Below are positions 1 through 64,000 of a DNA stretch of 64,000 nt, one piece after another (positions within the stretch are counted from its first letter, which is position 1; every line of letters begins with the position of its first letter). The position numbers and the translations under genes were made by a program. A model generated the notes under the pieces. That model saw nothing but the letters and a program-made list of their open reading frames with translations, had not been told where the DNA came from and searched no databases. This stretch comes from Rubeoparvulum massiliense (lineage in GTDB: Bacteria > Bacillota > Bacilli > Rubeoparvulales > Rubeoparvulaceae): positions 186,001 to 250,000 of the forward strand of contig NZ_CVPE01000005.1 in NCBI RefSeq assembly GCF_001049895.1, given 5' to 3'.

Positions 1-428
1 TGTGTGGCGTCACGTTCAGCCAGGTAATCATTCACCGTAACAACATGAACCCCTTTACCTGACAATGCATTAAGATAGGAAGGAAGGGTAGCCACTAAGG
101 TTTTACCTTCCCCAGTCTTCATCTCCGCAATCCGGCCATCATGGAGTACCATACCCCCAAGGATCTGCACATCAAAATGGCGCATACCTAAGACACGGCG
201 AGATGCTTCCCGCACAACCGCATAGGCCTCCACCATCAGCTGGTCCAAATCCTCACCTTGAGCCAAGCGTTGTCTGAATTCCTCCGTCTTCCCGCGCAAC
301 TCGACATCGCTGAGCGCTTGCATGTTCGGCTCTAGGCGATTCACTTCTTCTACTCTTTTCATATACTTCTTAATATCCCGTTCATTACTATCGCCAAAGA
401 TTTTTTTGAAAAAACCCAATTGGGCCAT
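1..428 (-). CDS. secA: Protein translocase ATPase SecA (N-terminal part, cut by window edge)
   Basis: SecA is the motor ATPase that drives preproteins through SecYEG at the membrane. Only the first ~142 residues are present; the gene runs off the left edge. The reading begins [20 protein letters not shown], a typical Bacillales SecA start, and includes the Walker A segment [19 protein letters not shown] followed by [14 protein letters not shown]. The start at 428 is preceded by a GGAAGGAG ribosome site. The gene follows hpf on the same strand, as in Bacillus (hpf-secA), with 288 bases between; a terminator-like hairpin after hpf suggests secA has its own promoter in 429-640, although I could not pick convincing boxes. 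Confidence 0.97.
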
Positions 429-641
429 CTCCTTCCACACATGGCAAACCGCTTGCTTTTCTCTTCACGCCTTAACCAGTAAATATTGCTGCTGCCAATA
501 TTCCCATCATAGATCCAATATTCTTTTCTATATTATCAAGAGATTGAAGTAGTGGCAAATAAAAGTTATTGAAACATTCAACTCCATTCAAGACCAATAG
601 AACCCGATTCTTGGAAGCATAGATAAATCGCAATGATCAGA

Positions 642-668
642 AAAGGAGTGCAATGACTGCACTCCTTT
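642..668 (-). terminator. Terminator after hpf
   Basis: Arms AAAGGAGTGCA and TGCACTCCTTT (11 bp, perfect) enclose a 5-base loop. It lies 49 bases downstream of the hpf stop. Short T-rich stretches follow on both strands, so it could work in both directions. The rest of 429-716 shows no other feature I can support. Confidence 0.7.
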
Positions 669-716
669 CTTTATAGCATAACCAGATTAAAATTTCATGA
701 AAGTGAATGAAATTGT

Positions 717-1259
717 TTAAACAGTTTCGATTAAACCGTAGCGACCATCCTTACGTTTGTAGACGATATCAACACTATCGCTCTCAGCATTGTTGAAGAC
801 GAAGAAGTTGTGGCCTAACATTTCCATTTGAAGTACAGCCTCTTCCACATCCATGGGTTTCAAGTTGAAGCGCTTGGTACGAACGATTTCGATGTTATCC
901 TCTTCCTCTGCTCGACCATTGCCATTAGTCTCTGTGAAAATATTTTTAATCGTACCGTCTTGACGGAATTTGCGATTAATCTTTGTTTTATGCTTACGAA
1001 TTTGACGCTCCAGTTTATCAACAACTCCATCGATGGAGGCGTACATATCCTTGTCCGTCTCTTCAGCACGAAGAATGACACCTTTAAGAGGGATGGTAAC
1101 TTCTACAGTATGCTCATCACGAACCACTTGAAGGGTTACATGACCCTCAACATTTTGACCTTCAATGTATTTGTCAAGCCGTCCAACCTTTTCCTCTACA
1201 TAGCTGCGAAGAGCTGGCGTTACCTCAATATTCTCACCGCGAATATTATACTTTAACAT
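717..1259 (-). CDS. hpf: Ribosome hibernation promoting factor, long form
   Basis: Long HPF dimerises 70S ribosomes into inactive 100S particles in stationary phase or stress. The protein is 180 residues: an N-terminal ribosome-binding domain (MLKYNIRGENIEVTPALRSY, about residues 1-100), a charged linker, and a C-terminal dimerisation domain (RTKRFNLKPMDVEEAVLQME through GHNFFVFNNAESD). I chose the ATG at 1259 rather than the longer frame because GGAAGGAGGAGG lies just upstream. Position next to secA matches B. subtilis yvyD. The upstream region carries a dense DnaA-box cluster, which is unusual for this gene. Confidence 0.95.
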   Translation of the reverse strand: MLKYNIRGENIEVTPALRSYVEEKVGRLDKYIEGQNVEGHVTLQVVRDEHTVEVTIPLKGVILRAEETDKDMYASIDGVVDKLERQIRKHKTKINRKFRQDGTIKNIFTETNGNGRAEEEDNIEIVRTKRFNLKPMDVEEAVLQMEMLGHNFFVFNNAESDSVDIVYKRKDGRYGLIETV

Positions 1260-1343
1260 GAATACCTCCTCCTTCCTATCTTTATTATCACATAAATACA
1301 GGAAAAATCCCACCTCTTTTTTCTCCACCTTATAATCACAAAC

Positions 1344-1473
1344 TTATTCACATATCCCGATCCCCAAACCCCTTTAGCCACAGTTATGCACAGACTTGTC
1401 CACATTATCCACAGAAATCAGTCCATTTTAAGCACACCTTATCCACAGGTTATCCACAAAAAGTTGTGGATAA
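1344..1473. promoter_or_regulatory. Cluster of seven DnaA boxes
   Basis: Three exact TTATCCACA boxes (1405-1413, 1439-1447, 1450-1458), one exact box in reverse orientation (TGTGGATAA, 1465-1473), two matching TTATNCACA (1344-1352, 1384-1392) and a one-mismatch TTGTCCACA (1396-1404) occur in 130 bases. Two boxes abut exactly (1396-1404 and 1405-1413). DnaA binds such 9-mers. No dnaA/dnaN genes or long AT-rich unwinding element are visible, so this is more likely a DnaA-titrating or regulatory cluster than an origin. The following stretch 1474-1700 contains no gene I can support. Confidence 0.8.
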
Positions 1474-1700
1474 GGTTGCATTATCCCAAAACACAAAAAC
1501 CACTTGATCATGAAGAAGCTATCAAGCTTCAAGATGACGAAGTGGTCATGGCTACAGTTGGTATAAGTGGCTTTTCGAGTTCATTTCGAATTCTATTTAA
1601 GGTTGTAAATAGTGAAGAAGGGATATTTCAGCTACGCTGAGGGAAGAAAAGTAATACTAAATACTTGAGAACAAAACGATAGAAATATTCTCGTGTTTAT

Positions 1701-2105
1701 CTATTTTCTCTCATCAAAGAGATATCCCTCTGTCTGATATCCTTCAGCCATTCGTTGTAAACGCTGATGCCGTTGCTTATTCAGCTGGAACTGCTGCGCT
1801 TCACCCTTAATCTTGGCATAGAGCTCCGTGATCAAAGGTTCTGTCTGTTGATGTAATTGAACCAATTGACGGAGGTAGACATGACGTTCATCATCATGCC
1901 CCTTCTCCTCTGCTCGTTCCCCACGCATCAAGGCCAGGATCAGTTCCTGTCGCTCATTAAGCAGAGCTTCAATATATTGAACCCCTTCCAATGAATCATT
2001 AGGATGAGCCGCTAGCTCCGTCTTCACCGCTAGGTAGAGCTTCTCACTAATGGCAAGTAGCTCCTGATAGCGTAGCTTTTCATTCTGGTCATCTCTGTTT
2101 GTCAT
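1701..2105 (-). CDS. FliT-like flagellar protein
   Basis: A 134-residue, mostly helical, charged protein with no membrane segment. It starts 9 bases after fliS, exactly where B. subtilis carries fliT, a small export chaperone for the filament cap protein FliD. Its sequence is rich in Gln/Glu/Leu and predicted coiled coil (ELLAISEKLYLAVKTELA; LVQLHQQTEPLITELYAKI). FliT-type proteins diverge strongly, so the assignment rests mainly on size, composition and position as last gene of the flaG-fliD-fliS operon. Confidence 0.65.
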   Translation of the reverse strand: MTNRDDQNEKLRYQELLAISEKLYLAVKTELAAHPNDSLEGVQYIEALLNERQELILALMRGERAEEKGHDDERHVYLRQLVQLHQQTEPLITELYAKIKGEAQQFQLNKQRHQRLQRMAEGYQTEGYLFDERK

Positions 2106-2114
2106 GAGATCACC

Positions 2115-2516
2115 CTACTTTTCTGAGGATACTGAAGCAGTTGGATGCTTGGCTAGCTTCATCGCCTGCTCCCAGGTCGCTTTAAACTGAATGAGAAATT
2201 CCTCAACTTCATTAAGGATTTCCCCATCCTTCTGAACATTGGCTTCTATCAAACGATTGCGGAGATAATCATATAGTTGGAGCAATTGCTTGGAAAGATC
2301 AACATCCATGTTGAGCGTAACCATGAGTTCATTGATAATATCCTGAGCCCGCACATTGGCCTGATGAGCCTTTTCCAATTCTTTATGTTCTAGAGCCTGC
2401 TTGGACTGGCGGACAAAGCGGATTGCTCCATTATAAAGCATGAGCGTTAACTCTGCTGGCGTAGCGGTAGTAACGGCATTCTGCTGGTAGATCTGCTGTG
2501 GGTTCCTCATCGACAT
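2115..2516 (-). CDS. fliS: Flagellin export chaperone FliS
   Basis: FliS binds flagellin in the cytosol, prevents premature polymerisation and delivers it to the export gate. The 133-residue protein shows the family pattern: NPQQIYQQNAVTTATPAELT near the start, LMLYNGAIRFV, and the AQDIINELMVTLNMD helix, ending in a variable tail. In Bacillus FliS also interacts with FliW/CsrA circuitry because flagellin, FliS and FliW compete for partners. It lies between fliD and the fliT-like gene on one strand. The start at 2516 has a rather distant GGAGT; the next in-frame ATG (2510) is possible. Confidence 0.95.
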   Translation of the reverse strand: MSMRNPQQIYQQNAVTTATPAELTLMLYNGAIRFVRQSKQALEHKELEKAHQANVRAQDIINELMVTLNMDVDLSKQLLQLYDYLRNRLIEANVQKDGEILNEVEEFLIQFKATWEQAMKLAKHPTASVSSEK

Positions 2517-2644
2517 ACGACATGTACACTCCTTTATTCAGCCACCCATTACTCTGTACTGTTTCTTCAACAGTGAGAGTCATAGTACTATTGTACCATA
2601 TCTATGCCTTGGTCCATTTGACCTAAATCTACGAATTGGTGGCG

Positions 2645-4180
2645 TTATTGACCGCCACCAAATTGATTCATCAACCAGCCCGCTTGGGCATTATACTTAC
2701 TTAACGCTTTCTCCATGGCGGTGAATTTCTGCCAGTAGAAGGCTTCTTTCCGTTCTAGGCGTTCTTCAAACACGAAGATCCGTTCGTTCATCTGCTTCAG
2801 TCGCTCGCCAAAGAAGCTTTGGTCCACAAGGACATCATCACTGCCCACTTTTTCTTTAAGACGCTTAAAGCCATCATCGAGGGCATCCTTGAGGCGAGTG
2901 GCCAAGCCTTGCTCACTCTTAATATCACTTTTGTTGGTAAAGAGCTGTACCACAGCATCGGGGTCCTTCTGTAGAGCATCACGTAATTTATCCTCATCGA
3001 TATATAGCTTGTTATCCTTATGATCATACATATTCACAGTGATCCCGATCGAACTGAGATGCTGATACTTGTCGTTATCTACACCTTTGACCGTATCATA
3101 GATGGCATTCCGCATGGCATAGGTAATGTTGGTGAGATCAGCATCGCTTTTCAATAATCCACTCTTTGCCTTGGCTTCCCATTGCTCCTCTTGCTTTTCA
3201 GATAGCTGTTCCCGTTGCGCATCGGTAAGGGGCTTAAAGTTCTTCTCACGTTTTTCAGTTAATTTTCCATCGATTTTTGTAATCACATCGTTATAGGCTT
3301 GAATGAAGGATTTGATCTTTTCCACAGTGCCATCGATATCTTGGGCAACATTGACAGTACTGCTTACGGGATTCCCCTTCGCATCGATTTGCGACACCCC
3401 GTTGAGGGTATAGTTGACATCATTCACCGTAAATTGATTGGTGGCAAAGGTGAAGGCGGTTCCATTGATCTGTACCTTAGCATCTTGACCTGTGGCACTG
3501 CTGGTTGCCAATTGTATTGTTTTCGTAATAAAATCGCTTGTGCCCGCCGTGTCATTGGCTGTCATGGTGATCTGTGCTTCAGAACCTGACTTCGTTTGGT
3601 TAAAGAAGAAACGTTTTAAATTGGGATCGTAGGAGGCTTTCACTCCTGTAGTTTGGCTCTGTCCATTAACAGCAGCAATGAACTGATCAACAGTCATTCC
3701 GCTGGTCACATCAATTTTCACATTTTGATCTGCACCTGCACCATATTGAAGAGTCAATTGAAAAGGCGTAGCTCCTTGATAGATCACTGAGCTTCCATCA
3801 ACGATGGTTTCACCATTTGCACCTGTACTCACTTGACCACTGGTAAGACTCGCATTAGTAGCCAGATTCTCGACGATTACCTGATTGGATGTGGTCACTG
3901 CATTATTACTCGCTGTGGCAGTCACTACAAAGGGGTTAGAGCTGGTAACGGTCCGTGTGGTATATGGTGTAGTGAGGCTCATATCGAAGGCGTGATTACG
4001 TAAGCTGAAGATTTCCCGATTCAGTTCACGGTACATATCCCGTTGCCATTCGACGACAGTCATCTGCTGCTTGAGTCGATCCAATGGAGCACGCTCTGCA
4101 TCCATGAGATCCTTGACCATTTTTTCTGTATCCATACCGGACATTAACCCGGAAACACGATTGGTAGATCCGATTTCCAT
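2645..4180 (-). CDS. fliD: Flagellar filament cap protein FliD
   Basis: FliD (HAP2) forms the cap under which flagellin subunits fold at the filament tip. The 511-residue protein has the conserved start (RVSGLMSGMDTEKMVKDLM, about residues 8-26), a coiled segment near PLDRLKQQMTVVEWQRDMYR, a variable central domain and a conserved C-terminal coiled coil with DQSFFGERLKQMNERIFVFE. Length is normal for Bacillales. An AAAGGAGG site precedes ATG 4180. It sits 25 bases after flaG and 128 before fliS, so it is part of the flaG-fliD-fliS-fliT operon. Confidence 0.97.
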   Translation of the reverse strand: MEIGSTNRVSGLMSGMDTEKMVKDLMDAERAPLDRLKQQMTVVEWQRDMYRELNREIFSLRNHAFDMSLTTPYTTRTVTSSNPFVVTATASNNAVTTSNQVIVENLATNASLTSGQVSTGANGETIVDGSSVIYQGATPFQLTLQYGAGADQNVKIDVTSGMTVDQFIAAVNGQSQTTGVKASYDPNLKRFFFNQTKSGSEAQITMTANDTAGTSDFITKTIQLATSSATGQDAKVQINGTAFTFATNQFTVNDVNYTLNGVSQIDAKGNPVSSTVNVAQDIDGTVEKIKSFIQAYNDVITKIDGKLTEKREKNFKPLTDAQREQLSEKQEEQWEAKAKSGLLKSDADLTNITYAMRNAIYDTVKGVDNDKYQHLSSIGITVNMYDHKDNKLYIDEDKLRDALQKDPDAVVQLFTNKSDIKSEQGLATRLKDALDDGFKRLKEKVGSDDVLVDQSFFGERLKQMNERIFVFEERLERKEAFYWQKFTAMEKALSKYNAQAGWLMNQFGGGQ

Positions 4181-4205
4181 CGTACTACCTCCTTTCTAAG
4201 ATCGA

Positions 4206-4574
4206 TCAGACTTTTTCATCCACTAATAAGCCCATATACTCTTTTAGGCCAGTGATAATATCGAGGAATTTCTCCGGTGGAATTTCGCGGATCACTTCAT
4301 CCGTAACTGCATTCTTCACTTTTACCACGTATTGACCAGATTTCTCATGAAAGACGAACTGGAGCTTGGTGTAGGTGACCTCCAACATCTGATTGAGACC
4401 ATTCACTGCATTTTCCAACTGATTGGCATCGATAGGCTGCTGTGCATGTTGTTCCTGCTGCGTTTGCTGTTCTGTGGAAGACTGGCGCTCATACGGACGA
4501 TTCTCCACAGGCTGAGCTGGCGTAGCTCTACCAATAGGTGAAACAGGGTTACCTCCAACCGATTGAATGGACAT
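4206..4574 (-). CDS. flaG: Flagellar protein FlaG
   Basis: FlaG proteins influence filament length and hook/filament assembly; their exact mechanism is poorly known. The 122-residue protein has a low-complexity Gln-rich N-terminal half (QQTQQEQHAQQ) and the conserved C-terminal FlaG domain (LEVTYTKLQFVFHEKSGQYV, VIREIPPEKFLDIITGLKEY). It is the first gene of the operon with fliD-fliS-fliT, as yvyC is in B. subtilis. A candidate sigma-D promoter lies 40-66 bases upstream. Confidence 0.92.
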   Translation of the reverse strand: MSIQSVGGNPVSPIGRATPAQPVENRPYERQSSTEQQTQQEQHAQQPIDANQLENAVNGLNQMLEVTYTKLQFVFHEKSGQYVVKVKNAVTDEVIREIPPEKFLDIITGLKEYMGLLVDEKV

Positions 4575-4613
4575 GAATCTTCACCTCGATTTTGTCATTA
4601 CTATCTATTGATA

Positions 4614-4640
4614 GTATCGGTTAATCTTGGATGAAATTGA
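4614..4640 (-). promoter_or_regulatory. Candidate sigma-D promoter for flaG-fliDST
   Basis: Reading the minus strand, TCAA (4640-4637), a 15-base spacer, then ACCGATAC (4621-4614). The sigma-D/sigma-28 consensus is TAAA, about 15 bases, GCCGATAT/A. One mismatch in the -35 and two in the -10. It sits 40 bases before the flaG start, where a class III flagellar promoter is expected. Confidence 0.45.
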
Positions 4641-4677
4641 AGTGGTAGCTCACATCAAACCAAATCTTATATCAAAA

Positions 4678-4698
4678 TAACCTCCAAAAAGGAGGTTA
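4678..4698 (-). terminator. Terminator after the CBS-domain gene
   Basis: TAACCTCC / GGAGGTTA (8 bp) with a five-base loop, 45 bases after the stop of the CBS gene. On the minus strand it is followed by TTTTG; on the plus strand a T6 run follows 11 bases later. Confidence 0.65.
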
Positions 4699-4742
4699 CT
4701 TCAAATAATCTTTTTTACTTAGTGGAAGTTTCTATCTGGATT

Positions 4743-5132
4743 TTACGATTTGGCTACATGCTGCTCTAGCCAGACATCCACAATGTCTTCAAGGGAGATA
4801 AAACCTACTACCTGTTTCCCTTCCACAATCGGCATTGCAATAATATTACTTTCTCGCAAGCGTTCCGCAATGGTGAGAAGATCTTCATCTGGTGATGCAG
4901 TAATGAGCTGCTTAGACATCACTAATTCCAATGGATATTGGCGATTACGACCAGGAGCAATGAGGAAGCGATAGATATCTGACTTCACCACCATCCCTAC
5001 CAATTCTCCATTATCATTAACTACAGGCGCACCATTGACTTTTTCTTCATTCATCTCTGCTAAAGCCTTTTCTACCGTATCATTGGCATTAAACATTAGC
5101 ACATCATGAATCATACAATCTCGGGCATGCAT
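4743..5132 (-). CDS. CBS-domain protein (two CBS motifs)
   Basis: A 129-residue protein made of a tandem CBS pair: first motif about residues 1-60 (MHARDCMIHDVLMFNANDTV, VNGAPVVNDNGELVGMVVKS), second about 70-125 (MSKQLITASPDEDLLTIAER, IIAMPIVEGKQVVGFISLED). CBS pairs bind adenosyl nucleotides and act as energy or redox sensors, usually by controlling a partner. No catalytic domain is attached, so the partner and role are unknown. It is inserted between pse genes and flaG, a place not occupied by such a gene in B. subtilis. Confidence 0.85.
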   Translation of the reverse strand: MHARDCMIHDVLMFNANDTVEKALAEMNEEKVNGAPVVNDNGELVGMVVKSDIYRFLIAPGRNRQYPLELVMSKQLITASPDEDLLTIAERLRESNIIAMPIVEGKQVVGFISLEDIVDVWLEQHVAKS

Positions 5133-5190
5133 CAGAATCCTCCTCCCTATAGTGTTACTACGTTGGTAATCATTTTCGATTTAAGTTTGA

Positions 5191-5388
5191 TTAGATACGG
5201 ATATCCAGGTTACTTCCAAGGTGCGGTTGGACAGATAGTTCTAATGCTTTGGTCTGTGCTTGTAGCATCTGAGTAAAATCATTGGCCTGCTGTAATGCAG
5301 TAACCATTGACATGCGTAGGACAGAGATACTTGCTTGTTGCGCGATTTTCCCTTGGCTAAGGGCGGTGGAGAGGGCGGCGATGTCCAT
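5191..5388 (-). CDS. YjfB-like putative motility protein
   Basis: A 65-residue protein beginning MDIAALSTALSQGKIAQQAS and continuing VLRMSMVTALQQANDFTQML. This matches the small YjfB family (putative motility protein), members of which are often sigma-D dependent in Bacillales; no biochemical function is established. The location inside a flagellar/glycosylation neighbourhood fits. An AGGAGG-like site lies upstream of ATG 5388. It may be transcribed with the CBS gene, which starts 58 bases downstream. Confidence 0.75.
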   Translation of the reverse strand: MDIAALSTALSQGKIAQQASISVLRMSMVTALQQANDFTQMLQAQTKALELSVQPHLGSNLDIRI

Positions 5389-5477
5389 TTATATCAAGTC
5401 CTCCTTGAACGTGGATTACTACTTACTATTTATATCGTAACATTTTACAACCAATCTGTTAATCTACTCCTATCTTC

Positions 5478-6623
5478 TTAGCCCAGTACCTCTTTAACAT
5501 CATGAATCACAGCTTGGACATGGGACTCAGTCATTTTGGGGAAAAGCGGAAGTGTTATCATACTTTCATATAAGTTCTCAGCTTGTGGGCATAATCCCTG
5601 TTTGTACCCTAACCGTTGATAATATGGATGAAGATAGACTGGAATGTAATGAACATTGGCACCTATCTTTCTTTCTATCAATCTTTGATAAGCTTCGTCT
5701 CTATTCACACCAATTTTATTTGAATCAATTTGAATGATGTAGAGGTGCCAGCTAGAATGAGAGCTATCTAGCTGATGGGGAAGTATAAGCCCATCAATTC
5801 CTTTGAAAGCCTCGTTGTATTGGTGAGCAATCTCCCGTCTCCGTTTTAAAAATCGGTCTGCCTTTTTTAGTTGACTAAGACCTAAGGCTGCTTGAATATC
5901 GGTCATTCGATAGTTGTATCCTAATTCTATTTGTTCATAATACCAATGGTCCTTGTTTTGATGCAGCATCTTCGGATCTCGAGTTATTCCATGAGAACGG
6001 AATAGCTTAAGTTTTTCATACAATTCATCATTATTTGTTGTAATCATACCACCCTCGCCAGTAGTAATATGCTTAACGGGATGGAAACTAAAGGTGGTCA
6101 TATCAGAGATACTTCCTATCTTTCTTCCCTTATAGTCTGCTCCAATTGCATGGGCAGCATCTTCGATAACGATTAAGTTATATTCTTGCGCAATTTTATA
6201 TATTTCATCCATATCACAAGGTTGTCCAGTGAAGTGAACAGGAATGAGCGCCTTTGTCTTTGAGGTGATATTCTTCCTAATCTCAGATGGCGAGATATTA
6301 TAAGTGATAGGGTCAATATCAGCAAAAACAGGGGTACCTCCACAATATAATACGCAGTTTGCAGATGCAGCAAAGGTGATCGGTGTTGTAATTACCTCAT
6401 CACCTTCTCCGATGCCAGCCGCAAAACAAGCCGCGTGAAGTGCTGCTGTTCCATTCGAAATGGCCACTGCATACTTAGCACCAACATACTTTGCAAATTT
6501 TTTTTCAAATGCTTCAATTGTAGGTCCCGTAGTTAGGTAATCCGAACGTAGTACATCTACTACGGCTTGAATATCTTCCTCATCAACCCACTGACGGCCG
6601 TATGGAATAAATTCATGGTTCAT
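5478..6623 (-). CDS. pseC: UDP-4-amino-4,6-dideoxy-N-acetyl-beta-L-altrosamine transaminase PseC
   Basis: PseC is the PLP-dependent aminotransferase of step 2 of pseudaminic acid synthesis; it aminates the 4-keto sugar made by PseB using glutamate. The 381-residue protein belongs to the DegT/DnrJ/EryC1 family: start IPYGRQWVDEEDIQAVVDVL, AISNGTAALHAACFAAG for cofactor phosphate binding, VIEDAAHAIGADYKG, and the PLP lysine in TFSFHPVKHITTGEGG (about K184). It is the last gene of the pse operon, 3 bases after pseG. Confidence 0.94.
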   Translation of the reverse strand: MNHEFIPYGRQWVDEEDIQAVVDVLRSDYLTTGPTIEAFEKKFAKYVGAKYAVAISNGTAALHAACFAAGIGEGDEVITTPITFAASANCVLYCGGTPVFADIDPITYNISPSEIRKNITSKTKALIPVHFTGQPCDMDEIYKIAQEYNLIVIEDAAHAIGADYKGRKIGSISDMTTFSFHPVKHITTGEGGMITTNNDELYEKLKLFRSHGITRDPKMLHQNKDHWYYEQIELGYNYRMTDIQAALGLSQLKKADRFLKRRREIAHQYNEAFKGIDGLILPHQLDSSHSSWHLYIIQIDSNKIGVNRDEAYQRLIERKIGANVHYIPVYLHPYYQRLGYKQGLCPQAENLYESMITLPLFPKMTESHVQAVIHDVKEVLG

Positions 6624-6626
6624 TAT

Positions 6627-7655
6627 CTACATTCCCTTCTCCAATAAGTGGCTGATTATTTTCTCCACAATTCTTTCTGTTCCTTTACCATCGACCAATG
6701 ACTGCTGCTTTGATACCATCTCCTGTCTTGTAATATAGTCATCCATTAAATGTTTAAGATTATCTATGAGTTGCCGTGAAGAAACTTCAGTGTACCATCC
6801 CATACTCTTGATAAATCCACATTGATCCATCTGTTCCGATATCATTTGCTGATTATCAGCCATAATAAATCCTAATGTTGGTACACCACAAGCACATAAT
6901 TCATACAAGGTACTTCCACTTGATGAAATGGCCAAATCAGCTCGCAACATAAGCTCCGATATTCTTGCGATATTTTTATAGAAATGGATATGATTATCGG
7001 AATTTAATTTTTTCTTTAGCTGCTCATCAAATTGGAAACTATTACCAATTACAACATGTAGACTAATCTCTTTCATCCTTGGCTCACTACGAATCGCCTG
7101 GATGATCCATTCAGTCAAATGATGAGGATCTGATCCGCCAGTGGTGATTAAAATGTCTCGAACAGACTTGTTCACATGGCGCTGCGGAAGTCCTTTAAAT
7201 TCTTCTCTAATCAGGTTATATTGAGGACCTAATAAGAAAACTTGTTCTTCATACAAAGCTTCGTATTTAAGATATTCTCCAGTGATATTACCATTGATAA
7301 TAATATCTACAGGGTATCGATATGCATTCAAATCATCAATATATACAAGAACCTTAGCATATGGTTTTATTGCTAAAAAAAAGGATGGTGTCACCTCATA
7401 ATGATCCACCACCAAAATATCAAATGCCTTCCCTTCCAATTCACTGATTATTGATTTCGCTTCAAACTGATTGGAAGGTAGAGTATAGACTAAATAACCT
7501 TCTTCTCTTACTTTTGCAATACCCTCAGGATATCGACTAAAGAAGGCAACCTGAGCACCATGTCGAGTAAACGCTTTAGCAAGAGACAAAGAACGCATAA
7601 TGTGTCCCATCCCTAGAGTTTGACCACCATCGGCATAGAAGGCAAGTTTATACAT
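6627..7655 (-). CDS. pseG: UDP-2,4-diacylamido-2,4,6-trideoxy-beta-L-altropyranose hydrolase PseG
   Basis: PseG removes UDP from the diacylated intermediate, giving the free sugar for PseI. The 342-residue protein has the GT-B-like fold signature: DGGQTLGMGHIMRSLSLAKA at the N terminus (the GMGH histidine is the family catalytic residue), TTGGSDPHHLTEWII, and SSSGSTLYELCACGVPTLGF. I prefer ATG 7655 over the upstream GTG because the GTG is part of the AGGTGAT ribosome site. Unlike Campylobacter PseG fusions there is no attached acetyltransferase domain. Confidence 0.92.
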   Translation of the reverse strand: MYKLAFYADGGQTLGMGHIMRSLSLAKAFTRHGAQVAFFSRYPEGIAKVREEGYLVYTLPSNQFEAKSIISELEGKAFDILVVDHYEVTPSFFLAIKPYAKVLVYIDDLNAYRYPVDIIINGNITGEYLKYEALYEEQVFLLGPQYNLIREEFKGLPQRHVNKSVRDILITTGGSDPHHLTEWIIQAIRSEPRMKEISLHVVIGNSFQFDEQLKKKLNSDNHIHFYKNIARISELMLRADLAISSSGSTLYELCACGVPTLGFIMADNQQMISEQMDQCGFIKSMGWYTEVSSRQLIDNLKHLMDDYITRQEMVSKQQSLVDGKGTERIVEKIISHLLEKGM

Positions 7656-7672
7656 ATTGATCACCTATTACT

Positions 7673-8308
7673 CTATTCGTTTTCTTTGTGGATTTTCAAA
7701 ATATACTTATAACCATCTTTGATAAAAAAAAGTGGGTATCGTTCATTATCTGAAATTCGCATTAGATTAAATTGCTCCGCGATTGATTTATTGGGATCTA
7801 ACTCACTATCCATGGGAGTCCTACGTGGGTAAAAACTTTCCTCGCCTTCTTGTTTGTCACCTTCTACTGGGAAATTTTCTACGTACCACATTGCCATTTC
7901 AATAATTTTTTGGGCCATCTTTTCTCTAAGCTCATCCAATAGCTCATGACCCTCATAGAAGACAATGTCTTTCTTGTAAATTGGCCCACTATCCACTTTC
8001 CCAACAGCTTCAAACATCGTGAGATAAACTTCATTTTTCCCCTCAAGTATCTGCCAAGGCATCGGAGACCACCCCTTACCTTGTGGTAGATTACTAGCAT
8101 GAATCACAATATTGCTTCGATGAAGCTCTAATAGATGCCGTGGGCATATTTGGGTACAACTTAGAAAGAAAGCGATATCCCCCGATTGTAATTCAGTTAA
8201 TTCATTAATAAAGATTGACTCATGTTTATCTTGTAATAACGTAGACAGCTGTTTTGCATAGGGTATAAACCAGCTATTCTTCGAATCAACAATGACACTA
8301 ATCCTCAT
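7673..8308 (-). CDS. Formyltransferase-like protein in the Pse cluster
   Basis: A 211-residue protein of the formyltransferase N-terminal superfamily (10-formyl-THF-dependent). The signature is NIVIHASNLPQGKGWSPMPW followed by a downstream KVDSGPIY aspartate motif. In Met-tRNA formyltransferases the motif reads N-x-H; here the position two before His is Val and the Asn lies four before it, typical of a distinct WSP-type subfamily seen near nonulosonic acid genes. It lies between pseI and pseG, exactly where PseH (N-acetyltransferase) would be expected, and no PseH is visible. I infer it formylates the 4-amino group, giving a 7-N-formyl pseudaminic acid. A free-standing hydroxyarginine/amine formylase is the alternative. 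Confidence 0.8.
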   Translation of the reverse strand: MRISVIVDSKNSWFIPYAKQLSTLLQDKHESIFINELTELQSGDIAFFLSCTQICPRHLLELHRSNIVIHASNLPQGKGWSPMPWQILEGKNEVYLTMFEAVGKVDSGPIYKKDIVFYEGHELLDELREKMAQKIIEMAMWYVENFPVEGDKQEGEESFYPRRTPMDSELDPNKSIAEQFNLMRISDNERYPLFFIKDGYKYILKIHKENE

Positions 8309-8330
8309 GAAATATCACTTCACTTTCACT

Positions 8331-9380
8331 TTAATCAGAAATCATTGTCCACCTTAGAGGGGTTCCACATTCAATCGATTTTGAAGCTCGTTTTCCGATG
8401 ATCTCTTCGTAAAATTTTGGTGTCAAACCTTCACCTGGTCTGATCACTCGGATATTCTCTTTTGTAAATATTTCACCTTCTTGTATATCTTGAACGACAA
8501 AGATAGACTTTCGAAAAATCATACTTTTTTCTTCATTTGGTGAAATCTCGTAGCTTACTTTTCCCATTGCACGTTCTGCAGAGCGAATATCTTGAACCAT
8601 TTTTTTAAATTCATGAGGTTCCATCGAGAATGAAGCATCTGGATTTTCGATTTCTCTACTTAGACATAGATGCTTCTCAATCACACTAGCACCCATGGCA
8701 ACTGCAGTTACTGCTGCAATCGAACCCATCGAATGATCCGATAGTCCTACAGGGACATTAAATATTTCTGCCATATTCCTAATTGTACGCAAATTCATAT
8801 CTTCAGGTATTGCTGGATAGGAACTTGAACATTTTAAAAGGCATAGTTGGTCATTGCCTTGAGATCGAACTGCCTTCACTGCTTCTTCGATTTCTCCCAA
8901 TGTTCCCATGCCAGTAGACATAATAATTGGTTTACCTTTTGAAGCTACATATTTTATTAAAGGAGTATCAACTAACTCAAAGGAGGCAATTTTATAGAAT
9001 TCCACACCTAACTCTTCTAAAAAATCTACCGCTGTAAAATCAAAAGGAGTAGAAAAAAAATGAATGCCTACTTTATTGGCTTCCTCCATTAGTTGGCCTT
9101 GCCAATCCCATGGCGTGTATGCTTTACCATATAATTGGTAAAGATTTTTCCCTCGCCATAATCCTTCTTTTATCTGAAAAGGAGGTTTGTTGGAATTGAT
9201 AGTGATGGTATCTGGCGTGTATGTTTGGATCTTAATGCAATTAGCACCACTCTCTTTAGCCACATGAACTAACTCAATCGCTTTCTGGATATCGCCAGCA
9301 TGATTGCCTGACATCTCTGCAATAATGTATGCTGGATAACCTTCTCCAATATGCCTATCGATTATCGTTATATCTTTCAT
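8331..9380 (-). CDS. pseI: Pseudaminic acid synthase PseI
   Basis: PseI condenses the trideoxy-altrose with phosphoenolpyruvate to form pseudaminic acid. The protein is 349 residues: a NeuB-type TIM barrel (AYIIAEMSGNHAGDIQKAIE, CIKIQTYTPDTITI, FYKIASFELVDTPLIKYVAS, MSTGMGTLGEIEEAV, VGLSDHSMGSIAAVTAVAMG, EKHLCLSREIENPDASFSM) and a C-terminal SAF/antifreeze-like domain (RKSIFVVQDIQEGEIFTKEN). The ATG at 9380 is the start because the upstream in-frame ATG overlaps the AAGGAGG site. Third gene of the operon. Confidence 0.95.
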   Translation of the reverse strand: MKDITIIDRHIGEGYPAYIIAEMSGNHAGDIQKAIELVHVAKESGANCIKIQTYTPDTITINSNKPPFQIKEGLWRGKNLYQLYGKAYTPWDWQGQLMEEANKVGIHFFSTPFDFTAVDFLEELGVEFYKIASFELVDTPLIKYVASKGKPIIMSTGMGTLGEIEEAVKAVRSQGNDQLCLLKCSSSYPAIPEDMNLRTIRNMAEIFNVPVGLSDHSMGSIAAVTAVAMGASVIEKHLCLSREIENPDASFSMEPHEFKKMVQDIRSAERAMGKVSYEISPNEEKSMIFRKSIFVVQDIQEGEIFTKENIRVIRPGEGLTPKFYEEIIGKRASKSIECGTPLRWTMISD

Positions 9381-9406
9381 GTTATACCTCCTTATCACTT
9401 TATCTG

Positions 9407-10144
9407 CTACTTAACCTTCTTCTGTTCAATATGTGCATTGATTTTTATCAATTCGGGATGTTCACTGAATACTTTTAAAATATCATTATAATAAAAATCA
9501 TGTTTCCCGTTATATAGATAAAGATATACCGCTTGAATTAAGCGAAAATCTTCTTCCGTATCCAGTGTCCAACGATATTGAGAGTTGTTCTTTTCATCTT
9601 GGTAGTAATAGATTTTGTCACTCTTCTCATAAATATAGGGAGTTACATGTTCTCTATGATAAGGGGCATGTCCATTAAGATATGCTTCTTTCAAAGCTTG
9701 ATAAGAGAAGACTTCTGTATCCAATCCTCGTGGATAAGTTCGTTTTGATAAGTCTATACCTGCATTGGTGACCATTTCGTAATCATGGCTCTTATAAAAC
9801 TGAACTAACTGATCAATTATCAATGGATCTATTAATGGGCAGTCAGAAGTAATTCGTACAATCACATCCGCATGATACTTCGTTGCAGCTTCATAATATC
9901 GAGACAGAACATTCTCTTCGCTACCTCGGTAGATTTCTACTCCGTATTCTATTGCTGCTTTGGCAATGACATCATCTTGTGTAAAGGTTGTAGTCGCAAT
10001 CACAATCTGATCGAACCCATATGCTTGCTTCACACGTTCAATTACATGATGGAGAATTGTCTTACCATCGATTTTCATCATAACTTTTCCTGGTAAACGA
10101 GTGGAACCCATTCGCGCTTGAATAATTGCTATTACTTTTCCCAT
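9407..10144 (-). CDS. pseF: CMP-pseudaminic acid cytidylyltransferase-like protein (SpsF type)
   Basis: A 245-residue nucleotidyltransferase of the CTP_transf_3 family: start VIAIIQARMGSTRLPGKVMM, IVIATTTFTQDDVIA, RGSEENVLSRYYEAA, VIVRITSDCPLIDPLIID and a C-terminal RWTLDTEEDF. In context it should activate pseudaminic acid to CMP-Pse for the glycosyltransferase. The sequence resembles Bacillus SpsF (spore coat sugar) more than Campylobacter PseF, so the gene symbol rests on cluster position. Lies between pseB and pseI with short gaps. Confidence 0.85.
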   Translation of the reverse strand: MGKVIAIIQARMGSTRLPGKVMMKIDGKTILHHVIERVKQAYGFDQIVIATTTFTQDDVIAKAAIEYGVEIYRGSEENVLSRYYEAATKYHADVIVRITSDCPLIDPLIIDQLVQFYKSHDYEMVTNAGIDLSKRTYPRGLDTEVFSYQALKEAYLNGHAPYHREHVTPYIYEKSDKIYYYQDEKNNSQYRWTLDTEEDFRLIQAVYLYLYNGKHDFYYNDILKVFSEHPELIKINAHIEQKKVK

Positions 10145-10167
10145 GATGACACCCTTCTTGTCTTTAT

Positions 10168-11202
10168 TTAAACTCCAATAGTATTGTCAGCATGCACATC
10201 ATCCATAGCTATAACTCGCTCATGTAATTGTTCTACCGATAGCCAGTCTGTGTTTGTTCCTGAATTATACTCAAACCCTTCTTCGATCAATTGACCACCT
10301 GGTGTAAGGTATTTTCGTACATTCCACCAATCAAAGTGAGGGTAGATAATATAATGTTTGTCGTACTCATAAGTATTGCGAGAATCATCCCTGGGAACCA
10401 TGACCTCATGGAGCTTTTCCCCTTCACGAATTCCTACCTCTTTTAATATTGAATCGGGAGCCATAGCACGGGCTAAGTCAACAATTCTAAAAGATGGGAT
10501 TTTTGAGATATATGTTTCTCCACCCTTTGACTCTTCCAAAGCCTTGAATACTAACTCTACTCCTTCTTCTAATGTGATCCAAAAACGTGTCATTCGGTAA
10601 TCTGTGATTGGCAATTCTTTTGATCCTTGGTCAATTAAACTTTGAAAGAAGGGAATTACAGAGCCTCTACTTCCCGCAACATTTCCATAACGAACTACTG
10701 AGAAAATAGTCCCTGCTTGTCCAGAGTACGCATTGGCAGATATAAATAATTTATCTGAAACTAGTTTTGTTCCACCATATAGGTTAATCGGATTCACTGC
10801 TTTATCAGTTGATAGGGCTACAACCTTCTTCACACCACGATCTAACGAAGCATCAATCACATTTTGAGCACCATGAATATTAGTCTTGATCGCTTCAAAT
10901 GGATTGTACTCACAAGCTGGAACTTGTTTCATCGCAGCAGCATGGATTACATAGTCTACATCCTTAAAGGCACGATATAGACGCTCTTTATCTCGCACAT
11001 CCCCTATAAAAAAGCGAAGCTTCTTGAACTGATCAGAAGATAATTTTTGTGCAAACATGTTTTTCACAAGAAATTGTTTATACTCATCGCGGGAGTAAAT
11101 GATAACTCTGCGAGGATTATATCGTTCAAAGATCATTTCAGTGAATTTTTTTCCAAAGGATCCTGTGCCACCAGTGATAAGGATTGATGCATTATTTAGC
11201 AA
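10168..11202 (-). CDS. pseB: UDP-GlcNAc 4,6-dehydratase (5-inverting) PseB
   Basis: PseB catalyses step 1 of pseudaminic acid synthesis, converting UDP-GlcNAc to the 4-keto-6-deoxy-L-arabino sugar. The 344-residue SDR protein shows ILITGGTGSFGKKFTEMIFE (NADP-binding), FIGDVRDKERLYRAF, HAAAMKQVPACEYNPFEA, ALSTDKAVNPINLYGGTKLV with the Y-xxx-K pair, and VRYGNVAGSRGSVIPFF. Start is a TTG at 11202 with GGTAGGTG seven bases upstream. First gene of the pse operon; the 112 bases between it and the Maf gene may hold its promoter or be read through from it. Confidence 0.95.
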   Translation of the reverse strand: MLNNASILITGGTGSFGKKFTEMIFERYNPRRVIIYSRDEYKQFLVKNMFAQKLSSDQFKKLRFFIGDVRDKERLYRAFKDVDYVIHAAAMKQVPACEYNPFEAIKTNIHGAQNVIDASLDRGVKKVVALSTDKAVNPINLYGGTKLVSDKLFISANAYSGQAGTIFSVVRYGNVAGSRGSVIPFFQSLIDQGSKELPITDYRMTRFWITLEEGVELVFKALEESKGGETYISKIPSFRIVDLARAMAPDSILKEVGIREGEKLHEVMVPRDDSRNTYEYDKHYIIYPHFDWWNVRKYLTPGGQLIEEGFEYNSGTNTDWLSVEQLHERVIAMDDVHADNTIGV

Positions 11203-11314
11203 GTTCTTACACCTACCTCACATCATAACTATTAGTGTTGGAAGAAATAATACAGCATATTATTATACACATTTATTGATCTACAACCTACTATTACATT
11301 TCTTTGTGAAAAGT

Positions 11315-13150
11315 TTATTTTATTTTTATAGAATTATAATCCCCCTCGATTAGTCTAAAAGCCAAATTAACAAATTCTCTAGTCTTTGCAAGAGTATTAA
11401 CAATAATTATTTCTTTTGCTTCATTCTGCTTATCCAGATTGGAGCCTTTATAACTGAAACGCGTCTTAATACTTAACAGATCTGCTTGTAAGGCGTGAAC
11501 AATCACATCCCTATACGCAGCTATTTCTTCTAGTCTATTTTCAATGGATTCTAAGTACCTTATTTCATTTTCAATCCTATTAGTACTTACCTTTTTTTGT
11601 TTTAATTTTGTTAATCTTTTTATAGATAGTATCATTTCATCCTGTAGCTTAATTACTTCTAATAATTCAACCTTCATGATATCTAACCCTTGACTTAATT
11701 TCTCATAGTACTCATGCTTAATATCTTTAGTATCCATACACAAAGTAATTTCATCTTCAAATTGAATGTTGGATTCATTCTTCAACCTTACATCAAGCAC
11801 TTCTTGTGCTGTTAAATTAGCAACTCCCTCAATTCCCAGCCCACCTTCTGTTGCATTCAAAAATTCTACATTTGGATATCTCTTCACTGTGGCTTCGATG
11901 GTATATTTCATCTGGAGATAAGGATCTATTGCATAAACCTTTTCTCCATAGATATTATTCATTAATGTATATTCATGTTTTTTAGCCCATTCCTTATCCT
12001 CGAGTTCTGAACTTACACCTTTTGCATGTAACCCTTCCTCTGTATAAGATAAGTCTTGGCCCATAAGGATGATTCTCTTGCAGCCGATATCACATAAGAA
12101 GTTTAAAGTCGCATTAGCTACAGATGCACCAGAGAGAAATTCTTTATATGGAATTTTTGCTTTTTGATAAATGTACTTTCCTAGGTACTCAGATTCTAAT
12201 ATGAACCGAATTTTGGCGCCTTCATATTCTGGCAATATTTCATAATATAATGGGTTAGCAAATATCAATGGAGACACTACTGTATTGATATCTTCAAAAA
12301 CTCTATATTCCGCAGGATTTGCATCAATTGCTACTCTAAAATGGGGAACAATTCCATGACTATCTAATACTTTTATTGCGGAGCCTACTGCGAAGATAAT
12401 TGCTTTTTCTTTTATTTTCTCTAGAAGATGGATGTTTTTATTTAATGATGGACCTGCTGAGACAAGGACAACAGTCTTATCTCTAAAAATATCTATGATA
12501 CTCTCGATAGGTAGTGTATTCTGTGTCTTTAGATTTTTTATTGAGTTTAATAGCCATAATTGCCACTGACCTGCAAATGTACGAATATCTCCCGTCTTTA
12601 CCTTTAGTAGTTTAGTAAGGTGGGATGTCAGATTATTGTAGTAAGAATTAAACAAACTACAATAGGATACATGAAAAACAATCGAAACCTTTTTTGAATC
12701 CAACATATAAAAGTACAGCGCATCTGCCACAAAGTTCTCTTTTTTATTGACAATAAAAGTGAGGCTAACATCTTTCTTGAGCAATTTACTTATATCATGT
12801 CTTTCTAAATATCTTTTGAACAATTGCTGTGATGGCTCTACAATGATAACCTCGTGTAGTTTATTATATTTTTTTAATATGTATTCAAGGAGATGACCAT
12901 TTCCTATGCCAAATAGAATAATGGTATCGATATCATTATCTGTTTGATTCAACATCATTTTTATTTCATGTTCCATATCATAAATACTATGTAAAAAACA
13001 CTTTGCTTCCTTAGTTTCAATGACACAATTATCCTGGTCTGGCATTTCTTTGAGATAAATATGATATAAAGGAGTCTCTTTAGATAAGGTATCATATAGC
13101 TGTGGAGCCTTATCTTTAAAAAATGACATGTTTTTTTCATAGATGGTCAT
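11315..13150 (-). CDS. Motility-associated glycosyltransferase, Maf family
   Basis: Maf proteins transfer CMP-activated nonulosonic acids to Ser/Thr of flagellin before export. The 611-residue protein carries an N-terminal Rossmann-like part (IILFGIGNGHLLEYILKKYN, about 77-96; VIIVEPSQQLFKRYLE), and the MAF_flag10/DUF115 core with VVLVSAGPSLNKNIHLLEKI (about 227-246), VAIDANPAEYRVFEDI, IILMGQDLSYTEEGLHAKGV and a coiled-coil C-terminal tail rich in Lys. It lies between flagellin and pseB, so flagellin-pseudaminylation is the most likely job. Codon use here is A/T-richer than neighbouring housekeeping genes, common for glycosylation islands. Confidence 0.9.
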   Translation of the reverse strand: MTIYEKNMSFFKDKAPQLYDTLSKETPLYHIYLKEMPDQDNCVIETKEAKCFLHSIYDMEHEIKMMLNQTDNDIDTIILFGIGNGHLLEYILKKYNKLHEVIIVEPSQQLFKRYLERHDISKLLKKDVSLTFIVNKKENFVADALYFYMLDSKKVSIVFHVSYCSLFNSYYNNLTSHLTKLLKVKTGDIRTFAGQWQLWLLNSIKNLKTQNTLPIESIIDIFRDKTVVLVSAGPSLNKNIHLLEKIKEKAIIFAVGSAIKVLDSHGIVPHFRVAIDANPAEYRVFEDINTVVSPLIFANPLYYEILPEYEGAKIRFILESEYLGKYIYQKAKIPYKEFLSGASVANATLNFLCDIGCKRIILMGQDLSYTEEGLHAKGVSSELEDKEWAKKHEYTLMNNIYGEKVYAIDPYLQMKYTIEATVKRYPNVEFLNATEGGLGIEGVANLTAQEVLDVRLKNESNIQFEDEITLCMDTKDIKHEYYEKLSQGLDIMKVELLEVIKLQDEMILSIKRLTKLKQKKVSTNRIENEIRYLESIENRLEEIAAYRDVIVHALQADLLSIKTRFSYKGSNLDKQNEAKEIIIVNTLAKTREFVNLAFRLIEGDYNSIKIK

Positions 13151-13162
13151 GTTGATTCCCCT

Positions 13163-13429
13163 TTAGAAGAGATTTTCTGATCTTAGTAATGGTTTCAGTT
13201 CATATTCTAAGATATCTGCAATAACAAGGTAGTCCTTATTCTCTAGACCCATTGCAAGATAATAAGAGATTTGATTCCATGTCTGTTTATTCTCTTCATT
13301 GGAAAATACAATATTTTTCTCAATATTTTCAACAATATCAATAGTATGTTTGATGACCTCTCCAAAGTTGCATTCAAAGACTAGCTTTTCAGTGTTTATG
13401 ATTTTATTTGATAATAAGCTTGTGGTCAT
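13163..13429 (-). CDS. Small unknown protein between flagellin and Maf
   Basis: An 88-residue soluble, acidic, helical protein (MTTSLLSNKIINTEKLVFEC ... VIADILEYELKPLLRSENLF). I do not recognise a named family. I place the start at ATG 13429 with GAGGTG nine bases upstream; a GTG at 13441 lies too close to that site. It ends 12 bases before the Maf start, so the two are almost certainly co-translated, suggesting an accessory role in flagellin glycosylation or flagellin handling. Confidence 0.75.
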   Translation of the reverse strand: MTTSLLSNKIINTEKLVFECNFGEVIKHTIDIVENIEKNIVFSNEENKQTWNQISYYLAMGLENKDYLVIADILEYELKPLLRSENLF

Positions 13430-13465
13430 CCTCTTTTGCACCTCTTCTCGAACTTATTATAATTT

Positions 13466-13499
13466 AAAAAGAGCCAGAGGAAAATTCCCCTGACCCTCT
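13466..13499 (-). terminator. Terminator after flagellin
   Basis: On the minus strand, AGAGGGTCAGGGGAA and TTCCTCTGGCTCT form an imperfect hairpin followed at once by TTTTT. It lies 30 bases after the flagellin stop and before the small gene, separating the abundant flagellin message from downstream genes. Confidence 0.7.
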
Positions 13500-13529
13500 G
13501 TAAATATTACCTTAATGAAACTATACTAC

Positions 13530-14723
13530 TTATCTTAATAATTGGAGTACGCCTTGTGGAGCTTGGTTAGCTTGAGCTAACATCGCTGTTGCTGCTTGTT
13601 GCAGAATATTTTGCTTCGTGAATTCCATCATTTCTTTCGCCATATCCACGTCACGAATACGAGATTCAGAGGCTTGAAGGTTTTCAGCAGATGTATCAAG
13701 ATTTTTGATTGTATGCTCTAAGCGATTTTGCATAGCACCAAGTTTGGATCTTTCTGCTGAAACAGATTCGATTGCACCATTGATGGTAGTAATAGCTTTT
13801 GATGCATTTGCTTGAGTATAAACATTGATACCTACTTCCTTAGTTGTATCTTCTGTTGTTATATCAACCGTCGTACTAAGGTCGGTAGGTTCAGTTGTAA
13901 TTGCTGTAGTACCTAAAGTAGCTGTTGCTTCAACCTTAATTCCAGCTTCTCCTGCGATCTTGTCCAGTGCAGCTTTGATAGCTGCTTCTGTACCTGTAAC
14001 AGCGCCTGCTGCACCAGTCGTACCTGCTGCTTGTGCTAAGGTTATTGTGATCTTTCCACTAGCTTTATCATAAGAAGCAGTAGTTTCTGCTATAGCAGCT
14101 GCTCCAGAACCTGCATATGCTGCAATGTCAATATTCAATGCATCTCCTGTTAAACTTGTAACACTGATATTCGTAGCACCTGTACTTTCGAGTGCTGTTG
14201 CTGTATATGCTTTTCCTTTAACTCCTAGTGCATCTGCATCCATCTTACCAATGGATAAGTCAACATCTTGTCCTTCATTTGCACCAATATGGAATTTTGC
14301 TGAGAAATCGCCACCTAAAAGGTTTTGAGTATTAAATTCTGTTGTATCTGCAATTCTTGTTAGCTCTTGGGACAATTGGTCTATTTCTTTTTGAATTTCG
14401 CCACGGTCAACTGCAACGTTTGTATCGTTTGCAGATTGAACAGCTAATTCACGCATTCTTTGTAGAATGGCTTGTGATTCTTGAAGAGCACCTTCAGCTG
14501 TTTGAATCAAGGAAATACCATCTTGAGCATTTCTAGATGCTTGGTTAAGTCCTCGTACTTGAGCTCGCATTTTTTCAGAGATTGCAAGACCTGCTGCGTC
14601 ATCTCCAGCACGATTAATCCGAAAACCGGAAGAGAGTTTTTCTAAGGACTTTGCAGTCATGGTATTGTTAATACCTAACTGACGATGAGTATTCATTGCC
14701 ATTAAGTTGTTATTAATCCGCAT
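13530..14723 (-). CDS. hag: Flagellin
   Basis: The filament subunit, 397 residues. The conserved N-terminal D0/D1 (MRINNNLMAMNTHRQLGIN, AGDDAAGLAISEKMRAQVRG, SLIQTAEGALQESQAILQRM) and C-terminal D1/D0 (RSKLGAMQNRLEHTIKNLD, EMMEFTKQNILQQAATAMLA, ending QGVLQLLR) flank a variable Ala/Thr/Gly-rich region (about residues 165-300) that is the probable glycosylation target. ATG 14723 is chosen over the longer frame because AAGGAGGAA lies nine bases upstream. The gene is monocistronic: own sigma-D-like promoter, structured leader and terminator. In B. subtilis hag directly follows csrA; here they are 25 kb apart. Confidence 0.97.
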   Translation of the reverse strand: MRINNNLMAMNTHRQLGINNTMTAKSLEKLSSGFRINRAGDDAAGLAISEKMRAQVRGLNQASRNAQDGISLIQTAEGALQESQAILQRMRELAVQSANDTNVAVDRGEIQKEIDQLSQELTRIADTTEFNTQNLLGGDFSAKFHIGANEGQDVDLSIGKMDADALGVKGKAYTATALESTGATNISVTSLTGDALNIDIAAYAGSGAAAIAETTASYDKASGKITITLAQAAGTTGAAGAVTGTEAAIKAALDKIAGEAGIKVEATATLGTTAITTEPTDLSTTVDITTEDTTKEVGINVYTQANASKAITTINGAIESVSAERSKLGAMQNRLEHTIKNLDTSAENLQASESRIRDVDMAKEMMEFTKQNILQQAATAMLAQANQAPQGVLQLLR

Positions 14724-14730
14724 CTTAAAA

Positions 14731-14767
14731 TTCCTCCTTGAATTATGTTCTTTGCACATCCATGTGC
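14731..14767 (-). promoter_or_regulatory. Candidate CsrA-binding sites in the flagellin leader
   Basis: In the RNA, GCACA-UGGA-UGUGC (14767-14754) forms a 5-bp hairpin that shows GGA in its loop, the classic CsrA target. A second GGA-containing site is the ribosome site itself, AAGGAGGAA (14739-14731), about 22 bases further on. This is the same two-site layout described for the B. subtilis hag leader (BS1 in a hairpin, BS2 over the Shine-Dalgarno). CsrA and its antagonist FliW are encoded at 40.5-41.1 kb. Confidence 0.7.
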
Positions 14768-14774
14768 TTTTTTG

Positions 14775-14812
14775 GAACTAGAACACTTGTCGCGCGCCAA
14801 GTATTCTAGTTC
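14775..14812 (-). promoter_or_regulatory. Long stem-loop at the 5' end of the flagellin leader
   Basis: Arms GAACTAGAATACTTG and CAAGTGTTCTAGTTC (RNA strand) pair over 15 positions with one G-U pair around an 8-base GC-rich loop. The predicted message begins only a few bases upstream, so the stem would cap the transcript and may give message stability. It is too far from a gene end and lacks a T-run, so it is not a terminator. Confidence 0.7.
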
Positions 14813-14823
14813 ATACACTATTC

Positions 14824-14848
14824 TTATCGGATGAAGGTTCTGCTTTTA
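14824..14848 (-). promoter_or_regulatory. hag: Candidate sigma-D promoter of flagellin
   Basis: Minus strand: TAAA (14848-14845), 14 bases, CCGATAA (14830-14824). This matches the sigma-D/sigma-28 core (TAAA ... GCCGATAA/T), with a spacer slightly shorter than usual. The start point would be near 14817, giving a leader of roughly 94 bases. Confidence 0.65.
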
Positions 14849-14932
14849 TTAGCTTTCCTCTTCTTTTCTTTTTAAATTCTTGCTAATCTTTATGAATTCA
14901 TGATTTACAAGTATTATAATCATAATGATTTG

Positions 14933-14995
14933 TATACCTATCCCTATACTTATACCTAAAAAAGCATTCTATAGATTTGTATAGGCATCGGTATA
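14933..14995 (+). promoter_or_regulatory. Inverted repeat over the promoter region of the BTAD regulator
   Basis: TATACCTATCCCTATA (14933-14948) and TATAGGCATCGGTATA (14980-14995) are complementary at 14 of 16 positions. The right arm contains a TATAAT (14992-14997) that could be the -10 box of the plus-strand response regulator; the matching -35 is poor, as in promoters that need an activator. Likely an operator, possibly autoregulatory. The rest of 14849-15138 shows nothing else I can support. Confidence 0.45.
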
Positions 14996-15138
14996 ATTGG
15001 TAAAGAGTTGTTTCGAGTAATGGAATTTTTTATTGAAAATAATAACTTCTAGGAATGGCTACTTAGCAATGAAAATATGAGTTCTGGAAGCAGATTTACT
15101 GCTAAATAGCACGCATTGCTTCAGAAAGGAGGTCCCTT

Positions 15139-16302
15139 ATGCTACGCGCGATTATTGTAGATGATGAACCCTTAGCAATTCAGCTTCTAGTAAAAAGATT
15201 GAATGAAGTCGGCGGTGTTGAAGTTGTCAAGACATTTAATACAGCTGAGTCCATGCTTGATGAAATGAAGAAGCTGGATTTTCAGGTGGCATTTTTGGAT
15301 ATAGAAATGGTCGGGATTAGCGGACTGGACTTGGCAGAGTTAATCCAAGTATGGAATCGTGACATCCATATTGTGTTTGTTACAGCGTATCGCGACTATG
15401 CCGTGCAAGCATTTGAATTAGCTTCCATTGATTATCTATTAAAGCCAGTCTTAAATAACCGTTTAGAAAAAACAGTGGCTCGACTCCAAGAACATCAAGC
15501 CCAATTATCTAATCTATCTAATCTATCTAACCATGATCCGAATCTATCAACAGACAGGCTTGTCCATGGTACTTCCTCTTTCCCTGCTTTAAGGGTGATT
15601 TGCTTCGGCGAATTCATGGTTTATCACCAGGAAGTGCCTGTCAAATGGAAGACAGCTAAGGTAAAGGAGCTATTTGCCTTCTTCATTACGCATTACAACA
15701 CCTACATGAATCGGGATACCATCATTGAGTGTCTTTGGCCTGAGTATGACTACAAAAAGGCGAAAATTCTACTCCATACATGTATCTCCCATTTACGAAA
15801 AACCTTGGACAGTCTCGGCTATCAGCAAGCCCTTATATTTTTCAATCAAAGCTATATTCTGCAATTAGACCATTTTTACTGTGATGCTTTCGAGCTAGAG
15901 CAAGCATTGGATGAGGATCCTATGGTGACGGAAGAGAACATCACACGATTGGAAACAATCATTCAGAATTATACTGGTGTTTATATGGAGACCAATGCTT
16001 ATCCCTGGGCCGTAGCAAGAGCAGAGGAGCTGATACACAAGTATGATCAACTCCTGCAAAAAATGAATCATTATTATACCCAGTCCAATGAGCTAGACAA
16101 GCGTGAACAGTGTCTCCATTTGCTTTATCAATGTAATCCTTATTCGGATCAGGTGGTTCAACAATTAATGCTTCACTATCGAGAGACTGGAAATCGGGGA
16201 GAAGCGATACGCATCTATCAGCAATTCGCTACGCTTTTAGATGAAGAACTAGGGATTGCCCCCGATCACACTACACAGGCGCTTTATCATACCATTACTT
16301 AG
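15139..16302 (+). CDS. Response regulator with REC and SARP/BTAD-type output domains
   Basis: A 387-residue cytoplasmic regulator. REC domain about residues 1-120: IIVDDEPLAIQLLVKRL, phosphoacceptor Asp in VAFLDIEMVGISGLDLA, Thr in FVTAYRDYAVQAF and Lys in DYLLKPV. A linker with LSN triplet repeats follows, then an OmpR-like winged helix (about 150-235, VKWKTAKVKELFAFFITHY, DYKKAKILLHTCISHLRK) and a BTAD/TPR region to the end. Start has AAAGGAGG at good spacing. It converges with the sensor kinase gene and their 3' ends overlap by 8 bases, marking them as partners. Confidence 0.92.
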   Translation: MLRAIIVDDEPLAIQLLVKRLNEVGGVEVVKTFNTAESMLDEMKKLDFQVAFLDIEMVGISGLDLAELIQVWNRDIHIVFVTAYRDYAVQAFELASIDYLLKPVLNNRLEKTVARLQEHQAQLSNLSNLSNHDPNLSTDRLVHGTSSFPALRVICFGEFMVYHQEVPVKWKTAKVKELFAFFITHYNTYMNRDTIIECLWPEYDYKKAKILLHTCISHLRKTLDSLGYQQALIFFNQSYILQLDHFYCDAFELEQALDEDPMVTEENITRLETIIQNYTGVYMETNAYPWAVARAEELIHKYDQLLQKMNHYYTQSNELDKREQCLHLLYQCNPYSDQVVQQLMLHYRETGNRGEAIRIYQQFATLLDEELGIAPDHTTQALYHTIT

Positions 16303-19300
16303 GTATCATAAACATAATTGTGGTCCCTTGATTTGGCGAACTGATAATTTGTAAGCCTTGACCATAGATTCTCTTGAGGCGCCTGTTTGTGTTCAGGATC
16401 CCGATTCCTCTTTCGCTCATGTTTTTTTCGTGAAGTACCTTCTGCACCTTCTCCTCATCCATCCCTACCCCATCATCCTTGATCGCAATCCTTGTACCAT
16501 CAGCCTGGGTGGTGATGGAGATCCAGATGGTCCCGCCGCTGGGTCTTTTCAAAACACCATGACGAACTGCATTTTCTACGAGAGGTTGAATGGTGAGTGG
16601 AGGAATCTCCAGGACTAAATCGTCCTCTATTTCCCAATGTACTTGCAATCGTTCCCCAAAACGTTCCTGTTCAATATAGAGATAAGAGCGTACCAACTCA
16701 AGCTCATGCTCCAGTGGCACGAGACGCTGCAGGTTTTTTACATCAAAGCTACCTCGTAGATAATTACCAAATTTGTCGAGTAAGGTGACCATTCGTGATG
16801 TATCGATGGCACTGAGGGATGCGATGGTATTCAATGTATTGAAGAGAAAGTGTGGCTGAATCTGTGCTTGCAGCCAAGCAGCCTCCATGTGAAGCTGTTC
16901 AGTAATGGAATGTTTTAAGTCAATCAGCGCTTTCCCACGCGACTTCAGCTCTAGTGAATTGATGGGCTTCGTCACATAATCATTGATCCCCATGGCAAAA
17001 CCAGGATACACATCCTCAGGATTATTTCTAGCAGTTAACAGTAGGATGGGGAGCTCTAGCTTGGAATAGCGCTTGCGAATACGACTTGTCAATTCATAGC
17101 CTGACATCTTGGGCATAATGGCATCAATAATTAGTAAATCCCAATCCATGATATCCAAGTAAGCCAGTGCTTCCTCACCGCTGGTTACCGTTACAACCTC
17201 ATATGATTCAAGTAAAAAAAGTTTGCTAATCACCTTGAGCTGAACTGGATCATCACCTACGACGAGAATCGTATAATCTCTCTCTCGTAGCTCCGTTGGA
17301 TTAGTAACTAGCTGATATAACGCCGCTTTATTAAGAATTCCTCCTCGTTCTGCTTGTTCTTCTAGTTCTATTTGTTCCTCTAATTCTTCCAGTTTGTCGA
17401 CCTCAGATACCGCTTCTCCAGCTAACGGTAAGGTGAAGATAAATTCGATGCCTTGCTGGGGTAGAACATGGATCTGCAATATCCCACCATGCAATTGGAT
17501 CAATTGCCTACTTACATTGAGACTCACTTCCAGTCCATCATCATTGGTTGTATGCCCGTCTCCTTGCTCATAGGCGCATAGAATTCGTTGCTGTGTTTCT
17601 TCATCAGTGTCGTGACCAGACACCTTGATGGATATGGTCGCCATCCCGTCATGATCTTCTGCTTCAACCACAATAAGGTTTGCATTCAGATATTTAATGG
17701 AGGTATGCAAAAGATTAAACAATACCTGAATAAGGCGCTTTTCATCTGCAAGTACATTAGGAAATAAATCGGGAACCTTTGAGACGAACTCTGTTGCCTT
17801 CCCATCAGTCAAAAATCTAAGAATATCAAACAGACTTGTTACTGCTGCTTGAACATTCATGCTCTTTGGCTGAAGATGGATGGTGCCTTCCTTTAAGCGT
17901 GTAAAATCGACGAGATCGTTTAAGACAAAAGCCATGCTTCGTTCAATATTGATCAGCAATTTTAGATTATTGCGGTGGTGCTCCGATAATGAGGTTTTCT
18001 CACTATCATGGATGATCTGAGCAATGGTAATCATCTCATTTAGAGGACTCCATAGCTTTTGTGCGCTAGTTTCCAGAAAGTCATCCTTTTCTATATTCGT
18101 CTTTTTCAGATCTTCCACCAGATCATTCACTTGCTTCCTCGTTAAAGAAAACCTTTTAAACCAGAAGGCAGCAAAACCAAGAAAGGCAAACAAGTAATCA
18201 AAGGGATAGAAGGGAATCTCGATCATCGCTACACCTTTAATGATGCCCCAGATAATCCCCGATGTGGTACTCACAGCTGTGAATGCGAGAAAGAAGGACT
18301 CCGCTTGATTCTGAAAATATTCACGCAGGGTAAACACAAGCACAGTAAGAAAAGAAATAAAGTAAAGGCCAAAAAATAAGAGATTCGCTCTCGATAGATA
18401 TGTAATAGGTAGCAAGATGATGGAGATTGCCGAGAGACCATACATGATGGCGTACCAGCGAAATATTGGTGTGACATTATTTTTTGTTAATAAAGTTCTC
18501 ATCAATTGTATAAAGAACAAGGCCGCACCAAGATAGACGAGATTAATTAATTTCACCGACCAATCATAATTTAGCGGCAACCATGTGAGCACCGCTTTAT
18601 TATAGGTGATCAGTTCATCCATGGCCGGTAGAAGAAATCCTATGGCAAGCAAGAGTAGTCGTTTGTCGCGATAGACAAAGAGATATACAAGGATCGTATA
18701 CAGGCTATACATTAGTAGAACAACTATGATGAAGATGATGGCTGTTTTTTGGAACTCTTGCTCCGCTAAGATTGCCTTCCCGATACCGAACTTGATCGAC
18801 TTGGCGATTCCCACATTTTCAGCTGTATCAAAATTGGATACATGTAACAGAATCTGGATTTCATTGTCATGCACAGGGAAATAGACGGTGTACGGAATAT
18901 CTTCTCCCCTGTGCTCTCCCCGCTTCTCCCCTACTTCCCCAGATTGAGCTAGCAAGTTGCCATTGATAAAGAGTTTGGACGCTGTTTTGGCGGTAGCGAG
19001 ACGAAGCCCATATGTTTGATCCTCATCATGATTGAGGAGAATACGCAATCGATAGGTACCAAATTGATAAGGTAATGCCGCGCTATTCGATGTTGGCACT
19101 GAAATCCATTGGATAGACGAAGGGAAGACCCCCTCCTCCTCAAAATTAGGCTCTACTAAATGAGGCTCTGCGAAAGTTCCAGGAATAAACTCCCATTCAC
19201 CATTCAATGTGATGGTTTGATCCTCTTTCAACTCATAGCCTCTAAGATCTAATATTCCTCTCTCCGCAAACGGCTGATCTGGTGGAAAATGATAGCTTAA

Positions 19301-19399
19301 CCAGAGTAATCGGAATGCAGTAAGGATCAGAAAGACCAGTACAATCACAGCGATCGGCTTCAATGTATGAGACAATTTTGAATGCAAAGAATGAATCAT
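16295..19399 (-). CDS. Hybrid sensor histidine kinase with 7TMR-DISM input and two kinase modules
   Basis: A 1034-residue membrane kinase. Order: signal/TM helix (about 15-35); extracellular 7TMR-DISM-type carbohydrate-like sensor (about 45-215, TLNGEWEFIPGTF); seven TM helices (about 218-420); a first HisKA-like helix KDDFLETSAQKLWSPLNEM in which the expected His is Gln; an HATPase-like domain; a REC domain (about 710-825) with Asp in LLIIDAIMPKMSGYEL; then a His_kinase module with AQIQPHFLFNTLNTIASL and a C-terminal HATPase (QPLVENAVRHGVL, DDGVGMDEEKV, GIGILNTNRRL). The first kinase lacks its phospho-His, so the second should be the active one. Signal unknown. Confidence 0.92.
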   Translation of the reverse strand: MIHSLHSKLSHTLKPIAVIVLVFLILTAFRLLWLSYHFPPDQPFAERGILDLRGYELKEDQTITLNGEWEFIPGTFAEPHLVEPNFEEEGVFPSSIQWISVPTSNSAALPYQFGTYRLRILLNHDEDQTYGLRLATAKTASKLFINGNLLAQSGEVGEKRGEHRGEDIPYTVYFPVHDNEIQILLHVSNFDTAENVGIAKSIKFGIGKAILAEQEFQKTAIIFIIVVLLMYSLYTILVYLFVYRDKRLLLLAIGFLLPAMDELITYNKAVLTWLPLNYDWSVKLINLVYLGAALFFIQLMRTLLTKNNVTPIFRWYAIMYGLSAISIILLPITYLSRANLLFFGLYFISFLTVLVFTLREYFQNQAESFFLAFTAVSTTSGIIWGIIKGVAMIEIPFYPFDYLFAFLGFAAFWFKRFSLTRKQVNDLVEDLKKTNIEKDDFLETSAQKLWSPLNEMITIAQIIHDSEKTSLSEHHRNNLKLLINIERSMAFVLNDLVDFTRLKEGTIHLQPKSMNVQAAVTSLFDILRFLTDGKATEFVSKVPDLFPNVLADEKRLIQVLFNLLHTSIKYLNANLIVVEAEDHDGMATISIKVSGHDTDEETQQRILCAYEQGDGHTTNDDGLEVSLNVSRQLIQLHGGILQIHVLPQQGIEFIFTLPLAGEAVSEVDKLEELEEQIELEEQAERGGILNKAALYQLVTNPTELRERDYTILVVGDDPVQLKVISKLFLLESYEVVTVTSGEEALAYLDIMDWDLLIIDAIMPKMSGYELTSRIRKRYSKLELPILLLTARNNPEDVYPGFAMGINDYVTKPINSLELKSRGKALIDLKHSITEQLHMEAAWLQAQIQPHFLFNTLNTIASLSAIDTSRMVTLLDKFGNYLRGSFDVKNLQRLVPLEHELELVRSYLYIEQERFGERLQVHWEIEDDLVLEIPPLTIQPLVENAVRHGVLKRPSGGTIWISITTQADGTRIAIKDDGVGMDEEKVQKVLHEKNMSERGIGILNTNRRLKRIYGQGLQIISSPNQGTTIMFMIPK

Positions 19400-19561
19400 T
19401 CCACACAGTCCTTCCAGATCACATTCAACAAATCCATTTTATGCAATTATACCATTTGTCTATTGATACTTCGCTGACTAGATCCCATCAAAAAGACCAC
19501 GATAGGAGTCATCCCATCATGGCCCTTAACACATCTTATTTATTCTATGATTCTTCTATTT

Positions 19562-22500
19562 TCATTCTTTTACTTTTTTTCGATGCATCAGCATCCAAGC
19601 CCCGATGATCAGGAAGAAAGCTCCTGCCAATAGGAAGTCGACCCTTGCCTTCTCTCCAGTTTGCGGTAATGTTCCAATTGCATGATCTGATAGATGCGAA
19701 TTGCTTGACTCATCCATTTGATTCGGTTCATCTGAATGATCTGATTCACCTGGCCGTGACTGCTTCGGGTCATCAGGATTTCCGGAATCGTCCGGTTGCT
19801 TCGGATCGTCTGGGTTGCTTGGTTCTTCAGGTTGTGCTGGATCTACCGGCTGATCTGGTTCGATCGGTTTCTCTGGATCCATTGGCTTCTCTGGATCAAT
19901 CGGTTTTTCTGGTTTATCTGGATTACTAGGTTCTGTGATGCTAGTCTTTCTATTCTGGATGGTCAGCTCTTTCGTAGGATGATCCATGGTCACGAAGATC
20001 GTACTAGTTGCAGAGGTTATCACATAACCTCTTGGAGCCTTTGTTTCTTTTAGGTGATAGTGATCGTAAGGTAAATCCTCAAACACGATTTTCCCATCTG
20101 CATCTGTTGTCTTTGTGGCAAGCAATGTGCCTTTATTGTCATACAGTTCAAACTCCGCTCCTGGTAAAACCTTTTGGGCATTGTATGCATCGACCTTCGT
20201 GATAATGAGATGCCCACGACCACGTTCATTTCTCTTATCCACCTTCACAACTTCTGTCTGCTCATGCTGAATGGCGAACTCAACAGGTGTTGGATCTAAT
20301 AAATAATGCTCTGGCGCTTTGGTCTCAACGAATTGATACTGGCCAGCTTCTAAACCATCGACGACGATGCGACCGTTAGTATCGGTGATATGTGTACTAA
20401 CCGTAACCAAGCCCGTCTCATCTTTTTTCTGCAATGCAAATTCTGCTCCTGACAACACACGCATATCATTGCTATCCATTTTTGTTAATTCTACCGCTTG
20501 ATGAAGTTGTTTGTTCGAAATGGTGAATATCTGGTCGGCTTCTGCTAATGTGATAACTTTCCCAGCTTTATACTCATCAGCAATGGCATAGCCTGATGGA
20601 GCAGATAGTTCCTTGAGCAGATAATTCTTAAATTTAAAGGTGTTCGATTCTGCTTCACCATTTTTATCGGTTACAAGTGTTTCAAGTAATATAGATCCCG
20701 ACTTGTCATAGAGTCCGAATGTTGCCCCAGCTAACGGTTGGTTCGTTGCCTCATCTACCTTAACAATTTTAAACTTTCCTTTACCAGGTGTATTTGCACC
20801 ACCCTCAGCACCATATAGATAAACAGAGAACTCATTCTTCGTGTTCTGATCAACCTCTCCTGAAGATTGACCTGAAAGTCGTACATCGTTATTGATTTTC
20901 TCTCCGTGTTCGGCATTAATGAAGGATTGATATTCAAGAATATAGGCTCGATCAATGGCATTTTTAAATACCAATGTGAGTTGTTGATTAGATGCTTCTA
21001 GTGTGTACTCAGATGGACTAACCAAATCTAGTTTTACCAAAGTCCCATTAGGGTTAACAGCGGTTCCATAAAGCTTGATGGATTCCTGAATTAGAATTTG
21101 ATTCTCAGAGAGTATATCTACCACTGTGGTACCGGCATCAAGCTGAGACTGGCTTCGATTGATATCGATGGTCCAGAAAGCAAACTCAGAATCGGCCCCT
21201 TCACCTTGACGACCTGATTTATTCAGATACTCGCCACCATATTTCGGCGCTACGCTAGCAGATTGGCTAAATACTGGTTTCTCTGTTCCATCCTGTAATG
21301 TCGCTTGATTATGATAGGATGCTAAGATAGGTTGACCTGCTAAACTAGTTTTGTAGGTAATGCGGTAGGCCGAGTCGATCTGCCCAAGCTGGATTTCAAA
21401 GCCAGCATTTCCATTAGCATCTTTCATTGTTTTGAATTCATAATCAGTGTTGGATACAAGTTCCCCTAGTTCTACCCCATTACGTTTCCCTGTGAGTTTC
21501 AAATGATGAACTGTTAAAGAATCCTCAACCAAGGCCTGCTTATCTGTGTAGAAATCACGAATAATCGCTTTATCTAGTTGATGAAGGTTATAATTCACAT
21601 CAATAGTCCAGGTAATCTCTTTGGTTTGGGCATTATATATGCCAGTTTTATTCCCGTTATGGGTAGTATAGTGATCAGGATCTACCTGTGTTGATTTTTG
21701 AATGGGGGTTTGTGTCGTACCACCCTCATTCCATTTTAACGTTGCCTGATTCTTATATCCGTCATTGGGAATTGGTTGACGTGGATCGAATGTGGTCTGA
21801 TAGGTGATCACATGGCTGGTGGTGATTGGTTCTTTTAGAAATGTAATTGTCAATCCGTCGTCATACCTTGAATTAGGATCGGAACTAGGGTTAATTTCTA
21901 CTTTATATTCTGTCCCTTTGACTAAATCCGAAATTGACACACTTTCTTCCACCAGCTTGAAATTTTGTCCTGCAAAGTTATCAGTAATCACCACATTCTC
22001 CATGGATTTTTTATCTTGATTGAGATGGATTTCCCAAGTGATGATTTTGTTCGCATAATCTACTGACTTAGCACGCTTGTGGAAGATGACTTGATTGATA
22101 TTTTGAGTGGCTTCCTTGCTTGTACCATCATGCATCTCCACTTTATTGTTAACGGTGTAGCTATCCTCATGTACACGCTTGATCGCTTTGGTTTGATAAG
22201 TGATTTCGTAGGCAGAGCTTACATCCTGTTTAAATTCAAGGCGAAAGCCTGCAGTAGTAGATTCAACAGTGTAGTTCTTATTCGGTTCCAGATCTCCCCT
22301 TCTCGCCTCTCCATTCTCATCGATGGTCATCTGATAAACTGCCAATGAGTCTAGGATCAGCTCTTGAGTTGTATCAAATTGGTCGACTAACCAAGCATCC
22401 TTTTTCGGAATCACTTGTTCATTATAGTTATATTGAATGGCCCACGTAATGGTCTGACTGGTAGGTTCATAGCCAATAGATGCTTTTTCAAGGGGCTTGC

Positions 22501-23419
22501 TGAACTTCACAGTAACACTTGCAGTTTCGGTCATCGGCTGAATGTCTGTTCCAGATACCGTGGCTTCATTAGTAAATGTTTGATCGATTACATCTGTAAT
22601 CGATGTTGTATATTTCACTCGATAGGCACTTTCAATATTTCCAAAGTTCACTTTAAAGCCGGTGTCGGTCTTAATAATCTGACTTGTACCAATATCGACG
22701 GGATTTCCTTCTTGGACAGATCCGTCTAAATTTACCTGTAAAGAGTAGACTTTTATAGAGTTCAGGTCAATTGCTAGACCAACGGGAAGCTTGTCCTCAA
22801 AGGTAGCCTCTGTAATTGAATTTTCATCTTTGTTAAAATCAACATCCCAGTATATTTCACTAGGATTGATCACTTTATTGGCCACCCCTGTTTTATCCAT
22901 TTCACTGCCTTTATTCTTAAAATGTACGAGAATTACTTTTTGTCCCTCATGAATGGGGAAAACAATGGGCTGCTTCAGGCCACCTTCAAACTTACTTTCA
23001 TCAAATTCTCGCCATACTTCGAAGTATCCATCCAAGGATGTACCATCATTGATTTCATCATTGAAGGTGAAGGTAACGGTCCCTTCAGGGGTTACTTCAT
23101 ATGTGCCGACTTCACCCTTCAATTCCCCTGTCAAGCTTTTATCCAGCTTAAATTTGTTGGGCAGTGCAAAGGTGAAGGTGGCACCAGCACTGTATTTATG
23201 ATCCACAGGGAGGCTCCACTCATAATTGATTTTTACCCTAGAGCCTTGCTCCGGACGGATATCCTCAATTCTATTCCCATCCTGATCCAAGATGGTCACA
23301 TCAGTAATAAGATTCTCTGTAATTACTGCTCCTTCAGCATATGCTACTGGTGTTAGTCCCACAAAGCTTTGACAGACCAGTAATAATACAATTAGTATAA
23401 TACCTACTTTTTGTCTCAT
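19562..23419 (-). CDS. LPXTG-anchored Cna/SpaA-type adhesin, copy 1
   Basis: A 1285-residue cell-wall protein. Signal peptide at 1-29 (LIVLLLVCQSFVGLTPVAYA); an SdrG/Big_8-like N-terminal adhesion domain (about 35-160); four or more collagen-binding-type repeats, each marked by phrases such as TKEITWTIDVNYNLHQLDKA and RAYILEYQSFINAE; three SpaA/Cna B prealbumin-like repeats near the C terminus (KFKIVKVDEATNQPLAGATF, ELTKMDSNDMRVLSGAEFAL, LIITKVDAYNAQKVLPGAEF) expected to form Lys-Asn isopeptide bonds; a Pro/Glu/Asp-rich wall-spanning stretch; LPQTGEKAR, TM helix and basic tail. The class D sortase gene just upstream should anchor it. Ligand unknown. Confidence 0.9.
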   Translation of the reverse strand: MRQKVGIILIVLLLVCQSFVGLTPVAYAEGAVITENLITDVTILDQDGNRIEDIRPEQGSRVKINYEWSLPVDHKYSAGATFTFALPNKFKLDKSLTGELKGEVGTYEVTPEGTVTFTFNDEINDGTSLDGYFEVWREFDESKFEGGLKQPIVFPIHEGQKVILVHFKNKGSEMDKTGVANKVINPSEIYWDVDFNKDENSITEATFEDKLPVGLAIDLNSIKVYSLQVNLDGSVQEGNPVDIGTSQIIKTDTGFKVNFGNIESAYRVKYTTSITDVIDQTFTNEATVSGTDIQPMTETASVTVKFSKPLEKASIGYEPTSQTITWAIQYNYNEQVIPKKDAWLVDQFDTTQELILDSLAVYQMTIDENGEARRGDLEPNKNYTVESTTAGFRLEFKQDVSSAYEITYQTKAIKRVHEDSYTVNNKVEMHDGTSKEATQNINQVIFHKRAKSVDYANKIITWEIHLNQDKKSMENVVITDNFAGQNFKLVEESVSISDLVKGTEYKVEINPSSDPNSRYDDGLTITFLKEPITTSHVITYQTTFDPRQPIPNDGYKNQATLKWNEGGTTQTPIQKSTQVDPDHYTTHNGNKTGIYNAQTKEITWTIDVNYNLHQLDKAIIRDFYTDKQALVEDSLTVHHLKLTGKRNGVELGELVSNTDYEFKTMKDANGNAGFEIQLGQIDSAYRITYKTSLAGQPILASYHNQATLQDGTEKPVFSQSASVAPKYGGEYLNKSGRQGEGADSEFAFWTIDINRSQSQLDAGTTVVDILSENQILIQESIKLYGTAVNPNGTLVKLDLVSPSEYTLEASNQQLTLVFKNAIDRAYILEYQSFINAEHGEKINNDVRLSGQSSGEVDQNTKNEFSVYLYGAEGGANTPGKGKFKIVKVDEATNQPLAGATFGLYDKSGSILLETLVTDKNGEAESNTFKFKNYLLKELSAPSGYAIADEYKAGKVITLAEADQIFTISNKQLHQAVELTKMDSNDMRVLSGAEFALQKKDETGLVTVSTHITDTNGRIVVDGLEAGQYQFVETKAPEHYLLDPTPVEFAIQHEQTEVVKVDKRNERGRGHLIITKVDAYNAQKVLPGAEFELYDNKGTLLATKTTDADGKIVFEDLPYDHYHLKETKAPRGYVITSATSTIFVTMDHPTKELTIQNRKTSITEPSNPDKPEKPIDPEKPMDPEKPIEPDQPVDPAQPEEPSNPDDPKQPDDSGNPDDPKQSRPGESDHSDEPNQMDESSNSHLSDHAIGTLPQTGEKARVDFLLAGAFFLIIGAWMLMHRKKVKE

Positions 23420-23490
23420 TAGGCTCCCCTTCCTGTTACGATAAGCTTCATTCTGAAAAACTTCATTCTATAGAGTTCATTGCTATGACA

Positions 23491-24150
23491 TTAGGGCGTT
23501 AACGCTGTTTTTTGGCTTAGCCTTGCTTGAATAATCAGCCTGTCTGTTGGATTTTCTACCCCGATTGGCGTGCAGGTCACTAACGTGATCAATGGTTCTT
23601 CTTGATCGGCTAGTACACCTACTTCAGTTCGATCTACCACAAAGGATTGAACAACAGTAAATTGATAAATATGGGTCCTTGTCTGCACTTCTATTTCGTC
23701 ATCTGGCATCAATTCATCTAGCCGATTAAATTGCTTACCATACGCAATGGCACGATGCCCTGCAAGACCCACATTATGAACTCCGAACTCCTTCTCCGAT
23801 TCAATGATACCAACACCTTTACGAAGAGATGCTTCACCTGCCCCGTCAAAAATAGGGAGTGCAGCATCGATCTTCGGAATTCGGATTACACCCTTGACTC
23901 CATCTAAGAGGGCTAGTTCATCTGCATGGGAAAATTCTTGTTGTTGAGGTGGATAATTGAGTTGTTGTTGATCATTTAGTTGTGGTAGTTGTGGCAAAGT
24001 GGACTCCATAGCATCATTGATCGTCCCAAGGCCTTCAAATGCTTCAATTAATGCTTTTTGTTCCGCATCGAGAGCCACTTTCTCAATTTGTGGATACAAG
24101 ATGAAAACTAGACCAATCAAAATGGAGCAAATTCCCCAAACAAGGCGCAA
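23491..24150 (-). CDS. Class D sortase, copy 1
   Basis: A 219-residue membrane transpeptidase: N-terminal TM (GICSILIGLVFILYPQ), a Gln/Pro linker, and the sortase barrel with VGLAGHRAIAYGKQFNRL (catalytic His), LITLVTCTPIGVENPTDRLI (catalytic Cys and Arg). TLVTCTP is typical of class D. Start is TTG 24150 with GGAG seven bases before. Located 71 bases upstream of the adhesin in the same operon, so it should cleave the LPQTG of that adhesin. Confidence 0.92.
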   Translation of the reverse strand: MRLVWGICSILIGLVFILYPQIEKVALDAEQKALIEAFEGLGTINDAMESTLPQLPQLNDQQQLNYPPQQQEFSHADELALLDGVKGVIRIPKIDAALPIFDGAGEASLRKGVGIIESEKEFGVHNVGLAGHRAIAYGKQFNRLDELMPDDEIEVQTRTHIYQFTVVQSFVVDRTEVGVLADQEEPLITLVTCTPIGVENPTDRLIIQARLSQKTALTP

Positions 24151-24320
24151 TTTCGATCTCCTTTCCGATTTTCTTTCCTAAATCTTTTCAGACTGAACTG
24201 TTTTCACAATGAATAAGTATATTGATAGCCTCTTAAACTTCTCTTAAATTTATCTAAAATTTATCTAAAATGGTAAACATATATTTTTCTCTCTACTTTT
24301 GTAGTATCCAAAATAAAATT

Positions 24321-24351
24321 ACCCACCTCCTAGATTCGTCTAGAGGTGGGT
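24321..24351. terminator. Terminator hairpin with TTCG loop
   Basis: ACCCACCTCCTAGA / TCTAGAGGTGGGT, a 13-bp stem with one bulged C and a TTCG tetraloop, flanked by T-rich runs on both strands. It separates the sortase 1 operon from the small-RNA/toxin region. Confidence 0.7.
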
Positions 24352-24362
24352 ATTATTTGATA

Positions 24363-24534
24363 TAAAAGTAACGAATAGCCACCCATCGCCCGGTGGCTAT
24401 TCGCATTACCAAAAATAATGGAGTAGCGCCGTTCCCCCTTAAAGGGAATCAGCTCATGGCCGTAGGTGTACCACCACCTGCGGTCATTCCTATTATATGC
24501 AAACACAGCTCTGCATATAATGGGTTCTATTTCC
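24363..24534 (-). ncRNA. Orphan antitoxin-like RNA, copy A
   Basis: Minus-strand promoter TTGCAA (24569-24564), 17-base spacer, TATACT (24546-24541), predicted start near 24534. The end is an 11-bp hairpin GAATAGCCACC/GGTGGCTATTC (24402-24373) followed by GTTACTTTTAT. Inside are two features shared with copy B: an inverted repeat ATTATATGCA/TGCATATAAT (24492-24521) and the segment 24458-24485 that can pair over 11 positions. Plus-strand bases 24367-24378 match the last codons of the toxin (AACGAATAG), so the toxin body has been lost here and only the antitoxin part remains. Confidence 0.6.
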
Positions 24535-24737
24535 ATCTTTAGTATATTTAAACCAATGATAGTTTGCAACTCATTACCAGTAATCAATTTCGCTTGTAGT
24601 ATATTCATGTGATTCTATCAATGTATTTATCTCAGTGGTATCAAATATACTTATATATTATTCTATATCTGTTTTTATATGGAATATAATTGAGGTAAAT
24701 GATATGATTAACTTGCTGAGGTCGTTAAGGGTGGAAC

Positions 24738-24768
24738 GGCACGCCTCCCCATGAAAGGAGGTGATGCC
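24738..24768 (+). promoter_or_regulatory. Leader hairpin that hides the toxin ribosome site
   Basis: CCTCC (24744-24748) pairs with GGAGG (24757-24761), which is the toxin Shine-Dalgarno, and GGCA/TGCC (24738-24741, 24765-24768) extends the stem. Toxin translation would be low unless the stem opens, as in several known type I toxins. A TATAAT at about 24685 is a possible toxin -10 box. Confidence 0.55.
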
Positions 24769-24769
24769 T

Positions 24770-24892
24770 ATGCGTTCTTTCGATCTAATACTACTCGTAC
24801 TCTCTACTTCAGGACTGGTTTCCGGATTGATTTTTGGAATCCTGAAGATTGTTATTGAAATCGTTAAACTTGCTGATAAAAAGAACGAATAG
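24770..24892 (+). CDS. Small hydrophobic peptide, putative holin-like type I toxin
   Basis: A 40-residue peptide: short polar start (MRSFD), one membrane helix (LILLVLSTSGLVSGLIFGIL, about 6-25), an amphipathic continuation and a charged end (KLADKKNE). Size and layout match the putative holin-like toxin family (TxpA/BsrG-like, type I toxin-antitoxin). ATG 24770 has AAAGGAGG eight bases upstream. Its 3' end overlaps the predicted antitoxin RNA copy B, the arrangement of txpA/ratA. Inference from form and context; no direct family search was possible. Confidence 0.7.
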   Translation: MRSFDLILLVLSTSGLVSGLIFGILKIVIEIVKLADKKNE

Positions 24893-25042
24893 CCACCCCT
24901 GACCAGGTGACTATTCTTTAAGAAAGAGAATTGTTGCCGTTCCCCCTTAAAGGGAATCAGCTCATGGCCGTAGGTGTTACCTCACCTGCGGTCATTCTTA
25001 TTATATGCAAACATAGTCCTGCATATAATAGGTGTTTTTTTC
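24877..25042 (-). ncRNA. Antitoxin RNA, copy B, overlapping the toxin 3' end
   Basis: Minus-strand promoter TTGCGA (25077-25072), 17 bases, TATACT (25054-25049), start near 25042. The terminator hairpin GAATAGTCACC/GGTGGCTATTC (24916-24887) has one G-U pair on this strand (it would be a C-A mismatch on the other) and is followed by GTTCTTTTT. It overlaps about 16 bases of the toxin gene. Internal inverted repeat ATTATATGCA/TGCATATAAT at 25000-25029 and pairing segment 24966-24993 are shared with copy A. Confidence 0.65.
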
Positions 25043-25165
25043 ATCTTTAGTATATTATAATTTGCTATAACTCGCAACCATCATGATAAGATCAGACCCT
25101 GAAATATCTCTACTCCCATTAGAATGATGATTCTCAAGCATTTCTCCTAGTGCTCTCACCAACTG

Positions 25166-28100
25166 TTATTCTTCCGTTCTCCTACGATTTAACATCGCCC
25201 AAAATCCAACCATCAAGAAGAATGTTCCTGCGAATAGGAGGTCTGTCCTCGCCTTTTCTCCGGTTTTAGGTAAGGCTTCTTTGGTTTGATCCGATTGGTT
25301 AGGAGTACCTGATTCATCAGGTTGATTTGGTTCATTGGGATCACTAGGCTCTCCTGGTTGATTCGATTCATCTGGAGTTGTGGAATCGTCGGGCTGTGGT
25401 TGGGTGAGATCGTCTGAATGATCTCCGTCTCCGGGTTGCTTAGGATCGTCTGGGTTGCCAGGATCCACCGGCTGCTTTGGATCTTTGGGCTTATCTGGTT
25501 TATCTGGTTTATCTGGTTTATCTGGTTTATCTGGTTTATCCGGTTTATCTGGATCAGGATCCGTGGTGCTCTCTTTTTGGTTGGGGATGACGAGCTCTTT
25601 CGTGGTACGATCCATGATCACCGCCATATTTTTTGCAGTAGGTGTAATCACATACCCATTGGGAGCCTTTGTTTCCTTCAAGGTATATTGATCATAGGGA
25701 AGGTTCTCAAATACGATTTTCCCCGTAGCATCTGTTGTCTTCGTACTGAGCAATTGCCCCTTACTATCAAATAATTTAAACTCCGCTCCTGGTAATACTC
25801 TTTGTTCATTGGCTGAATCCACTTTGATAATGATGAGATCGCCCTGACCACGCTCATTCCTCTTCTCAACTCGTACCACTTCCGTTTGGTTCGCTTGAAT
25901 CGTGAAATCCACTGGGGTTGGATCCAATAAATAATGCTCAGGCGCCTTCGTCTCAACGAATCGATACTCACCAGCTTCTAATTGCTCAATAACGATTTGA
26001 CCATTGTTATCGGTGCTGTGTGTACTCACCTTTACATAATCCGAGCCTTCTTTTTTCTGCAATTCAAATTCTGCATCGGGTAGCACAGTTTCACCGTCAC
26101 TGTCCACCTTCGTTAATTCAACAGCTCGCTGCAGCGGTTGGTTTGGTACCGTGAATACTTGGTTGGGTTCCTTTAGTTTGATCGGTTTACCCTCCAGATA
26201 CTCATCTGCAATGGCATAGCCCGAGGGCGCTGCCAGCTCTTTTAAGATATAGCTCTTCAATCTATAGACACTAGATTCCGCTTCACCATTCTCGTCGGTG
26301 ATCAAGGTTTCCAGTAGTGTAGAGCCAGACTTATCATAGAGTCCAAATTTTGCACCTGCCAATGGTTCATTGGTTACTTCATCCACCTTGATAATCTTGA
26401 ACTTGCCTCTACCTGGTGGCTCCGCTCCGCCTCCAGCATCAGAGAAGTAGACAATGAATTCTTTACGGACTCGCTCATCAATCTCTCCTGAAGACTGGCC
26501 AACCAGATGAGCATCATTATTAATTTTCTCACCATTCTCAGCATTAATGAAGGACTGATATTCAAGGAGATATGCTTCATTAATAGCATCCGTAAAAATC
26601 AATGTGAACTGATTGTTATTTACCACTAAGGTGTACTCCGTTGGATCAACCAAGTCACCTTTTACCAATGCCCCATCACTGTTAACACTGGTTTCATACA
26701 GCTTGATGGAATCCTGAATCAGGATTTGATTCTCGGAGAGGGTATCGGTAAATGTGGCACCTGCCTCTAGATAGGATTGACCACGATTGATATGGACGGT
26801 CCAGAAGGCAAAATCGGAATCAATTCCTTCGCCTTGATAGCCTGTTTTATCGAGGAAGTCACCACCATGATGTGGTCTCACCGTAGCTGAGAGGTTAAGG
26901 ATGGGTTTGTGCTGGCCATCCTGCAATGTGGCTTGATTATGGTAAGACTCTCGTACAGGATGACCCACTAGACTGGTTTTGTACGTAATGCGGTAAGCAG
27001 AGCTAATCCTTCCTAGCTTAATTTCAAAGCCATCATTACCATGGGAGTCTTGCAACAGCGTAAATTCATATTGATCGTCAGGTACTAGGTTCCCTAGACT
27101 GACTCCATCGGGTCCACCAGTGAGGTTGAGATGATGAACCGTTAAAGAACCATCAACGAAGGTCTGCTCGCCACTATAGAAATCGCGGAAAATGGCATCA
27201 TTCAGTCTATGGAGATTATAATTCATATCGATAGTCCAAGTAATCTCTTTCGTTCTTGCATCATATGTCCCTGTCTTGTTCCCATTGTTGATGGTATAGC
27301 GATCTACAACGGCCTCAGCCCATTTGTTAATGGCAGGTTGTGGACGACCATCCACTTCCCACTTTAACTGTGCATGATTCTTGTATTTGCCATTTTGAAT
27401 TGGTTCGCGCGGGTTAAATTTGGTTACATAGGTGATCTCAAGTCTGGAGGTGACATCTCTCAAAAATGTGATTTTAAATCCAATATTATAACTTGGGTTA
27501 GGTTGTACTTCATAGTCCGTCCCTTTGATTAATCCTGGAATATTAATGCTTTCTTCTAATAGTACGAGGTTTTGGCCAACATAGTGATCAGTAATCACCA
27601 CACTCTCCATGGTCCCCTCATCTTGATTGAGGATGAGCTTCCAGGTGATGGTTTTATTCGCGTAATCAATAGATTCGAATTGCTTGTGGAAAACGGTTTG
27701 ACGAAGATGACGCTTTGCTTCTGCGGAAGTGCCATCATGAATCTCGACCCGATTGATAACGGGAGGACCATCTTCATTCACTCGCCCTTTTACCTTCGTA
27801 TCGAAGCGAATTTCGTATGCAGCGTTTATAGCTTGAGTAAATTTTAGCCGAAAGCCATAATCTGTGGCGGTTACCGTGTAATTGTTCACTTTTTGTCCTC
27901 GTGTCGCCTTACCATCCTCACCGATCGTCATTTGATATACGTTAAATGAATTTCTCAACAATTCAAGCTTGGAAGTATCGAAGCGATCATCAATCCATGC
28001 ATTTGCTACTTCGATGGTTTGCTCACTATAGTTGTATTGAATGGCCCAAGAAACCGTTTGTGTGGCAGTATTATAGGCAGTGGATTTTTTCCCGAGGGAA

Positions 28101-29266
28101 GTGCTATACTTCACGGTCACCGTTGCAGACGCTGTTGTTGATGGATAGTTCACTCCAGTTAGCACCGCTTCGTTGGTAAACTTCGTCACCGTTGTGCTTG
28201 TGATGTTTGTTTTATACTTTACCCGATAGGCATTTTCAATGTCCCTGAAGTGTAATTGAAATCCGTCTGCAGTTTCATTGACTGTATAAGTACTGAACAG
28301 TTCACCTTCCTGAACCGATCCATCGAGATTTACACGCAATGGATAGACTTCAATGGAATCGAGTACAATTGCTAGACCTTCGGGGATCTTATCCTGAAAG
28401 ATCGCCTCTGTAATTGAAGATTCCCCTTTGTTGAAATCAACCACCCAGTTGATCTCATTACGATCATTCTTCTTAATCACTTCGCCTGACTTATCCATCT
28501 CTTTGCCTTTATTCTTAAAATGTACGAGAATCACTTTGTCTCCATCTCGAAGTGGGAAGTGAATCGGTTGCTTCAAGCCACCTTCAAACTTGCCTTCGTC
28601 AAATTCTCTCCATACATAGAAGTATCCATTGAGTGGTGTACCTTCATCAATCTCCTCACTGAAGGTGAAGGTAACGGTCCCTTCAGGGGTTACTTCAAAT
28701 GTTCCTACTCCACCTTCCAATTCACCTGTAATTCTTCGATCCACTTTAATTTTATCAGGAAGTTCAAAGGTAAAGGTGGCGCCCGCACCGTATGGATGAT
28801 CCGCAGGTAGACTCCACAGATAATTGATTTCTACCTTCGAGCCTTGCTCAGGGCGAACATCCTCGATATTATTCCCATCCTGATCCTTCATGACCACATC
28901 GGTAAGGAGATTCTCAGTAATCACCTGACCTTCCGGAACGGTGATTGCTGGTTCTTCCATTTCAGTGGGGGACTCTTCTTCTGGTTCATTGATTGGATCT
29001 TCCACTCCATTGTTCGGATCTTCTCCAGAATCATTTCCTGGATCCTCCCCAGTATCATGATCTCCATCTTCTCCTGGTGCCTCATCTGCTGGATCGTCTA
29101 CTGGGTCCTCTACTGGCTCCTCTCCATCTTCTGCAATAATTGTACCTGCATCCTCTTCAATTACATCGCTGATACCTTCATCAGCATAAACGACTGGCGT
29201 TAGGCCAATAAAGCTTTGGACAACTAAGAGGATAGCAATAAAAATGATACCGAGTTGCTTTTTCAT
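25166..29266 (-). CDS. LPXTG-anchored Cna/SpaA-type adhesin, copy 2
   Basis: A 1366-residue paralogue of the adhesin at 19562-23419. Signal peptide at 1-29 (IAILLVVQSFIGLTPVVYA); then an extra acidic region (about 30-115, rich in Glu, Asp, Pro) absent from copy 1; Big_8-like domain; collagen-binding-type repeats; three SpaA/Cna B repeats (KFKIIKVDEVTNEPLAGAKF, ELTKVDSDGETVLPDAEFEL, LIIIKVDSANEQRVLPGAEF); a Lys-Pro-Asp repeat wall spacer; and LPKTGEKARTD, TM helix, RRRTEE tail. Same ribosome site and spacing as copy 1. Lies 57 bases after sortase copy 2, so sortase-adhesin forms a duplicated unit. Confidence 0.9.
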   Translation of the reverse strand: MKKQLGIIFIAILLVVQSFIGLTPVVYADEGISDVIEEDAGTIIAEDGEEPVEDPVDDPADEAPGEDGDHDTGEDPGNDSGEDPNNGVEDPINEPEEESPTEMEEPAITVPEGQVITENLLTDVVMKDQDGNNIEDVRPEQGSKVEINYLWSLPADHPYGAGATFTFELPDKIKVDRRITGELEGGVGTFEVTPEGTVTFTFSEEIDEGTPLNGYFYVWREFDEGKFEGGLKQPIHFPLRDGDKVILVHFKNKGKEMDKSGEVIKKNDRNEINWVVDFNKGESSITEAIFQDKIPEGLAIVLDSIEVYPLRVNLDGSVQEGELFSTYTVNETADGFQLHFRDIENAYRVKYKTNITSTTVTKFTNEAVLTGVNYPSTTASATVTVKYSTSLGKKSTAYNTATQTVSWAIQYNYSEQTIEVANAWIDDRFDTSKLELLRNSFNVYQMTIGEDGKATRGQKVNNYTVTATDYGFRLKFTQAINAAYEIRFDTKVKGRVNEDGPPVINRVEIHDGTSAEAKRHLRQTVFHKQFESIDYANKTITWKLILNQDEGTMESVVITDHYVGQNLVLLEESINIPGLIKGTDYEVQPNPSYNIGFKITFLRDVTSRLEITYVTKFNPREPIQNGKYKNHAQLKWEVDGRPQPAINKWAEAVVDRYTINNGNKTGTYDARTKEITWTIDMNYNLHRLNDAIFRDFYSGEQTFVDGSLTVHHLNLTGGPDGVSLGNLVPDDQYEFTLLQDSHGNDGFEIKLGRISSAYRITYKTSLVGHPVRESYHNQATLQDGQHKPILNLSATVRPHHGGDFLDKTGYQGEGIDSDFAFWTVHINRGQSYLEAGATFTDTLSENQILIQDSIKLYETSVNSDGALVKGDLVDPTEYTLVVNNNQFTLIFTDAINEAYLLEYQSFINAENGEKINNDAHLVGQSSGEIDERVRKEFIVYFSDAGGGAEPPGRGKFKIIKVDEVTNEPLAGAKFGLYDKSGSTLLETLITDENGEAESSVYRLKSYILKELAAPSGYAIADEYLEGKPIKLKEPNQVFTVPNQPLQRAVELTKVDSDGETVLPDAEFELQKKEGSDYVKVSTHSTDNNGQIVIEQLEAGEYRFVETKAPEHYLLDPTPVDFTIQANQTEVVRVEKRNERGQGDLIIIKVDSANEQRVLPGAEFKLFDSKGQLLSTKTTDATGKIVFENLPYDQYTLKETKAPNGYVITPTAKNMAVIMDRTTKELVIPNQKESTTDPDPDKPDKPDKPDKPDKPDKPDKPKDPKQPVDPGNPDDPKQPGDGDHSDDLTQPQPDDSTTPDESNQPGEPSDPNEPNQPDESGTPNQSDQTKEALPKTGEKARTDLLFAGTFFLMVGFWAMLNRRRTEE
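25491..25553 (-). repeat. 9-bp tandem repeat encoding Lys-Pro-Asp
   Basis: Seven head-to-tail copies of TTATCTGGT (plus strand), two with one base change, encode the (KPD)n wall spacer of adhesin copy 2. Perfect in-frame repeats of this kind change length by slippage, altering reach of the adhesin without breaking the frame. Confidence 0.85.
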
Positions 29267-29323
29267 TCAATTCCCCTTCCTATTACGAAAAACTGTTCTT
29301 CTCATCATTCATTGCAAACGCTA

Positions 29324-30175
29324 CTAAGGAGTACTCTCTGTTTTCTGCGTTAATTTAGCTTGCACAATCAGCCGGTCTGTTGGATTCTCAGCGCCAATGG
29401 GGGTACATGTCACCAAGGTGATCAATGGCTCTTCTTGGTCAGCTAGTACGTTGACTTCTGTCTGGTCCACCAAAAAGGATTGGACCACAATAAACGTATA
29501 AACATTGGTTCTTGTCTTCACTTCAATCTCATCATCTGCTGTTAATTCATTTAGTCGATTAAATTGCTTGCCATAGGCGATGGCTCGATGTCCTGCAATT
29601 CCCACATTATGAATACCAAACTCTTTTTTGGGCTCGATGATACCAACACCTTTTCGAAGTGAGGTTTCACTGGCCCCTGCAAAGATGGGGATTGTAGCCT
29701 CGATTTTTGGAATTCGGATGACTCCCCTTACACCATCGAGTTTGGCTAGTTCGTCGGAATTGGATATTTTTTGGTGTTGAGATGGAGAATTGGATTGTGG
29801 ATTTGATCGTGGTTGAGGTTGTAGTTCTGGTTGATGTTGAGGTTGGGATGGAAGAATGTGTGAGGATGATGATCCTATGTCTGCTTCTGGTTGTGATTGT
29901 GGATGTGATTGTGGATGTGATTGTGGATGTGATTGTGGATGTGATTGTGGATGTGATTGTGGATGTACTTGTGGTGAGCTGGATTCTAAAGCGTCATTGA
30001 TCTGGCCTAGACGTTCAAAGGTTTCAATAAGTTCCTTTTGTTCAGCATCTAGTACTACCTTTTCCATTTGTGGGTAGAAGATCAGAATGAGGCCAATGAT
30101 GATGGGGACAGACCCCCACTGCTTTAAAGCATTAAAGATTGACCACCTCCTATATGTGAAAATTGAAATAGCCAC
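29324..30175 (-). CDS. Class D sortase, copy 2, with repeat-altered N terminus
   Basis: Paralogue of the sortase at 23491-24150: TM (VPIIIGLILIFYPQMEKVV), linker, and catalytic barrel with VGIAGHRAIAYGKQFNRL and LITLVTCTPIGAENPTDRL. The linker carries a six-fold HPQS repeat absent in copy 1. The N terminus is odd: codons for NALKQWGSVP come from the REP-like element at 30104-30136. The AGGAGG at about 30146 is followed by no in-frame ATG/GTG/TTG; the only upstream in-frame start is GTG 30175, which lies in a hairpin and lacks a clear ribosome site. Real start and translation level are uncertain. Confidence 0.8.
   Translation of the reverse strand: MAISIFTYRRWSIFNALKQWGSVPIIIGLILIFYPQMEKVVLDAEQKELIETFERLGQINDALESSSPQVHPQSHPQSHPQSHPQSHPQSHPQSQPEADIGSSSSHILPSQPQHQPELQPQPRSNPQSNSPSQHQKISNSDELAKLDGVRGVIRIPKIEATIPIFAGASETSLRKGVGIIEPKKEFGIHNVGIAGHRAIAYGKQFNRLNELTADDEIEVKTRTNVYTFIVVQSFLVDQTEVNVLADQEEPLITLVTCTPIGAENPTDRLIVQAKLTQKTESTP
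29895..29966 (-). repeat. 12-bp tandem repeat encoding His-Pro-Gln-Ser in sortase 2
   Basis: Six exact copies of GATTGTGGATGT (plus strand), coding for HPQS units in the linker between membrane anchor and catalytic domain. Likely to vary in copy number between strains. Confidence 0.9.
30104..30136. repeat. REP-like element R1 (half unit)
   Basis: Plus strand GGGGACAGACCCCC (30104-30117) followed by ACTGCTTTAAAGCATTAAAG. It corresponds to one palindrome plus the TTAACGCGTTAAAGCAA-like core of the fuller copies. It lies inside the 5' end of sortase copy 2. Confidence 0.75.
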
Positions 30176-30317
30176 CTTATTAGCGGTGGCTATTTTCTTA
30201 GTAGATTATTATGAAATTTCGTCTGAGGATATTACTATTTCATTTTATCTATTTTATGCTTGTTCAATAAATCATAGATACATTATTTTGCTAAGGTCGC
30301 TAAAGGTGGGACGGCAC
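30166..30317 (+). pseudogene. Remnant of a third toxin-antitoxin copy
   Basis: Hairpin AAATAGCCACC/GGTGGCTATTT (30166-30195) matches the hairpins at 24373-24402 and 24887-24916. The segment 30290-30317 matches the toxin leader at 24714-24742 closely (GCTAAGGTCGCTAAAGGTGG versus GCTGAGGTCGTTAAGGGTGG). No toxin frame follows; the Uma2 pseudogene begins instead. It stands at the same place relative to sortase 2 as copies A/B stand to sortase 1. Confidence 0.6.
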
Positions 30318-30333
30318 ATCGCCATATGAAGTG

Positions 30334-30903
30334 TCAAATCTCAAGGGCAAAGATCGATCGTAATGAGATGTGTAAATCCGAATATTCGATTGATCGCAAT
30401 GTATCTTCTTCCCCATAGGTGACCCGCTCCAGATATGCACCATCCTTCAAATGATATACATGAATCATTCGATTGGCTGTATCCACAATCCAATACTCTT
30501 TCACACCATACCGCTGATAGGCATAGAACTTTTCGTTATAATCTTTTAGCGCAGTTGCTGGTGATAATACTTCAACGATGAGCGTAGGCGCACCAAAGCA
30601 GCCTTTGGACACGATTTGATTTTTATTACATACAACTGTGATATCTGGTTGCATGATGTCATCAGGCTTTTCAAAATGATTAGAGACGCTAAAATAAACA
30701 TTGAATGGCGCAGTAAAGACCAAGCAACCGTGATTCTGAAAATAGCTCCGCATAGCATAAAACAATTCACCAACAGCAAACTAATGCATGGTGGAAGGAG
30801 CAGGCGTCATGTTATATGCTCTGCCATTAATTAATTCCCAAGGCCCTTCCCATGTTTGCCAATCTTCATAGGTATGCCATTTTGATTGATCTGGAATCTT
30901 CAT
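30334..30903 (-). pseudogene. Uma2-family (DUF820) nuclease-like gene broken by one amber codon
   Basis: Uma2 proteins have a PD-(D/E)XK nuclease-like fold and mostly unknown roles. Reading from ATG 30903 (GAGGTG six bases upstream) gives MKIPDQSKWHTYEDWQTW, ELINGRAYNMTPAPSTMH, then TAG at 30783-30781, then in the same frame FAVGELFYAMRSYF, DDIMQPDITVVCNKNQIVSK, TLIVEVLSPATALKDYNEKF and KEYWIVDTANRMIHVYHLKD to the normal end. A single change from CAG to TAG would explain it. The core PDI...VEVLS...K residues survive, so the decay is recent or the stop is bypassed. Confidence 0.85.
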
Positions 30904-30920
30904 GGTCATCACCTCTAAGG

Positions 30921-30955
30921 TGGGGGTCTTGTGGTGGGGGTCTGACCCCTTCAAT
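30921..30955. repeat. REP-like element R2
   Basis: TGGGGGTCTTGTGGTGGGGGTCTGACCCC-type sequence with one intact palindrome (GGGGTCTGACCCC) and a degenerate one. Lies between the Uma2 pseudogene and the spermidine synthase-like gene. Confidence 0.7.
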
Positions 30956-31022
30956 CCCTTCAATCCTATCTTATTCCATGATAGGATGTAATAGACAATA
31001 CGAATCCAAGGGAGGGATTGCT

Positions 31023-31901
31023 GTGAGGATGATACCTCCTTATTTACAGCAGATTGATGGAGTTTGGTGGTTGGTAGAGGATGACCGGGATAATCTAAAA
31101 GTAAGCTATCGGATTAAGAATGTGATCTTTTCTGAAACATCATCTTTTCAACATGTAATGATTCTCGATTCCTATGATTTTGGACGCATGCTCGTGCTAG
31201 ACGGCGCTGTCCAAACCACGGCTCTGGACGGTTATATCTATAATGAGATGATCGCCCATATACCACTGCTTTTCCATCCTGATCCGAAGAATGTACTGGT
31301 AATTGGAGGCGGAGACTGTGGTGTTGTACGAGAGTTGGCTAAGTATCCAGAGCTTGAGACCATCGATATGGTGGAGATTGACCAAATCGTTGTGAATGCT
31401 GCTCTTAACCACTTACCTGAAGTGTCTGGTAATATTAAGGACCCTCGTCTGCAGTTCCACTTTACTGATGGCGTTCAATTCGTAAAAGAAAAGAAGGACG
31501 CCTATGACGTTGTAATTATTGATTCTTCGGATCCAGTTGGCCCTGCTGAACAGCTCTTTACTTCTGAATTCTATCAAAATGTCTATCAGAGCCTACGAAA
31601 GGATGGTGTCATGGTCTGTCAGAGTGAATCGCCCATCCTTTATGCTCCCATCATGGAGAGATGCTATAACTCTATTCGGGAGATCTTCGCTAGTGCTCAT
31701 CTTTATACCGCAACGGTTCCTACCTACCCTGGTGGACTCTGGAGCTTCACTCTCGGGTTGAAGCAGTCAGGTGGAATCCAACAGAGGCGACAATTAGCTA
31801 CTCCTACTCGTTATATAAACCGAGGCATAGTGGAAAGTGCTTTTCATTTGCCAGAATTTCTTCATCGTGGGGGTCAGACCCCCATGATGTTAATGCGTTA
31901 A
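31023..31901 (+). CDS. speE: Polyamine aminopropyltransferase (spermidine synthase-like)
   Basis: Transfers an aminopropyl group from decarboxylated S-adenosylmethionine to putrescine. 292 residues from GTG 31023, with GGAGGG seven bases upstream. Motifs: N-terminal beta domain (KVSYRIKNVIFSETSSFQHV), LVLDGAVQTTALDGYIYNEM, NVLVIGGGDCGVVRELAKYP (family usually GGGDGG), IDMVEIDQIVV, DVVIIDSSDPVGPAEQLFTS and PTYPGGLWSF. The last ~11 codons and the stop come from REP-like element R3. No speD or speB lies beside it, so the substrate is not proven by context. Confidence 0.9.
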   Translation: MRMIPPYLQQIDGVWWLVEDDRDNLKVSYRIKNVIFSETSSFQHVMILDSYDFGRMLVLDGAVQTTALDGYIYNEMIAHIPLLFHPDPKNVLVIGGGDCGVVRELAKYPELETIDMVEIDQIVVNAALNHLPEVSGNIKDPRLQFHFTDGVQFVKEKKDAYDVVIIDSSDPVGPAEQLFTSEFYQNVYQSLRKDGVMVCQSESPILYAPIMERCYNSIREIFASAHLYTATVPTYPGGLWSFTLGLKQSGGIQQRRQLATPTRYINRGIVESAFHLPEFLHRGGQTPMMLMR

Positions 31902-31924
31902 AGCAATGGGGGACTGACCCCCCA
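31867..31924. repeat. REP-like element R3 (full unit)
   Basis: TGGGGGTCAGACCCCCA (31868-31884), then TTAATGCGTTAA core followed by AGCAA, then TGGGGGACTGACCCCCCA (31907-31924). It provides the tail and stop codon of the spermidine synthase-like gene. The GC-rich stem could also act as its terminator. The following 31926-32057 is T-rich and holds only the ribosome site of the next gene. Confidence 0.85.
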
Positions 31925-32057
31925 TTCACAACCTCTCCATTTTTTGTTATGGTATTTATGTTAGGTTTTGTTTGCTTTAGTTAGCTTTTGTTATGTTTGG
32001 TTATTTTAAGGCAACTAAACTTAATCGTAACGTATTAAAAATGGGAGGAAGTAGAGT

Positions 32058-33185
32058 ATGAAACACAAATGGAACAGCGCAGATCATGGTTGGAAAGGTA
32101 GCAAAAGTATACTATTCCTTTTACTTATTTTTTTATTGCTAGTGATGGGAGGATGCGGTGATAAGAGTTCAGAGACCATCGAACAACCCGCTGAAATCCC
32201 TGAAAATCCCGTTTCTGAACAAGAAGAAAAACTGACAGAACGTATGTTAACGGACCAAATGGGTAGAGAAATCGTACTACCACAGGAAGTAAATCGTGTG
32301 ATTTCTACCCATCGGCCTCTCACATTTTTTGTTTATGCTGTAGGAGGACAAGAGAAATTGGTGGCAGTTGATAATAATTCAGCGACCAGTCCATTCTTAC
32401 AGGAAATTTATCCTCAAGTGGCTGAATTACCTACGGTAGGAACCAAAAAAGAGGGACTAAATATTGAAGCCATTGTTGCTGCCCAACCCGATGTAGTCAT
32501 TCTCGCAAATCTAAAGGGAAATGATGTAGTTTTAGAACAGTTAGAAACACAAGGAATTGCAGCGGTTGTACTTGACCCTGAATCGGTAGTCGATATGAAA
32601 GAAACAGCACGGATTATGGGGATTATCTTCAACCAAGAGGAGCAAGCAACGGAGCTTATTGCCTACTATGAAGAGACAGAAAAGTTGATCGCTGACCGTT
32701 TAACTGATCTGCAAGCAGATGAGAAAAAGCGGGTATATATGACAGGATCAGAAGTTCTAAAAACTCCTTCAGCAGATATGTATCAGCACTATTTAATAGA
32801 AAAGGCAGGGGGAATTAATGTTGCTCAGGACTTGCTAGGTGGCTTCTCACAAGTTTCAACCGAGCAAGTGGTTGCATGGAACCCCGACGTGATTATTGGC
32901 CTACAATATTGCAAGGAGAGTCTCACCGATGTGGTAGCAACCAATCCACAGCTAGCTAGTGTAACGGCAGTACAAGAAGGTGAGGTCTATCGCTTTCCAT
33001 CTAATCTTGTCAACTGGGATTATCCGGAACCCAGCTCTGCCCTAGGCATGCTTTGGTTAGCACAAAAGCTATATCCTGAGCAATTGGCAGATATCGATAT
33101 ACAGGTGGTAGCAGATCAATTTTATCAGCAGTTCTATGGCAAGAGCTTTTCAGAGATTGGTGGAGTGATTGAGACAGAATGGTAA
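32058..33185 (+). CDS. ABC transporter substrate-binding lipoprotein (iron/cobalamin type)
   Basis: A 375-residue extracellular lipoprotein that captures a metal complex for import. Signal II with lipobox LLLVMGGC (Cys about 33). The TroA/FepB-like fold is visible: MLTDQMGREIVLPQEVNRVI, IEAIVAAQPDVVILA, VVLDPESVVDMKETARIMG, KRVYMTGSEVLKTPSADMY and VVAWNPDVIIGLQ. Family members carry ferric siderophores, haem or vitamin B12; I cannot choose. First of three overlapping genes (permease starts 7 bases before its end). GGGAGG precedes the ATG. Confidence 0.9.
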   Translation: MKHKWNSADHGWKGSKSILFLLLIFLLLVMGGCGDKSSETIEQPAEIPENPVSEQEEKLTERMLTDQMGREIVLPQEVNRVISTHRPLTFFVYAVGGQEKLVAVDNNSATSPFLQEIYPQVAELPTVGTKKEGLNIEAIVAAQPDVVILANLKGNDVVLEQLETQGIAAVVLDPESVVDMKETARIMGIIFNQEEQATELIAYYEETEKLIADRLTDLQADEKKRVYMTGSEVLKTPSADMYQHYLIEKAGGINVAQDLLGGFSQVSTEQVVAWNPDVIIGLQYCKESLTDVVATNPQLASVTAVQEGEVYRFPSNLVNWDYPEPSSALGMLWLAQKLYPEQLADIDIQVVADQFYQQFYGKSFSEIGGVIETEW

Positions 33186-34237
33186 AGGTTGCTGTCAAGA
33201 ATGATGGACTAAAAGGAAAAGCTGGAGGCAAATGGAGTGTTCTGCTCCTCGCTGCTTTCAGCCTTTTTATCACAATTCTAATATCATTGCGACTTGGGCG
33301 ATTTGAGATTGGGTCAGCAGAGATTCTACAGTTTATGTGGAAATGGCTCTTTGCTCCGAATCTCTTAGACTTGAGCCAGCCCATGGAGAGTGTCTTTTAC
33401 TATATTCGTCTGCCACGCATTCTCTTGGCTGTTGTGGTAGGCGCTAGTCTTGCAATTACAGGCACTCTCTTTCAGGGAATTTTCCGTAATCCCCTAGCAT
33501 CACCAGATATTTTGGGGGTGTCTTCAGGCTGTGCTTTTGGTGCGGCATTAGGTATTATTTGGGATGTGCAAATTCCTTTTAAGATACAGATCCTTGCTTT
33601 CCTATTTGGTCTGCTTTCAATGTTCCTAGTCTTTACATTGGCAAGGTTGAGTAAAGGCGACCGAGTTGTGATGCTCGTACTGATTGGAACCATTGTCTCT
33701 GCTTTATTTGGTGCAGCACTATCGTTTTTAAAATATATCGCTGATCCGGTAGAAGACTTGGCTGCTATCGTTTTTTGGACGATGGGTGGACTGCACAGAG
33801 CTACTTGGGGAACGGTATTACCCCTTCTATTCACTCTACTACCAGGCTTCATTCTTCTTCTCTTGCTCTCGTGGAAGGTGAATATCTTGTCATTAGGAGA
33901 TGAGGAGGCAAAAAGCTTAGGAATTCCTGTTCAGCTTTTTCGAAGCGTTTTGATCGTTGTGGCTACGTTGATGCTGGCAGCCACGATTAGTATTACTGGC
34001 ACCATTGGTTGGGTGGGGCTTGTGATTCCCCATATTGCTCGGATTTTGATAGGCTCTGATCATCAATACACATTTCCCATGTCAATGCTAGTAGGAGCCA
34101 CCTTTGTTCTTATGATGGATGATCTGGCCCGTAGCTTAACTACAGCGGAGATCCCCTTATCGATTCTCACCGCTCTTGTCGGTGCACCATTTTTTGCTTA
34201 CTTATTGACGAAGGGGAAGGGGAAGGTATGGAACTAA
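33179..34237 (+). CDS. ABC transporter permease, FecCD family
   Basis: A 352-residue inner-membrane permease with about ten helices. Family marks: YIRLPRILLAVVVGASLAIT, GTLFQGIFRNPLASPDILGV (coupling-region start), LSLGDEEAKSLGIPVQLFR, ITGTIGWVGLVIPHIARILI. It forms the channel for the substrate-binding protein just upstream. Overlaps both neighbours by a few bases, so translation is coupled. Substrate class: ferric siderophore, haem or cobalamin. Confidence 0.93.
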   Translation: MVKVAVKNDGLKGKAGGKWSVLLLAAFSLFITILISLRLGRFEIGSAEILQFMWKWLFAPNLLDLSQPMESVFYYIRLPRILLAVVVGASLAITGTLFQGIFRNPLASPDILGVSSGCAFGAALGIIWDVQIPFKIQILAFLFGLLSMFLVFTLARLSKGDRVVMLVLIGTIVSALFGAALSFLKYIADPVEDLAAIVFWTMGGLHRATWGTVLPLLFTLLPGFILLLLLSWKVNILSLGDEEAKSLGIPVQLFRSVLIVVATLMLAATISITGTIGWVGLVIPHIARILIGSDHQYTFPMSMLVGATFVLMMDDLARSLTTAEIPLSILTALVGAPFFAYLLTKGKGKVWN

Positions 34238-35010
34238 ATTGGAATGCACCGCTGCAATTACAGGATATCTCAATTGGCTATGATCGAAATGAGGTACTCT
34301 CTCAACTTACAATGCACCTTGAGCCAGGTAGGATCCATGCTATTTTAGGAGAAAATGGCTCTGGAAAGTCAACATTATTGAAGGCGTTGCTGGGACAGCT
34401 TCCCCTTTGGCACGGGTCGATAAAGCTAGGGAATACAGATCTGGATACATTGACGAATAAGGAGAGGGCTCAATCCTTCTCCTATGTCCCTCAATTCCAC
34501 GGTGGACTTTTTCATTATCCAGTCCTTGAGATGGTAGTAATGGGACGCAATCCCTATTTAGGGATGCTACAACGGCCATCGACGGAAGATTATAATATGG
34601 CGAGAGAAACACTTCATATCTTAGGAATTTCCCATTTAGCACAGGAAAGTTACCTACAGTTGAGTGGTGGTCAAAAGCAGCTTGTCTTACTAGCACGTGC
34701 TTTAACACAGGATTCGCCTTTTTTACTTTTAGATGAACCTACCTCTCACCTTGATTATTATTTTCAGCACCACGTATTGCAATGTTTACGCAAGCTAGCC
34801 ATAGCGCAGAAGAAGACAATTATCATCACAATGCATGATCCTAATCTGACGAGTCAATACGCTGATGAGGTTCACATCTTGAAGCAGGGAAGCTTATTAG
34901 CCTCAGGCTCAAGTGAGGTAGTGTTGACGAAGGAGAATCTATCTGCATTGTATGGGCTAGAAGTGAATATTTGTGAATTTTGTAATGGGGTCAGTCCCCC
35001 ACTCAATTAA
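34228..35010 (+). CDS. ABC transporter ATP-binding protein, FepC/BtuD type
   Basis: A 260-residue ATPase that powers the FecCD-type importer. Walker A ILGENGSGKSTLLKALLG, Q-loop SYVPQFHGG, signature YLQLSGGQKQLVLLARAL, Walker B LLLDEPTSHLD, and switch His in IITMHDPNLTSQY. The last codons (NGVSPPLN, stop) are REP-like element R4. The gene ends 29 bases before the converging response regulator gene. Confidence 0.93.
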   Translation: MELNWNAPLQLQDISIGYDRNEVLSQLTMHLEPGRIHAILGENGSGKSTLLKALLGQLPLWHGSIKLGNTDLDTLTNKERAQSFSYVPQFHGGLFHYPVLEMVVMGRNPYLGMLQRPSTEDYNMARETLHILGISHLAQESYLQLSGGQKQLVLLARALTQDSPFLLLDEPTSHLDYYFQHHVLQCLRKLAIAQKKTIIITMHDPNLTSQYADEVHILKQGSLLASGSSEVVLTKENLSALYGLEVNICEFCNGVSPPLN

Positions 35011-35041
35011 CACGTTAAAGCAACGGGGGTCTGACCCCCCT
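34985..35041. repeat. REP-like element R4 (full unit)
   Basis: GGGGTCAGTCCCC, a TTAACACGTTAA core (35007-35018) followed by AGCAA, and CGGGGGTCTGACCCCC (35024-35039). It fills the gap between two convergent genes and enters the last codons of the ABC ATPase; it could act as a two-way terminator. Confidence 0.85.
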
Positions 35042-35642
35042 ATAACCATCCTTTTTCTCGCGCGAAGGCAATGGCTTCAATTTTATTTTTTGCATCTAAC
35101 TTTTGCAGAGCCTCTGACATATAGTTCCGTACCGTGCCAGCGGATAAAAATAGTTGCCTAGCGATTTCCTTGGAGGTATACCCTTCCGCAGCAAGCTGTA
35201 GTACCTCCTGTTCTCGCTCGGTCAGTGGATTCTCTTCCTGATAGGTATTAATAATTAGCTCCGAATCAAATATACGTTTTCCCTGCATCACACTCCGAAT
35301 GGACTCGGCTAACTCCTCAATAGAACCATCCTTTAATAAATAGCCATGAACCTCTGCCTTCAAGGCTCGTTCAAAATAGCCTGGACGCGCAAAGGTGGTC
35401 AAGATCATCACCTTACAATCTACGCCCTGTCGCCTTAACTCTTCTGCCACATCCAATCCGCTCTTGATGGGCATTTCAATATCCATGAGACAAATGTCTG
35501 GTTTCAGCTCTCGTACCAGTCGTAATGCTTCCTCCCCATGCTCTGCCTGCCCCACCACTTCAAAATCCTCTTCCAAATCGAGTAACGTACCGAGGGCTCC
35601 CCGTAGCATCCGTTGATCTTCAGCAATCACAATTCGGATCAT
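35040..35642 (-). CDS. NarL/LuxR-family response regulator (YvfU/DesR-like)
   Basis: A 200-residue regulator. REC domain (about 1-120): MIRIVIAEDQRMLRGALGTL, phosphoacceptor in DICLMDIEMPIKSGLDVAEE, Lys in GYLLKDG. C-terminal HTH LuxR domain: PLTEREQEVLQLAAEGYTSK, IARQLFLSAGTVRNYMSEAL. The start overlaps the stop of the kinase gene (ATGA). With the upstream kinase and ABC exporter it forms a four-gene operon like B. subtilis yvfRSTU. It probably controls that exporter. Confidence 0.92.
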   Translation of the reverse strand: MIRIVIAEDQRMLRGALGTLLDLEEDFEVVGQAEHGEEALRLVRELKPDICLMDIEMPIKSGLDVAEELRRQGVDCKVMILTTFARPGYFERALKAEVHGYLLKDGSIEELAESIRSVMQGKRIFDSELIINTYQEENPLTEREQEVLQLAAEGYTSKEIARQLFLSAGTVRNYMSEALQKLDAKNKIEAIAFAREKGWL

Positions 35643-36763
35643 AAAGCAATCTCCTCTGATTTAATAATGACAGGTACCAGCATTTTCACCGTAGTTCTTT
35701 TGTTATCCTTCCATTCAAGCTCCAGTTCGCCATCAATGAGAGCAAGCCGCTCCTTCATCCCTTTAATTCCATTTCCTTCGTTGTCTGACTTGGCCATCCC
35801 CACACCATCATCCTGAACAATGATCGAAAAGTAGCCTTTTGTTTCTTGAAAGGTCACCACACAATGCTTGGCACTACTATGCTTTACAATATTGGTACCC
35901 GCTTCTCGTAGGCACATGGCTAAGATATTTTGCTGTAAAGGGAGAAGCGTGGAAAAATCAACTCTCCCTTCTTGAATCAATTGAATGCCAGCTGCAGCCA
36001 GTATTCGTTCCATATCTGCCAGCTCTTCAGCAATGGTATGAGCTCGCATATCTGCTACAAGCTCGCGCACCTGACTCAGCGCAGAACGCGAAGTAATTTC
36101 CATCTCCTTTGCTTCACTCTTCGCCCGTTCTGGTTGCTTATCGATTAGCCTTTGAATCAGTTGACTTTGTAATGTAATAAGAGATAGGGTATGCCCCAAT
36201 GTATCATGTAAATCGCGGGCAATTCGCATCCGCTCTTCCCGTTTAATCAATTCTTTAATCTGTTCATTCGCCTGATCCAATTTCTTTTCTAATTCCATTC
36301 GTTTATTCATGGAGCGAATGCCCAATGGAGAGATGAGCATCACCACTAAAAATGGCAAATAATAAAGTATGTTCATCATTGGACTGTATAAAGCCAATAG
36401 CAGCGTGATTCCCATAACGCAAATGATAAAAGCGCCAAAAGCACGTTGAAACTGCTTTTTATTTCCCAACCAGCCAATAAAATTAGCAGGAAAAAAGCAC
36501 ATAAAGATATTTTCAGAATGATACCAAAGGCAAAGCACTGTAATGATGCTCATTTGAATAGCCAACCAAAAGAAGAATACCTTAGCAGGAGGATACCAGA
36601 ACAGTTGACGATATGATATGAGAAAAAGCAGGATGAGAGCATAGCCCACCACTGCTTTCACTCCATTCTCATCAAGGATACTATTTAATGGCAATAATAA
36701 ATAAGCCAAGAATATATAAGGAAAGAAACCATATTTTTTCGGAAACAATTGAAGAGCATGCAA
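35639..36763 (-). CDS. Sensor histidine kinase, DesK/YvfT-like
   Basis: A 374-residue membrane kinase with about five or six N-terminal helices and no large outer domain. HisKA_3 motif ERMRIARDLHDTLGHTLSLI (phospho-His), then HATPase_c with REAGTNIVKHSSAKH and IVQDDGVGMAKSDNEGNG, GIKGMKERLALIDG. DesK-type kinases sense membrane thickness or fluidity; here the link to an ABC-2 exporter suggests sensing of a membrane-active compound. Three bases separate it from the permease gene. Confidence 0.92.
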   Translation of the reverse strand: MHALQLFPKKYGFFPYIFLAYLLLPLNSILDENGVKAVVGYALILLFLISYRQLFWYPPAKVFFFWLAIQMSIITVLCLWYHSENIFMCFFPANFIGWLGNKKQFQRAFGAFIICVMGITLLLALYSPMMNILYYLPFLVVMLISPLGIRSMNKRMELEKKLDQANEQIKELIKREERMRIARDLHDTLGHTLSLITLQSQLIQRLIDKQPERAKSEAKEMEITSRSALSQVRELVADMRAHTIAEELADMERILAAAGIQLIQEGRVDFSTLLPLQQNILAMCLREAGTNIVKHSSAKHCVVTFQETKGYFSIIVQDDGVGMAKSDNEGNGIKGMKERLALIDGELELEWKDNKRTTVKMLVPVIIKSEEIAL

Positions 36764-36766
36764 TGG

Positions 36767-37504
36767 CTACACCGCTTCCTGTTTTCTTCTTATATAAATG
36801 GATATTATCATAAATAGGATTAGATAGCCGCTTAAGATAACAACATTCTGTAATTCTGGAAGATTGCCTCGAATAATCCCCCACGCACCATTTCCTAAAT
36901 GATAAGCTGGGAGCCACTTCCCAATGGTTTGAACCACTTGCGGCAAAATGTCCATGGGCATCCACATTCCGCCAGTGATAGCAAGTAACATGTACGCCAC
37001 ATTACTAACCCCTGTTGCCGTATCCACCCGTTTCATGGTGCCCACCAGCGTTCCTAATGCAAGGAATGTGGTAGAAGCGAGAAGAATCCAGATCCCGCTT
37101 AGAATCCACTCCGAGGCTTTTAAGGAGATACCATTAACAAGATACCCTGCAAGGAAAATCACCACAATGGAGAAGAGATGAACCATCATCTGTCCGAGCA
37201 TTTTTGCACCTAAATAAGCCATTTCTGAAAGGGGCGTTACACGAATAAAGGTATTCCAGCCTTGAGAGCGCTCCTGAACCATCCGAATACCTAGGGTCAT
37301 AATCGCACTTCCCATCACACTGAAAGATGTCATCGACATGAGATAATGAGCATTCCATTGATTCTGGTCTGGCACATTGAACTGAACAACCCTTGTGAAA
37401 ATCACATAAAAAACGATGGGCATCAGCAGCGACCAGAAGAGATAATAAGGATTTCTAAGCATCCGTAAGATTTCTGCTTGGCATTGTTTCATGAACATCT
37501 TCAT
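36767..37504 (-). CDS. ABC-2 type exporter permease
   Basis: A 245-residue membrane protein with six predicted helices: ILRMLRNPYYLFWSLLMPIV at the start, MVQERSQGWNTFIRVTPLSE, MLAITGGMWMPMDILPQVVQ and IGKWLPAYHLGNGAWGIIRG. These match the ABC-2 transporter family (YvfS, drug or lantibiotic exporters). It is one base from the ATPase gene. Likely exports an antibiotic, lipid or signal peptide; cargo unknown. Confidence 0.88.
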   Translation of the reverse strand: MKMFMKQCQAEILRMLRNPYYLFWSLLMPIVFYVIFTRVVQFNVPDQNQWNAHYLMSMTSFSVMGSAIMTLGIRMVQERSQGWNTFIRVTPLSEMAYLGAKMLGQMMVHLFSIVVIFLAGYLVNGISLKASEWILSGIWILLASTTFLALGTLVGTMKRVDTATGVSNVAYMLLAITGGMWMPMDILPQVVQTIGKWLPAYHLGNGAWGIIRGNLPELQNVVILSGYLILFMIISIYIRRKQEAV

Positions 37505-37505
37505 C

Positions 37506-38405
37506 TCAGATGACCTCTCTTTCTTCTGTTAATTGTTCAAAGGCTTCTTCGAGACGACCTTTCTCAATGCGGATCTCGCCTGCTTTTAGCTTGAGTTCAA
37601 AAATTCTTGCCAGTACAGCATCGGTATCATCGGTGGTGATGTAGATTCGTCCATCCTTTTCGTACATCTTTGAGAGAAAAGGATCCTGTGATAAACTTTC
37701 ACGGGATATGCTTGGATCCAGAATAAAGGAGACTGACTGCTTTGCTACCTTATTCTTGATTTCGTCAGGTCGACCATCAGCGATGACCTTGCCATGGTTA
37801 AATAAGATGATTCGGTCCGCGATATCATCGGCCTCCTGTAAATAGTGGGTAGAAAAGATGATGGTTTTCCCTTGATTGGCAAGCTCTCGCACTCGTTGCC
37901 AAAAGTGCTTCCGTGCTGAGACATCCATCCCAACCGTGGGCTCATCAAAGAAAAGCAGATCAGGATTACCTGCCATGGCCAATGCGAAGGCCACTCTTCG
38001 TTTTTGACCACCGGATAGCTTTTCTGTCCGTTTCTTTAGTTCCTCTTGTTCTAAACCGGTTAGCTCAATCAGCTCATCATAGGAAAGGGGGACTGGATAG
38101 TAGGAGCGGAATAGTTGAAGGATTTCTTTCACGCTTAGGCAATCCATCAGGCTAACCTCCTGTAACATGACACCGATTCTGTTACGTACACTTTTTTCTT
38201 TGGCATTCCTACTAAAAAGGAGGGCAGAGCCATTGGTTGGGTTTAATAAACCTAGCATCATTAGCATGGTCGTTGTTTTCCCTGCACCATTGGGTCCGAG
38301 AATGGCTACTACTTCTCCCTTCCGGATCGTAAAGGATACATCATCAACAGCTTGTTTATCCTTGAACCTTTTGGATAGATGCTTAATTTCCACGATCTTT
38401 TCCAT
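37506..38405 (-). CDS. ABC exporter ATP-binding protein (YvfR-like)
   Basis: A 299-residue ATPase. Walker A VAILGPNGAGKTTTMLMMLG, Q-loop IGVMLQEVSLMD, signature KLSGGQKRRVAFALAMAG, Walker B LLFFDEPTVGMD, switch His in IIFSTHYLQEADDI, followed by a C-terminal regulatory stretch of about 80 residues. ATG 38405 is preferred over an upstream ATG because GGGGGG lies seven bases before it. First gene of the exporter-two-component operon. Confidence 0.92.
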   Translation of the reverse strand: MEKIVEIKHLSKRFKDKQAVDDVSFTIRKGEVVAILGPNGAGKTTTMLMMLGLLNPTNGSALLFSRNAKEKSVRNRIGVMLQEVSLMDCLSVKEILQLFRSYYPVPLSYDELIELTGLEQEELKKRTEKLSGGQKRRVAFALAMAGNPDLLFFDEPTVGMDVSARKHFWQRVRELANQGKTIIFSTHYLQEADDIADRIILFNHGKVIADGRPDEIKNKVAKQSVSFILDPSISRESLSQDPFLSKMYEKDGRIYITTDDTDAVLARIFELKLKAGEIRIEKGRLEEAFEQLTEEREVI

Positions 38406-38496
38406 ATCAAATCCCCCCATTAATCGATACTTTTATAGTACGGATTAAATGAGGGGATTGTTAGTTGATGATGTCATTATTTTTAGATGACAACTG

Positions 38497-40170
38497 TCAT
38501 AACCATAGGGGGTCAGTCCCCCGTTGCTTTAACGCGTTAACTTGGTGGGGGTCTGACCCCAATAAGCTTTTTACTTCTTCTGGTGGTAGTGGCCGACTAT
38601 AATAATAGCCTTGAATGTGATCACAGCCTAACTTACTCAAGATCCTCACTTGCTCCTCGGTTTCTACACCCTCGGCGATGACTTCCTTATTTAGACTGTG
38701 CATGGTTCGAATCATACTTTCTACTAAAGCTTGATTCTCTTTTTCCACAAGACGATCCACAAAATATTTATGTATCTTAATATTATCGATGGGCAGTTTA
38801 ATTAGATTCATCAGCGAATTATAACCCGTACCGAAATCATCTAAGGAGATTTTTACCCCTAATTTCCTGGCATCCATGAGTAACTGCTCCGCCACATGCT
38901 CATTCTCAACGATTCCTCGTTCCGTTAATTCAAATTCAAGCTGTGAAGGATCGATGCAATATGTATTGAGCTGTTCCTTCGTATATTCGAGCAGTGCGTT
39001 GTTACGTAAATCCTTAGGAGAAATATTGATGGCCATTTTGGTAATGAACCCTTCCTCCTGCCATTCCTTTAATTGTGCTATCGTTTTTTTAACTACCATT
39101 TTCGTGATTTCACTTATAATTCCAACTTCCTCAGCAACTTTAATGAACTCTTCTGGACTGATTGAACCTTTACGGCCTCGGCTTAATCTCAAAAGTGCTT
39201 CTACACCAATTACTTGATTATTCTTCAGACTAATTTGAGGCTGGTAAACGATGTTAAACTTCTTGTTTTTTATTGCATCGTATAGTAAAACCGTAATATC
39301 AAGTCTCTCTTTGTTCTTTTGCTCTTTAGAAGGATCATAGAGAAAAATTCCTGTAGTATCTGACTTTTGATCCATTGCGATGCTTAATTTTCGATATAAA
39401 TCATTGAAGTCATTCCCATGCAATGGAAAATGTACTAGTCCAGCTTTAACCATCATCTCTACCAATAACCCATCGATGAGTATAGGTTCTCGAAAAGATT
39501 TGATAATTTGTTCTCCAATTAAGTAGGTAGCTTCTATCTGCTCACCTGGCACTACAATGGCCAGTTGATTCGTATGTATGGAATAAACTTGTTCTTGATC
39601 GACAAAGTTGGCTAATACTTTACTCAGGTGTAAGAGTGCTTGTTCCCCAATCTGATAATCGATATATCGATTGATATCACCTAGATTAGTGATTTCAAAA
39701 GCAATTAGTGAAAAGCTCTCTTGCATGACTATTCGTTCATCAATGTCCATCTTCAGCTTATTAAGGTTTGGTAAACCAGTCATTTCATTCTTCAGCGATT
39801 TCTCAATGGCTTTTTTCTTTGAGGTTTTAACATACTGAAATAGTATACCAATCACAATACCTATCACAACAAATATCGTGGTTCTAAATACCCAGCCACT
39901 TAGATCCTGTGGGATTCCTTCTGCTACATTCTTGTACATAAATGGTCCAAGACTGTACCCCCCAAGCAAGGCTGCTCCCATAGCACCCTTAATCCCTCCG
40001 AAAAAACCTGCAAGAATGATCGGAATATACATGATATGCGTAAATGCTAGTTCTGTTCCACCAGTGATATATACCATATAAACAGTGATCGCAATTAAGA
40101 GCATAATAAGCAAGATCTTGAAAAACGACCTGTTTAAATGAGTAAAGTGAACAAGTAGTCTTTTTGGCAT
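38497..40170 (-). CDS. Membrane EAL-domain protein with degenerate GGDEF domain
   Basis: 557 residues. About four N-terminal helices (ILLIMLLIAITVYMVYITGG ... TTIFVVIGIVIGILFQYV), a GGDEF-fold domain (NEMTGLPNLNKLKMDIDERI) whose active-site loop reads IHTNQLAIVV instead of GGDEF, and a complete EAL domain: GVEALLRLSRGRKGSISPEE, MAINISPKDLRNNALLEYTK, LDDFGTGYNSLMNLIKLPID, EGVETEEQVRILSKLGCDHI. So it should degrade c-di-GMP, with the dead cyclase perhaps sensing GTP. The last ~20 residues (GSDPHQVNALKQRGTDPL) are encoded by REP-like element R5. Confidence 0.92.
   Translation of the reverse strand: MPKRLLVHFTHLNRSFFKILLIMLLIAITVYMVYITGGTELAFTHIMYIPIILAGFFGGIKGAMGAALLGGYSLGPFMYKNVAEGIPQDLSGWVFRTTIFVVIGIVIGILFQYVKTSKKKAIEKSLKNEMTGLPNLNKLKMDIDERIVMQESFSLIAFEITNLGDINRYIDYQIGEQALLHLSKVLANFVDQEQVYSIHTNQLAIVVPGEQIEATYLIGEQIIKSFREPILIDGLLVEMMVKAGLVHFPLHGNDFNDLYRKLSIAMDQKSDTTGIFLYDPSKEQKNKERLDITVLLYDAIKNKKFNIVYQPQISLKNNQVIGVEALLRLSRGRKGSISPEEFIKVAEEVGIISEITKMVVKKTIAQLKEWQEEGFITKMAINISPKDLRNNALLEYTKEQLNTYCIDPSQLEFELTERGIVENEHVAEQLLMDARKLGVKISLDDFGTGYNSLMNLIKLPIDNIKIHKYFVDRLVEKENQALVESMIRTMHSLNKEVIAEGVETEEQVRILSKLGCDHIQGYYYSRPLPPEEVKSLLGSDPHQVNALKQRGTDPLWL
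38506..38561. repeat. REP-like element R5 (full unit)
   Basis: GGGGGTCAGTCCCCC (38508-38522), core TTAACGCGTTAA (38529-38540), TGGGGGTCTGACCCCA (38546-38561). It lies wholly within the 3' end of the EAL gene and is translated; the stop follows it at 38499-38497. Confidence 0.88.
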
Positions 40171-40295
40171 ATATGGGTTCCTCCCCTCGCAAATGGTAAG
40201 GTTGGAATAGTAACATAGTACTAGGTAAAAAATACTATATTATTATTGTAATGGATTCCCAGTAATATGCAAGGGTGAAATTGTTAAACGGTGGT

Positions 40296-40338
40296 AGTCC
40301 CCTATCGTTCCTATCGTTCTTCTCCTTAATACGTTAAC
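40296..40338. repeat. Degenerate REP-like element R6
   Basis: GGTGGTAGTCCCCTA and, 16 bases later, TTAATACGTTAA resemble the palindrome and core of the other copies. Decayed; assigned with caution. Confidence 0.4.
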
Positions 40339-40363
40339 ATTACATAGAATACCTTTCAAATAA

Positions 40364-40397
40364 ATCCACCCCTCGTCTTCCAAAATGAGGGGTGGAT
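40364..40397 (-). terminator. Terminator of the flgM-csrA operon
   Basis: ATCCACCCCTC/GAGGGGTGGAT (11 bp) with a 12-base loop, flanked by A- and T-rich runs (TTTTTAT on plus, TTTATTT on minus). It lies about 60 bases after the csrA stop and closes the flagellar transcript; it may also serve the other direction. Confidence 0.8.
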
Positions 40398-40424
40398 TTT
40401 TATAACTTAATCAATTCTTCATTG

Positions 40425-40497
40425 CTTTAATGCGTTAACTCAATGGGGGACTGACCCCTATTTCTTTAACGCGGTAATGTATTGGGGGACTGACCCC
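40425..40497. repeat. REP-like element R7 (one and a half units)
   Basis: TTAATGCGTTAA (40427-40438), GGGGGACTGACCCC (40445-40458), TTAACGCGGTAA (40466-40477), GGGGGACTGACCCC (40484-40497). The right half forms the C-terminal codons and stop of csrA. Confidence 0.88.
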
Positions 40498-40679
40498 GTG
40501 ATAGTTGCTGCTTCATTCTCTTCTTGGATTGCCATATAGATCTCCTTACGATGAATCTCTACGTGGCGAGGTGCAACAATGCCCAGCTTTACTTGCTCTC
40601 CTTCAATGGCCAGAACCTTCAGCTCAATATCAGGTCCAATCATGATGGACTGATTGGACTTACGGGTGAGGACTAACAT
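40458..40679 (-). CDS. csrA: Translational regulator CsrA with repeat-derived tail
   Basis: CsrA is a dimeric RNA-binding protein that blocks flagellin translation until FliW removes it. 73 residues: [40 protein letters not shown] with N55 (the FliW contact known from B. subtilis) in place. The ribosome-site-bound RNA target is expected in the hag leader at 14.75 kb. Residues from about 62 ([12 protein letters not shown]) are coded by element R7 and do not look like the usual helical C-terminal extension. It begins two bases after fliW. Confidence 0.95.
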
Positions 40680-40681
40680 GA

Positions 40682-41113
40682 TTACTCCTCCCCCTTCTTC
40701 ACAAGCGGTGCTTTTCGAGAATAGTTCTCCTCTAGAACCACCTGCTTGCCTGCTCTCTTCCTACGATTCAAGACAACAGGTGCCATGAGATTACATGTAG
40801 AATCTACAAGGGTCTTCCCCAAGGTCACAATGCTAAAGAGCTCCACATCCTCCAGGCCAACTAACTCCAATTGCTCTGCCACATAATCAGGCAGATGAAA
40901 ATCATAGTCTGGAAAAACCGTGAATGGATTGATAGCAATAAACGAAGGCACAGACTGATCAAGAGCTTGGATCACAGTAAATGGAGAGTCTCCTCCCAAT
41001 GGGATGAAGGCAAAGCGGTGAACGCTCTCAAACCCCGGAATTCCCTGAGCAAAGGTGTAGATCTGCTTCTCGTCGACATTGACATCTCCAATTAAGGGAC
41101 TATGTATTAGCAT
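40682..41113 (-). CDS. fliW: Flagellar assembly factor FliW
   Basis: FliW binds either flagellin or CsrA; when flagellin is exported, free FliW relieves CsrA repression. The 143-residue protein shows [59 protein letters not shown] and [20 protein letters not shown], all typical. Placed directly before csrA, as in Bacillus, with csrA's ribosome site inside its last codons. Confidence 0.96.
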
Positions 41114-41192
41114 GATAATTCTCCTTTTTGACTCTCATTCTGTCTTAGCTGACCCTATTATAACCGTTCAGATCCGGTTATATCTGTTCAAA

Positions 41193-41768
41193 TCATAATC
41201 GTTCATCCACATTCAATCCCACCACATCGATCTGGATCCCATGCCATTGACTGATGGAGCCTGCCACCTTACCTGGCGTATACTCGTGGATCACCTTCTG
41301 CGGTGTAATATTGATCTGAGTCCCGCGTTTTTGCCAGTTGATTTGCAAATCTGCTGGAGTAAAGTTCATCTTTAAGCTCCCATAACGAGGGAGAAAAACA
41401 ATTGCAAGCTCGCGAAGGGGGGGATTGGCCTTCTGCTCCGATAGCATGGAAATTTTCGTACCTGGCTGTTCGATGGTACGGAGAGCATCACCCTCTTGGG
41501 CAATCTGAGCAATGGCCGCAAGGGCTGCTTGCTGGGCTTCGGTAGCGAACTCCGTATTCATACGAAAAACATGCTTTCTCCCCACATCGGCAAAGCACTT
41601 TGTTTGATCGATCTCCAAACGACTTGGCGTCGTATGAATCTCTAGGATGGCTGGAAGCTGTTCAATCTGAACATCTGCCTTTGGCTGTTGAATCTGCTGC
41701 TGTGGCTTCTCACTCTGCAACGCCATTTTGATAGACTGTTGCTGAATCTCTAAGCGTGGCAGCTGCAT
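41193..41768 (-). CDS. DUF6470 family protein (YviE-like)
   Basis: A 191-residue protein at the yviE position between flgL and fliW. Start MQLPRLEIQQQSIKMALQSE; a central phrase HTTPSRLEIDQTKCFADVG and a C-terminal YTPGKVAGSISQWHGIQIDV are typical of this flagellar-cluster family. Function unknown. Good GAGGAGGTGG site. Confidence 0.88.
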   Translation of the reverse strand: MQLPRLEIQQQSIKMALQSEKPQQQIQQPKADVQIEQLPAILEIHTTPSRLEIDQTKCFADVGRKHVFRMNTEFATEAQQAALAAIAQIAQEGDALRTIEQPGTKISMLSEQKANPPLRELAIVFLPRYGSLKMNFTPADLQINWQKRGTQINITPQKVIHEYTPGKVAGSISQWHGIQIDVVGLNVDERL

Positions 41769-41789
41769 GATGCCACCTCCTCATTCCCT

Positions 41790-42683
41790 CTATCTGAGAA
41801 AATCCACTAGAGATGGCTGAATGATTCTGGAGCCGGTGGCTAAAGCAGCACGATGAACATTCTCCTGTGCCTTCAGCTCCGTAATCACCCACGCCATATC
41901 TGCATCCTCTTCACTGGAAAGAAGTTTCTTCGTGTTGATTTGACCACTCTCAAGCCGAGATTGGATCAATTCAATTCGATTAATCCGTGCGCCTAGAGAT
42001 GCTCGTTCTGTTAAAAAGACTTCCATTTGCTCATCTACATCATTAAGGAAAGTGCCCACTTGATCAGCTTGGTTCGGATCACGAAGGGTATTAACTACAT
42101 TTTCAAGGAGGCCAAATACCCCCTCATCTTTAGAAGGATTGGAGAAAACCGCTTTTCCCTTCACATTGACTGGGAGATAGATCCCTTGACCAAGCTCCAA
42201 TTCCACATCCTCTGTATTCTCACCAATAAAACGTTGAGTTGTCTTATCATAGGGCGCGATATTGGTCTCCGTTCCAGCAAAGAGATAACGTCCACCAATA
42301 GTAGCGTTGGAGAGATCCCCAAGATGGTCACGGAGCTGAGCAATCTCATCTGCGATCGCTTTCCGCGAAGTCTCTTCATAGGTACCATTCGCTGCTTGGA
42401 CCATCAACTCACGCACCCGTTGTAGTGTCTGGGTTGCTTCTCCCATAATGGTATCTGTGGTTTCCATCCAGCTAATTGCTGTATCAGCATTGCGACGGAA
42501 CTGTGCGATCTCGTTTAACTGATTACGATAATGCATCCCCCGCACCGCCACCACAGGATCATCAGAAGGACGAGACACCTTACGACCCGTGGATTGCATC
42601 CGCGTAAATTTATCTAACTTCTCATAGCTACGGTTCAGATCGTGGATCATATTATTATTCAACATCTTTTGCGTAACTCGCAT
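41790..42683 (-). CDS. flgL: Hook-filament junction protein FlgL (HAP3)
   Basis: FlgL joins the hook (through FlgK) to the flagellin filament. 297 residues with flagellin-like ends: MRVTQKMLNNNMIHDLNRSY, GRKVSRPSDDPVVAVRGMHY, ETTDTIMGEATQTLQRVREL and the C-terminal ALATGSRIIQPSLVDFLR. Follows flgK by 29 bases and precedes the DUF6470 gene, the standard order. Confidence 0.96.
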   Translation of the reverse strand: MRVTQKMLNNNMIHDLNRSYEKLDKFTRMQSTGRKVSRPSDDPVVAVRGMHYRNQLNEIAQFRRNADTAISWMETTDTIMGEATQTLQRVRELMVQAANGTYEETSRKAIADEIAQLRDHLGDLSNATIGGRYLFAGTETNIAPYDKTTQRFIGENTEDVELELGQGIYLPVNVKGKAVFSNPSKDEGVFGLLENVVNTLRDPNQADQVGTFLNDVDEQMEVFLTERASLGARINRIELIQSRLESGQINTKKLLSSEEDADMAWVITELKAQENVHRAALATGSRIIQPSLVDFLR

Positions 42684-42712
42684 GCATGTTCACCCCATCC
42701 CTATCTCAGTTC

Positions 42713-44329
42713 CTAGCGACCAACAATCCCCATTCCATTGATCACCTTATCTAGCATTTCATCAAGAGCCGTCATATTCCGTGCTGCTGCATTATAGGCC
42801 TGCTGATATTTAATCAGATCGGCCATCTCATCATCAAGGGAGACGCCTGAAACGGACTGACGACTATTATCAACATCTTTCGTAATCTGCTGCATATTCT
42901 CTTGCAAACGTTGTGACTCTTGCGATTGAATTCCGAGTTCACCGATCACATTGGCGTAAAACTGATCCATCGTTCCGCTATCGGTAAAGCCATCGGTAAT
43001 CTTTTTAAACTTTAAACCAGAGATGGCCTTGGCATTTTGTCCATCGCCTACATAGGAGATGCTGGTCCCATCATCCTTCTTCACTACAGATTGAGCAGCA
43101 GCGATTAAGTCACCAGAGTCCATAATCAAGGGATTGACCATCAAATTGCTAGCATCCTGTGGATCAGGGATATCGGCAGGATTCAATGTGCCATTGCGTA
43201 AATTCTCCTCGGTTAAAAGGTTCTTATTCGCTTCATACCAACTCTTATCAATGAAAAAGGGCAATTGCATCAAGGTTGGTGGATTACCTGGATTCGGATC
43301 CCCTGCATCCACCTTCTTCTGATATTCTACCTGTGCCTCAATATCCTTCATGTTCATTCCCGAACGATGAAGATCATTCACTTCCTTAGTAAGCACCTGG
43401 GCTAGCATATCCAAGTTTTTGATGAAATCAGGGAGAATACCAGTCAGCTCTCCGTTTGGACCAGGTAAGCCGCGACCTTCCATGGCTCCTTGAATAAAAC
43501 CTGTCTTCATCTCTAAGCGACTTCCGTCTGCTAGTACCTGATACATTCCTGTACTAGGGTCTACCTCAGCGCTGATCTCAACACGTTCACGCTCATTCAA
43601 GATCTCTACATCATTGCAGGAAATCTTAATCATACCATGACTTGCAGGCTCTACCTTAATCGGGATTAAGCTTGAAAGTTTATCAAGGATTAAATCACGG
43701 CGGTCATTCAAGTCCGCTGTTTCATAACCATGAGGCTGGATCCGTCCGATCTGATCGTTTAACTCCTGTAATTGCCGAAGATAGGAGTTCACTTCACCAG
43801 CCTTCACACGAATCACATCATCCATGTTTTGCTGATATTGAAGAAGTGAACGCTTCATATGCTGGAAGGTCTCAACCAATGCAGTCCCTCGTTGTTTTAA
43901 GACCTCACGATTGGAGGCGCTATCAGGTTCTGCCTCAAGATCCTTCCAGGCTGCCCAATAATTATCCATCACATGGGCGAGGGCATCATCAGTAGGCTCA
44001 TTCATCACCACTTCAATCTTGTTGAGGACATCCACCTGGGCATCCCAATATCCTAGATATGCAGACTCATTCCTAAACTGATGATCGAGGAATTCCTCAC
44101 GAATCCGATCGATTTTTGATGCAATGACCCCTGTTCCCATCTGTCCTGCCATCCGAGGATTGGTGAAGGCGGGCATGGGAATTGGATAAGTTGTCTCTAG
44201 ATACACTCTTTGCCTGCTATAACCATCTGTGTTTGCGTTACCAATATTATGTCCTACCGTATTAATTGCTGCTTGTTGTGCAGCCAAGGCACGTCTGGCA
44301 ATCTCAATCCCGCTAAAAGTAGAACGCAT
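42713..44329 (-). CDS. flgK: Hook-associated protein FlgK (HAP1)
   Basis: FlgK is the first junction protein on the hook. 538 residues: MRSTFSGIEIARRALAAQQA, NTVGHNIGNANTDGYSRQRV (rod/hook/FlgK motif), long middle domain, and C-terminal VSLDDEMADLIKYQQAYNAA, LDEMLDKVINGMGIVGR. ATG 44329 is chosen over an upstream in-frame start because GGAG lies nine bases before it and MRSTFSG is the family start. Confidence 0.96.
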   Translation of the reverse strand: MRSTFSGIEIARRALAAQQAAINTVGHNIGNANTDGYSRQRVYLETTYPIPMPAFTNPRMAGQMGTGVIASKIDRIREEFLDHQFRNESAYLGYWDAQVDVLNKIEVVMNEPTDDALAHVMDNYWAAWKDLEAEPDSASNREVLKQRGTALVETFQHMKRSLLQYQQNMDDVIRVKAGEVNSYLRQLQELNDQIGRIQPHGYETADLNDRRDLILDKLSSLIPIKVEPASHGMIKISCNDVEILNERERVEISAEVDPSTGMYQVLADGSRLEMKTGFIQGAMEGRGLPGPNGELTGILPDFIKNLDMLAQVLTKEVNDLHRSGMNMKDIEAQVEYQKKVDAGDPNPGNPPTLMQLPFFIDKSWYEANKNLLTEENLRNGTLNPADIPDPQDASNLMVNPLIMDSGDLIAAAQSVVKKDDGTSISYVGDGQNAKAISGLKFKKITDGFTDSGTMDQFYANVIGELGIQSQESQRLQENMQQITKDVDNSRQSVSGVSLDDEMADLIKYQQAYNAAARNMTALDEMLDKVINGMGIVGR

Positions 44330-44417
44330 TATGCAACTCTCCTTCATTAGTGCGTTCATCACGCACAATCATTCCTATTTAGTGATTCATCCAATGAAAA
44401 GGGTCATCCTCGCAAAA

Positions 44418-44891
44418 TTATGCTTTCGAATCAAAAAGATGGCGTTTTCCACCTACAGATTGGGGACCATAAAAGAGATCCTCCTCTGGTGCAGCAGTTA
44501 CTTCTGTGATGGTTTTTTCGAGGTAGTGAAGTGATTCCTCTATTAAGTCCTGATTCTGTTCGTTTAATTGGCGAAGCTGTTCAATCGATTGGACCAGCTG
44601 ATGTTGCTGCTCAAGGAGACGGTTATGCCAAACTGGATCTGGGCAAGTGCTAAGCACCTCATGTAAAGTGGTCGCTGTAGTCGTTCCCATGATGCGCTGC
44701 CGTACCTCTTCAAGCTGGTTCAGCATCTGCATGAGTCCTTTCTCTTCTTGTATGAGCTTCGCTAGGGATTCCATCTGATTATTAATGATCGACTTCCGTT
44801 TGGTAAAGGCCAATTGGTAAAGCTGCTCATAGCCCTGAAGCTGCTCTGCTAGATTCTGAGAGAGCAATGAGTAGAACGTCTCATTCTCCAT
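44418..44891 (-). CDS. flgN: FlgN family export chaperone
   Basis: FlgN escorts FlgK and FlgL to the export apparatus. 157 residues, almost entirely helical/coiled coil with high Gln/Glu/Leu (LAEQLQGYEQLYQLAFTKRK, LIQEEKGLMQMLNQLEEV). The C-terminal tail contains YGPQSVGGKRHLFDSKA. Sits between flgM and flgK, as yvyG/flgN does in Bacillus; starts within a base of the flgM stop. Confidence 0.88.
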   Translation of the reverse strand: MENETFYSLLSQNLAEQLQGYEQLYQLAFTKRKSIINNQMESLAKLIQEEKGLMQMLNQLEEVRQRIMGTTTATTLHEVLSTCPDPVWHNRLLEQQHQLVQSIEQLRQLNEQNQDLIEESLHYLEKTITEVTAAPEEDLFYGPQSVGGKRHLFDSKA

Positions 44892-45167
44892 CTAGTTCCG
44901 CTCCTTTATAAGAAATTGCATCCGTTTGGCCAATTCCTCTGTAGAGATGTGATAGGTGCCTGCATCCACACGCTCTTGAATGCTTTGAAGCTTCTCAGCA
45001 CGTTCCGCATCCCATTTACTCTCTTCCATTTGTGAAGCGAGTAATTGCTTTGCTTCGTTAGAAATTTGTAGCTGATCATGTCTGTTCGCAGCCACAGTCC
45101 GCTTGCCCGAATTTCCTTCAGACAACTTATGATAGGGATTCACTCCATATACTCCCTGGATCTTCAT
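44892..45167 (-). CDS. flgM: Anti-sigma-D factor FlgM
   Basis: FlgM holds sigma-D inactive until the hook is complete. 91 residues: MKIQGVYGVNPYHKLSEGN, then the C-terminal helix region DQLQISNEAKQLLASQMEES, AEKLQSIQERVDAGTYHIST, ELAKRMQFLIKER. ATG 45167 is used because GAGGTG is six bases upstream. First gene of the flgM-flgN-flgK-flgL-DUF6470-fliW-csrA operon. Confidence 0.92.
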   Translation of the reverse strand: MKIQGVYGVNPYHKLSEGNSGKRTVAANRHDQLQISNEAKQLLASQMEESKWDAERAEKLQSIQERVDAGTYHISTEELAKRMQFLIKERN

Positions 45168-45240
45168 CTCGTTCACCTCGTTTCGCTGATTCTCTCTTCG
45201 GCCCCTTCACCATACCATCACAGTAAAGATATGAAAAAAA

Positions 45241-45268
45241 CCGACCTACTCTATTATGTAGTATCGGC
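45241..45268 (-). terminator. Terminator after the YvyF-like gene
   Basis: Minus strand: GCCGATACTAC and GTAGGTCGG form a stem with a small internal loop, followed at once by T7. It separates the YvyF-like gene from flgM, implying a separate promoter for flgM. Confidence 0.7.
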
Positions 45269-45300
45269 TTCTTGCTAATAAATATTTAGATCTTGGTAGC

Positions 45301-45744
45301 TTAATCATCATCTCGATGGATACGTGAGCGTAATTCATAATACCCACCAAAATCCTTCGCCTGATCCTGATCTGCCTGATCCTCCCGTAAACGCTTCTGC
45401 AGCTCTTCATGAAGGGTTAATTCTTTTTTCATTTTTCCGGCACAAGCTTCGCATAGATGCCCAGATTGAATCATCGTACCACATGATTCACAAGCATAAC
45501 CCAAATTGGGGGTGCGATTGGTAGAAAGACGTCCTTCCCGAATAAACTCCGTAATCTGGGCGATGCTCACTTCTGTAGCTTCGCTAAGCTCATTGATCGT
45601 ACATCCTCTGTTTTGAGGATTGCGTAAATACTTAGAGCATCGATCATACTCATCTTCTACGATCCGCTTACAACGGGGACAGATATCCACAGTTACTTTT
45701 GCAAAAACAACACCACAGCGGCGACAATTCGCTAACTCTGCCAT
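45301..45744 (-). CDS. YvyF/TIGR03826-type flagellar cluster protein
   Basis: A 147-residue protein with two zinc-ribbon-like CxxC pairs at the N terminus (CRRCGVVFAKVTVDICPRC) and again in the middle (YACESCGTMIQSGHLCEACA), separated by a winged-helix-like section (CTINELSEATEVSIAQITEF). The family lies at the head of the flgM cluster in Bacillales (yvyF). Probably nucleic-acid or protein binding; function unknown. The comF genes that precede yvyF in B. subtilis are replaced here by the phenylacetate region. Confidence 0.9.
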   Translation of the reverse strand: MAELANCRRCGVVFAKVTVDICPRCKRIVEDEYDRCSKYLRNPQNRGCTINELSEATEVSIAQITEFIREGRLSTNRTPNLGYACESCGTMIQSGHLCEACAGKMKKELTLHEELQKRLREDQADQDQAKDFGGYYELRSRIHRDDD

Positions 45745-45840
45745 CTTTCCTCCCCCCTCCAGTTCTTTATAACTAGTTTTATTCTACTATAATAGGAAGA
45801 TGGATGCTAGCTAGTTTAGAGGAAGGTATGAAAATTAGTA

Positions 45841-46944
45841 TTATTTTACCAACTCCCATTGTGGTCGACGTTGCTCCAAGTAGAAGCTATTTCGAACCTG
45901 CCGCTGGTAAAGCCGCTCTTCACAGAACTGATCTGCTGCTTTCATTGTGGAAATACCCTGTGCTTCTGCTTGCTGGTAGATGGAAACCAATGTCTCATAG
46001 ATCGCTTTGGTCTTCCGGAGAACTCGCTCATGATTATGCCCATACAGCTCGTCTGCCACTTGGATTAAGCCTCCGCTATTAGCAATATAGTCTGGAGCAT
46101 AGAGGATTCCCCGCTCATGAAGACGCACACCATCCTCTGAGGTTGCCAGCTGATTATTGGCGGAGCCTACCACCGCCTTCACCTTTAGCTGCTCCACACT
46201 TGTATGATTGATTACAGCACCGATGGCACAAGGGACGAAAAGATCCGCATCCACACCATAGATCTCCGCACCACTCACTGCCTTCACCTCACCTGCATAG
46301 GCTGTAGCCAGCTGCAAGAAGGCATCCACTCTCCCTTGATCAACATCGGTGACCCAGAGATTAGCACCTGCCGCCAAGAGATGCTCTCCTACCTTCCAAC
46401 CTACCTTACCCAAACCTTGAAGTGCAAAATGTTTCCCTTTCAATACTTCTGTTCCCCAAAGAAAATAGGAGGTAGCCTGAATGGCATAGAGGATTCCCTG
46501 CGCAGTTGGAATCGAAGAATCTCCACTACCTCCATAAGCTTCAGGTAAGCCCACAATATAGGAAGTCTCCTTCGCAGCATGGATAAAATCCTCCGGCATG
46601 GTACCCATATCCGTTCCTGTATAGAAACGTCCGCCTAAAGAGGCCACCATCTGCCCAAAAGCACGAAAGCGTTCAGCGGTCCGTTCTGTCCTAGGATCTC
46701 CGATGATCACGGCCTTTCCACCACCAAAATCCACATCGGCTGCTGCACATTTATAGGTCATCCCTTTTGCAAGCCGTAAAGCATCCTCAAGGGCTGCCTC
46801 CTCGCTTTCGTAGGGTTGCATACGACATCCACCCAGTGCAGGCCCCAAGGTTGTATTGTGAATGGCTATAATTGCACGCAAGCCACTGCGTGGTTCATGA
46901 CAGAAGAGCACCTGCTCATGCTCAGAGATTTTTTGGAAAATCAT
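45841..46944 (-). CDS. Phenylalanine dehydrogenase-like Glu/Leu/Phe/Val dehydrogenase
   Basis: NAD-dependent oxidative deaminase, 367 residues. Motifs: [40 protein letters not shown] (substrate and catalytic Lys), [25 protein letters not shown]-like [15 protein letters not shown], and [20 protein letters not shown] for [16 protein letters not shown] and [10 protein letters not shown] resemble phenylalanine dehydrogenase (Thermoactinomyces type) more than leucine dehydrogenase (usually GGTRMW, GGGKT). Converting Phe to phenylpyruvate fits the neighbouring phenylacetate genes. Leucine/valine activity is the alternative. Confidence 0.85.
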
Positions 46945-46948
46945 CCTC

Positions 46949-47407
46949 TCACTCCTTCTCCATCGCTCTTAAGCGTTCTTCAATGAACGCCTTCGCTACT
47001 ACCATCTGTACAACCTCGCCCTCACCAAGAAGACGTTCGCCTGCCCATACCTTCACCTGGCAATCCACCTGAGTTCGCAGTGAGGCGCGCTGTGTAGTTC
47101 GCTGTGACCGGATTCCATGTGCTTCACGCTCTTCCTGTTTCACTCCTTGAAGGGTGGCCACCGCTCGAAAGGAGGTTCCGATGGGAGCAGGGGCGATGTG
47201 TTGTACGGAGACTGCTCGCCCCATCCCCTCCTCCCAATCTTCAAGATAGGGTAGGATGATCTGTCGGGCTCCCCATTCCATGTAATACACCATCATCGCT
47301 GTGGAGAGGACTGGATGAATCACCTGCCCAGCAAACTGTGCCACCATCTCCTCCGTCACAACACCTTCAACTGTAGCCACCATCCCAGGCTCCATGCCTG
47401 CTTTCAT
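46949..47407 (-). CDS. Hot-dog thioesterase, FlK (fluoroacetyl-CoA thioesterase) type
   Basis: A 152-residue hot-dog-fold protein: [40 protein letters not shown] (Ser/Thr and Glu of the FlK active site) and [20 protein letters not shown] (His). It should hydrolyse a small acyl- or aryl-CoA. In a phenylacetate cluster it may rescue CoA from dead-end phenylacetyl-CoA derivatives, as PaaI/PaaY do elsewhere; that is inference. Start ATG 47407 with GGGAGGG upstream. Four bases from the dehydrogenase gene. Confidence 0.82.
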
Positions 47408-47522
47408 TCCATCCCTCCCATGGATTAGCCTCAAACTCCCGATCAGCAATCCTCTTCTTGATGATTTATCCTCTTCCCGATCATCTATCCCCTTCTCGAT
47501 GATCTATCTCCATCTCGATGAT

Positions 47523-48326
47523 TTATTCTTTTGAAGATAGCACCATCCGATCATTCTCCCATTGCTTACCACGTAATTGCCGAAATTCCTCCATCAATCG
47601 TTCAATGGTAAGGGCTTGCTTCTCCTCACCCTCTGCTTGGAACACAATCTCACCTTGATCCATCATAATCAGCCGATTCCCCACTTGAATGGCCTGCTGC
47701 ATATTATGGGTGATCATTAGCGTTGTTAGGTGATGGTTCTGAACCAATTGTTCCGTTAATTGAATGACATGATGAGCCCGCGCTGGGTCCAACGCAGCCG
47801 TATGCTCATCTAATAACAAAAGCTGCGGCTTGGTAAAGGTAGCCATGAGGAGAGAAAGTGCCTGTCGTTCACCACCAGATAAAACACCCACCTTCGTGGT
47901 CATCCGATCCTCCAAGCCTAAATGGAGCCCTGACAATTCTTTACGAAACTGAGCTTGCCGAGTCTTGGTTACTCCTTTACCCAAGCCTCGCTTCTCTGCA
48001 CGAGTCCAAGCCAGCACAAGATTCTCCTCAATGGTCATGCGGGGTGCTGTTCCTGCCATCGGGTCCTGAAATACCCGACCGATCAACTTACTCCGTTCAT
48101 ATTCAGGCCAACGTGTTACATCCTTCCCAGCAAGGACAACTGATCCTTGATCGGGCTGTAACACCCCGGCAATCACGTTTAACAAGGTTGATTTTCCTGC
48201 ACCATTGCTACCGATCACGGTGACAAAGTCTCCCGGCTGCAGCTCAAGCTTGATACCACGAAGGGCAATTCTCTCCTCTGCGGTCCCAGGAAAAAATGTT
48301 TTAGAAATTTGCTTTAACTGGAGCAT
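47523..48326 (-). CDS. ABC transporter ATP-binding protein (TrpZ-like)
   Basis: A 267-residue ATPase: Walker A VTVIGSNGAGKSTLLNVIAG, Q-loop GRVFQDPMAGT, signature VGVLSGGERQALSLLMATF, Walker B LLLDEHTAALDP, switch His LMITHNMQQAIQV. It overlaps the permease gene by 26 bases; ATG 48326 has GGGGGA just upstream. With the next two genes it forms a complete importer of the family that includes the TrpXYZ aromatic amino acid transporters. Confidence 0.9.
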   Translation of the reverse strand: MLQLKQISKTFFPGTAEERIALRGIKLELQPGDFVTVIGSNGAGKSTLLNVIAGVLQPDQGSVVLAGKDVTRWPEYERSKLIGRVFQDPMAGTAPRMTIEENLVLAWTRAEKRGLGKGVTKTRQAQFRKELSGLHLGLEDRMTTKVGVLSGGERQALSLLMATFTKPQLLLLDEHTAALDPARAHHVIQLTEQLVQNHHLTTLMITHNMQQAIQVGNRLIMMDQGEIVFQAEGEEKQALTIERLMEEFRQLRGKQWENDRMVLSSKE

Positions 48327-49209
48327 CTTTCTCCCCCTTTCGTGAGCGCCATTCCTGCAAATATTTAGGTAGAAGGAGAGCAATAATCACAATGAAAGCA
48401 GTGATCAATTTCATATCCCCGGTTTGGAGGAAGGGAACACGAAGTGCCAGAGCGTAGATCATCCGATAGATGATGGCACCACCTACGACGGCAAGGGTGG
48501 TCCAGATGATACCCTTCGTGCCGAACAAGGCTTCACCGATAATCACAGAGGCTAAACCGATAATGATCATCCCAACGCCCATTTGAATATCTGCAAATTT
48601 CACATATTGTGCATAGAGACCACCTGCGAATGCCACATAGGCATTGGAAATCCCTAAGCCTAGGATCACATAGCGATCCGTGTTAGCAGAAAGCGCACGG
48701 ATCATCCGCTTATTATCGCCGGTGGCACGCAGAGTAAGCCCTACCTCGGTACGTAGGAACCAATCTAATAGTAGCTTCATCGCCATAGCTACCAGTAGCA
48801 TGGGTAGAAGCACTGACCAAAGCTTAGGTAGGATGGATTCCATCCCCGTTAAGAGGGTCTCCTCCTTCAGTAAAGGAAGATTGGACCTACCTCCCATCAA
48901 GCGTAGATTGATAGAGTAGAGGGAGATCATCATCAAAATCCCAGAGAGAAGGGGATTGATATGCCCTTTCGTATGCAGAAGTCCTGTACAGACACCTGCC
49001 ACAAAGCCAGCCAATAGCGCTGCTAGCGATGCAATAAGCGGCGAAACACCCTGTATAATTAGCATGGCAGCCGTTGCTGCACCTGTTACAAAGCTACCAT
49101 CCACCGTAAGATCTGGAAAATCTAGAATACGAAAGGAAAGATAGACGCCAAGTGCCATGATTGCAAAGATAAAGCCCGATTCCCATGCTCCGAGTAATGC
49201 TGCGGACAT
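48301..49209 (-). CDS. ABC transporter permease (TrpY-like, branched-chain type)
   Basis: A 302-residue membrane protein with about eight to nine helices: GVYLSFRILDFPDLTVDGSF, FVAGVCTGLLHTKGHINPLL, LLDWFLRTEVGLTLRATGDN, VILGLGISNAYVAFAGGLYA, GLASVIIGEALFGTKGIIWT. These match the LivH-like permease of ABC systems with a PF04392-type binding protein. Works with the genes on either side. Confidence 0.9.
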   Translation of the reverse strand: MSAALLGAWESGFIFAIMALGVYLSFRILDFPDLTVDGSFVTGAATAAMLIIQGVSPLIASLAALLAGFVAGVCTGLLHTKGHINPLLSGILMMISLYSINLRLMGGRSNLPLLKEETLLTGMESILPKLWSVLLPMLLVAMAMKLLLDWFLRTEVGLTLRATGDNKRMIRALSANTDRYVILGLGISNAYVAFAGGLYAQYVKFADIQMGVGMIIIGLASVIIGEALFGTKGIIWTTLAVVGGAIIYRMIYALALRVPFLQTGDMKLITAFIVIIALLLPKYLQEWRSRKGEKDAPVKANF

Positions 49210-49250
49210 CTGTCCACCCCTTTCCTTTCATGAATTTACTAATCTATTCT

Positions 49251-50294
49251 CTATTCGTAATACTCAGCAATTTGCTCCCATTCCCCTTGCAATTCAACGC
49301 CCATTGCTTCAGCGGCACCCTTATTGATCAATAATTTTAAATTTTGTGGATATTTTGCAGGCAATTGCTCAGGAGTTTTCTCACCCTTAAGTATTTGTAC
49401 AGCCATCTCCCCAGCTTCGTACCCAATATCATAGTACTCAAAGCCATAGGCTGCGAAACCACCCCGCTTGACTGAATCCAACTCGCCCACAAAGAGGGGA
49501 ATTTTATTATCCTGTGCTACTGAAATCACAGATTCTAAGGCGCTTACCACTGTATTATCCGTAATAATATAGAAGAAGTCCACGCGACCTACCAGTGATT
49601 CTGCTGCCTGCTTCACTTCTGCAGATGTAGATACCGTTGCATCCACGATGGTGAGATCTGTACCTTGTAAAGCATTCCTTGCCATCTCTACTTGGGCAAC
49701 AGAATTCTGTTCCCCAGCATTGAAAATCATCCCGACACGCGTACCAGGGAAATACTGATCCATGAACTTAATTGTATTGGGAATAGCATCTGGGTGATTA
49801 TCTGTGGTCCCAGTAATGTTCGGACCTGGTTGATCCATGGCCGTAATCAATTGAGCGCCGATGGGATCCGTAACAGAGGTGAAGATAATCGGAATCTCCT
49901 CTGTCACACTTAACGCAGCCATGGCATTGGGTGTAGCATTGGCAAAGATCAAGTCCACCTTATCTCCCACCAACTTTTGCGCGATGGGTCCTGTATTGTT
50001 CATATCATTCTGAGCATTATGCACCTCATAGCGAAGATTCTTCCCTTCCTCAAATCCAGCATCCTTGAGTGCCTGGCGAAATCCACGTTGCGCTTCATCC
50101 AATGAGGGATGCTCCACAAACTGACTAATACCAACCACAACCTCCTTGCCATCACCAGTTCCTGTACTACTAGACTGCTTCGAATCATTAGAACTGCATC
50201 CTGCCAATAAAGCCAAGGATAGTGCGAAGGCACCCATCGCCTTTACCCATTTTGAATGTCTAAGCCGATTCACTTTCTTCCTTCCTTCATGCAT
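49251..50294 (-). CDS. ABC transporter substrate-binding lipoprotein (TrpX-like)
   Basis: A 347-residue lipoprotein with lipobox LALLAGC (Cys about 33) and the ABC_sub_bind fold: VVVGISQFVEHPSLDEAQRG, LIFANATPNAMAALSVTEEI, IIFTSVTDPIGAQLITAMDQ, FYIITDNTVVSALESVISVA, FVGELDSVKRGGFAAYGFEY. The family binds tryptophan/tyrosine and related ligands; next to phenylalanine dehydrogenase and paa genes I infer an aromatic amino acid or aryl acid. Start is ATG 50294 or GTG 50273. Confidence 0.9.
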   Translation of the reverse strand: MHEGRKKVNRLRHSKWVKAMGAFALSLALLAGCSSNDSKQSSSTGTGDGKEVVVGISQFVEHPSLDEAQRGFRQALKDAGFEEGKNLRYEVHNAQNDMNNTGPIAQKLVGDKVDLIFANATPNAMAALSVTEEIPIIFTSVTDPIGAQLITAMDQPGPNITGTTDNHPDAIPNTIKFMDQYFPGTRVGMIFNAGEQNSVAQVEMARNALQGTDLTIVDATVSTSAEVKQAAESLVGRVDFFYIITDNTVVSALESVISVAQDNKIPLFVGELDSVKRGGFAAYGFEYYDIGYEAGEMAVQILKGEKTPEQLPAKYPQNLKLLINKGAAEAMGVELQGEWEQIAEYYE

Positions 50295-50343
50295 TCACAA
50301 TGAACCTCCTAATTTGCACTTTTTTGATGTAGCGTACTAAATT

Positions 50344-50391
50344 GTTTAAATAATTTGAATTTATTTTAAACGATTCATGGCCATGACGCAA
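50344..50391 (-). promoter_or_regulatory. Candidate sigma-A promoter with inverted repeat before the ABC importer
   Basis: Minus strand TTGCGT (50391-50386), 17-base spacer, TAAAAT (50368-50363). An AT-rich inverted repeat GTTTAAA ... TTTAAAC (50344-50371) overlaps the -10 and likely start point, and could be an operator. This suggests the importer genes can be transcribed independently of the paa operon. Confidence 0.45.
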
Positions 50392-50437
50392 CCCTATTAT
50401 TCACCACTCATACACCACTCACAGCATCATCCTGAGC

Positions 50438-51433
50438 TTATTTCTGAAAAAGGTGAGGAATGACTTGCTGCGCCCCTGCTAGCATATTTCGGAATATCAC
50501 TTGAACCGGTTGAATCTCCTTAATCAAGCCAACACTCGTACCTGCCAAGGTCATTCCTTCTGCCAAATCGCCATGGAGAGCACCGCGCAGATGTTGCTCT
50601 TCCGAAACCCATTCCAACCACTTCTCACGATGAAGCAGTTGCTGTTCTCCTTGCTGTTGTTGCTCGTCTCGCTGTTGTTGTTCTTGCTCTAGCAAGCGCT
50701 GGGCATACACCGTCTTTAATAAACGACGTGGCGACCCCCATTTTATCCCTACGACTAGCGTCTCTTCTGGGTCGCTTGCTTTACAGAGGGCCTCCTTATA
50801 ATTCGAATGTGCCTCCATCTCCTCCGTTGCTACCAAGCGCGTCCCTAGTTGAACACCACTAGCGCCTAAGATCAGTGCTGCTGCTAACCCTCTGCCATCA
50901 CTGATTCCACCTGCCGCGATCACAGGAATGCTTACCTGACTGGTGACAAGAGGAAGTATACTCAGGAGTGGACTAGCTTGTGGTGAAAGCATCCCGGCAG
51001 CCTCAATGCCACTAACGATCAGTCCATTCGCGCCTGCAGCTTCTGCCTTTTGCGCTTGTGCAAGTGTGGAGACCATGACCAACGCCTTTATTCCCCATGC
51101 CTGCAGCTGTGCAATATAGGGCTGAGGATTCCCCGCAGAGAGAGTGATCGTTTGAATTCCTTCCTGTTGAGCTAGTCGAAGCACTCCTGCAGGATCAGGG
51201 TGAACTTGAATGGGGAGATTCAACCCTAATCGATTACTATGCTTAGTTAAGGCACGAACCTGAGCAATCCTACGACGGATTTCCTCCAAAGGCATGGTGC
51301 CTACCCCGATCACCCCTAGTCCACCCGCTTCACACACAGCTGCTGCTAATCGTGAACTACTCAAATTCCCCATGGCACCCTGTAGAATGGGAAGCTCAAT
51401 TCCTAATAAGCTTTGTAGATTATCCATCCCCAT
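50438..51433 (-). CDS. FMN-dependent NAD(P)H oxidoreductase (nitronate monooxygenase/FabK-like)
   Basis: A 331-residue TIM-barrel flavoprotein: GIELPILQGAMGNLSSSRLA, GGLGVIGVGTMPLEEIRRRI, ALVMVSTLAQAQKAEAAGAN, GLIVSGIEAAG, PVIAAGGISDGRGLAAALIL and GASGVQLGTRLVATEE (phosphate-binding). Members oxidise nitronates or reduce enoyl groups. Its first codons overlap the thiolase stop by 14 bases, so it belongs to the paa operon; its role there is unknown. A Gln-rich insert (LEQEQQQRDEQQQQGEQQ) near residue 250 is unusual. Confidence 0.82.
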   Translation of the reverse strand: MGMDNLQSLLGIELPILQGAMGNLSSSRLAAAVCEAGGLGVIGVGTMPLEEIRRRIAQVRALTKHSNRLGLNLPIQVHPDPAGVLRLAQQEGIQTITLSAGNPQPYIAQLQAWGIKALVMVSTLAQAQKAEAAGANGLIVSGIEAAGMLSPQASPLLSILPLVTSQVSIPVIAAGGISDGRGLAAALILGASGVQLGTRLVATEEMEAHSNYKEALCKASDPEETLVVGIKWGSPRRLLKTVYAQRLLEQEQQQRDEQQQQGEQQLLHREKWLEWVSEEQHLRGALHGDLAEGMTLAGTSVGLIKEIQPVQVIFRNMLAGAQQVIPHLFQK

Positions 51434-52655
51434 TGATCTCACTCCCAACTGCCTTCACCAGCAGAGAAATCCCCTGCCCTACCCCGACACACATGGTGGC
51501 CAGTCCCCAGCCTCCGCCATCGCGCCAGAGCTGATGGATGAGGGTGGTCAAAATTCTCGCACCCGAAGCACCCAAGGGATGACCCAAGGCGATGGCACCG
51601 CCATTGGGGTTGAGCTGTTCCTCCGTGATCCCCAACTCTTTTGCACATGCCAATGCTTGTGCTGCAAAGGCTTCATTCAATTCGACCCGTTTCATCTCTC
51701 CAATGGAGAGACCGAATCGCTTTAATAGCTTCTGTGTAGCAGGGATGGGTCCTGTCCCCATGATCCGTGGTGGTACCCCTGCTGTTGCGCCTCCTACCAC
51801 CTTCGCCATGGGCTGCAAACCGTACTCCGCCGCCTTCCTTCTACTCATTAAGAGCAGTGCTGCCGCTCCATCATTGATCCCTGCTGCATTCCCTGCTGTG
51901 ATGCTGCCGCCATGAAAAAGCGGCGGTAATTGCTCAAGCTTTGCAAGGGTGGTTGTGGGCCGAGGATGCTCATCCCTAGTGACGATAACGGGAGCATCTC
52001 CTTCTTCTTTCAATTGAAAGGGGATGGGTACCGGAATCAGCTCCGCTGTAAAATTGCCTTGTTCCACAGCTTGAGCAGCTTTCAACTGACTATGTAGGGC
52101 AAAGTAATCCTGCTCTGCTCTGGAAATGCCATAGGCACGTGCGACATGTTCAGCCGTCTCCGGCATGCTTTCACAGCCATACTTTGCTTCCATCAGAGGG
52201 TGGGTAAAACGCCAGCCAATGGTGGTGTCATATAGGGTGGGTGCTGGTCGCAGATAGGGCGTAGCTGATTTTGCCATCACATAGGGAGCTCGTGTCATAC
52301 TCTCCACGCCACCCGTGAGCACTACCTCCGCTTCTCCGGTCATTATGAGCCGAGCCCCATAGAGCACAGCATCTAGACCAGAGCCACAAAGCCGATTTAC
52401 GGTGACACCGCTCACCGTCACAGGTAATCCAGCCAGTAAGGAAGCCATCCGTGCCACATTGCGGTTATCCTCCCCTGCTTGATTGGCACAGCCCATCACC
52501 ACCTCATCGATACTCCCCCAGGGAAGAGATGGATGACGATGAAGTAAAGCTTCAATCACCACCGCCGCCAGTTCATCAGGACGGATCTTAGCTAATACAC
52601 CACCATAGCGGCCAATGGGTGTACGAACTCCATCAATCACTACCGCCTCTTCCAT
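51420..52655 (-). CDS. paaJ: Acyl-CoA thiolase (3-oxoadipyl/acetyl-CoA acyltransferase)
   Basis: 411-residue thiolase. Nucleophilic Cys in VNRLCGSGLDAVLYGARLIM, second-half motifs AFAAQALACAKELGITEEQL, GGAIALGHPLGASGARILTT (His) and ATMCVGVGQGISLLV (Cys). In a paa operon it should cleave 3-oxoadipyl-CoA (and its dehydro form) to succinyl- and acetyl-CoA. ATG 52655 has GGAGGAG upstream and overlaps the preceding gene by 23 bases. Confidence 0.88.
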   Translation of the reverse strand: MEEAVVIDGVRTPIGRYGGVLAKIRPDELAAVVIEALLHRHPSLPWGSIDEVVMGCANQAGEDNRNVARMASLLAGLPVTVSGVTVNRLCGSGLDAVLYGARLIMTGEAEVVLTGGVESMTRAPYVMAKSATPYLRPAPTLYDTTIGWRFTHPLMEAKYGCESMPETAEHVARAYGISRAEQDYFALHSQLKAAQAVEQGNFTAELIPVPIPFQLKEEGDAPVIVTRDEHPRPTTTLAKLEQLPPLFHGGSITAGNAAGINDGAAALLLMSRRKAAEYGLQPMAKVVGGATAGVPPRIMGTGPIPATQKLLKRFGLSIGEMKRVELNEAFAAQALACAKELGITEEQLNPNGGAIALGHPLGASGARILTTLIHQLWRDGGGWGLATMCVGVGQGISLLVKAVGSEINGDG

Positions 52656-53487
52656 GGTTCTCCTCCTTCGGGTATTCATAAACACCCCGTCCGCTCTTTC
52701 TTCCGAGCCTCCCTGCCTCTACATACTGAACGAGGAGGGAAGCAGGACGATACTTCTCCCCAAGACTCTCGTGGAGGGAGCGTAAATTATTCAGACGTGT
52801 ATCAAGCCCGACTAGATCAGCAAGCTCTAGTGGTCCCATGGGGAAATTCAGTCCGAGTTTCAACGCCTGATCAATCTCCTTAGCACTGGCGATCCCTTCC
52901 TCGAGCATGAGGAAGGCTTCATTGCCGATCAAGGCGCTCATCCTTGTGGTGACAAAACCTGGAGATTCATTCACCACAATACTCTCCTTCCCCATCTGAT
53001 GGGCCACCTCTTCAGCAAGACGTACTGTCTTTGGTGAGGTCTCCTTTCCCTTCACCAGTTCCACCAGCATCATCCGATGAACAGGATTGAAAAAATGCAT
53101 CACCATCACCTGCGTTGGTCGCTGGGTGGCAGCGCCGAGCAGGGTTGGACTCAGCGTAGAGGTATTGGATACAAAAATTGTCTCCGGTGGTGCTAAGCGA
53201 TCCAACTGGCGGAAAATCGCTTGCTTCAAGGCTAAATTCTCTGGCACTGCCTCAATCACCAATTCCGCACCTGCCACAGCCTCCGCCAATGAGGTGGTGA
53301 AACGGATCTGGGGAAGTACGGCTGCATCACCACGCTCATCCCAGCGTCTCATTACGCTGCGTACTTCATCCAACACATCCTGTTCTCGATCTACCAAGGT
53401 GACCTGAAAATGATGGCGAGCTGCCTCATAAGCGATCCCCTTCCCCATCACTCCTCCACCGATGACCGCAACCTTCTTCTCCCCCAT
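52633..53487 (-). CDS. paaH: 3-hydroxyacyl-CoA dehydrogenase
   Basis: NAD-dependent oxidation of 3-hydroxyadipyl-CoA to 3-oxoadipyl-CoA is the expected paa step. 284 residues: KVAVIGGGVMGKGIAYEAAR (NAD binding), LVIEAVPENLALKQAIFRQL, FVSNTSTLSPTLLGAA, VMHFFNPVHRMMLVELVKGK (catalytic His), ESIVVNESPGFVTTRMSALI and the C-terminal GLNFPMGPLELADLVGLDT. Coupled by overlap to the thiolase. Confidence 0.9.
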   Translation of the reverse strand: MGEKKVAVIGGGVMGKGIAYEAARHHFQVTLVDREQDVLDEVRSVMRRWDERGDAAVLPQIRFTTSLAEAVAGAELVIEAVPENLALKQAIFRQLDRLAPPETIFVSNTSTLSPTLLGAATQRPTQVMVMHFFNPVHRMMLVELVKGKETSPKTVRLAEEVAHQMGKESIVVNESPGFVTTRMSALIGNEAFLMLEEGIASAKEIDQALKLGLNFPMGPLELADLVGLDTRLNNLRSLHESLGEKYRPASLLVQYVEAGRLGRKSGRGVYEYPKEENHGRGGSD

Positions 53488-53550
53488 CAACCAATGCCTC
53501 CCATCAACGATCTATCACCGCCGTAAATCATTGGCTCTTAAAACTCTACC

Positions 53551-55062
53551 TTATAGTGGCTCTAGCACATGCTCCCCATAGTAGCTAATCACACTCTTGG
53601 TCTCCATATAGAGATCCAGCGCTTCTAAGCTCAACTCCCGGCCAATACCTGATTCCTTAAATCCGCCAAAGGGAGAACCAGGAAATGCCGAGAAGGGAGA
53701 ATTGACCATCACCGTTCCTGCTTGTAGCCCTTTGGCCATCCGTATTGCCCGCCCCTGATTTCCTGTCCAAACAGAGGCAGCAAGGCCATAGGAAGTATCA
53801 TTGGCTAGCTGTAGCGCCTCCGCCTCATCTTTGAACGGCATGACCACAAGGACGGGACCGAAAATCTCCTCTCGTACCACACGCATGGATGGTTGTACGT
53901 TTCCGATGATGGTAGGTGCATACCAATAACCACCCTCATAGCTTTCCACAGCTTGCTCCTTGCCACCTAATAAGAGGGTTGCTCCTTCCTCAAGGGCAGA
54001 GGTGACATAGCCATGGATCGTCTCCAGCTGTTGGCGACTAATAATGGCACCCATCTGCGTCTTGCGGTCGAATGGATCGCCAAAGCGTAAGCCCTTTGCC
54101 CGTTCAACGAAGGTTTCCACAAAATCCTCGTAGATCGTCGACTCCACCAGCAGGCGGGAACGGGCTTCACATGATTGACCTGCATTGTAAAAGATCCCGT
54201 AGAGAGCAGCATGGAGTGCACCATTCCAATCTGCATCAGCGAAGATAATGTTCGGTGATTTCCCACCTAGCTCCAAGGTGACTCGCTTCAAGGTGCTCGC
54301 AGCTTGAGCCATAATCGTCTTTCCTGTGGCAGTCTCCCCGGTGAAAGCCACCTTATCCACATCCGAATGATGAACCAGTGCCTGCCCTACGCTTTGACCC
54401 GGTCCTGTCACCACGTTGAAAACGCCGGGTGGTACACCTGCCTCATGGGCGATCTCCGCCAGCATCAAGGCGGTAAGTGGTGTCAGACTGGCTGGCTTTA
54501 AGATAATTGAGCAGCCTGCAGCCAGGGCTGGCGCCACCTTCCAGGCTGCCATCATCAGTGGATAATTCCATGGAACGATTTGCCCACACACCCCGACGGG
54601 CTCCTTCTCTGTATAGTTAAAAAAGCCTGGTGGCATCTGATTGACATGACCACGTTGGGTAGCAATGGCCGCTGCGAAAAATTCAAAGTTCTCGATGGCT
54701 TGAGCCACCTGCCCCTTTGCCGCTCCGATGGTTTTTCCGGTATTGAGAACCTCCATTTCGACTAGTTGATTAAAACGTTCACGCATCTTGGTGGCAATCG
54801 TTGAGAGAACACGTGCCCGCTTATTTACAGGCATCTGTCTCCACACCCCGGAGGTGAAGGCTTGACGAGCTGCAACCACCGCCTGCTCTACATCACGCTC
54901 ATCCCCTTGAGCGACACGAGCCAATGCCCTCCCTGTGGCAGGATTAAGAATGGTGGTATACTCTTCGCTATTACTAGCCACGGCCTTTCCTCCGATCCAC
55001 ATGGGATAGAGTGGTTGTGTTCCCTCCTGATGAGCTTGCCAAGATAATGCTTCCATACTCAT
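53551..55062 (-). CDS. Aldehyde dehydrogenase in the phenylacetate operon
   Basis: 503-residue NAD(P)-dependent aldehyde dehydrogenase: QIVPWNYPLMMAAWKVAPAL, FTGETATGKTIMAQAASTLK, VTLELGGKSPNIIFADADW (Glu), FYNAGQSCEARSRLLVE (Cys) and GPVLVVMPFKDEAEALQLAN. Two roles fit: oxidising phenylacetaldehyde to phenylacetate (FeaB/PadA-like), completing a Phe-to-phenylacetate route, or oxidising the ring-cleavage semialdehyde, the job of the PaaZ dehydrogenase half. No PaaZ is in the window, which favours neither decisively. ATG 55062 with GAGGAG upstream. Confidence 0.88.
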   Translation of the reverse strand: MSMEALSWQAHQEGTQPLYPMWIGGKAVASNSEEYTTILNPATGRALARVAQGDERDVEQAVVAARQAFTSGVWRQMPVNKRARVLSTIATKMRERFNQLVEMEVLNTGKTIGAAKGQVAQAIENFEFFAAAIATQRGHVNQMPPGFFNYTEKEPVGVCGQIVPWNYPLMMAAWKVAPALAAGCSIILKPASLTPLTALMLAEIAHEAGVPPGVFNVVTGPGQSVGQALVHHSDVDKVAFTGETATGKTIMAQAASTLKRVTLELGGKSPNIIFADADWNGALHAALYGIFYNAGQSCEARSRLLVESTIYEDFVETFVERAKGLRFGDPFDRKTQMGAIISRQQLETIHGYVTSALEEGATLLLGGKEQAVESYEGGYWYAPTIIGNVQPSMRVVREEIFGPVLVVMPFKDEAEALQLANDTSYGLAASVWTGNQGRAIRMAKGLQAGTVMVNSPFSAFPGSPFGGFKESGIGRELSLEALDLYMETKSVISYYGEHVLEPL

Positions 55063-55081
55063 TGCTTCTCCTCGCTCCTTC

Positions 55082-55906
55082 CTATTCTCCATTAAAACGG
55101 GGCTGCCTTTTTTCTCGAAATGCTAGCAAGCCCTCCTGATGATCCTCCGTCGTAGCTAGAAGTGCTTGAACTCTCCCTTCCTCCTGCAATAACTCCTCCA
55201 ATGAAGAAGTAGCATGCTGTTGAATCAGCCTTTTCATCTCCCTGACAGCAAGAGGTGGTAATTGTGCGAGACGGCGAGCCCATTCTGCTACCTCTTGCTC
55301 AAAATGTGGCTCACGAGCGACAACATCAGCCATCCCCCACTGTCGTGCTGTACCAGCATCAATACTCTCTCCTGTAAGTAAAATCCGACGAGCAAGCCCT
55401 TCACCTACTAAGCGGGGCAAGGTATAGAGTAAACCGGTATCTGGCAGTAAGCCGATCTGGAAAAAGGCAGGTACTAAGCGGGAAGTCTCGCTAAAGATCC
55501 GGATATCTGCTAACATGGCGAGGCTCATGCCAGCTCCTGCAGCGACGCCATTCACCGCAGCAATCACCGGCTTTGGAAATCGGATCATCCCCTTCGCCAC
55601 CCGATGATAGTACTGAACCAACTGCTCCTCATAATGAAAGGCAAGCGTTGTCGAATCACCTCCCGTTGAAGGGGCTGATGAATGAGCAGTACTTAACCCA
55701 TTGATTTCCTCTAAATCCTGACCTACCGAGAAGGCAGACCCTGCACCGCTCAACACGAGGACCCGAACCTCATTACAAGTTGTTAGCTCCTCGATGGTTT
55801 GTGCCATTGCCTGCAACAACGGACGGTTCAAGGCGTTGCGCTGTTTCGGACGGTTCATGGTCAGCCATGCAACACCAGATTCTACCTTTCGTTGAAGCAT
55901 CTCCAT
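55082..55906 (-). CDS. paaG: Enoyl-CoA hydratase/isomerase (PaaG-like)
   Basis: 274-residue crotonase-fold enzyme: WLTMNRPKQRNALNRPLLQA, LSGAGSAFSVGQDLEEINGL, VIAAVNGVAAGAGMSLAMLA (oxyanion hole), PAFFQIGLLPDTGLLYTLPR. PaaG isomerises epoxy-phenylacetyl-CoA to oxepin-CoA; the Asp in IGLLPDTG is consistent with an isomerase-type active site. Paralogous to the next gene upstream; assignment of PaaG versus PaaF is by this motif and is tentative. Confidence 0.82.
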   Translation of the reverse strand: MEMLQRKVESGVAWLTMNRPKQRNALNRPLLQAMAQTIEELTTCNEVRVLVLSGAGSAFSVGQDLEEINGLSTAHSSAPSTGGDSTTLAFHYEEQLVQYYHRVAKGMIRFPKPVIAAVNGVAAGAGMSLAMLADIRIFSETSRLVPAFFQIGLLPDTGLLYTLPRLVGEGLARRILLTGESIDAGTARQWGMADVVAREPHFEQEVAEWARRLAQLPPLAVREMKRLIQQHATSSLEELLQEEGRVQALLATTEDHQEGLLAFREKRQPRFNGE

Positions 55907-55918
55907 TGTTCTCCCCCC

Positions 55919-56695
55919 TCACCTTCCCGTAAAACGTGGTGATCTTTTCGCTTTGAAGGCCCTCATCCCTTCCTTTTGATCCTGCGAAGCGAAGAGCAGA
56001 TAAAAATTCTTCCGCTCCCATGCCATCCCTTCTACTAACGGGAGATCCTGCGCCTTATTCACCGCTTCCTTGATGAGACGTAAGGCAAGGGGCGCTTGAC
56101 TGGCGAGACGCTGAGCGTAGATGGTCACCTCCTGCTCCAGCTCCTGCTCAGGGAATAGTCTTACGATAAGGCCTGCCTGCCAGAGCAGTGTTGCCTCTAG
56201 CATCTCTCCACTCCACAGCCATTGCAGGGCACGGTGCTTACCCACTGCCTTGGTCAGATACTGGGTTCCGCCTGCACCTGGCATCACACCTAGCTTCACC
56301 TCTGGAAAGCCAAAGCGGGCATCGGCTGCGGCGAAGATCAGATCACAGTGTAGGGCCAGTTCAAAGCCACCCCCTAAGGCAACACCATGGACTGCTGCGA
56401 GTAGGGGCTTCTTAATGAGCCTGATCCGATCCCAGACAGCGAACTGGTTTAACTGCTCTAGCTGAATGGGATCAGCTTCCATCATCTCATCGATATCTGC
56501 ACCTGCCGCAAAGGTCTTTCCCTTCCCCAGAAGGATGATGACACGAACCTCTTCATCGCCATCGAGATGCTCCAATGCCGTCACAATCTCCTCTACCATG
56601 GCACGATGCAAGGCATTGAGCTGCTGTGGACGGTTAAGATAGAGCTTGGCGACAGATCCTTCCTTCTTTACCTTAATGTAGCTATGGTGGCTCAT
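55919..56695 (-). CDS. paaF: Enoyl-CoA hydratase (PaaF-like)
   Basis: 258-residue crotonase: KLYLNRPQQLNALHRAMVEE, GKGKTFAAGADIDEMMEADP, LLAAVHGVALGGGFELALHC (Glu of hydratases nearby) and FGFPEVKLGVMPGAGGTQYL with the second catalytic Glu region. Should hydrate 2,3-dehydroadipyl-CoA in the lower paa pathway. Four-base overlap with the EthD gene. Confidence 0.85.
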   Translation of the reverse strand: MSHHSYIKVKKEGSVAKLYLNRPQQLNALHRAMVEEIVTALEHLDGDEEVRVIILLGKGKTFAAGADIDEMMEADPIQLEQLNQFAVWDRIRLIKKPLLAAVHGVALGGGFELALHCDLIFAAADARFGFPEVKLGVMPGAGGTQYLTKAVGKHRALQWLWSGEMLEATLLWQAGLIVRLFPEQELEQEVTIYAQRLASQAPLALRLIKEAVNKAQDLPLVEGMAWERKNFYLLFASQDQKEGMRAFKAKRSPRFTGR

Positions 56696-57030
56696 ACCTC
56701 TAATTCTTCCTCTACCTGTTCATCCTCCTCATCCAACTCCTCACCAATCATTAATGTCACCAATTCATCAGCAAAGGAGAAAAGATCCTTCGCTGATGCT
56801 TTGCCTTCCGATGATTTCATCGCTGCTAGGAGGGATTCATGATCCTCATAGTACATCTCACAGAGCAGATAATAAGGGGCCTCCCCCATGGGAGCACCCA
56901 CAACCCGTGTCACCTTCATTCTCTGCAATCCAGGGATCTTGGCTGTTAATGGAACATGGGTAGAAAAATAATGTTGATCAAATGCCGCTTGATCAGGAGC
57001 TGGTTTATACAGAGCCATCAATTTCACCAT
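56692..57030 (-). CDS. EthD-family small protein
   Basis: 112-residue ferredoxin-like (dimeric alpha-beta barrel) protein: MVKLMALYKPAPDQAAFDQH, YFSTHVPLTAKIPGLQRMKV, GEAPYYLLCEMYYEDHESLL, followed by an acidic Glu/Asp tail. EthD-type proteins occur in several degradative operons, often without a proved activity. ATG 57030 is seven bases after AAAGGAGG. Confidence 0.82.
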   Translation of the reverse strand: MVKLMALYKPAPDQAAFDQHYFSTHVPLTAKIPGLQRMKVTRVVGAPMGEAPYYLLCEMYYEDHESLLAAMKSSEGKASAKDLFSFADELVTLMIGEELDEEDEQVEEELEV

Positions 57031-57094
57031 AATATTTCCTCCTTTGATCCTTTTCATTTTTTCACCTTAGTAATATTAGGGCTTCCTCTGACCC

Positions 57095-57583
57095 TCAAGG
57101 CTTCATCCCTTCAAACGGATTATTGCATCCATAGCAATAGAAGAGACTGCGGCAGGCTGTGGAGCCAAAATGATTTTCTCGCCTTGTATGGACAGAACCA
57201 CAAAAAGGACAAGGGGGTAGCCACTCCACTCCTGACTCTTGAGAGATGGGAGGAGGGGCAATTCCCAGAGCGTTCAGCTTGCGCCGCCCCTCCGCAGTGA
57301 TCCGTCGCGATGACCAAGGTGGATCATGGGCCATCACAACCTGTATCGATCGCAAACCTACCACCGGCTTAAGAACCTGCTCCACCTCATGGGTCAGCAT
57401 GATGAAGGCAGGACAGCCAACATAGGTGGGCAGTATCTGAACTAGCACCTCATTCTCCTCGATTCTTATACCGGCGATCATGCCAAGCTCCGCCATGGTG
57501 ACAGGAGCTAATTCTGGATCCTCAATGGTAGCTAGTAACCGATAGATTTTCTCCATTGTTAATTGTGACAAGCTCCGCACCAT
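57095..57583 (-). CDS. paaD: Phenylacetyl-CoA epoxidase maturation protein PaaD
   Basis: 162-residue protein with an N-terminal MIP18/DUF59 domain (KIYRLLATIEDPELAPVTMA, LPTYVGCPAFIMLTHEVEQV) and a C-terminal zinc ribbon (CPFCGSVHTRRENHFGSTAC, YCYGCNNPFEGMKP). PaaD helps mature the Fe-S cluster of the epoxidase system. The start is uncertain; ATG 57583 gives the normal family start. Confidence 0.9.
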   Translation of the reverse strand: MVRSLSQLTMEKIYRLLATIEDPELAPVTMAELGMIAGIRIEENEVLVQILPTYVGCPAFIMLTHEVEQVLKPVVGLRSIQVVMAHDPPWSSRRITAEGRRKLNALGIAPPPISQESGVEWLPPCPFCGSVHTRRENHFGSTACRSLFYCYGCNNPFEGMKP

Positions 57584-57609
57584 CCTTTCATCCCTTCTTC
57601 CATCTCTTC

Positions 57610-58437
57610 TTACCAGGCTACCTCTGGTGCAGTCCCATACACCTCGCACAGGATTTGTAAAGCCTCCGTTAAGTGATGCGTATGCTCACCCTTACGCCCA
57701 TCACCATGGAGCATCCCTGGTTGCTCTGTCACCTCATAGCCCAGCTGACTCAATTCTTTCTTGACCTGATGGGTCCAACGTTCCGCCATCACTTCGCCAC
57801 TCTCTGTCAATTGGAAGCGAACCAACTGCTCCGCCATCGCCTCCTCGCCCATGGAAAATAGCCCCGCTGCATCTTGCCACGCCACTTGGAAAGCCTTCTC
57901 CATCCGTATTCTGGCCTCTGTTGTACTCTGGAGCAAGGGCTGGAGCCAAGTGCACCAATGTAAGCGATGATAAACCAGCTCCCGTTGGATCTGTTTCGCC
58001 AGTTGGCGTAGAGGAGTATAAGATGATGCTTCCAGACCTCGCAAGCGTTCTTCTTTTGCCAAGGTATAGAGCCAGTTTCGTACCACTGTAAACGCCCAAT
58101 CAAAGGCAGGCTTTTGCAAATAGTGGCCTGGTCCATTGGGTAGCTCTAGGAGCACCGCATTATGAAATTGCTCAGGAGAGCGAAGATGAGCGAGCTGGTC
58201 CACCTTCCCTACTCCCAATTGCTCTAGTAGTAGCATGTAAGCGTTTGCATGACCCATCAGATCTTGGCTAATTGAGCTATACGCCACATCCTCCTCAATA
58301 TGGGGTACCAACCCTAGCCATTCTGCGCCACGATAGGCAAGGATTAAATCATCATCAGCAAGCTGAAAGAGCAGTCTCTGCAAGGCTTGAGCATAGTCTG
58401 GATCCTGGAGAGCATCCTCCATCTGCCATTGCTTCAT
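57610..58437 (-). CDS. paaC: Phenylacetyl-CoA epoxidase structural subunit PaaC
   Basis: 275-residue ferritin-like helical subunit that pairs with PaaA and stabilises it: LFQLADDDLILAYRGAEWLG, DVAYSSISQDLMGHANAYML, QIQRELVYHRLHWCTWLQPL. The iron ligands of PaaA are not all present, as expected. ATG 58437 follows GGAGGAGGAAAG and overlaps paaB by 4 bases. Confidence 0.93.
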   Translation of the reverse strand: MKQWQMEDALQDPDYAQALQRLLFQLADDDLILAYRGAEWLGLVPHIEEDVAYSSISQDLMGHANAYMLLLEQLGVGKVDQLAHLRSPEQFHNAVLLELPNGPGHYLQKPAFDWAFTVVRNWLYTLAKEERLRGLEASSYTPLRQLAKQIQRELVYHRLHWCTWLQPLLQSTTEARIRMEKAFQVAWQDAAGLFSMGEEAMAEQLVRFQLTESGEVMAERWTHQVKKELSQLGYEVTEQPGMLHGDGRKGEHTHHLTEALQILCEVYGTAPEVAW

Positions 58438-58751
58438 CTTTCCTCCTCCTCGCTGATGTATTTGCGCCACTGCCGACGTACCTCTCCATAACCCTTGGTC
58501 TCGCGATAAACCTTGTCCATCCGTTGAAACATCAAGCGTTCATCCTCATCAGTCATCCGAATATGGTCCCGCCGCACCACCCAGAGGTTGGTGCACGGCT
58601 CTCGGCGAAAAAAATTCTCCTTCGCAAGGAGCAATGCCATATCTTCATTTGGCGCAAGCAAGCTAAATTGATGGACCATAGGACTACCTGCGGAACGCTG
58701 GCTAAACACCTCATACACCTGATAAAATGCAGAAGCAGTTTGGTCTGTCAT
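58434..58751 (-). CDS. paaB: Phenylacetyl-CoA epoxidase subunit PaaB
   Basis: 105-residue subunit that bridges PaaAC heterodimers: TASAFYQVYEVFSQRSAGSP, VHQFSLLAPNEDMALLLAKE, FFRREPCTNLWVVRRDHIRM. Length and sequence are typical. Overlaps paaA by 4 bases and paaC by 4 bases. Confidence 0.93.
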   Translation of the reverse strand: MTDQTASAFYQVYEVFSQRSAGSPMVHQFSLLAPNEDMALLLAKENFFRREPCTNLWVVRRDHIRMTDEDERLMFQRMDKVYRETKGYGEVRRQWRKYISEEEER

Positions 58752-59716
58752 GATGGTCCACCCCCTCGGGCAGAGACAGCAAGCGCTTCCCTAACCCAGG
58801 CCTGAGCTTCGTAGCTTTCACGACGTAAATTGAGGCGCTCCTGTGAGCACGGTCCCTGATTATTGACGATCTGACGGAATACTTCCCAATCTGGCTCCTG
58901 ATACTGCCAACGTCCCTCTTCTTCTACATAACGCAGGGTTGGATCAGGAATCGTTAATCCTAGCGCCTGAATGGCTGGTACATATTTATGAAAAAACTCC
59001 TGTCGTAATTCCTCATTGGTCTTGGATCGTATGCGATAAGCTAGATTTCGATCCACATGGCCTGCCCCAACCTGTGGAGAGGGACCAAAAAACATAAGCA
59101 GTGGAACCCACCAACGGCTCAGCGCTTCTTGAAGCATCTGGCGCTGCGCAGGTTCACCTTCTGCAAGGGTTAGAATAATACTCTCACCATGCTGGGCATG
59201 GAAGACCTCTTCAGCACAGATACGATGAAGAGCACGAGCATACGGAGCGTAGGAGCAATCCAACATCATCCGCTGCGTGATGATAGCTGCGCCATCTACT
59301 AGCCAAGCGATCACACCTGCATCCCCCCAAGTGGGCGCTGGCATATGAAACACATTGTGGAACTTTAATCTTCCTGTAAATAGATCCTCCATAATTTCAG
59401 CACGCCCTTTGCCATAGGGGCGTAAGAGGTCTTCTGCCACACGAAGAAGAAGCTGTCCATGTCCCATCTCATCCTGAACCTTGGCCATGATGGCCAGCTT
59501 ACGACGTAAGGTTGGAGCACGGGGCACCCATTCTTTTTCTGGTAAAGCACCCATAATCTCACTGATGCCATGCATTGTGATAAGACGAATCAGAGCCTGT
59601 CGGTAATCTTCAGGCATCCAGTCATCGGCTTCGATCTTATGACCAGCTTCGATCCGTTCCATAAATGCTTGATGACGCTGACTCTCTTGATCTTGCATCA
59701 ATGTAGGTTGACGCAC
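58748..59716 (-). CDS. paaA: Phenylacetyl-CoA epoxidase catalytic subunit PaaA
   Basis: 322-residue di-iron monooxygenase subunit that forms the ring 1,2-epoxide. Ferritin-like helices carry E/H ligands: LAIMAKVQDEMGHGQLLLRV (E..H) and ALHRICAEEVFHAQHGESII (EE..H), plus DGAAIITQRMMLDCSYAPYA. Start is GTG 59716, with AAAGGTGG seven bases upstream. First gene of the operon behind a 5' leader of about 225 bases. PaaE, the reductase partner, is not in the window. Confidence 0.95.
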   Translation of the reverse strand: MRQPTLMQDQESQRHQAFMERIEAGHKIEADDWMPEDYRQALIRLITMHGISEIMGALPEKEWVPRAPTLRRKLAIMAKVQDEMGHGQLLLRVAEDLLRPYGKGRAEIMEDLFTGRLKFHNVFHMPAPTWGDAGVIAWLVDGAAIITQRMMLDCSYAPYARALHRICAEEVFHAQHGESIILTLAEGEPAQRQMLQEALSRWWVPLLMFFGPSPQVGAGHVDRNLAYRIRSKTNEELRQEFFHKYVPAIQALGLTIPDPTLRYVEEEGRWQYQEPDWEVFRQIVNNQGPCSQERLNLRRESYEAQAWVREALAVSARGGGPS

Positions 59717-59935
59717 AGTGACACCACCTTTCAGAACTGACAAAAAAAAATCGCAACCGATATCAGGGGTGAGAAGTTTTGAGAAGTTGTTGATAGAACT
59801 TGAAGAGAATGTTGGAGAGTACACAAGAGGGAATAACGAATGTTGCATGAAGTATCAAACTTTTGCATGAGTATGTGAGGTTTCAATAGGTGAAGATGTG
59901 AGTGTGGTAGATTGTTTAGAGGTAGGTTGGAGATA

Positions 59936-59966
59936 ATTTGCTGATTTGATCTTAATGGCAGCAAAT
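59936..59966. promoter_or_regulatory. Inverted repeat over the paa promoter, candidate operator
   Basis: ATTTGCTG (59936-59943) and CAGCAAAT (59959-59966), 8-bp exact arms 15 bases apart, overlie the -10 region. PaaR or PaaX-type repressors released by phenylacetyl-CoA control paa operons elsewhere; which regulator binds here is unknown and none is encoded nearby. Confidence 0.5.
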
Positions 59967-59977
59967 CATATTGTCAA
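59949..59977 (-). promoter_or_regulatory. Sigma-A type promoter of the paa operon
   Basis: Minus strand TTGACA (59977-59972, perfect -35), 17-base spacer, TAAGAT (59954-59949, four of six). It would give a leader of about 225 bases before the GTG of paaA; that leader is C/T-rich and shows no fold I can support. Confidence 0.6.
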
Positions 59978-60019
59978 TATTTTTTGATAATTCTAAAACA
60001 AAAGATTCTTCCGTAAAAA

Positions 60020-60044
60020 AATAGTCACCTTGGTCAAGGTGACT
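60020..60044 (-). terminator. Terminator of the lipoate ligase gene
   Basis: AGTCACCTT/AAGGTGACT, a perfect 9-bp stem with a 4-base loop, followed on the minus strand by A and T7. The stem overlaps the stop codon of the gene (60043-60045). Confidence 0.88.
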
Positions 60045-61038
60045 AAAATATCATATCTAGAAACTCTTCGGTGGTGATCTTACCAAAATAACTGCCTAGA
60101 TCTACATTGACGAGACGTGCGGCAAGCGCTTCCCGATCGAAGGGACAGTTCACCAGTAATTCTTCCAATTGACTGATATCGTTCTGGGCAAAGAAGTCCC
60201 CAAAGATACGACAGGTTTGAATCATGTTCCCCTCCACATGGAGGCGGAGATCGATCTCTCCGATGGGGAAGCGTTGGCGATGTTGCACGTTAAAAGCAGG
60301 CGATTCTCCGAAATTCCACTCCCATTTTTGGTAGCGTTCCCGTGAGATAGCCATGATCTTTTCCCAATCTTCATCCCCTAACTGATAGCGCGGAATTGCT
60401 TTCAAATCATCCGTCTGGAAGATGGATTTGAGAATGGTCTGACGAAACTGCTCCATACTCATGGGCTCTGTCAAATAATCATAGATATTGGCCACACGGC
60501 TCCGAATCGATTTAATCCCTTTGGAGGCGATCTTATCCCCCTTTACCTTGAGGGCTTGTACCACATCATCCAAATTGGTATTGAACATCAGGGTCCCGTG
60601 GCTAAACATGCGCCCGCCTGTAAAGAATTGTGCATTACCTGAAATCTTTTTGCCTTCAACAAGGATATCATTACGGCCGCTTAGCTCAGCAGGTACTCCC
60701 AGCTGATGTAAGGCTTCTGTCACAGGCTGTGTAAACTTCGCGAAGTTATGGAAACTCTCGCCATCATCTCTGGTAATAAAGCTAAAGTTCAAATTACCTA
60801 GATCATGATAAACAGCACCACCTCCAGAGAGGCGACGTACCACATGAATGCCATGATCTTTTACATAACGATCATTGATCTCTTCTACCGTATTCTGATG
60901 CTTGCCAATGATGATGGAGGGTTCATTGATATAAAACAATAGATAGGTTTCATCCAATGGCAGATGCTTTAACGCATACTCCTCAATTGCTAAATTGATC
61001 CGAGGATCTGTCACATGTTCATTATCGATGAATCGCAC
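60043..61038 (-). CDS. lplA: Lipoate-protein ligase
   Basis: Attaches free lipoate (via lipoyl-AMP) to E2 and GcvH domains. 331 residues: EPSIIIGKHQNTVEEINDRY, VVRRLSGGGAVYHDLGNLNF (RRLSGGGAVYHD signature), DILVEGKKISGNAQFFTGGR with the conserved Lys, FSHGTLMFNTNLDDVVQALK, and a C-terminal accessory domain. Length matches bacterial LplA with fused C-domain. Starts at GTG 61038 with GGGGAA close before it. Confidence 0.93.
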   Translation of the reverse strand: MRFIDNEHVTDPRINLAIEEYALKHLPLDETYLLFYINEPSIIIGKHQNTVEEINDRYVKDHGIHVVRRLSGGGAVYHDLGNLNFSFITRDDGESFHNFAKFTQPVTEALHQLGVPAELSGRNDILVEGKKISGNAQFFTGGRMFSHGTLMFNTNLDDVVQALKVKGDKIASKGIKSIRSRVANIYDYLTEPMSMEQFRQTILKSIFQTDDLKAIPRYQLGDEDWEKIMAISRERYQKWEWNFGESPAFNVQHRQRFPIGEIDLRLHVEGNMIQTCRIFGDFFAQNDISQLEELLVNCPFDREALAARLVNVDLGSYFGKITTEEFLDMIF

Positions 61039-61092
61039 ACTTCCCCACTCCCTCTATTCTCGATTCCTATTTCTGTTCTTTTCCCTCTTCTG

Positions 61093-63222
61093 TTACCTTT
61101 GCATTGCTTTTTCATTTTCTTTCTTCAGAAGCTCTTCAAATTGTGATGCTGGTATGGGTTTGCTATAGTAATAGCCTTGTACCTGATCACAGCCCTTTTC
61201 CTGAAGATACCATAACTGAGTCTGATTTTCCACACCTTCTGCAACCACCTGGAGCTTTAGGCTATGCCCCAGCGCAATCATCGCTTCTGCAATGATGGAA
61301 TCATTGGTGTTCAGATCGATCTCCTGAATAAATGAGCGATCAATCTTAAGGGAATCAATGGGGAAAAGCTTTAAGTAGCTAAGAGAGGAGTAGCCTGTAC
61401 CAAAGTCATCGATAGAGATCCTGACCCCTAAGCGGTCTAGCTGATGCAAGGTGGTGATAACCAGTTCCTGATCCTGCATGCTGATACTCTCCGTCAACTC
61501 AATATCCAAATATTCTGGCTGGAGCTGGGTCTCTTCCAATGTCTGGCTCACCATCTCCATGAGATCATGCTGAAGAAATTGACGAAGGGAAAGATTAACA
61601 CCGATCTTAATGGGAGGATAGCCAGCCTCTTGCCATGCTTTGTTCTGTCGACATGCTTCATGAAGCACCCAACGTCCGACAGGAATGATTAAGCCCGTCT
61701 CCTCTGCAATGGGAATAAACTGCAGAGGCTGGATCATCCCCTTCTCGGGGTGAATCCAACGAATCAGTGCTTCTGCACCGATGATCTTGCCTGATTGTAT
61801 GTCAACTTGAGGCTGATAATAGAGTTGAAATTGATTACTCTCCATCGCCTTTCGTAGATCTGTCTCCGTCTCTAAGCGAATCTGAGATTGACGGTTCATC
61901 CCTTGCTGATAGCAGACCGCCATATTGCCACCCTGAAACTTGGCACGATACATGGCTGCTTCTGCATTCTGTACTAATTGATTGGCTGTTGTTCCATGCT
62001 CTGGATAGGAAGCAAAACCGATACTAATATAGACATAGCACTCCTGCTCTTCTAAATAAAATGGCTGGCGTAATAAGGTTTGTAGCGAGGCAATCCGTTC
62101 TTCAATATAGTGACTATCCTGCTGTCCCGTGAAAAGCAGAAAGAACTCATCGCCACCCTTACGAGCCAACCATTCACCATCCTCAAGCCATACCTCGATC
62201 CGTTCAGCAACACTCTGTAACAGCTCATCCCCAATAAAATGACCAAAGCTGTCATTGATCAGCTTAAAGCGATCAATGTCGAAGTAGGCAAGAACAACAC
62301 GAAATTCTGGATGTTCAAATGCACGTTTAAGGATTGCAGTTAATTGCTTCTCTAGAGAGAGCATGTTGGGGAGTCCGGTTAGCATATCGTGGTACGCTAA
62401 AAACCTCAGCTTCTCCTCCTGCATCCGATGCTCTGTCACATCTCGTTGCACGCCAATATGACCACGAAAGCGACCAGCTTCATCATAGATGCAGATATAG
62501 TCCCCTTCTACCCAGATTATCGAGCCATCCATTCGACGCTCCTGGGTAATCATATGGGTCCGACCTTGCTCCAGCATCTCCCGCCAAAGCTTTCTTGCAT
62601 AGGAAAGGTGATCAGCAAAAAGCTGGGCAGGTGTTTTTCCCAGCATTTCTTCAATGGTAGTCCCATACTGATTGGCCATGGCTTGATTAATTTTCACCAG
62701 TTTTTGATTAACAAGAATATGATCCAAAAGCGCCTCTGTATCCTCTGCATGCTGCCAATCCACCGGATCCTCAAGCATCATGAAGAAACAGCCCTCTAGG
62801 CTTTGCGAGAGAAAAAGATCAAAAAAGGACTCCTGCTGTCGTAGCTTTTCTTCCAGTTGGATAGACTCCGTGGCTTCTGTAACGATGCCAATCACATCAG
62901 ATGATATATTGGATTCCTCAACACTGGTGAGCACATGATAGTAAAACCTTCCTTGATGCTCAATATGAAATTCCACATTTTCTCCGCGCAGGGTCTGTTT
63001 TACCATCTCATCAGCTTGGGCAAAATAAGATGGAGGAAGTACATCCTTTAACAGAACCTTATGGGGCAGATTGGTGGGGAGTCCAAACTCCCAAGTTAAA
63101 CCGCCTTTATTATAGAGAAGCCACAGGCATCCATCAGGATCGCGATGTATACGAAAAAAATTGTAGGGTAGATGATCGATCACTTTGATAAAGTCCTGTA
63201 GAATCATCTCATGGTTGTTCAT
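61093..63222 (-). CDS. PAS-GGDEF-EAL c-di-GMP signalling protein
   Basis: 709 residues without a clear membrane segment. Two PAS-like regions (about 5-130 and 150-275; MLGKTPAQLFADHLSYARKL, GHIGVQRDVTEH), then GGDEF (about 285-440) with an intact ARKGGDEFFLLFTG site, then EAL (about 455-700) with GAEALIRWIHPEKGMIQPLQ, KIGVNLSLRQFLQHDLMEMV, SIDDFGTGYSSLSYLKLFPI and EGVENQTQLWYLQEKGCDQV. Both catalytic sites look competent; no RxxD inhibitory site is seen before GGDEF. It follows a LuxR response regulator by 64 bases, probably one operon. Confidence 0.92.
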   Translation of the reverse strand: MNNHEMILQDFIKVIDHLPYNFFRIHRDPDGCLWLLYNKGGLTWEFGLPTNLPHKVLLKDVLPPSYFAQADEMVKQTLRGENVEFHIEHQGRFYYHVLTSVEESNISSDVIGIVTEATESIQLEEKLRQQESFFDLFLSQSLEGCFFMMLEDPVDWQHAEDTEALLDHILVNQKLVKINQAMANQYGTTIEEMLGKTPAQLFADHLSYARKLWREMLEQGRTHMITQERRMDGSIIWVEGDYICIYDEAGRFRGHIGVQRDVTEHRMQEEKLRFLAYHDMLTGLPNMLSLEKQLTAILKRAFEHPEFRVVLAYFDIDRFKLINDSFGHFIGDELLQSVAERIEVWLEDGEWLARKGGDEFFLLFTGQQDSHYIEERIASLQTLLRQPFYLEEQECYVYISIGFASYPEHGTTANQLVQNAEAAMYRAKFQGGNMAVCYQQGMNRQSQIRLETETDLRKAMESNQFQLYYQPQVDIQSGKIIGAEALIRWIHPEKGMIQPLQFIPIAEETGLIIPVGRWVLHEACRQNKAWQEAGYPPIKIGVNLSLRQFLQHDLMEMVSQTLEETQLQPEYLDIELTESISMQDQELVITTLHQLDRLGVRISIDDFGTGYSSLSYLKLFPIDSLKIDRSFIQEIDLNTNDSIIAEAMIALGHSLKLQVVAEGVENQTQLWYLQEKGCDQVQGYYYSKPIPASQFEELLKKENEKAMQR

Positions 63223-63286
63223 AGATTTCTTCCTCTTCCACTACTTTCCTCAGATTTAATGTTTCTATTGTACTATAACTTCCTGC

Positions 63287-63916
63287 TTAATTCATATCAA
63301 ATACATGGTACTTTTGGGCTATTTCTAGCCAATCACTCCGCTTCTTACTACCTAGCTTCTTACTGATGTTTTGGCGATGATTCTCTACCGTTTTTACAGC
63401 AATATTTAATTTATCCGCAATCTCCTTCTGAGTATGGCCCATGACAGTGAGGATAAAGACCTCCCGTTCCCGAGGTGTAATGGGCAGATCCCATGAGGTA
63501 CGGTCCAAGCTATTTTGGCCATGTTGAATCGTCATCTGATCGAAGACTTTATTACCTGCCATAATCAGGTCAAGAGACTGAATCAGTTCATCGCTCTTAA
63601 TGCGTTTCACGAGATAGCCATCAGCTCCATACTCATAAGCACGCTTCTGATAACCAATATCATCATACATGGAGAAGATTACAATCCTTGCACTAGGTAA
63701 TAGCTTGCGCAACTGGATCAGTGTCTGAATTCCATCCATTCCTTCAGGCATGGATAGATCAAGCAGAACCAAATCCACCTCATGGTTGGTCGCTTGTTGA
63801 ACTGCTTCTCGCCCATCTGAAGCAAACATAAAACCATCTACTGGAAATGCATCCTTCATCAATAGTGCTAACCCATCACGAACCACTTCATGATCATCAA
63901 CAATCATGACACGCAT
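63287..63916 (-). CDS. NarL/LuxR-family response regulator
   Basis: 209 residues. REC domain: MRVMIVDDHEVVRDGLALLM, phospho-Asp in VDLVLLDLSMPEGMDGIQTL, Lys in GYLVKRI. HTH LuxR domain: PITPREREVFILTVMGHTQK, IADKLNIAVKTVENHRQNIS. GAGGAGG lies eight bases before ATG 63916. Its sensor kinase is not in the window; the c-di-GMP protein downstream may be its target or co-regulated. The final 84 bases contain no feature I can support. Confidence 0.9.
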   Translation of the reverse strand: MRVMIVDDHEVVRDGLALLMKDAFPVDGFMFASDGREAVQQATNHEVDLVLLDLSMPEGMDGIQTLIQLRKLLPSARIVIFSMYDDIGYQKRAYEYGADGYLVKRIKSDELIQSLDLIMAGNKVFDQMTIQHGQNSLDRTSWDLPITPREREVFILTVMGHTQKEIADKLNIAVKTVENHRQNISKKLGSKKRSDWLEIAQKYHVFDMN

Positions 63917-64000
63917 AAACTTTCCTCCTCAAATATAGGTTCATTACTCCATACCGATAGTTTACTTAATTCAATCTCTACTTATTTAATGGGATAAATC

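Follow-up and report, generated by a model that had tools for sequence, protein, structure and literature searches.

A conserved, oriC-proximal DnaA-box cluster between fliT and hpf in Rubeoparvulum massiliense, probably of the DnaA-titrating kind

The DnaA-box cluster considered here lies in an intergenic region of the R. massiliense chromosome, near the start of a 64,000-nucleotide stretch of DNA (C5:186001-250000 of the genome) that we analysed as a whole and refer to as the window. The local gene order is flaG-fliD-fliS-fliT-cluster-hpf-secA, with every gene on the minus strand. The flagellar side consists of flaG (4206..4574), fliD (2645..4180), fliS (2115..2516), and a fliT-like flagellar chaperone gene (1701..2105), which was assigned by position and length and had no Pfam match. 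On the other side are hpf (717..1259), coding for the long form of the ribosome hibernation promoting factor with both the S30AE and the C-terminal domain present, and the N-terminal part of secA (1..440; L037:862-3441). The cluster begins 85 bp upstream of the hpf ATG (1259) and ends 228 bp past the fliT stop. Between it and fliT is a terminator-like hairpin followed by TTTTTGTGTTTT (1498..1547, minus strand; z = -4.5), which was not called by a strict consensus scan. This hairpin would end the flagellar (fliT) transcript, and it sets the cluster apart from the flagellar operon. Also beside the flagellar genes, at 5478-11202 of the window, are genes that by sequence impression code for a NeuB-like synthase, a cytidylyltransferase, an aminotransferase, and a UDP-sugar dehydratase; this sugar-modification set likely serves flagellin glycosylation with pseudaminic or legionaminic acid.

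A scan of the window identified eight 9-mers at 1344-1473 that match TTATCCACA with at most one mismatch, four of them exactly. Seven are on the plus strand and the last (1465) is on the minus strand. The first two boxes, TTATTCACA (1344..1352, plus) and TTAGCCACA (1374..1382, plus), carry one mismatch each. They are followed by a three-box module, TTATGCACA-GAC-TTGTCCACA-TTATCCACA (1384..1413, plus), that exactly matches a pattern common to other families. Its boxes are arranged head to tail with starts 12 and 9 bases apart: TTATGCACA at 1384..1392 and TTGTCCACA at 1396..1404, each with one mismatch, and an exact TTATCCACA at 1405..1413 that abuts the second box. Three further exact copies of TTATCCACA complete the cluster, at 1439..1447 (plus), at 1450..1458 (plus, after a 2-base gap), and at 1465..1473 (minus), the last being the inverted partner of 1450-1458. 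A previous sequence-only reading of this DNA had counted seven boxes; its four exact copies and the abutting pair at 1396 and 1405 are as described, while the count rises to eight.

Only one other exact box occurs in the window, at 54353. Across the whole genome (2.84 Mb in six contigs) there are 61 exact boxes, compared to 18 occurrences of a reversed control word. At the observed box density, four exact boxes within 130 bp are expected 2e-7 times per genome (this figure and the genome-wide cluster statistics come from box listings), so the density that had been noticed from the letters alone is beyond chance at the scale of the genome. The three-box module is present as a single copy in R. 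massiliense, even when two mismatches are allowed. The GC content of the cluster is 41 per cent vs 44 per cent for the window, which leaves little AT excess, and an RNA family search found no riboswitch or other RNA family at the cluster.

The nearest dnaA is on the same contig, at C5:546.3 kb, 359 kb from the cluster or 12.6 per cent of the genome. It is surrounded by jag, trmE, rnpA, dnaN, and recF, with boxes flanking dnaA on both sides, and a DnaA-trio run, TACTACTAC, follows an overlapping box pair between dnaA and dnaN (L041 about 9384). By these boxes and DnaA-trios, the dnaA region is the bona fide oriC. A trio scan of the hpf-side cluster found no such run there. Given the distance to dnaA, the cluster is outside the origin but oriC-proximal, and the original observation that no origin genes are nearby extends to the DNA just outside the window.

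Several other clusters are present in this genome. Among the box matches listed, there is one at C4:241481-241575, just 3' of gcp/tsaD, and one at C5:398969-399141, between spoIIR and ywlC; an exact box is also found between jag and trmE, upstream of trmE. The gcp/ydiF, ywlC, and trmE/jag regions are among the strongest DnaA-binding regions of Bacillus subtilis (PMC4447404). R. massiliense thus retains clusters of the B. subtilis type and possesses an additional one at hpf. A separate group of seven boxes, three of them exact, was observed at C3:486893-487011 (L038:4894-5012). It follows an OmpR-type response regulator/sensor kinase pair and precedes a thioredoxin-reductase-like gene. Clusters near a similar regulator/kinase pair occur in G016 (L241) and in B. 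subtilis DE0224 (L236:4418-4583).

The three-box module is widespread in the Bacilli. With its consensus, TTATNCACA-N3-TTRTCCACA-TTATCCACA, head to tail and with starts 12 and 9 bases apart, it was found in 153 of 400 Bacilli genomes at up to two mismatches, while the reversed pattern was found in none of the 400. When pairs of exact boxes were searched for independently, gaps of 0, 2, or 3 bases made up 69 of the 150 pairs listed and gaps of 5-10 bases six of the 150. These preferred gaps match those within the hpf-side cluster, such as the gap of 2 between 1439 and 1450.

Reading the individual loci revealed two main addresses for the module, one 3' of gcp and the other upstream of hpf. The hpf address is used in 55 genomes from 11 families, at 125 to 7308 bp upstream of hpf and on the strand opposite to hpf in all 55. 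It is also used in Chengkuizengella and in a twelfth family, f32 (L219). Among a spread of further relatives, G018 and G039 have a cluster with the same three-box module upstream of hpf. Conservation of the arrangement in relatives, which the sequence-only reading had proposed to check, is thus borne out, though not in every group: B. subtilis, Listeria, and lactobacilli have no module upstream of hpf in the loci compared, the B. subtilis hpf locus has no upstream boxes at all, and among 80 hpf loci drawn mainly from Bacillus-like genera, Listeria, and lactobacilli, only Chengkuizengella marina has an upstream cluster. The gcp address comprises about 19 loci in many families, and here the module is always on the strand opposite to gcp. 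Most genomes have one module; members of f54 have one at gcp and another at hpf. Clade f16 g42 carries the module to either side of dnaA, so that each half of oriC contains a copy, at G391:C1:1396-1498 (dnaA-dnaN, L242) and at G391:C1:3209246.

The two addresses are related by their position on the chromosome. In 12 measurements, hpf-type modules were located at -4.7 to -14.1 per cent of the genome from dnaA and gcp-type modules at +5.3 to +16.8 per cent, which places the two sites on opposite arms of the chromosomes measured, both of them oriC-proximal. Transcription of hpf and of gcp runs away from oriC, and the module boxes at both sites, being on the opposite strand, therefore point toward it. 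G250 has hpf and its module about 361 kb from dnaA on the other arm, their relative orientation unchanged. Isolated boxes left of oriC on the R. massiliense contig have a mild strand bias (9 vs 5), compared to 55 of 55 for the module at hpf, but TTATCCACA is C-rich, words of that composition should be commoner on that strand, and the bias of isolated boxes may add to the orientation signal.

In L192 (G023:C6), two copies of the module are upstream of hpf, about 2 kb apart (4447-4554 and 6422-6509); both contain TTGTCCACA variants, and neither cluster has an exact consensus box. In L183, L190, L191, and L198-L201, a further TTGTNCACA-like box, absent from the window, follows the abutting pair after 5 bases. 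As many hpf-type modules carry this extra box, the full hpf-type array may consist of four or five fixed boxes.

The interpretation we favor, with a probability of about two in three, is that the hpf-side stretch is an oriC-proximal DnaA-box cluster of the kind known from B. subtilis and that it titrates DnaA. The same precisely spaced sites recur at the same place in many relatives, and so the cluster is probably a decoy that soaks up DnaA and delays replication. DnaA would bind the head-to-tail module cooperatively, probably best as ATP-DnaA, and the flanking boxes would enlarge the complex. The cluster would be duplicated soon after initiation, and DnaA held there would leave less free DnaA for oriC, helping to prevent early re-initiation. 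The gcp and ywlC clusters of R. massiliense would share in this task.

Occupancy by DnaA, preference for the ATP form, and titration at the hpf-side cluster are all inferred from B. subtilis, where deletion of six such clusters causes early initiation (PMC5295017, PMC13220808) and where ATP-DnaA at 55 nM binds the gcp region 16-fold better than ADP-DnaA does (PMC4447404). The identical geometry of the module suggests that the hpf copy would behave like the gcp region, and this deeply conserved cluster probably titrates (ATP-)DnaA. The effect in B. subtilis requires the loss of all six clusters, and one review rates their role as small (PMC5295017). What appears as titration might just as well be ATP hydrolysis, nucleotide exchange, or chromosome organisation. 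The proposal that this is an initiation-limiting cluster of the B. subtilis type gains from the box features, oriC proximity, conservation, and sibling loci; the specific ribosome-hibernation link that had been attached to it finds no support.

A more specific alternative, which we hold only tentatively and think fairly unlikely, is that TTATNCACA-N3-TTRTCCACA-TTATCCACA is a dedicated DnaA-regulatory module. Its strict geometry would build a defined ATP-DnaA complex with an activity of its own, housed at one of two sites near oriC, gcp on one arm or the fliT-hpf interval on the other, and B. subtilis would be a derived case that lost the hpf site.

The idea that DnaA here mainly regulates transcription of hpf (or of whichever gene is next), coupling replication state to ribosome hibernation, now seems unlikely. 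The boxes are about 85-200 bp upstream of hpf in R. massiliense, f19, f32, and Chengkuizengella, and B. subtilis clusters do regulate neighbors such as ywlC, vpr, and trmE (PMC4447404; PMC8203912). Across families, however, the cluster stays within the fliT-to-hpf interval while the next downstream gene varies. In R. massiliense it is hpf; in f8, f18, f22, and f23 the place is taken by an operon for an amino-acid ABC transporter or by some other gene; and f17, f30, and f31 have other genes there. In most families the module is 1-7 kb from hpf with genes in between, with hpf more than 7 kb away at the extreme, and Bacillus and Listeria retain hpf without the cluster. Furthermore, the gcp-site module is downstream of genes, often between convergent ones. 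With other genes, often those of the ABC transporter, between module and hpf in many families, and with the gcp copy downstream of genes, dedicated control of hpf is unlikely, and the coupling to growth arrest suggested by the sequence-only reading found no support. We accordingly set aside an hpf-specific operator, which is unlikely and which the varying gene neighbors do not support. A promoter scan of the cluster locus found no convincing hpf promoter overlapping the boxes. A local effect on hpf may still occur in R. massiliense, where the boxes start 85 bp from the start codon.

We consider it improbable that the module goes beyond mere sequestration and actively changes the nucleotide state of DnaA, as a functional counterpart of datA or DARS. 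Such an activity is favored by the spacing and orientation, which are fixed at two alternative sites in many families and are more tightly constrained than a plain sink would require. On the other hand, box I of DARS is opposite to boxes II and III (PMC5742627) while the module boxes all point one way, a difference in geometry that rules out a DARS-like core, and B. subtilis has no homologues of IHF and Hda (PMC13220808).

A cryptic or secondary replication origin is very improbable: the same module is beside dnaA in one clade (f16 g42), but the boxes and TACTACTAC trio run are at the dnaA oriC, and the hpf-side cluster, with little AT excess, no DnaA-trio run, and no origin genes, can be ruled out as a second origin. 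Chance or a compositional artefact is scarcely credible given the 2e-7 expectation, the conservation across families, and the absence of the reversed pattern, and a dispersed repeat is ruled out by the single copy of the module in the genome.

In the open-access literature searched, we found no description of DnaA boxes with hpf or yvyD. The cluster is thus a known kind of element at an address, fliT-hpf, for which we found no description in that literature, and its most interesting part is the fixed module common to gcp, hpf, and some origins. To our knowledge, how DnaA is restrained in Bacilli, without Hda, SeqA, datA, or DARS, is only partly understood. The role of the B. subtilis clusters is disputed, and the hpf/gcp module bears on this question: that about 12 families retain a module with such strict spacing, at either of two sites near oriC, argues for strong selection on such clusters. 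The module also provides an exact sequence to mutate or transplant, and it allows DnaA sites to be predicted in many genomes purely from their sequence.

Among known systems, E. coli datA is also a cluster of DnaA boxes in non-coding DNA away from oriC and, as proposed for the hpf-side cluster, holds initiation back; it acts by IHF-dependent stimulation of DnaA-ATP hydrolysis. datA requires IHF, which is absent in B. subtilis (PMC13220808). E. coli DARS1 and DARS2 likewise have a three-box core with fixed spacing, but their box I faces the other way from II and III (PMC5742627), unlike the head-to-tail boxes of the hpf-side module. Compared to the oriC of Bacilli, the hpf-side cluster has the same box consensus, and in one clade copies of the module flank dnaA; the hpf-side cluster differs in having neither the DnaA-trio unwinding element nor dnaA/dnaN. 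The closest likeness is to the extra-oriC DnaA-box clusters (DBCs) of B. subtilis, reportedly described by Okumura in 2012 and by Smith and Grossman in 2015. Like these, the hpf-side stretch has several intergenic boxes beyond chance and is conserved, outside oriC yet oriC-proximal. It is not at a B. subtilis DBC address, its place not being among the ten strongest DnaA-binding regions of that species (PMC4447404), but the kind is defined by boxes and DnaA binding rather than by address. The resemblance is above all to the gcp-ydiF cluster: although the hpf-side cluster is on the other arm, it carries the same 12/9-spaced three-box module as the gcp cluster of many Bacilli.

Follow-up and report, generated by a model that had tools for sequence, protein, structure and literature searches.

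The flagellin locus and its leader

In the window, i.e. the whole 64-kb stretch of Rubeoparvulum massiliense DNA that was analysed, the flagellin gene hag lies on the minus strand. Its leader contains, from 5' to 3', a sigma-D-like promoter, the three stem-loops SL1, SL2 and SL3, and the start codon (Table 1). We take the promoter to be sigma-D-like from the consensus. Since the pattern TAAA-N13-16-CGATA has 3 matches in the window, one of them at 14825-14848, against 1.75 by chance, this assignment rests on the position and on the equal layout in relatives, and the transcription start of hag is the one predicted from this promoter. The leader folds more stably than 200 of 200 shuffles (z = -3.45), with SL2 present in the minimum-free-energy fold. 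An in-frame ATG inside SL2 (14757-14759) opens a mechanical ORF at 13530-14759 that is 12 residues longer than hag, but the relatives favour the start at 14723.

Table 1. Features of the hag leader and of the csrA-fliW pair in the window.
Feature	Position	Strand	Description	Basis
hag (flagellin)	13530..14723	minus	start ATG at 14721-14723	best NCBIfam match flagellin Hag, 337 bits, under the curated cut-off of 352
presumed sigma-D-like promoter	14825..14848	minus	TAAA, 15-nt spacer, CGATA	
SL1	14775..14812	minus	15-bp stem-loop close to the predicted mRNA 5' end; loop GCGCGCGA (14790-14797) with a 6-nt palindrome	fold, SL1 model, relatives
SL2	14754..14767	minus	CsrA-type hairpin GCACAUGGAUGUGC, GCAC-AUGGAU-GUGC, with the upstream GGA at 14759-14761	sequence, fold, conservation, covariation
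SL3	14729..14744	minus	AAUUC-AAGGAG-GAAUU, small hairpin with the Shine-Dalgarno GGA (14735-14737), the predicted second CsrA site	fold, relatives
Shine-Dalgarno	14733..14739	minus	AAGGAGG	
fliW	40682..41113	minus	143 aa	PF02623, E 7.4e-32, above cut-off; nearest solved FliW 5dmb_A
csrA	40458..40679	minus	73 aa, directly after fliW	PF02599, E 8.6e-25; TIGR00202 above cut-off; similar to 1t3o and 5dmb

Rfam gave no match at the gathering score in the window; 4 matches were obtained at E up to 10, all of them far below the gathering scores. In the flagellin loci of 10 relatives, it returned nothing but two group I introns (RF00028), both in L016, the flagellin locus of G001 (125-461 and 577-937, minus strand). 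These introns follow the flagellin start and lie within the gene or close to it. Downstream of hag in the window, a gene at 11315-13150 has an NCBIfam PseD-like match far below the cut-off, and the adjoining genes at 5478-11202 appear by eye to be of surface-sugar type; this group is possibly involved in flagellin glycosylation.

Both csrA and fliW have a single match in the genome, and by sequence comparison their products resemble the solved CsrA-FliW complex 5DMB. The sequence-only reading had placed csrA 25 kb from hag and presented the CsrA switch of the flagellin leader as kept in spite of this distance. The distance itself is right, with about 26.0 kb between the two gene starts, but it is unremarkable, because CsrA acts in trans and in 9 of 41 genomes the two genes are likewise at least 4 kb apart. 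In these 41, one contig carries both csrA and flagellin; they come from the 44 first-set genomes with csrA (G031, where they are on two contigs, G043 and G045 being left out), and in 30 of them the distance is within 1.5 kb. We therefore rejected the distance as meaningful.

Two GGA hairpins and their distribution with csrA

In total, 238 flagellin leaders were compared, being 158 from 113 Bacilli genomes and 80 named leaders, the latter the best 80 of 586 confirmed stretches, mostly from Bacilli and Clostridia, with B. subtilis hag not among them. The first 60 relatives sampled were all of the same class as the source organism. The csrA family search covered 116 flagellin genomes (48 + 68), the 113 included, and csrA was absent in seven (G006, G028, G029, G047, G077, G135 and G157), which belong to only two families, f6 and f7. 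The fliW gene was absent in 6 of the 48 first-set genomes, 4 of which are also without csrA. Among the csrA-less genomes, G006 and G029 have an atypical flagellin-like protein, and for L137, L138 and L146 the choice of start codon is uncertain. Three leaders were excluded from the counts (L071, L073, a filler region, and L074), and two genomes, G096 and G165, have flagellin yet contribute no leader.

SL2 was scored strictly, with at least 4 pairs around a GGA located 24-75 nt before the start codon, a limit that leaves Shine-Dalgarno hairpins uncounted. It was found in 107 of 151 leaders of genomes with csrA, in 65 of the 80 named leaders, in none of the 7 leaders of csrA-less genomes and in 4.8% of 4760 shuffled leaders. 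Counted by genome, SL2 is present in 97 of the 106 with csrA (98 when Shine-Dalgarno hairpins are allowed) and in 0 of the 7 without it (Fisher 3.0e-7, kinship ignored), although the independent evidence is thinner than this p value suggests, since the csrA-less genomes fall in two families. The remaining 9 genomes with csrA have no leader passing the strict test, and some of these show by eye a GGA hairpin of different shape. A divergent GGA hairpin, for example CTTGAACAAATGGATGGTTCAAG, recurs in many flagellin copies of G072, G109, G142 and L217 (Brevibacillus laterosporus) and fails the SL2 test. In the genome of R. massiliense, SL2 was not found at the second flagellin (G000:C5:136692).

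The SL2 stem covaries. When 191 leaders are anchored, with no pairing criterion, on the GGA that lies closest to the Shine-Dalgarno on its upstream side, the six pairs outside the inner one are formed in 114, 133, 132, 121, 106 and 101 leaders against shuffle maxima of 104, 104, 85, 84, 80 and 86, and several pair types occur at each of these positions. Partners are paired in 59-70% of the leaders in register and in 7-64% when slid by 1-3 positions. On the other hand, the innermost pair, A-U here, is at chance (84 of 191 vs 86.8 in shuffles). Because this pair is not kept, we describe the SL2 loop as the hexaloop AUGGAU on a 4-bp stem, of the ANGGAN type known from CsrA/RsmE work (PMC7652899). 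As given in the available text of the same source, six-nucleotide loops occur in 44 of 55 SELEX winners, whose consensus is RUACARGGAUGU; SL2 agrees with it at 10 of 12 positions in a manual count (PMC7652899).

Counting the inner pair, both strands of the window together contain only 3 hairpins of the ANGGA type with 5 or more stacked pairs, one of them SL2, and the chance of finding one in a given 60-nt leader is about 0.1%. A second ANGGA hairpin, CUCAACAUGGAUGUUGAU (2298-2315, minus strand), lies inside fliS (2115-2516), where it coincides with the codons for LNMDVD; it may be a candidate CsrA site or a mere consequence of the protein sequence.

The Shine-Dalgarno contains the second GGA and, as judged from the relatives, this GGA sits in a covarying hairpin of its own, SL3. 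Among 163 leaders, pairs 1-4 around AAGGAG are formed in 152, 146, 107 and 85, all above 500 of 500 shuffles, and pairs 5-7 are not above the same shuffles. The SL2 and SL3 sites are 24 nt apart here, with a median of about 21 nt in relatives, and both GGA sites are in hairpins across the sampled Bacilli.

From the letters alone, a hairpin showing GGA in a four-base loop had been proposed at 14754-14767, followed by a second GGA in the Shine-Dalgarno, as in the two-site mechanism of CsrA and FliW. Both GGA sites are where that reading put them, and the hairpin (GCACA-UGGA-UGUGC) is part of the minimum-free-energy fold, but its 5-bp stem and four-base loop do not hold in the relatives, and within 14731-14767 the reading missed the hairpin around the Shine-Dalgarno, as it did SL1 further upstream. 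Counted by genome, loss of the hairpin or of its GGA in close relatives, which it named as a refutation, is confined to the csrA-less genomes and the 9 exceptions given above, and the covariation that it proposed to look for is found. Together with the presence of csrA and fliW, these comparisons support the assignment of the putative switch to the known hag/CsrA/FliW system, newly placed in this lineage.

A conserved hairpin near the predicted 5' end

Upstream of SL2, SL1 carries the apical palindrome of six bases in the loop GCGCGCGA. To pass the SL1 test, a leader had to have a GC-rich 6-nt palindrome enclosed by a stem of 5 pairs or more. This was so in 70 of the 172 SL2-bearing leaders, in 9 of the 59 lacking SL2 and in 0 of 7 from csrA-less genomes; the background was 2.6% among 4760 shuffles and 2.3% among 2025 windows of flanking DNA. 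Many of the 102 leaders with SL2 that fail have the palindrome on an interrupted stem, and others have none. One of the csrA-less leaders, L067, does contain the loop octamer, as part of another hairpin.

Selection by the loop octamer alone is the fair test of the stem. With it, 81 distinct leaders show the six pairs next to the loop in 64, 61, 58, 49, 41 and 41 cases, the shuffle means being 53, 43, 35, 31, 29 and 28; every one of the six exceeds its shuffle maximum, pairs 1, 5 and 6 by a small margin. These stems vary in sequence but tend to remain paired. The covariation of alignment A2 is circular, because its 32 hand-chosen sequences come from 49 already preselected for pairing. We consider SL1 as a conserved hairpin under selection to be shown by this comparison of leaders.

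Its position is also constrained. A -10 could be located in 65 of the 83 leaders with the octamer, and in 63 of these 65 the loop starts 28-41 nt after it (median 31). Among 143 distinct leaders, 82 have a GC-rich palindrome at 27-37 nt downstream of the -10, compared with 4 at 10-20 nt and 14 at 42-52 nt; without CGGCCG, CGCGCG and GCGCGC, the count is 30 of 143 vs 2 and 14 in the flanking intervals. Of 62 promoter-anchored leaders, 61 have the loop at the top of a stem that begins no more than about 10 nt from the predicted 5' end, a figure obtained with the loop forced unpaired and leaders preselected for the octamer. In the anchored leaders an internal loop often divides the structure into a basal and an apical stem.

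The SL1 covariance model has its sole match in the window at 14780-14807 (E 0.0018), with SL1 itself among the 32 sequences of the model. As a genome survey, the model R1 was rejected as too short, since it misses the window's own copy at E up to 0.1; at this threshold 9 of 121 genomes matched, and 4 of the 9 matches are at flagellin by position. An intrinsic terminator was rejected as well, there being no U run 3' of the stem in this window. In three leaders of family f12 (L076, L084 and L102), a terminator-like hairpin ending in GGCTTTTTAATA is found in place of SL1, upstream of the CsrA hairpin, and could attenuate flagellin transcription.

Concerning the palindrome, CGGCCG accounts for 43 of the 79 SL1 test matches, and may be one inherited sequence. 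When hairpins were chosen by stem energy alone, 42 of 81 loops were palindromic against 10.5 in shuffled loops (maximum 20). Among loops picked by shape, with CGGCCG removed, the figures were 17 of 56 against 5.4 (maximum 13). Freely folded apical loops were palindromic in 34 of 53 cases with 5.9 expected; the figures fall to 6 of 25 vs 1.3 without CGGCCG, and to 1 of 20 vs 0.4 when CGCGCG and GCGCGC are removed too. Other palindromes at the same promoter distance are UGGCCA, GCCGGC, GGCGCC and GGGCCC, and CCUAGG, CCCGGG and CGUACG were each seen once. The two flagellin paralogs of G139, L142 and L269, differ here: one has the palindromic loop GCGGCCGA, and in the other a similar stem is capped by GCGA, as would result from losing the four bases in the middle.

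We also searched 398 genomes for the promoter followed by GCGSSCGA, a pattern that permits two palindromic and two non-palindromic cores. There were 29 matches and 21 for the reversed control pattern (manual count), so that most of the matches are chance. Those before flagellin are palindromic in 11 of 11 cases, two of which (G000 and G030) were already in the leader set, and those elsewhere in 10 of 18, with two near-duplicate pairs (L256/L257 and L258/L281) among them (p = 0.010). The comparisons support, without proving, the self-complementarity of SL1; the main grounds are that CGGCCG and CGCGCG replace one another and the outcome of the positional test. Beyond these two cores, the evidence for palindromy is mixed.

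Proposed mechanism and known systems

We suggest, as a highly probable reading, that the hag leader combines a sigma-D-like promoter, a two-site repression by CsrA at SL2 and SL3 that FliW relieves, and the conserved SL1, for which loop-loop pairing of two flagellin mRNAs is likeliest. SL2 and SL3 each present GGA in an ANGGAN-type hexaloop, at the 24-nt spacing. Reasoning from B. subtilis hag, a CsrA dimer would hold SL2, bridge to SL3 and cover the Shine-Dalgarno, blocking translation, and flagellin export would free FliW, which would then remove CsrA and allow translation. That the GGA hairpin is incidental and flagellin outside CsrA control in R. massiliense is hardly credible given that SL2 is absent from the sampled csrA-less genomes and covaries in others. 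The role of SL1 would be the pairing of the loops of two flagellin mRNAs; for the commonest cores, the six-base loop helix has a computed duplex energy near -10 to -11 kcal/mol, and two-strand fold energies were also computed.

The nearest rival to this pairing, which seems the most likely function, is the simple protection of the 5' end, in which the stem would keep RNases away from the end of an abundant mRNA, whatever the sequence of the loop. A stem near the predicted 5' end in nearly all anchored leaders, albeit octamer-chosen and folded with the loop unpaired, whose sequence varies while the pairing tends to persist, is what such a stabiliser would show. Palindromic loops far above loop shuffling, at a fixed place, are something that it does not need, and we regard it as rather unlikely. 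Unlikelier still is a protein recognition site, possibly for a symmetric dimer, in which case the palindrome would reflect the protein and not RNA pairing. The dominance of CGGCCG fits this, as does a free-fold test without clear excess beyond CGGCCG and CGCGCG, but one protein would hardly read UGGCCA, GCCGGC, GGCGCC and GGGCCC at the same promoter distance, plus the three cores seen once. The fixed distance from the -10 could also point to an element that acts as DNA, either an operator or a roadblock immediately after the promoter. This is improbable, as the stem sequence is free while its pairing is kept; in a fixed register, G.U cells (46 vs 68.8 expected) are somewhat better retained than A.C cells (40 vs 75.0), which favours RNA, weakly.

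In a wider form of this loop-loop pairing, we may tentatively propose that in many Bacilli and some Clostridia the flagellin mRNAs homodimerise by means of a palindromic 5' loop, a bacterial counterpart of the retroviral dimerisation site, although on balance we would sooner expect this general form to fail. Were it true, dimerisation would depend on mRNA concentration, so that a motility transcript present in many copies could monitor its own amount, link two CsrA switches to each other or shield its 5' ends at times of abundance. One study gives near-equal numbers of hag transcript, CsrA dimer and FliW for B. subtilis (PMC6529632), so the pairing of transcripts could alter how CsrA is shared.

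The CsrA part would carry the textbook homeostasis circuit into a lineage whose comparison covered relatives of the same class. SL1 would matter more. With a conserved self-complementary loop on a well-studied kind of bacterial mRNA, the concentration dependence of mRNA pairing would become directly testable in laboratory strains. Searches of the open-access literature on flagellin leaders, CsrA and kissing or palindromic mRNA loops brought up no description of a palindromic 5' hairpin of a flagellin mRNA; most subscription papers lie outside this literature, and a prior description is possible.

The original paper on hag and CsrA in B. subtilis is reportedly that of Yakhnin 2007. The available texts describe B. 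subtilis hag as having two CsrA sites, one over the Shine-Dalgarno, under the control of CsrA and FliW (PMC7652899, PMC6529632). The leader studied here is alike in being that of a flagellin mRNA with two predicted CsrA sites, one over the Shine-Dalgarno, in a genome with csrA and fliW. It differs in the csrA-fliW pair being 26 kb from hag, and SL1 is a further element of the leader here, the B. subtilis hag leader being outside the comparison set. The E. coli glgC leader, in the parts of the source available, similarly has a hairpin site, of high affinity in glgC, just upstream and another at the Shine-Dalgarno, bridged by one CsrA dimer (PMC7652899); it belongs to another gene, and the antagonists of E. 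coli CsrA are sRNAs whereas here the antagonist would be FliW.

Natural mRNA homodimers are rare, and the mRNA cases named in the available text of a review are oskar and bicoid; the term "flagell" is absent from that text (PMC7357161). The palindromic loop layout of SL1 is like that of the HIV-1 dimerisation initiation site and of the oskar mRNA 3' UTR as described there (PMC7357161). In these two the dimers have been tested, one in the genome of a virus and the other in a eukaryotic 3' UTR, whereas SL1 belongs to a bacterial 5' leader with proposed dimers. The flanks of the oskar loop are pyrimidines, unlike those of SL1, whereas the HIV-1 loop is flanked by conserved purines, and likewise G and A flank most SL1 loops (PMC7357161, available text).
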